This document shows positions 1 through 12,448 of a stretch of DNA of 12,448 bases, piece after piece. The notes below the pieces were generated by a model that ran no database searches, was not told the origin of the DNA, and worked only from the letters and a program-made list of their open reading frames with translations. The DNA comes from Cytophagales bacterium (GTDB taxonomy: Bacteria; Bacteroidota; Bacteroidia; Cytophagales; Amoebophilaceae). The DNA is taken from assembly GCA_022360235.1 (NCBI GenBank), contig JAKSDE010000082.1:1-12448 (forward strand), read 5' to 3'. The translations under genes and the position numbers were made by a program. Position 1 is the stretch's first letter; each line of letters starts with the position of its first letter.

Positions 1-3000
1 AAGAACCTTACCATCCTAAATCGCCTCCAATACAATCTAATGCGATTGAGGATGACCTCATCGAAACGGCTAGGCAAGGTAACCTTCAAAGCGTAAAAGA
101 ATGCATAGAACAAGGCGCCAGTATTAATGTAAAAGATCAAGGTGGGAGGACACCTCTACATATAGCATCAATAAAAGGCCACTTACATGTTGTTAAATAT
201 TTAGTGGAAAAACAGGGCGTGAGCCTACAGGAAAAAGATCAAGAGGGGCGCTCTGCCGGCTATTGGGCCCTTTGGGCTGCTGCTAGGGGCGAGCACGAGG
301 CTCTGTTGGATAAACTCCTCGACAAGAGAGTGAACCTCCAGGAAAAAGATAAGTATGGTCTCTCTGCCGGCGCTCGTGCCCTTTTGGCCGCTGCTAGTAC
401 TGGGCAAGAGGCCCTTTTGGATAAACTCCTTGCCAAGGGCGTGAGCCTAGAGGAAAAAGATTGGAGGGATCGCTCTGCCGGCACTCGTGCCCTTTTAGCC
501 GCTGCTGGGGCTGGGAAAGCTGCCCTGTTGGATAAGCTCCTAGACAAAGGCGTGAGCCTAGAGGAAAAGGATGTAATTGGCCTCTCTGCTGGTGCCCGTA
601 CCCTTGCGGCCGCTATTGATTACAAGCAGTGGGCCCTTGTGGGTCAACTCCTTGCCAAGGGCGTGAGCCTTAAGGGAAAATGTAGAAATGGTTGCTCTGC
701 CGGCTACATGACCCTTCAGGCTGCTGTCCGAGCTAATCAGTGGGCCCTGGTGGATCAACTCCTCGCGCTTGGTGTGAGCCTAGAGGAAAAAGGTGGCCTT
801 TTTGGCTCTGCCGGCTACATGACCCTTCAGGCTGCTGCCAATACTAATCAGTGGGCCCTGTTGGATAAACTCCTCGACAAGGGCGTGAGCCTACAGGAAA
901 AAGATTATAGGGGTGTCTCTGCTGGCACTCGTGCCCTGGAGGCCGCTGCTAGGGCTGGGCAAGCGGCCCTGTTGGGTAAACTCTTTGAGAAGGGCGTGAG
1001 CCTACAGGAAAAAGGTCTTTGGGGTGTCTCTGCTGGCGCTCGTGCCCTTGAGGCCGCTGCAAAGGCTAAGCAGTGGGTCCTGTTGGATAAACTCCTCTCA
1101 CTGGGCGTGAGCCTACAGGAAGAAGATTATTGGGGTCTCTCTGCTGGCGCTCGTGCCCTCCAGGCTGCTGCCAATGCTCAACAGTGGGCCCTGCTGGATA
1201 AACTCCTTGCCAAGGGCGTGAGCCTACAGGAAAAAGGTCTTTGGGGTCTCTCTGCCGGCGCTCGTGCCCTTGAGGCCGCTGCCGCCGCTCAGCAGTGGGT
1301 CCTTGTGGATAAAATTCTTGACAAAATGAACCTACAGGAAAAAGAGCAAGATGGTCGCTCTGCCGGCGTTCGTGCCCTTTTTGACGCTGCCGCTGCTCAG
1401 CAGTGGGTCCTTGTGGATAAAATTCTTGACAAAATGAACCTACAGGAAACAGATCAAGAGGGCCGCTCTGCCGGCTATGCGGTCCTCGTGGCCGCTGCTG
1501 AGGCTGGACAAGAGGCCCTGGTGGATAAACTTCTAGGCAAAGTGAGCCTAAAGGAAAAAGATTATTGGGATCTCTCTGCCGGTGCTGAAGCCCTCGCAGC
1601 CGCTGCTAGTGCTGGGCACGAGGCCCTGGTGGATGAACTCATTTCACACGGCGTGAGCCTACAGGAAGAAGGTTGGTGGGGTTTCTCTGCCGGCGCTCGT
1701 GCCCTCGAGGCTGCTGCTAGTTCTGGCCAAGAGGCCCTGTTGGATAAACTCCTCTCACTGGGCGTGAGCCTACAGGAAAAAGATTGGCGGGGTCTCTCTG
1801 CTGGCGCTCGTGCCCTCCAGGCTGCTACTAGTTCTGGCCAGGAGGCCCTGTTGGATAAACTCCTCGACAAGGGCGTGAGCCTACAGGAAAAAGATAAAAA
1901 GGGTCGCTCTGCTGGTGCTCGTGCCCTCCAGGCTGCTGCCAATGCTAAACAGTGGGCCCTGTTGGATAAACTCCTCGACAAGGGCGTGAGCCTAAAGGAA
2001 GAATATGATGGTCGCTCTGTCGGTGCTAAAGCCCTCGTGGCCGCTGCCGAGGTCGGACAAGAGACACTGGTGGATAAACTCATTTCACGCGGCGCGAATC
2101 TACAGGAAAAAGATGAAGGTCGCTCTGCTGGCTATAGGACCCTTGTGGCCGTTGCTGAGGCCGGGCAAGAGGCCCTGGTGGATAAACTCATTTCACGCGG
2201 CGTGAGCCTACAGGAAAAAGATGGCCTTTTTGGTTCCTCCGCCGGCGCTCGTGCCCTTCGGGCCGCTGCCACCGCTAATCAGTGGGCCCTTGTGGATAAA
2301 CTCCTTAAGAAGGGCGTGAGCCTACAGGAAAAAGATATAATTGGTCACTCTTTTGGTGACAGAGCCGTTGAGGAAGCTACAGCAACCGGAAAACTGGAAG
2401 CAATTGACCTAGCATTGAGCAAAGAAGAAGGGAATGATGGCTATTTTTGTGACTGTGATGGTATTACCCTAGTAGCAGCAGCCCATACTGGACGCTTAGA
2501 AAAATTAGTTAAGCATCTAAATTTAAACCTAGCACGTGTAGAACAAATAATCCCAATTGCTGCTCAATATGAAAATTTGGAGGCAATAGCATTGCTTATA
2601 GAAAAAGGCTACCCTGAATCTTGGCAATTATTAGCTGAACATGGCTATCTAGCTATATTGGAAAGACTTGTAAGTGGCCGCGTCGAGATGTCAGGTTTTC
2701 CTCTTATGAATCTTTTAGAATGGGCTACTGAGCATGAAAAGGAGAGAATCATAGAAATACTCGCACCATTCTTAGAAGATGCTTATGACAATCGTAGTAA
2801 TTTACCTCGTGACTTATTAAGTTCAGTCTACTCTTCTGACAGAGAAACAATTGACCCATCTCCCCCTTCGGTCAGCTCAGCTTTCTCATCAGAACGATCA
2901 GCAATAACCAATATAGCTAGCTATTCATTAAGTTCAGTCTACTCTTCTGACAGAGAAATAATTGACCCATCTCCTCCTTCGGTCAGCTCAGCATTTTCAG

Positions 3001-3374
3001 AGCCACCATCCACTGCTGCTAATGCTACCTATAGCGATCAATCTTCTAAAGAATATTTTTTACACAAAGCAGTGGAGCGGAGCAAAAAAGACGCAGTGGC
3101 TCAATGGATAAAATCTGGGGCTAATGTTAATTCGCCAGATAGTCAAGGAGACACGCCCCTGCACAAGGCAGTAAGACAAGATGATGAAGCGCTTGTCACC
3201 ATCCTTTTGAACGCTCCTGGAATCAAGCTCAAGGTAAAAAATAATCAAGGGAAAAAGCCGGTGGATATAGCCCGAGGAAGAATAAAAAACCTTATTAAAA
3301 GCAGGGATAATCCAGGTAATAGACGAGGATTCCTGGGGAGATTAAGACTAGGAGCTATTCAAGAGCAAGAGTAA
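1..3374 (+). CDS. Giant ankyrin-type lipoprotein with 19 variant 37-residue repeats (5' partial)
   Basis: The frame is open from the left edge (first full codon at 3, 1123 residues visible). A GTG at 204 is internal and is not the start. The first visible residues (EPYHPKSPPIQSNAIEDDL) match residues 25 onward of the paralogue at 9617, so only about 24 residues, the lipoprotein signal peptide and its Cys, lie outside. Visible order: N-terminal ankyrin repeats at about 12-76 (RTPLHIA motif near 46); 19 tandem 37-residue ankyrin-like repeats at 82-780; a conserved helical module at 781-930 with an odd FCDCDG motif; a Ser-rich linker at 939-1000 holding an internal duplication; terminal ankyrin repeats at about 1016-1100 (DTPLHKAV). 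The C-terminal third is close to that of the gene at 7229. Ankyrin repeats bind proteins, so a surface or secreted host-contact role is inferred, not shown. The gene at 3477 follows after 102 bases, perhaps in one operon. Confidence 0.9.
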   Translation, partial: EPYHPKSPPIQSNAIEDDLIETARQGNLQSVKECIEQGASINVKDQGGRTPLHIASIKGHLHVVKYLVEKQGVSLQEKDQEGRSAGYWALWAAARGEHEALLDKLLDKRVNLQEKDKYGLSAGARALLAAASTGQEALLDKLLAKGVSLEEKDWRDRSAGTRALLAAAGAGKAALLDKLLDKGVSLEEKDVIGLSAGARTLAAAIDYKQWALVGQLLAKGVSLKGKCRNGCSAGYMTLQAAVRANQWALVDQLLALGVSLEEKGGLFGSAGYMTLQAAANTNQWALLDKLLDKGVSLQEKDYRGVSAGTRALEAAARAGQAALLGKLFEKGVSLQEKGLWGVSAGARALEAAAKAKQWVLLDKLLSLGVSLQEEDYWGLSAGARALQAAANAQQWALLDKLLAKGVSLQEKGLWGLSAGARALEAAAAAQQWVLVDKILDKMNLQEKEQDGRSAGVRALFDAAAAQQWVLVDKILDKMNLQETDQEGRSAGYAVLVAAAEAGQEALVDKLLGKVSLKEKDYWDLSAGAEALAAAASAGHEALVDELISHGVSLQEEGWWGFSAGARALEAAASSGQEALLDKLLSLGVSLQEKDWRGLSAGARALQAATSSGQEALLDKLLDKGVSLQEKDKKGRSAGARALQAAANAKQWALLDKLLDKGVSLKEEYDGRSVGAKALVAAAEVGQETLVDKLISRGANLQEKDEGRSAGYRTLVAVAEAGQEALVDKLISRGVSLQEKDGLFGSSAGARALRAAATANQWALVDKLLKKGVSLQEKDIIGHSFGDRAVEEATATGKLEAIDLALSKEEGNDGYFCDCDGITLVAAAHTGRLEKLVKHLNLNLARVEQIIPIAAQYENLEAIALLIEKGYPESWQLLAEHGYLAILERLVSGRVEMSGFPLMNLLEWATEHEKERIIEILAPFLEDAYDNRSNLPRDLLSSVYSSDRETIDPSPPSVSSAFSSERSAITNIASYSLSSVYSSDREIIDPSPPSVSSAFSEPPSTAANATYSDQSSKEYFLHKAVERSKKDAVAQWIKSGANVNSPDSQGDTPLHKAVRQDDEALVTILLNAPGIKLKVKNNQGKKPVDIARGRIKNLIKSRDNPGNRRGFLGRLRLGAIQEQE
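246..2342 (+). repeat. Coding tandem array: 19 copies of a ~111-bp (37-residue) ankyrin-like repeat
   Basis: Nineteen consecutive units average 36.8 residues. Each opens with GxSAGARAL, continues through an Ala-rich helix and the LLDKLL helix, and closes with KGVSLQEKD plus two or three variable residues. The end (K-G-V-S-L-x-E-K-D) matches the LLxxGAxxNxxD part of an ankyrin repeat, but the TPLH turn is replaced by SAGARAL and the unit is about four residues longer than the canonical 33. Two subtypes alternate irregularly: those with QWALLDK and those with GQEALVDK. Most variation sits in the last two or three residues and just after the Ala-rich helix. The array is much richer in G+C than its flanks: 39 of 60 bases at 1681-1740, against 23 of 60 at 2581-2640. 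Confidence 0.92.
2817..2998 (+). repeat. Tandem 111-bp duplication inside the Ser-rich linker
   Basis: The segment starting at 2817 recurs at 2928, exactly 111 bases later. It is nearly identical for about 70 bases, encoding LSSVYSSDRE(T/I)IDPSPPSVSSAFS twice in frame. The related gene at 7229 has a single, diverged Ser-rich linker here without the duplication, so the duplication is probably recent and specific to this gene. The linker lies between the conserved helical module and the terminal ankyrin repeats. Confidence 0.85.
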
Positions 3375-3476
3375 AAAGAAGCTATATGGATAAAAAATAC
3401 AAAGAAAGAGAAGCTACAAAATTATTTATACAATGATCCTATGGTAACCTTAAAAACAGCTATATTTATGAGAGAC

Positions 3477-5405
3477 ATGAAGAAAATTTTGACCTTATTA
3501 TTGGCGATGAGTTGTAGCACAAAAGAACCGTTGATGCTACCTGCAACTACCTTAGAACCGTTGATGATGCCTGCAACAACTTCAAGCTCTACTAATGCAG
3601 CTTTTCAAGCGGCCCTAGAAGAAAATAAGCGAGAGGTTGTTGAAAAAATGCTCGCTGAAAATCCAGCTTTAATCGATTCTAGCTTACAAGCCACTTCGAA
3701 AGGCAGGAATCCATTCAAGATGAAAGCTTTACATGTAGCCGCTAAGCGGGGTCATGTAAATTTAATAGACCTGTTGCTCAACAGAGGCGCGTGCGTCGAT
3801 GAACAAGATGAGCGAGGTCATACGCCCCTACAATATGCAGCCTACAAAAGAAAGATAGAAGCCACACGTAGACTGTTGCAAGCAGGAGCTAATATTAATA
3901 TACACCAAGACAATAAAGACAAGTTAACCCCTCTTCAGGAGGCATACACCGTCTATAAAGGCAATCGTGCGCACTGGGAAGTATTCACCTTACTTTTAGA
4001 GGAAGATGCAGACCCTAATATTACCGATAAGTATGGCAGAACGCTGCTACACTGGGCTGCTGAAGATGGGCAAGAAGCAGTTGTACACTACTTAGTAAAA
4101 AGTGGAGCAGATGTTACATGCACAGATGTCAATAGACAAACTGCTGCAGAGATAGCAGCCCATAAGGGGTACGTAACTATCCAGCGATTCTTAGGTGACC
4201 CTATTCATACTATTAGACATAGGGTGGTAGGTATGTTAAGAAAGGCTACTGCAGACCCCTCCAATCTTTCAGATGAAATAGACTGGATACTCAGCCAGTT
4301 ACGTAGACAACCAGCGGGTGTGAACAGTAAGCTAGATGAAGATGATCATACATTGTTGCACCTAGTAATAGCTTTCGAAGGACTCGCTGAGAATATAAAA
4401 ATAAAAATTGTAAAGAAATTGATTGATGCAGGAGCCAATCCTAACGCCATGGATAGCCAAGAGAGATCAACCCCATTGCATTTAGCGGTTAAAAAAGGTT
4501 TGATCAACTTAGTAAGGTACCTAGTAGAAAATGTAGACGTTTTTATTGATGAGAAAGATAGACAAGGCCATGATCCCCTATTTTATGCAAGAGCCCATCA
4601 GCATGAGCAAATCAGGGGGATATTAGAGGCAGAACAGGAGAGACGCCAAAACTCAGGAGGTGCTAACAATAAAATGCTTGTTTTGATTAATATGCTTGAG
4701 AGAGATGATTATACGCTATTACGTGAAATGTTAAGCAATAATCAAATACGGATTGATGAAATCATAGAAAAAGACAGACTTAGTAGGCCCTTATTACATT
4801 GGACCTGCTGTGAAGGCAAAGCCAAGCTTGTGGCAGAGTTATTATACGGGAGGGCGGAACAGCGTGTAGGAAGCATTTACGACTGGCCAGGGGCAGAGCG
4901 AGCCGCCGTCAGTAGTGATCTAGTAGTAGGTATAGAAGCCCTAGACCCAAACGGTTTTTCCCCGCTCCACTATGCTGCAAGAGGAGGCCATCTAGAAATT
5001 GTAAAAATGCTGGTAGAGTATAAGGAGATCAAAGAAGCAAATAGCGTTGCACCAGGGCATTCCCAAAGGTATACAGATTATGTAGAAAGCATCGTGAACT
5101 ATGTCAACCAGCCCACCCCGCCAGAGCTCGGTGGTCAGACAGCGCTACAGCTGGCAAAAGCCAATAAGAAAGATCAGGTAAAAGGATACTTAAAAGGTAT
5201 CAAAAAAGGGCTCTTATATTATTGTTTCAAGGGTGTTCGCTACAATCCTTTTCACAAGGTAGGCATTCCCACCCCTGCAGGCGAAGCTTCGATAGAAACA
5301 GATAGAGGAGCAGATACGATGCCAGGAGGAAGGCTATTTAATAAGTATAGGATTTGGAATAACATAAGACCGGAGCGTGCACAGCCGCCAGCAACAGGGA
5401 GCTAA
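3477..5405 (+). CDS. Ankyrin-repeat lipoprotein (second gene of the unit)
   Basis: The frame is open from ATG 3441, but I choose ATG 3477 (642 aa). It begins a lipoprotein signal peptide, MKKILTLLLAMSC, with Cys13 as the lipidated residue. The same MKKIL start is kept in the decayed copy at 8838. ATG 3468 is also possible. The lipobox (A-M-S-C) is not canonical. After a linker with a duplicated EPLM(L/M)PATT motif (17-35), canonical ankyrin repeats run at about 42-240 (ALHVAAKRGH, HTPLQYAA, RTLLHWAAEDGQ). A charged spacer follows at 240-285, then more repeats at about 287-390 (STPLHLAVKKG), 410-460 and 490-520 (SPLHYAARGGH). The last 90 residues are basic and not recognised. It lies 102 bases behind the first gene on the same strand, so co-transcription is likely. 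The partner is unknown. Protein binding at the cell surface or in the host is inferred from the repeat type. Confidence 0.87.
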   Translation: MKKILTLLLAMSCSTKEPLMLPATTLEPLMMPATTSSSTNAAFQAALEENKREVVEKMLAENPALIDSSLQATSKGRNPFKMKALHVAAKRGHVNLIDLLLNRGACVDEQDERGHTPLQYAAYKRKIEATRRLLQAGANINIHQDNKDKLTPLQEAYTVYKGNRAHWEVFTLLLEEDADPNITDKYGRTLLHWAAEDGQEAVVHYLVKSGADVTCTDVNRQTAAEIAAHKGYVTIQRFLGDPIHTIRHRVVGMLRKATADPSNLSDEIDWILSQLRRQPAGVNSKLDEDDHTLLHLVIAFEGLAENIKIKIVKKLIDAGANPNAMDSQERSTPLHLAVKKGLINLVRYLVENVDVFIDEKDRQGHDPLFYARAHQHEQIRGILEAEQERRQNSGGANNKMLVLINMLERDDYTLLREMLSNNQIRIDEIIEKDRLSRPLLHWTCCEGKAKLVAELLYGRAEQRVGSIYDWPGAERAAVSSDLVVGIEALDPNGFSPLHYAARGGHLEIVKMLVEYKEIKEANSVAPGHSQRYTDYVESIVNYVNQPTPPELGGQTALQLAKANKKDQVKGYLKGIKKGLLYYCFKGVRYNPFHKVGIPTPAGEASIETDRGADTMPGGRLFNKYRIWNNIRPERAQPPATGS

Positions 5406-5506
5406 AAACAGGAGTACCCACCCAACTGTGTTCTTTGAAGCTAAGTGCCAAGGGGGGCTACTAGTATTTTGTAACAAATAAGACGGATAGCGCCCTGTAA
5501 AAGCAT

Positions 5507-5623
5507 GACTATGCAGCCACTCTACGAAATACAAAAACCGGTTGTTTAGGGGAGAGGCTCTATAATGCGAGGTAAGCAGTACAGGGTATGCTTATTTTTT
5601 TGAAACCTAAAAGAGTTATAGCT
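5507..5623 (+). promoter_or_regulatory. Conserved upstream block and putative promoter of the 5624 gene
   Basis: This block aligns with the DNA upstream of the genes at 7229 and 9617, although intergenic DNA elsewhere in the cluster has diverged. It contains TATAAT at 5561-5566, 58 bases before the ATG, with CGGTTG 16 bases upstream of it. It also has a T-run followed by GAAACC near the start codon, recalling the Bacteroidota -7 box TAnnTTTG, and AAAGAG 8 bases before the ATG as a weak ribosome site. Which promoter type is used cannot be decided from sequence. The rest of the gap (5406-5506) shows nothing recognisable. Confidence 0.4.
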
Positions 5624-6925
5624 ATGAATCGACGAATCACCCATATTTTACTCATTTTTGTTTACAGCTTACTGGGTTGTACCAAATATTATAAAGAATC
5701 TTGCCATCCTGAACCGCTTCTAATACAATCTAACACGATTGAGGATGACCTCATCGAAGCGGCTAGGCAGGGTGACCTTCAAAGGGTAGTAAGATGTATA
5801 GAACAAGGCGCTGATATTAATGTTGTAAAAGCTCAGGATGGGAAAAGTCCATTATATTTGGCAACTCTCTATAATCACCCAGAAGTGGTTGAGGAGCTAC
5901 TAAATCGTGGTGCAAATGACGCTGAAGCCCTCATAGTCGCTGCTGATACTAAGCAGTGGTCCCTAGTAGCTCAACTCCTTGAGGGGGACATGAGCCTCGA
6001 GGAAAGATATAGCTTTTGTTGGGGTTTTTTCGGGTACTCTTTCGGCGCTTATGCCCTTTTGGCCGCTGTCAATGCTAAGCAATGGGTTCTAGTGAATAAA
6101 CTCCTTGCCAAGGACGTGAACCTCCAGGAAAGTTCTGGCTTGGGGGTTTGGGGGAACTCTATCGGTGTTCATGTCCTTTTGGCTGCTGCCGATGCTAAGC
6201 AGTGGGCCCTGGTGGGTAAACTCCTTGATGAGGACGTGAACCTTAAGGAAAAATGTAGAAACAGTTGCTCTGCTGGTGCTGAAGCCTTCCTAGCCGCTGC
6301 AGCGGCCGGGCAAGAAGCCCTAGTGGATACATTCCTTGCCAAGAACGTGGACCTTCTCAAGGAAGAGTACAAAGATGGTCGCTCTGTCGGTGGTGAAGCC
6401 CTCATAGTCGCTGCTATGTGCGAGCAGGAACCCTTAGTGAATAAACTCCTTGCCAAGGACGTGAGCCTCCAGGAAAGAAATAAAAAGGGTCACTCTGTCG
6501 GTGATGAAGCCCTCCTAGCTGCTGCAGCGGCCGGGCAAGAAGCCCTAGTGGATACACTCCTTGCCAAGGGCGTGAATCTCCAGAAAGAAGGGGAAGATGA
6601 TGGCCGTTCTGTCGGTGCTGCAGCCCTCCTAGCCGCTGCAGCGGCCGGGCAAGAAGCCTTAGTGGATATACTCCTTAACAAAGGTGTGGACCTTAAGGAA
6701 AAAAATAAATATGGTTACTCTGCTGGTGCTGACGCCCTTTGGGAAGCTGTCGGTGCTAATCGGTGGGTCCTGGTGGGTCAACTCCTTGACAAAGACGTGA
6801 ACCTTAAGGAAAAATATGGAAATGGTCGCTCTGTCGGCGTTTATGTCCTCGAGGCTGCTAGAGCGGCTGGGCAAACAGCCCTGGTGGATAAACTCCTTGA
6901 CGAGGGCGTAATCCCAGATAGATAA
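5624..6925 (+). CDS. Ankyrin-type lipoprotein, truncated family member with ~9 variant repeats
   Basis: The frame is open from ATG 5588, but the start chosen is ATG 5624, because MNRRITH begins the three visible family genes that are complete at the 5' end and the upstream block is conserved up to it (433 aa). Residues 1-19 are a lipoprotein signal peptide with a canonical LLGC lipobox (Cys19). Ankyrin repeats cover about 39-98 (KSPLYLATLYNHPEVV). One partial and eight full 37-residue variant repeats then run from about 99 to the end. Here the SAG motif is often SVG or SFG, and KGV is often KDV. The protein stops at GVIPDR where the paralogues at 1 and 7229 continue into a C-terminal module. 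A roughly 10-base deletion after 6910 shifts the frame straight into TAA, and the lost module survives as a relic just downstream. The shorter protein may still be made, since its frame is intact. Confidence 0.88.
   Translation: MNRRITHILLIFVYSLLGCTKYYKESCHPEPLLIQSNTIEDDLIEAARQGDLQRVVRCIEQGADINVVKAQDGKSPLYLATLYNHPEVVEELLNRGANDAEALIVAADTKQWSLVAQLLEGDMSLEERYSFCWGFFGYSFGAYALLAAVNAKQWVLVNKLLAKDVNLQESSGLGVWGNSIGVHVLLAAADAKQWALVGKLLDEDVNLKEKCRNSCSAGAEAFLAAAAAGQEALVDTFLAKNVDLLKEEYKDGRSVGGEALIVAAMCEQEPLVNKLLAKDVSLQERNKKGHSVGDEALLAAAAAGQEALVDTLLAKGVNLQKEGEDDGRSVGAAALLAAAAAGQEALVDILLNKGVDLKEKNKYGYSAGADALWEAVGANRWVLVGQLLDKDVNLKEKYGNGRSVGVYVLEAARAAGQTALVDKLLDEGVIPDR
6032..6922 (+). repeat. Coding tandem array: 8 copies of the 37-residue ankyrin-like repeat
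   Basis: Eight units start with G-x-S-x-G (positions 6032 onward) and end with LLxKxVxLxE(K/R). Units 3, 5 and 6 share an almost identical stretch around AAAAAGQEAL at about 6297, 6522 and 6636, which looks like recent homogenisation. The same alanine run creates the perfect palindrome GCCGCTGCAGCGGC at 6293-6306 and 6632-6645. The unit around 6241-6273 (KCRN then CSAG) resembles one at 668-700 in the first gene. Confidence 0.88.
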
Positions 6926-7011
6926 AGCGCTCTTTTAATGAGAGAACCGTTGGCAGCTACAGCAACTAGAAAACTAGAGGAAAGTGGCCTAGCACTGCAA
7001 GCAGGAACCCC
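6913..7011 (+). pseudogene. Relic of the C-terminal module of the ankyrin lipoprotein family
   Basis: Directly after the stop of the preceding gene, the DNA still aligns with the start of the C-terminal module at 2343 and 7819. In a shifted frame it reads RSFNERTV, against RSFGERAV in the gene at 7229. It has an approximately 10-base deletion at the junction, a further 2-base loss and in-frame stops. Similarity ends near 7011. It is not translated with the gene upstream, apart from the few codons before the TAA. Confidence 0.75.
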
Positions 7012-7012
7012 T

Positions 7013-7080
7013 GATGTAGTATAAACACTCCTATGACGTGTGCTCTCTTTATAAATTAGGAATTGTAAAATAGTTTGTTT
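7013..7080 (+). repeat. 68-bp dispersed intergenic repeat, copy 1
   Basis: It matches 9243-9310 at 64 of 68 positions by eye, without gaps. Both copies lie upstream of a family gene and run into the ATAAATTAGG segment that also forms part of the 107-bp tandem repeat. It probably arose when the gene-plus-spacer unit was duplicated. No coding potential. Confidence 0.8.
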
Positions 7081-7112
7081 AAATTTCCATTTGTTTAAGC
7101 TACTAAAAGTAA

Positions 7113-7228
7113 GACTATACAGTTACTCCAAGAAATACACAAACTGGCTGTTTAGTGGAGAGGCTTTATAATGCGAGGTAAGCAATACATGGTATGCTTA
7201 ATTTTTTGAAACCTAAAGAGTTATAGCT
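7113..7228 (+). promoter_or_regulatory. Conserved upstream block and putative promoter of the 7229 gene
   Basis: This block aligns with 5507-5623. It has TGGCTG at 7145-7150, a 16-base spacer and TATAAT at 7167-7172, 57 bases before the ATG. A T-run ending in TTGAAACC lies close to the start, and AAAGAG lies 8 bases before it. In the gap 6926-7228 the other items are the C-module relic and the 68-bp repeat. Confidence 0.42.
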
Positions 7229-8743
7229 ATGAATCGACGAATCACCCATATTTTACTTATTTTTTCTTTCAGCTTACTAGGGTGTACCAAATATCATACA
7301 GAACCCTACTATCCTAAATCGTTTCCAATACAATCCAATACGATTGAGGATGACCTCATCAAAGCGGCTAGGGAGGGTAACCTTCAAAAGGTAAAAGAAT
7401 GCACAGAACAAGGCGCCAGTATTAATGTAGAAGATCAAGGTGGGAGGACACCACTGCATATAGCATCAGCAAAAGGCCACTTACATGTTGTTCAATATTT
7501 AGTGGAAGAGCAAAATGATAATATAAAAAAAAGAACCAAAGATGGTTGGGCTCCCTTGCACATGGCAGCTGCAGGAGGTCATATAGCTATAGTGCAATAT
7601 TATGTAGCTCATGGTGTAGATATCAATACTCGAACTCAAGCAGGTAGAAATCCATTATATTTGGCAGCTCTCTATAATCACCCAGAATTGGTTAAGGAGC
7701 TACTAAATCTTGGTGCAGATGGCGCTAACGCCCTCATGGTTGCTGCCGCTGCTAAGCAATGGGCCCTAGTGGATCAACTCCTTGGCAAGGGCGTGAGCCT
7801 AGAGGAAAAAGATGAAAAGGGTCGCTCTTTTGGTGAAAGAGCCGTTGAGGAAGCTACAGCAACTGGAAAACTGGAAGCAATTGACCTAGCATTGAGCAAA
7901 GAAGAAGGGAGTGATGGCTATTTTTGTGATTGTGATGGCATCACCCTGGTAGCGGCGGCCCATACTGGACGCTTAGAAAAATTAGTCAAGCATCTAAATT
8001 TAAACCTAGCACGTGTAGAACAAATAATCCCTATTGCTGCTCAATATGAAAGTGTGGAGGCAATAGCATTGCTTATAAAAGAAGGACACCCTGAAGCTTG
8101 GCAATTATTAGCTGAACATGGCTATATAGCTATAGTGGAAAAACTTTTAAGTAGCCGCGTCGAGATGTCAAGCTTTCCTCTTATGAATCTTTTAGAATGG
8201 GCCACTGCGCATGAAAAGGAGAGAATTATAGAAATACTCGCACCACGCTTGGAAGATGCTCATGACAATCCAGGATTAAGTGATCTATCTCGTCCCCGTT
8301 CAGATTTTTCATTAGAACTATCAGAAATACTCAGTATACCTAGCTATTCAGTAAGTTCTGGAATAGCAATAAGTTACCCACGTGCTTCGCTTAGTTCAGC
8401 ATTTTTAGACACCCCATCCGAGGCTGTTAATACCCCCTATAGCGATCAATCTCCTAAAGAACATCTTTTACACCAAGCAGTGGAGGGGGGGAAAACAGCC
8501 TCAGTGGCAAAATGGATAGAATTGGGGGCTAATGTTAATTCACAAGATAGTCTAGGAGACACGCCTCTGCACAAGGCAGTAAGACAAAATAACGAAACGC
8601 TCGTCACCATCCTTTTAAATGCTCCTGGAATCAACCTCAAGGTAAAAAATAACCAAGGGAAAAAGCCAGTGGATATAGCTCCAAGAAAAATTAAAAACCT
8701 TATCAGAAGCAGTAATATCCGGGTAATAGACGAGGATTCCTAG
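7229..8743 (+). CDS. Ankyrin-repeat lipoprotein with a single variant repeat and the full C-terminal module
   Basis: 504 aa from the conserved MNRRITH start. Signal peptide 1-19 with LLGC lipobox (Cys19). Ankyrin repeats at about 39-68, 71-103 (RTPLHIASAKGH), 105-137 (WAPLHMAAAGGH) and 139-165 (NPLYLAALYNHPELV). One 37-residue variant repeat, about 165-197 (AKQWALVDQLL, then KGVSLEEKD). Conserved helical module at about 198-345 with the FCDCDG motif, a Ser-rich linker at about 350-410, and terminal ankyrin repeats at about 415-495 (DTPLHKAV). It is almost the same protein as the first gene with the 19-repeat array reduced to one unit, and may represent the unexpanded form. A one-base difference near 8715 puts the last residues in another frame than the first gene, so the tail (IRVIDEDS) differs and is shorter. 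A decayed copy of the 3477-type gene follows 94 bases later. Host-protein binding is inferred from the family only. Confidence 0.9.
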   Translation: MNRRITHILLIFSFSLLGCTKYHTEPYYPKSFPIQSNTIEDDLIKAAREGNLQKVKECTEQGASINVEDQGGRTPLHIASAKGHLHVVQYLVEEQNDNIKKRTKDGWAPLHMAAAGGHIAIVQYYVAHGVDINTRTQAGRNPLYLAALYNHPELVKELLNLGADGANALMVAAAAKQWALVDQLLGKGVSLEEKDEKGRSFGERAVEEATATGKLEAIDLALSKEEGSDGYFCDCDGITLVAAAHTGRLEKLVKHLNLNLARVEQIIPIAAQYESVEAIALLIKEGHPEAWQLLAEHGYIAIVEKLLSSRVEMSSFPLMNLLEWATAHEKERIIEILAPRLEDAHDNPGLSDLSRPRSDFSLELSEILSIPSYSVSSGIAISYPRASLSSAFLDTPSEAVNTPYSDQSPKEHLLHQAVEGGKTASVAKWIELGANVNSQDSLGDTPLHKAVRQNNETLVTILLNAPGINLKVKNNQGKKPVDIAPRKIKNLIRSSNIRVIDEDS

Positions 8744-8837
8744 AGAGATTAGGAATTATTCGAGAGTAAAAAGTTATAAAGTCTGTCTATACAATGATCA
8801 TCTAGTAACCTTAAAAACAGCTATGCTTATGAAAGCC

Positions 8838-9123
8838 ATGAAGAAAATTTTGAACTTATTATTGGTGGTGAGTTGTACCACAAAAAACCATTGATGCTGC
8901 CTGCAACAACCTCAAGCCCTACTAATGAAACTTTTCAAGCGGCCCTAGAAGAAAATAAGCTAGAGGTTGTTGCAAGAATGCTCGATGAAAATCCAGCTTT
9001 AATCAATGGTAGCCTACAAGCCACTTCGAAAAGCAGGAATCCATTCAAGACAAAGCTTTACATGTAGCCGCTAAGCGGGGTCATGTAAATCTAGTTGATA
9101 GTCATTTTAACCCTTCAATATGA
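8838..9123 (+). pseudogene. Frameshifted, truncated copy of the 3477-type ankyrin lipoprotein
   Basis: It aligns with the start of the gene at 3477, including the MKKIL signal peptide (here MKKILNLLLVVSC). A one-base deletion in the AAAAA run near 8886 sends the frame to TGA at 8892. The original frame is then open through FQAALEENKLEVV until a second one-base deletion near 9050 leads to TAG at 9065. After that the third segment reads HVAAKRGHVNLVD before similarity is lost near 9100, with a stop at 9121. About 80% of the gene is missing. Its place behind the gene at 7229 copies the arrangement of the first two genes, so it came from duplication of the two-gene unit. A short peptide from the first frame could in principle be secreted, but this looks like decay. 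Confidence 0.88.
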
Positions 9124-9242
9124 TTTTTTTTATTTAACATGGTATTACCCTACAGACAGTAATTTATGGAATACAGCTTGTCAAAAGATAGTCAGCCTGG
9201 AACAATCACAAGGCATTCAGCTAGATCAACCTTACAACCGTT

Positions 9243-9310
9243 GATGTAGTATAAACATTCCTATAACGTGTGCCCTCTTTATAAATTAGGAATTGTAAAA
9301 TAGTTCGTTT
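9243..9310 (+). repeat. 68-bp dispersed intergenic repeat, copy 2
   Basis: Ungapped match to 7013-7080 with four differences. It overlaps the start of the 107-bp tandem repeat. The stretch just before it, 9124-9242, shows no gene, relic or hairpin that I can recognise. Confidence 0.8.
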
Positions 9311-9574
9311 ATCTTGCGCGACCAGGCAGTTAGTCCACGAAATACGAAAACTGGCTGTTTAGTGGAGGGGCCTTATAATGCTATTTTATAAATTAGGAAT
9401 TGTAAAATAGTTCGTTTAAATTGCATGACTGAGCAGTTACTCCACGAAATACACAAACTGGCTGTTTAATGGAGAGGCTTTATAATGCTATTTTATAAAT
9501 TAGGAATTGTAAAATAGTTCGTTTAGCTTACGCGACCAAACAGTTAGTCTACGAAATACGAAAACTGGCTGTTT
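9281..9574 (+). repeat. 107-bp tandem repeat, 2.7 copies, carrying promoter-like and hairpin elements
   Basis: Units begin at 9281, 9388 and 9495, exactly 107 bases apart; the third stops after 80 bases at 9574. Each unit contains ATAAATTAGGAATTGTAAAA, then a segment ending in AACTGGCTGTTT. In the first two units TTATAATG follows, at about 9373-9380 and 9479-9486. The second part of the unit is the same DNA as the upstream block of the family genes, so the putative promoter region has been multiplied. Two units (9381-9410 and 9488-9517) form an AT-rich hairpin with arms CTATTTTA and TAAAATAG, extended inward by AATT pairs. Confidence 0.88.
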
Positions 9575-9616
9575 GAACAGTATATGCTTATTTTTGAAAC
9601 CTAAAGAGTTATAGCT
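9536..9616 (+). promoter_or_regulatory. Upstream block and putative promoter of the 9617 gene
   Basis: The block is shortened compared with those at 5507 and 7113: the stretch with TATAAT is missing next to the gene and is found only in the repeat units upstream. TATTTTTG at 9589-9596 fits the Bacteroidota -7 consensus TAnnTTTG exactly, but the nearest TTTG upstream (9572-9575) is closer than the usual spacing, so the assignment is weak. AAAGAG lies 8 bases before the ATG. Confidence 0.35.
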
Positions 9617-10264
9617 ATGAATCGACGAATCACCCATATTTTACTCATTTTTGTTTACTGCTTACTGGGATGTACCAAATATTATAAAGAACCTTACCAT
9701 CCTAAATTGCCTCCAATACAATCTAATGCGATTGAGGATGATCTCCTCAAAGCGGCTAGGGAGGGTAACCTTGAAGGTGTAACAGAATGTATAAAACAAG
9801 GTGCTAATATTCAGGAAAAAGATGAATATGGTCGCTCTGCCGGTGCTCGTGCCCTTGAGGCCGCTGTAGCGGCTGGAAACAGGGAACTTGTGGATCAACT
9901 CCTCTCGCTTGGCGTGAGCCTAAGTGAAATAGATAAAAATGGTGACTCTGCCGGCGTTCATGCCCTTAAGGCCGCTGCAGCGGCTGGAAACGAGGAGCTT
10001 GTGGAACTATTCATCTCACTTTTTGTGGTAAAGTATAAGTATGGTAGGGACGATATCTACCGCGAGGCCCTTGAGGCCGCTGCAGAGGCTAACCAGGCGA
10101 AGGTGGCGGATCAAATCTTTCGTAGGATAACATTAGGGGGAAAAAGTAGTCTTCTTTTTGGACTTAGACTCCCTTCACTCCTCGCAGAATTATCAGGTAA
10201 AAATCCCGATCAAATGCCCACTGTGTGTGAATGGTTCAGACTCTTGAGGTCGGGTCGGCTGTGA
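9617..10264 (+). CDS. Short ankyrin-type lipoprotein, probably a truncated family member
   Basis: 215 aa from the conserved MNRRITH start. Signal peptide 1-19 with LLGC lipobox (Cys19). One ankyrin repeat at about 39-70 (AIEDDLLKAAREGNLEGV) is followed by two clear 37-residue variant repeats at 71-107 (GRSAGARALEAA) and 108-144 (GDSAGVHALKAA), and a third degraded one from about 145 (EALEAAAEANQAKVADQI). In these repeats the second helix reads GN(R/E)ELV instead of QWALL or GQEAL. The last 45 residues (from about ITLGGKSSLLFG) match nothing else in the window. A relic of the family C-terminal module stands 450 bases downstream, so the gene may once have continued into it before an insertion or deletion. 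Whether the tail is functional or a by-product of truncation is unclear. Confidence 0.83.
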   Translation: MNRRITHILLIFVYCLLGCTKYYKEPYHPKLPPIQSNAIEDDLLKAAREGNLEGVTECIKQGANIQEKDEYGRSAGARALEAAVAAGNRELVDQLLSLGVSLSEIDKNGDSAGVHALKAAAAAGNEELVELFISLFVVKYKYGRDDIYREALEAAAEANQAKVADQIFRRITLGGKSSLLFGLRLPSLLAELSGKNPDQMPTVCEWFRLLRSGRL

Positions 10265-10325
10265 ATCTAGATAGTCGATCCTTAAGAACGCTCGATGGTT
10301 CTATTTTTGATGTGTTTTGCAACAG

Positions 10326-10347
10326 GCTAAGTTCGTCATTTAACGTG
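10326..10347 (+). repeat. 22-bp imperfect direct repeat, left copy
   Basis: It begins GCTAAG and contains TCGTCATTT. It matches 10659-10680 at 19 of 22 positions. The two copies bracket about 310 bases that hold both hairpins, as the flanks of an inserted or duplicated element might. Confidence 0.5.
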
Positions 10348-10367
10348 CTTACCCCTTACTTTTTGCT

Positions 10368-10414
10368 CCCCTGCCGGGGGCCCTACTTTTTTGTCTGCCA
10401 CACAAAAAAGTAGG
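10368..10414 (+). terminator. Paired hairpins, possible terminator or REP-like element
   Basis: A small GC hairpin (CCCC-TGCC-GGGG, 10368-10379) is followed by a T-run. That run is part of a perfect 13-bp inverted repeat, CCTACTTTTTTGT at 10382-10394 and its complement at 10402-10414, with a 7-base loop. It lies about 100 bases past the 9617 gene and could end its transcript. The strong hairpin is not followed by a T-run on the plus strand; on the minus strand it is not followed by one either. A repeat-element origin is therefore at least as likely. Confidence 0.4.
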
Positions 10415-10431
10415 CAAAAAAATCACCGCTG

Positions 10432-10552
10432 TTGAAAAATGGCTAAAATTCTTGCGCTACGTGCTAAAAATTGGCCAACTCGTCGCTGCGCTTCTCAGAC
10501 ACGCCAATTTTTGGCCGCACTTCGCTTAGAATTTCTTAACACCATTTTTCAA
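10432..10552. repeat. 121-bp imperfect palindrome (REP/MITE-like)
   Basis: Nested complementary arms share one centre near 10490: TTGAAAAATGG (10432-10442) with CCATTTTTCAA (10542-10552), AAATTCT (10446-10452) with AGAATTT (10528-10534), GTGC (10461-10464) with GCAC (10517-10520), and AAAAATTGGC (10466-10475) with GCCAATTTTT (10503-10512). As RNA it would fold into one long stem with internal loops. There is no open frame with transposase features. It resembles the hairpin repeats scattered in Bacteroidota intergenic DNA, but I cannot assign a named family. Confidence 0.72.
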
Positions 10553-10658
10553 AGGCGGATCTCTATGCTTGATAGGGCCTGCTATTTTTTGCAAGGTTTT
10601 GGCGTGCTATAAAGGTTTTTCTTGCCAATATTGCTACGCTATAGATGAGTTTTTGTGA

Positions 10659-10680
10659 GCTAAGATCGTCATTTTAAGTG
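10659..10680 (+). repeat. 22-bp imperfect direct repeat, right copy
   Basis: It matches 10326-10347 with three differences, all single-base substitutions. See the left copy for its possible meaning. Confidence 0.5.
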
Positions 10681-10716
10681 TAAAAATACAGTATTTATAC
10701 TTGTTAAGGGTCGACT

Positions 10717-10827
10717 AGATAGATAAAGCGCTCTTTGGGTGAGAGACCGTTGAGGGTAGCTATAGCAACTAGAAAACTAGAGGAAATTAAACTAGCATTG
10801 AGCAAACAGGAACCCCATGCGCTGTAA
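10717..10827 (+). pseudogene. Second relic of the family C-terminal module
   Basis: From 10729 the frame reads RSLGERPLRVAIATRKLEEI and then KLALSKQEP, ending at TAA 10825. It aligns with the start of the C-terminal module in the genes at 1 and 7229 (RSFGERAV, LALSKEE). A TAG at 10720 closes the frame upstream and there is no start codon. The joint at its left end (GATAGATAAAGCGCTCTTT) is the same as at 6917-6935, so both relics descend from one already broken copy. Only about 30 codons remain. Confidence 0.75.
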
Positions 10828-10938
10828 CACCCCTGCACGCTTGATGATCTATGAAAGTCTTTGAGCACCGTATTTGAATATAAGCAGTAAACAATGACTG
10901 AATGAAGCAATTCCTGCCTCGTTTTCTACAACCCCCTC

Positions 10939-10967
10939 TTGTAAAAAAAGATAGAAAGCACTAATAT
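10939..10967 (+). promoter_or_regulatory. Possible promoter of tRNA-Asn
   Basis: TTGTAA (10939-10944), a 17-base spacer and TAATAT (10962-10967) end 20 bases before the tRNA. This is a sigma70-like arrangement. Bacteroidota often use other boxes, so it is only a candidate. Confidence 0.35.
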
Positions 10968-10987
10968 TGAGACACTAGGTCACACAC

Positions 10988-11061
10988 TCCTCCTTAGCTC
11001 AGTTGGTTAGAGCATCTGACTGTTAATCAGAGGGTCGCTGGTTCGAGCCCAGCAGGAGGAG
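10988..11061 (+). tRNA. tRNA-Asn (anticodon GTT)
   Basis: A complete 74-base cloverleaf: acceptor TCCTCCT paired with AGGAGGA, D stem GCTC/GAGC, anticodon stem TCTGA/TCAGA around loop CTGTTAA (anticodon GTT, reading AAC and AAT), T stem GCTGG/CCAGC with loop TTCGAGC, and discriminator G. The CCA end is not encoded (CAT follows), so it must be added after transcription. It marks the edge of the ankyrin cluster and faces the end of dnaK. Confidence 0.97.
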
Positions 11062-11133
11062 CATAAGGCCAATGCACTGATTTCATCGGCTGTTTGTAGG
11101 AATTTTCAATACTGAGAGATAGAAGTATAGCTA

Positions 11134-11161
11134 TAAAAAAAGCCCCTATTACAGAGGCTTT
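11134..11161 (-). terminator. Intrinsic terminator of dnaK
   Basis: On the minus strand, AAAGCCTC and GGGGCTTT (11139-11161 in plus coordinates) form an 8-bp stem with one G-T pair and a 7-base loop, followed by a run of T. It begins about 45 bases after the dnaK stop. It also protects dnaK and the tRNA from reading into each other. Confidence 0.85.
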
Positions 11162-11206
11162 CCACAGTTTGCTAAGGTAGCGCGTGTACGCTATACACTT
11201 CACTTG

Positions 11207-12448
11207 TTATTTGTCTACTTCTTCATAGTCAACATCTGACACATCTCCCTCATGATTATTGCTACCCGTATCAGCCGTACTTTGTTGCTGTGCGTCATTA
11301 CCCTGAGCAGAAGTAGCTCGCTGTGCAGCTTGATACATTTCTTCCACGAAAGGGGGAAAAATTTTATTTATTGCTTCCATGGCCTTATCAATGCGCTCTA
11401 TATCTTTAGCTTCGTAGGCCTTTTTCAAATCAGCCAAAGCATTTTCTATAGTTTTCTTTTTATCCTCGGAGAGCTTATCTCCCGATTCTTTTAATTTTTT
11501 TTCTGTTTGGAAGATTAAGGAGTCGGCCTCGTTAAGCTTATCTATTTTCTTTCTTTCTTCTTTATCTGCTTCGGCGTTTGCTTCGGCTTCTTTTTTCATT
11601 CTTTTGATTTCTTCTTCTGTCAAACCAGAAGAGGCTTCAATACGAATTTTTTGCTCTTTACCCGTTCCTTTATCTTTCGCAGACACGTTAAGAATACCAT
11701 TCGCATCGATATCAAAAGTCACCTCAATTTGTGGTACGCCTCTTGGGGCTGCTGGGATATTATCTAGATGAAATTTACCGATCGTACGATTATCTTTTGC
11801 CCTAGGCCTTTCTCCTTGTAGTACGTGGATTTCTACTGAAGTCTGGTTGTCTGTGGCTGTAGAGAATATCTGTGACTTTTCCGCTGGGATAGTTGTATTG
11901 GCTTCGATCAGTTTAGTAGACACCCCCCCCATTGTTTCGATACCCAGCGAGAGCGGAGTTACATCGAGGAGTAGTATATCTTTCACCTCGCTAGTGAGTA
12001 TACCTCCTTGGATAGCAGCGCCTATGGCCACCACCTCATCAGGGTTGACGCCTTTAGATGGTTTCTTCCCAAAGAATTTTTCTACTTCTGCTTGAATTCT
12101 AGGGATTCTTGTTGAGCCCCCTACCAAGATTACTTCATTAATGTCAGCAGCATCAAGGGATGCATCTTGCAATGCCTTTTCGCAAGGTGCTAAGGTCCTC
12201 TTGATCAAATCATCTACCAGCTGCTCAAATTTTGCTCTGGTAAGCTTTTTCACAAGGTGTTTAGGTATCCCGTCTACGGCTATAATGTAAGGGAGATTGA
12301 TTTCTGTAGTGGTTGAACTAGAGAGTTCAATTTTAGCTTTTTCTGCTGCCTCTTTGAGTCGTTGCAGCGCTGTAGGGTCTTGCTTCAGATTAGTTCCTTC
12401 CTCTTGCTGGAAAGTATCGGCAAGCCAGTCAATGATCTTTTGGTCAAA
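11207..12448 (-). CDS. dnaK: Molecular chaperone DnaK (Hsp70), C-terminal 413 residues; 5' end off the window
   Basis: DnaK is the cytoplasmic ATP-dependent Hsp70 chaperone that folds client proteins with DnaJ and GrpE. The frame is open to the right edge. The first visible residues, FDQKIIDWL, correspond to about residue 231 of E. coli DnaK, so the N-terminal third is missing; a GTG at 12253 is internal. Visible parts: end of the ATPase domain with [14 protein letters not shown] and [13 protein letters not shown], the interdomain linker LLLDV (about 159-163) in [14 protein letters not shown], the substrate-binding domain ([19 protein letters not shown]), the charged helical lid, a Gln/Ala-rich tail and the typical end DYEEVDK. 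All look intact. It is transcribed towards tRNA-Asn and ends at its own terminator. Base use is that of an ordinary housekeeping gene, unlike the repeat-rich genes to the left. Confidence 0.98.

Follow-up and report, generated by a model that had tools for sequence, protein, structure and literature searches.

According to passages of one study, the ankyrin-repeat (ANK) genes of Wolbachia vary in repeat number between strains (Siozios et al. 2013, PMC3563639), and the same passages describe exact direct repeats of 26 and 30 bp flanking the gains and losses of units in one such gene, together with chimeric units, intragenic recombination, and the disruption of some copies by frameshift and IS (PMC3563639). 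Sizeable ANK repertoires are likewise on record for Amoebophilus asiaticus (54), Cardinium cCpun (46) and Cardinium cEper1 (19), and a DUF1703 family of Cardinium cCpun recombines among its paralogues as judged by the pairwise homoplasy index (PHI) and other tests; the relevant sections of these reports contain no description of ANK repeat-unit shuffling for either genus (PMC8831229, PMC6387759, PMC3486910). DARPins, as outlined in excerpts from two accounts, combine a constant framework with variation at the positions that contact the target (PMC8229355, PMC6590788). Large ANK repertoires mark intracellular bacteria, and the origin of new binding surfaces among them is mostly inferred.

The window analysed here is an entire contig (C322, 12,448 bp) of an Amoebophilaceae-like draft genome of 1.87 Mb in 528 contigs, and carries five ANK genes (g1 to g5) in head-to-tail order. 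The interpretation that we favour, with a probability of about 0.6, is that of a tandemly duplicated ANK lipoprotein family in which lineage-specific arrays of a 37-residue unit (37-mer) were grown, shrunk and remixed by recombination, some copies having decayed. The recombining of symbiont ANK genes, as in Wolbachia, is known; what sets the present family apart is its lineage-specific 37-residue unit, and a search of the open-licence PMC literature returned, among the titles and abstract openings listed, no description of such a unit or of such a locus. The features of the window are as follows.

3..3374, forward strand: g1, paralogue of the putative ANK lipoprotein family, its 5' end beyond the contig edge (ORF, Pfam ankyrin, 111-bp tandem array)
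214..2337, forward strand: array of g1, 19 units of 37 residues (36–38), GC 56.7%, GC3 52.5% (Tandem Repeats Finder, unit cutting, AlphaFold2)
2338..3374, forward strand: C-terminal module (C-module) of g1, degenerate ankyrins and a Ser/Pro-rich linker (82% DNA identity to g4 at 7820–8754)
3441..5405, forward strand: g2, a different ANK protein of 654 aa with a lipobox-like start by eye (ORF, Pfam)
5624..6925, forward strand: g3, paralogue with 8–9 units, its stop inside a frame-shifted C-module remnant (ORF, unit count, remnant comparison)
6926..7009, forward strand: C-module remnant 3' of g3 (repeat family D10, module DNA match at 6930–6997)
7229..8743, forward strand: g4, a paralogue that combines ordinary ankyrins with a single 37-mer (7721–7822) and a full C-module (ORF, Pfam, protein match, model)
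about 8788..9090, forward strand: truncated second copy of the g2 start (repeat families D14, 91%, and D15, 89%)
9278..9598, forward strand: three 107-bp tandem copies of an upstream segment ahead of g5 (tandem-repeat finding, family D12)
9617..10264, forward strand: g5, the shortest paralogue, 2–3 units (ORF, Pfam, unit count)
10272..10718, no strand assigned: MITE-like element of dispersed type, lying between g5 and the C-module remnant 3' of that gene (genome search, copy comparison)
10729..10812, forward strand: C-module remnant 3' of g5 (family D10, module DNA match at 10731–10812)
10988..11062: tRNA-Asn
11207..12448, minus strand: end of dnaK (ORF, Pfam)

The presence of the dnaK end and of the tRNA-Asn on the same contig indicates that the cluster is probably chromosomal. 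Each of the five candidate ANK ORFs that were scanned matched Pfam Ank_2 above cut-off; g1, g3, g4 and g5 are mutual paralogues, each passing the cut-off of one or more Pfam ankyrin models, and correspond to the four ANK paralogues claimed in an earlier note on this DNA, which overlooked both g2, an ANK gene of another kind, and the truncated copy of its start. The repeat counts of about 19, 9, 1 and 2–3 given in that note were reproduced as 19, 8–9, 1 and 2–3, comprising 19 regular units plus one degenerate in g1, eight plus one in g3, one in g4, and two plus one in g5, the degenerate units having been judged by eye. A signal peptide common to three paralogues was also confirmed, the relevant 27 bases of DNA being exact in g3, g4 and g5, and these three copies, all within the window, were the only ones in the whole assembly when up to three mismatches were allowed; g1 stands outside this count, its 5' end being off the contig. 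The contig opens inside g1 just past the expected signal peptide, perhaps because an almost identical start in another copy broke the assembly at that point. An upstream segment of its own precedes each of g3, g4 and g5, and a search located this DNA nowhere but in the window. Exact segments of 43–56 bp are common to the gene starts, the longest exact runs (55–56 bp) being those shared among gene starts and upstream DNA. The 107-bp upstream segment is triplicated before g5, not before g3 or g4.

The similarity between g1 and g4 continues past the genes, via intergenic DNA, into the g2 start, an extension which, together with the truncated g2 copy, indicates that g1 and g2 were duplicated as a pair. 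The C-modules of these two paralogues, previously described as near-identical, proved to be considerably more diverged, with 82% DNA identity over the match, 76% protein identity over g4 residues 163–495, a dN of 0.143 and a dS of 0.268; the DNA identity is unevenly distributed (91–93% over 2316–2815, 71–88% over 2816–3415). The proposed difference in C-module presence holds in so far as the module is full in g1 and g4 and in neither g3 nor g5, but remnants persist behind both of the latter genes. Those remnants share a derived stretch, AGATAGATAAAGCGCTCTTT, within which the g3 stop falls and of which the first part is lacking in the intact g4 module. Such a common derived stretch indicates that the module was lost by decay, most simply before the split of g3 and g5, in their common ancestor, so that the absence of the module from these genes represents decay and no variation mechanism. 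The MITE-like element that now separates g5 from its remnant is some 447 bp long and is bounded by 14-bp terminal inverted repeats (TAGTCGAYCCTTAA / TTAAGGGTCGACTA); with 10265–10730 as the query, at least 63 matches were recorded in the same genome, counting that of the window itself (of 160 candidates, 40 were scored), and the copy at 10272–10718 has a 39-bp extra stretch absent from two other copies.

Tandem Repeats Finder reported the g1 array as 111 bp × 19.2 copies at 214–2337, with a score of 1364 that sets it apart from chance. The unit comprises 37 residues, four above the canonical ankyrin, and has SAGxxALxAA in place of TPLHxAA; it thus departs from both the 33-residue period and the helix-A TPLH of the canonical repeat, the N-terminal ankyrins of g4 being ordinary. 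An AlphaFold2 model of g1 units 1–8 (pLDDT 88.9) predicted an ankyrin-type helix-loop-helix-hairpin solenoid in which helix A spans 11–12 residues, as against 7–8 for the ordinary ankyrins modelled in g4, the g4 model itself being weak overall (pLDDT 65.4); as modelled, the unit would thus be an ankyrin repeat whose helix A is extended by about one turn. Ankyrin-repeat chains, RNase L and tankyrase among them, make up the 50 PDB matches listed for the array. Query TM values of 0.35–0.69 denote a poor full-length superposition, and the best local structural fit was to 4o60_A (target TM 0.79, 3.1 Å over 244 columns).

Among the genomes searched, strong matches to the unit are restricted to its own genome. 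Within the family the unit profile was matched by 16 of 21 genomes at E ≤ 0.001, the best match outside its own genome being 3.9e-13 among the matches listed; most of the outside matches listed covered 190–207 bp for some 67–73 model positions, which is the ordinary 33-residue register, and the candidate 37-mers of other family members were rejected on the grounds that these matches were weaker and mostly in that register. At the level of the order, a five-row profile was matched by 20 of 390 sampled genomes (best outside its own genome, 1.6e-8). Three protein searches of a large database, in each of which only the roughly 8,000 candidates with most shared words were scored, returned at least 106 proteins for g4, of which one was close (P0001, 99% over 80% of g4), at least 210 for g3, headed by P0001 with all others far behind, and for g1 residues 60–1120 a single match, P0107, a gene on contig C33 of the same genome. 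Genome-contig scans with g4 and with the five-row unit alignment yielded no confirmed relative. The g1 units 1–8 returned nothing from a viral contig scan or from plasmid and phage tblastn, and a plasmid or phage origin of the unit is consequently unsupported. When Tandem Repeats Finder was run on 92 loci, 111-bp arrays were confined to those of the same genome; two outside loci with arrays of 108-bp period were rejected as 37-mer relatives, one (L038) because it is presumably Sel1-like, as judged by eye from its motif, and the other (L086) because of the TALH-type ankyrins inside it.

Elsewhere in the same genome the unit is carried by other backbones: it follows ordinary ankyrins in P0107, it partly fills another gene of C33, and a gene on contig C383 has a 33-residue array that changes abruptly to 37-mers. 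At this last switch C383 shares with C33 a 214-bp tract of 98.1% identity (L066:1–214, L067:2974–3187), which may reflect a recent exchange or, given its position at the end of C33, an assembly effect. A 39-bp (13-residue) tandem repeat with copies 89–95% alike (L066:5080–5258 and L067:5412–5579) also reaches the ends of both contigs, its C383 stretch falling within a gene with a P0107-like start. The GC3 of the arrays was 52.5% in g1, 48.4% in g3 and 54.1% in array C33a, so that the arrays at 214–2337 and 5908–6925 and that of C33a exceed the remainder of their own or sister genes by some 20 points, GC3 being near 30% in g4, in the C-module of g1 and in the front of C33a; array C33b gave 41.7 vs 40.6 in its front part. 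The ordinary arrays of the genome that were usable, four in number, differed by −0.9 to +8.4 points from the remainder of their ORF piece, and the 33-residue array on C383 was likewise rich in GC3 (60.3%).

For the study of recombination 53 units were cut out (g1 19, g3 8, g5 2, g4 1, C33a 8, C33b 8, C383 7) under a length limit of 30–42 residues that excluded one 43-residue C33b unit, and PHI was computed at three window sizes with the shuffling of whole codons as the control. The 19 units of g1 gave p = 0.001 at each window size (control p = 0.034), those of g3 gave 0.029, 0.011 and 0.003 (control 0.028), and all 53 together gave 0.090, 0.005 and 0.001 (control 0.045); for C33a (0.008, 0.035, 0.020) and for C33b plus C383 (0.001, 0.005, 0.005) the respective controls of 0.31 and 0.12 were not significant. 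In g1 the similarity of the last third of a unit was tied more closely to that of the opening third of its successor (r = 0.436, p = 0.001) than thirds inside one unit were to one another (0.288–0.335), a cross-boundary linkage that the same test did not detect in g3 or C33a. The g1 array, with a mean unit identity of 72%, contains 30 pairs of exact repeats of at least 25 bp, the longest of 55 bp, and for 40 of the 53 units the nearest relative lies inside the same array. A candidate exchange between g1 unit 4 and g3 was discarded as too weak (76% vs 74% within g1). The suggestion that the family varies by recombination is hence supported as regards past events among units, by the g1 and g3 PHI values with their controls, the g1 linkage, the exact repeats, and the occurrence of the unit on other backbones. 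The searches made retrieved a second allele for g4 only, namely P0001, which shows four differences in about 400 residues and a single unit as in g4, and none for g1, g3 or g5. The last 18 residues of P0001 are identical to an ORF on the minus strand of the window (8446–8640), a fold-back that ends its public contig.

Taken over their whole length the units gave dN/dS values of 0.52–0.83. At three loop-tip positions the ratio of pN to overall pS was 1.47–2.01 in the four array groups tested separately, being highest in g1 (2.01, bootstrap 1.80–2.27), for which the JC-corrected ratio of tip dN to overall dS was 3.65. Amino-acid change in g1 was also greater at six DARPin-equivalent positions than at the other 31 (p = 0.0024), positions 2, 3, 5, 13, 14 and 33 being taken as the contact positions. 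Ordinary 33-residue ANK controls yielded tip ratios of 0.90–2.30 (nine usable of 15 loci, with at least five usable units), so that the tip effect is a shared one and no proof of a special system. Amino-acid change within the repeats is thus concentrated at loop-tip and contact positions, but not as a peculiarity of this family, ordinary ANK arrays behaving alike.

A signal peptide of the form MNRRITHILLIF...LLGC was assigned to g3, g4 and g5 by a sequence rule only, the start of g1 being off the contig and that of g2 judged by eye, and on this basis the paralogues are probably lipid-anchored in the envelope or membrane. In the contigs retrieved from this genome the rule identified a lipobox in 19 of 21 ANK ORFs (≥200 aa, 5' end in view) and in 20 of 95 others, counts which are descriptive, as the rule was loosened after a first, stricter version (16 of 22 ANK ORFs of ≥120 aa), and in which a crude ANK rule placed g4 among the other ORFs and missed g2; no lipobox was in view for the 37-mer gene on C383. 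A family relative whose genome is a single contig of 1,884,364 bp gave 4 of 12 ANK ORFs, most of the others having by eye a Cys after a hydrophobic stretch. That most of the ANK proteins checked here are lipoprotein-like suggests that not all bacterial ANK proteins are injected effectors. Surface-exposed lipoproteins of Bacteroidetes are marked, according to part of one report, by an acidic export signal after the lipid cysteine such as C-X-K-(D/E)2-X (PMC5080379). No such signal follows the cysteine of g3 and g5 (CTKYYKE) or g4 (CTKYHTE), although the motif comes from Bacteroidetes outside the Amoebophilaceae, and the surface location proposed earlier is on this account left without support. 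An adjacent acidic pair occurred in one of 19 ANK and one of 20 other lipobox candidates, and the mean net charge over positions +2 to +6 after the Cys was +2.32 in the 19 ANK candidates vs +1.55 in the 20 others. Most ANK proteins of this genome (L101–L130) have a lipobox and then basic C-x-K-R-K-like residues, the opposite of the acidic signal.

The favoured interpretation has as its observed basis the duplications, the strong matches in its own genome only among those searched, the recombination signal, the contact-position change and the predicted ankyrin fold. As envisaged, an ankyrin lipoprotein family, probably chromosomal, would have expanded by tandem duplication around a central array built from the lineage-specific unit; recombination between misaligned copies, unconfined by unit boundaries, would have lengthened, shortened and remixed the arrays, the 37-mer would also have landed on further ANK proteins that this genome encodes, and some copies would afterwards have decayed via frameshift or truncation. 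We further infer anchoring in the envelope by lipid, continuing change, and a binding role in which surface length would depend on the number of units and the choice of ligand on the contact residues. The cluster may thereby supply the bacterium with new binding surfaces, and should unit numbers be seen to shift, it would offer a directly testable system for the renewal of host-interaction surfaces by a symbiont. A bolder version, in which the array serves as a natural recombination-driven generator of binders with a constant framework, diversified contacts, remixing in any phase and transfer between envelope proteins, is regarded as improbable; if true, a symbiont could renew its binding specificities against changing host molecules, in parallel to repeat-based adaptive receptors.

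Several of the above results weigh against the favoured interpretation, namely the non-significant codon-shuffle controls of C33a and of C33b with C383, the missing cross-boundary linkage in g3 and C33a, the similar tip ratios of ordinary 33-residue arrays, the overall unit dN/dS below 1, the unchanged unit number of the sole second allele, the C383 gene with no lipobox in view, and the lack of an acidic surface signal. Some of them would suit an ancient tandem duplication after which the copies drifted apart by ordinary mutation and degenerated, leaving arrays that are now stable and subject to no ongoing diversification. The paralogues are 78–92% alike and not near-identical, two of the genes and the g2 copy are truncated, P0001 has the layout of g4, and neighbouring units are barely closer than distant ones (76.4% at lag 1 vs 69.8–73.3%), all of which such a history would lead one to expect; the PHI and cross-boundary linkage results in g1, and the persistence there of exact repeats of 40–55 bp despite the 72% mean unit identity, are difficult to reconcile with it, and we consider it a possible but rather unlikely account.

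The vlsE and pilE systems are silent-cassette systems, and antigenic variation of that type, in which truncated copies at the locus act as conversion donors that overwrite a single expressed gene, would agree with truncated copies adjoining intact ones and with gene starts that share segments of 43–56 bp. It is nevertheless the least plausible of the schemes, given that g3, g4 and g5 are all preceded by upstream segments of their own and there is thus no single expression site in view. Scarcely more credible is an effect of draft assembly, whereby the unit numbers or the C33/C383 mosaic would stem from the short-read or mixed-strain assembly of a repetitive genome: although the 528 contigs, the start of the window in g1 at the expected onset of the shared signal-peptide region, the 98.1% tract common to C383 and the end of C33, and the fold-back of the P0001 contig are all suggestive of such an effect, open frames span all the arrays, exact repeats within g1 do not exceed 55 bp, and the g4 layout is backed by P0001.

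The recombining, decaying tandem family preferred here can finally be set beside the systems described at the outset. As in the Wolbachia genes covered by the passages cited, the ANK arrays of a symbiont genome contain exact direct repeats within the array, bear signs of intragenic recombination, and include frameshifted copies; unlike Wolbachia, for which variation between strains has been demonstrated, the present case concerns a single genome, a 37-residue unit, paralogues gathered in one cluster, and proteins that are mostly lipoprotein-like. Amoebophilus asiaticus and Cardinium belong to the same bacterial family and have, in the sections cited, large ANK repertoires of their own, but among the matches listed for the 21 family genomes no 37-residue unit was found in the relatives searched. 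With DARPins, which are among the best structural matches of the array and are known here from the excerpts cited, it shares a steady framework and varied contact positions, while differing from them as a natural array of 37 and not 33 residues, a putative binder with no known target.
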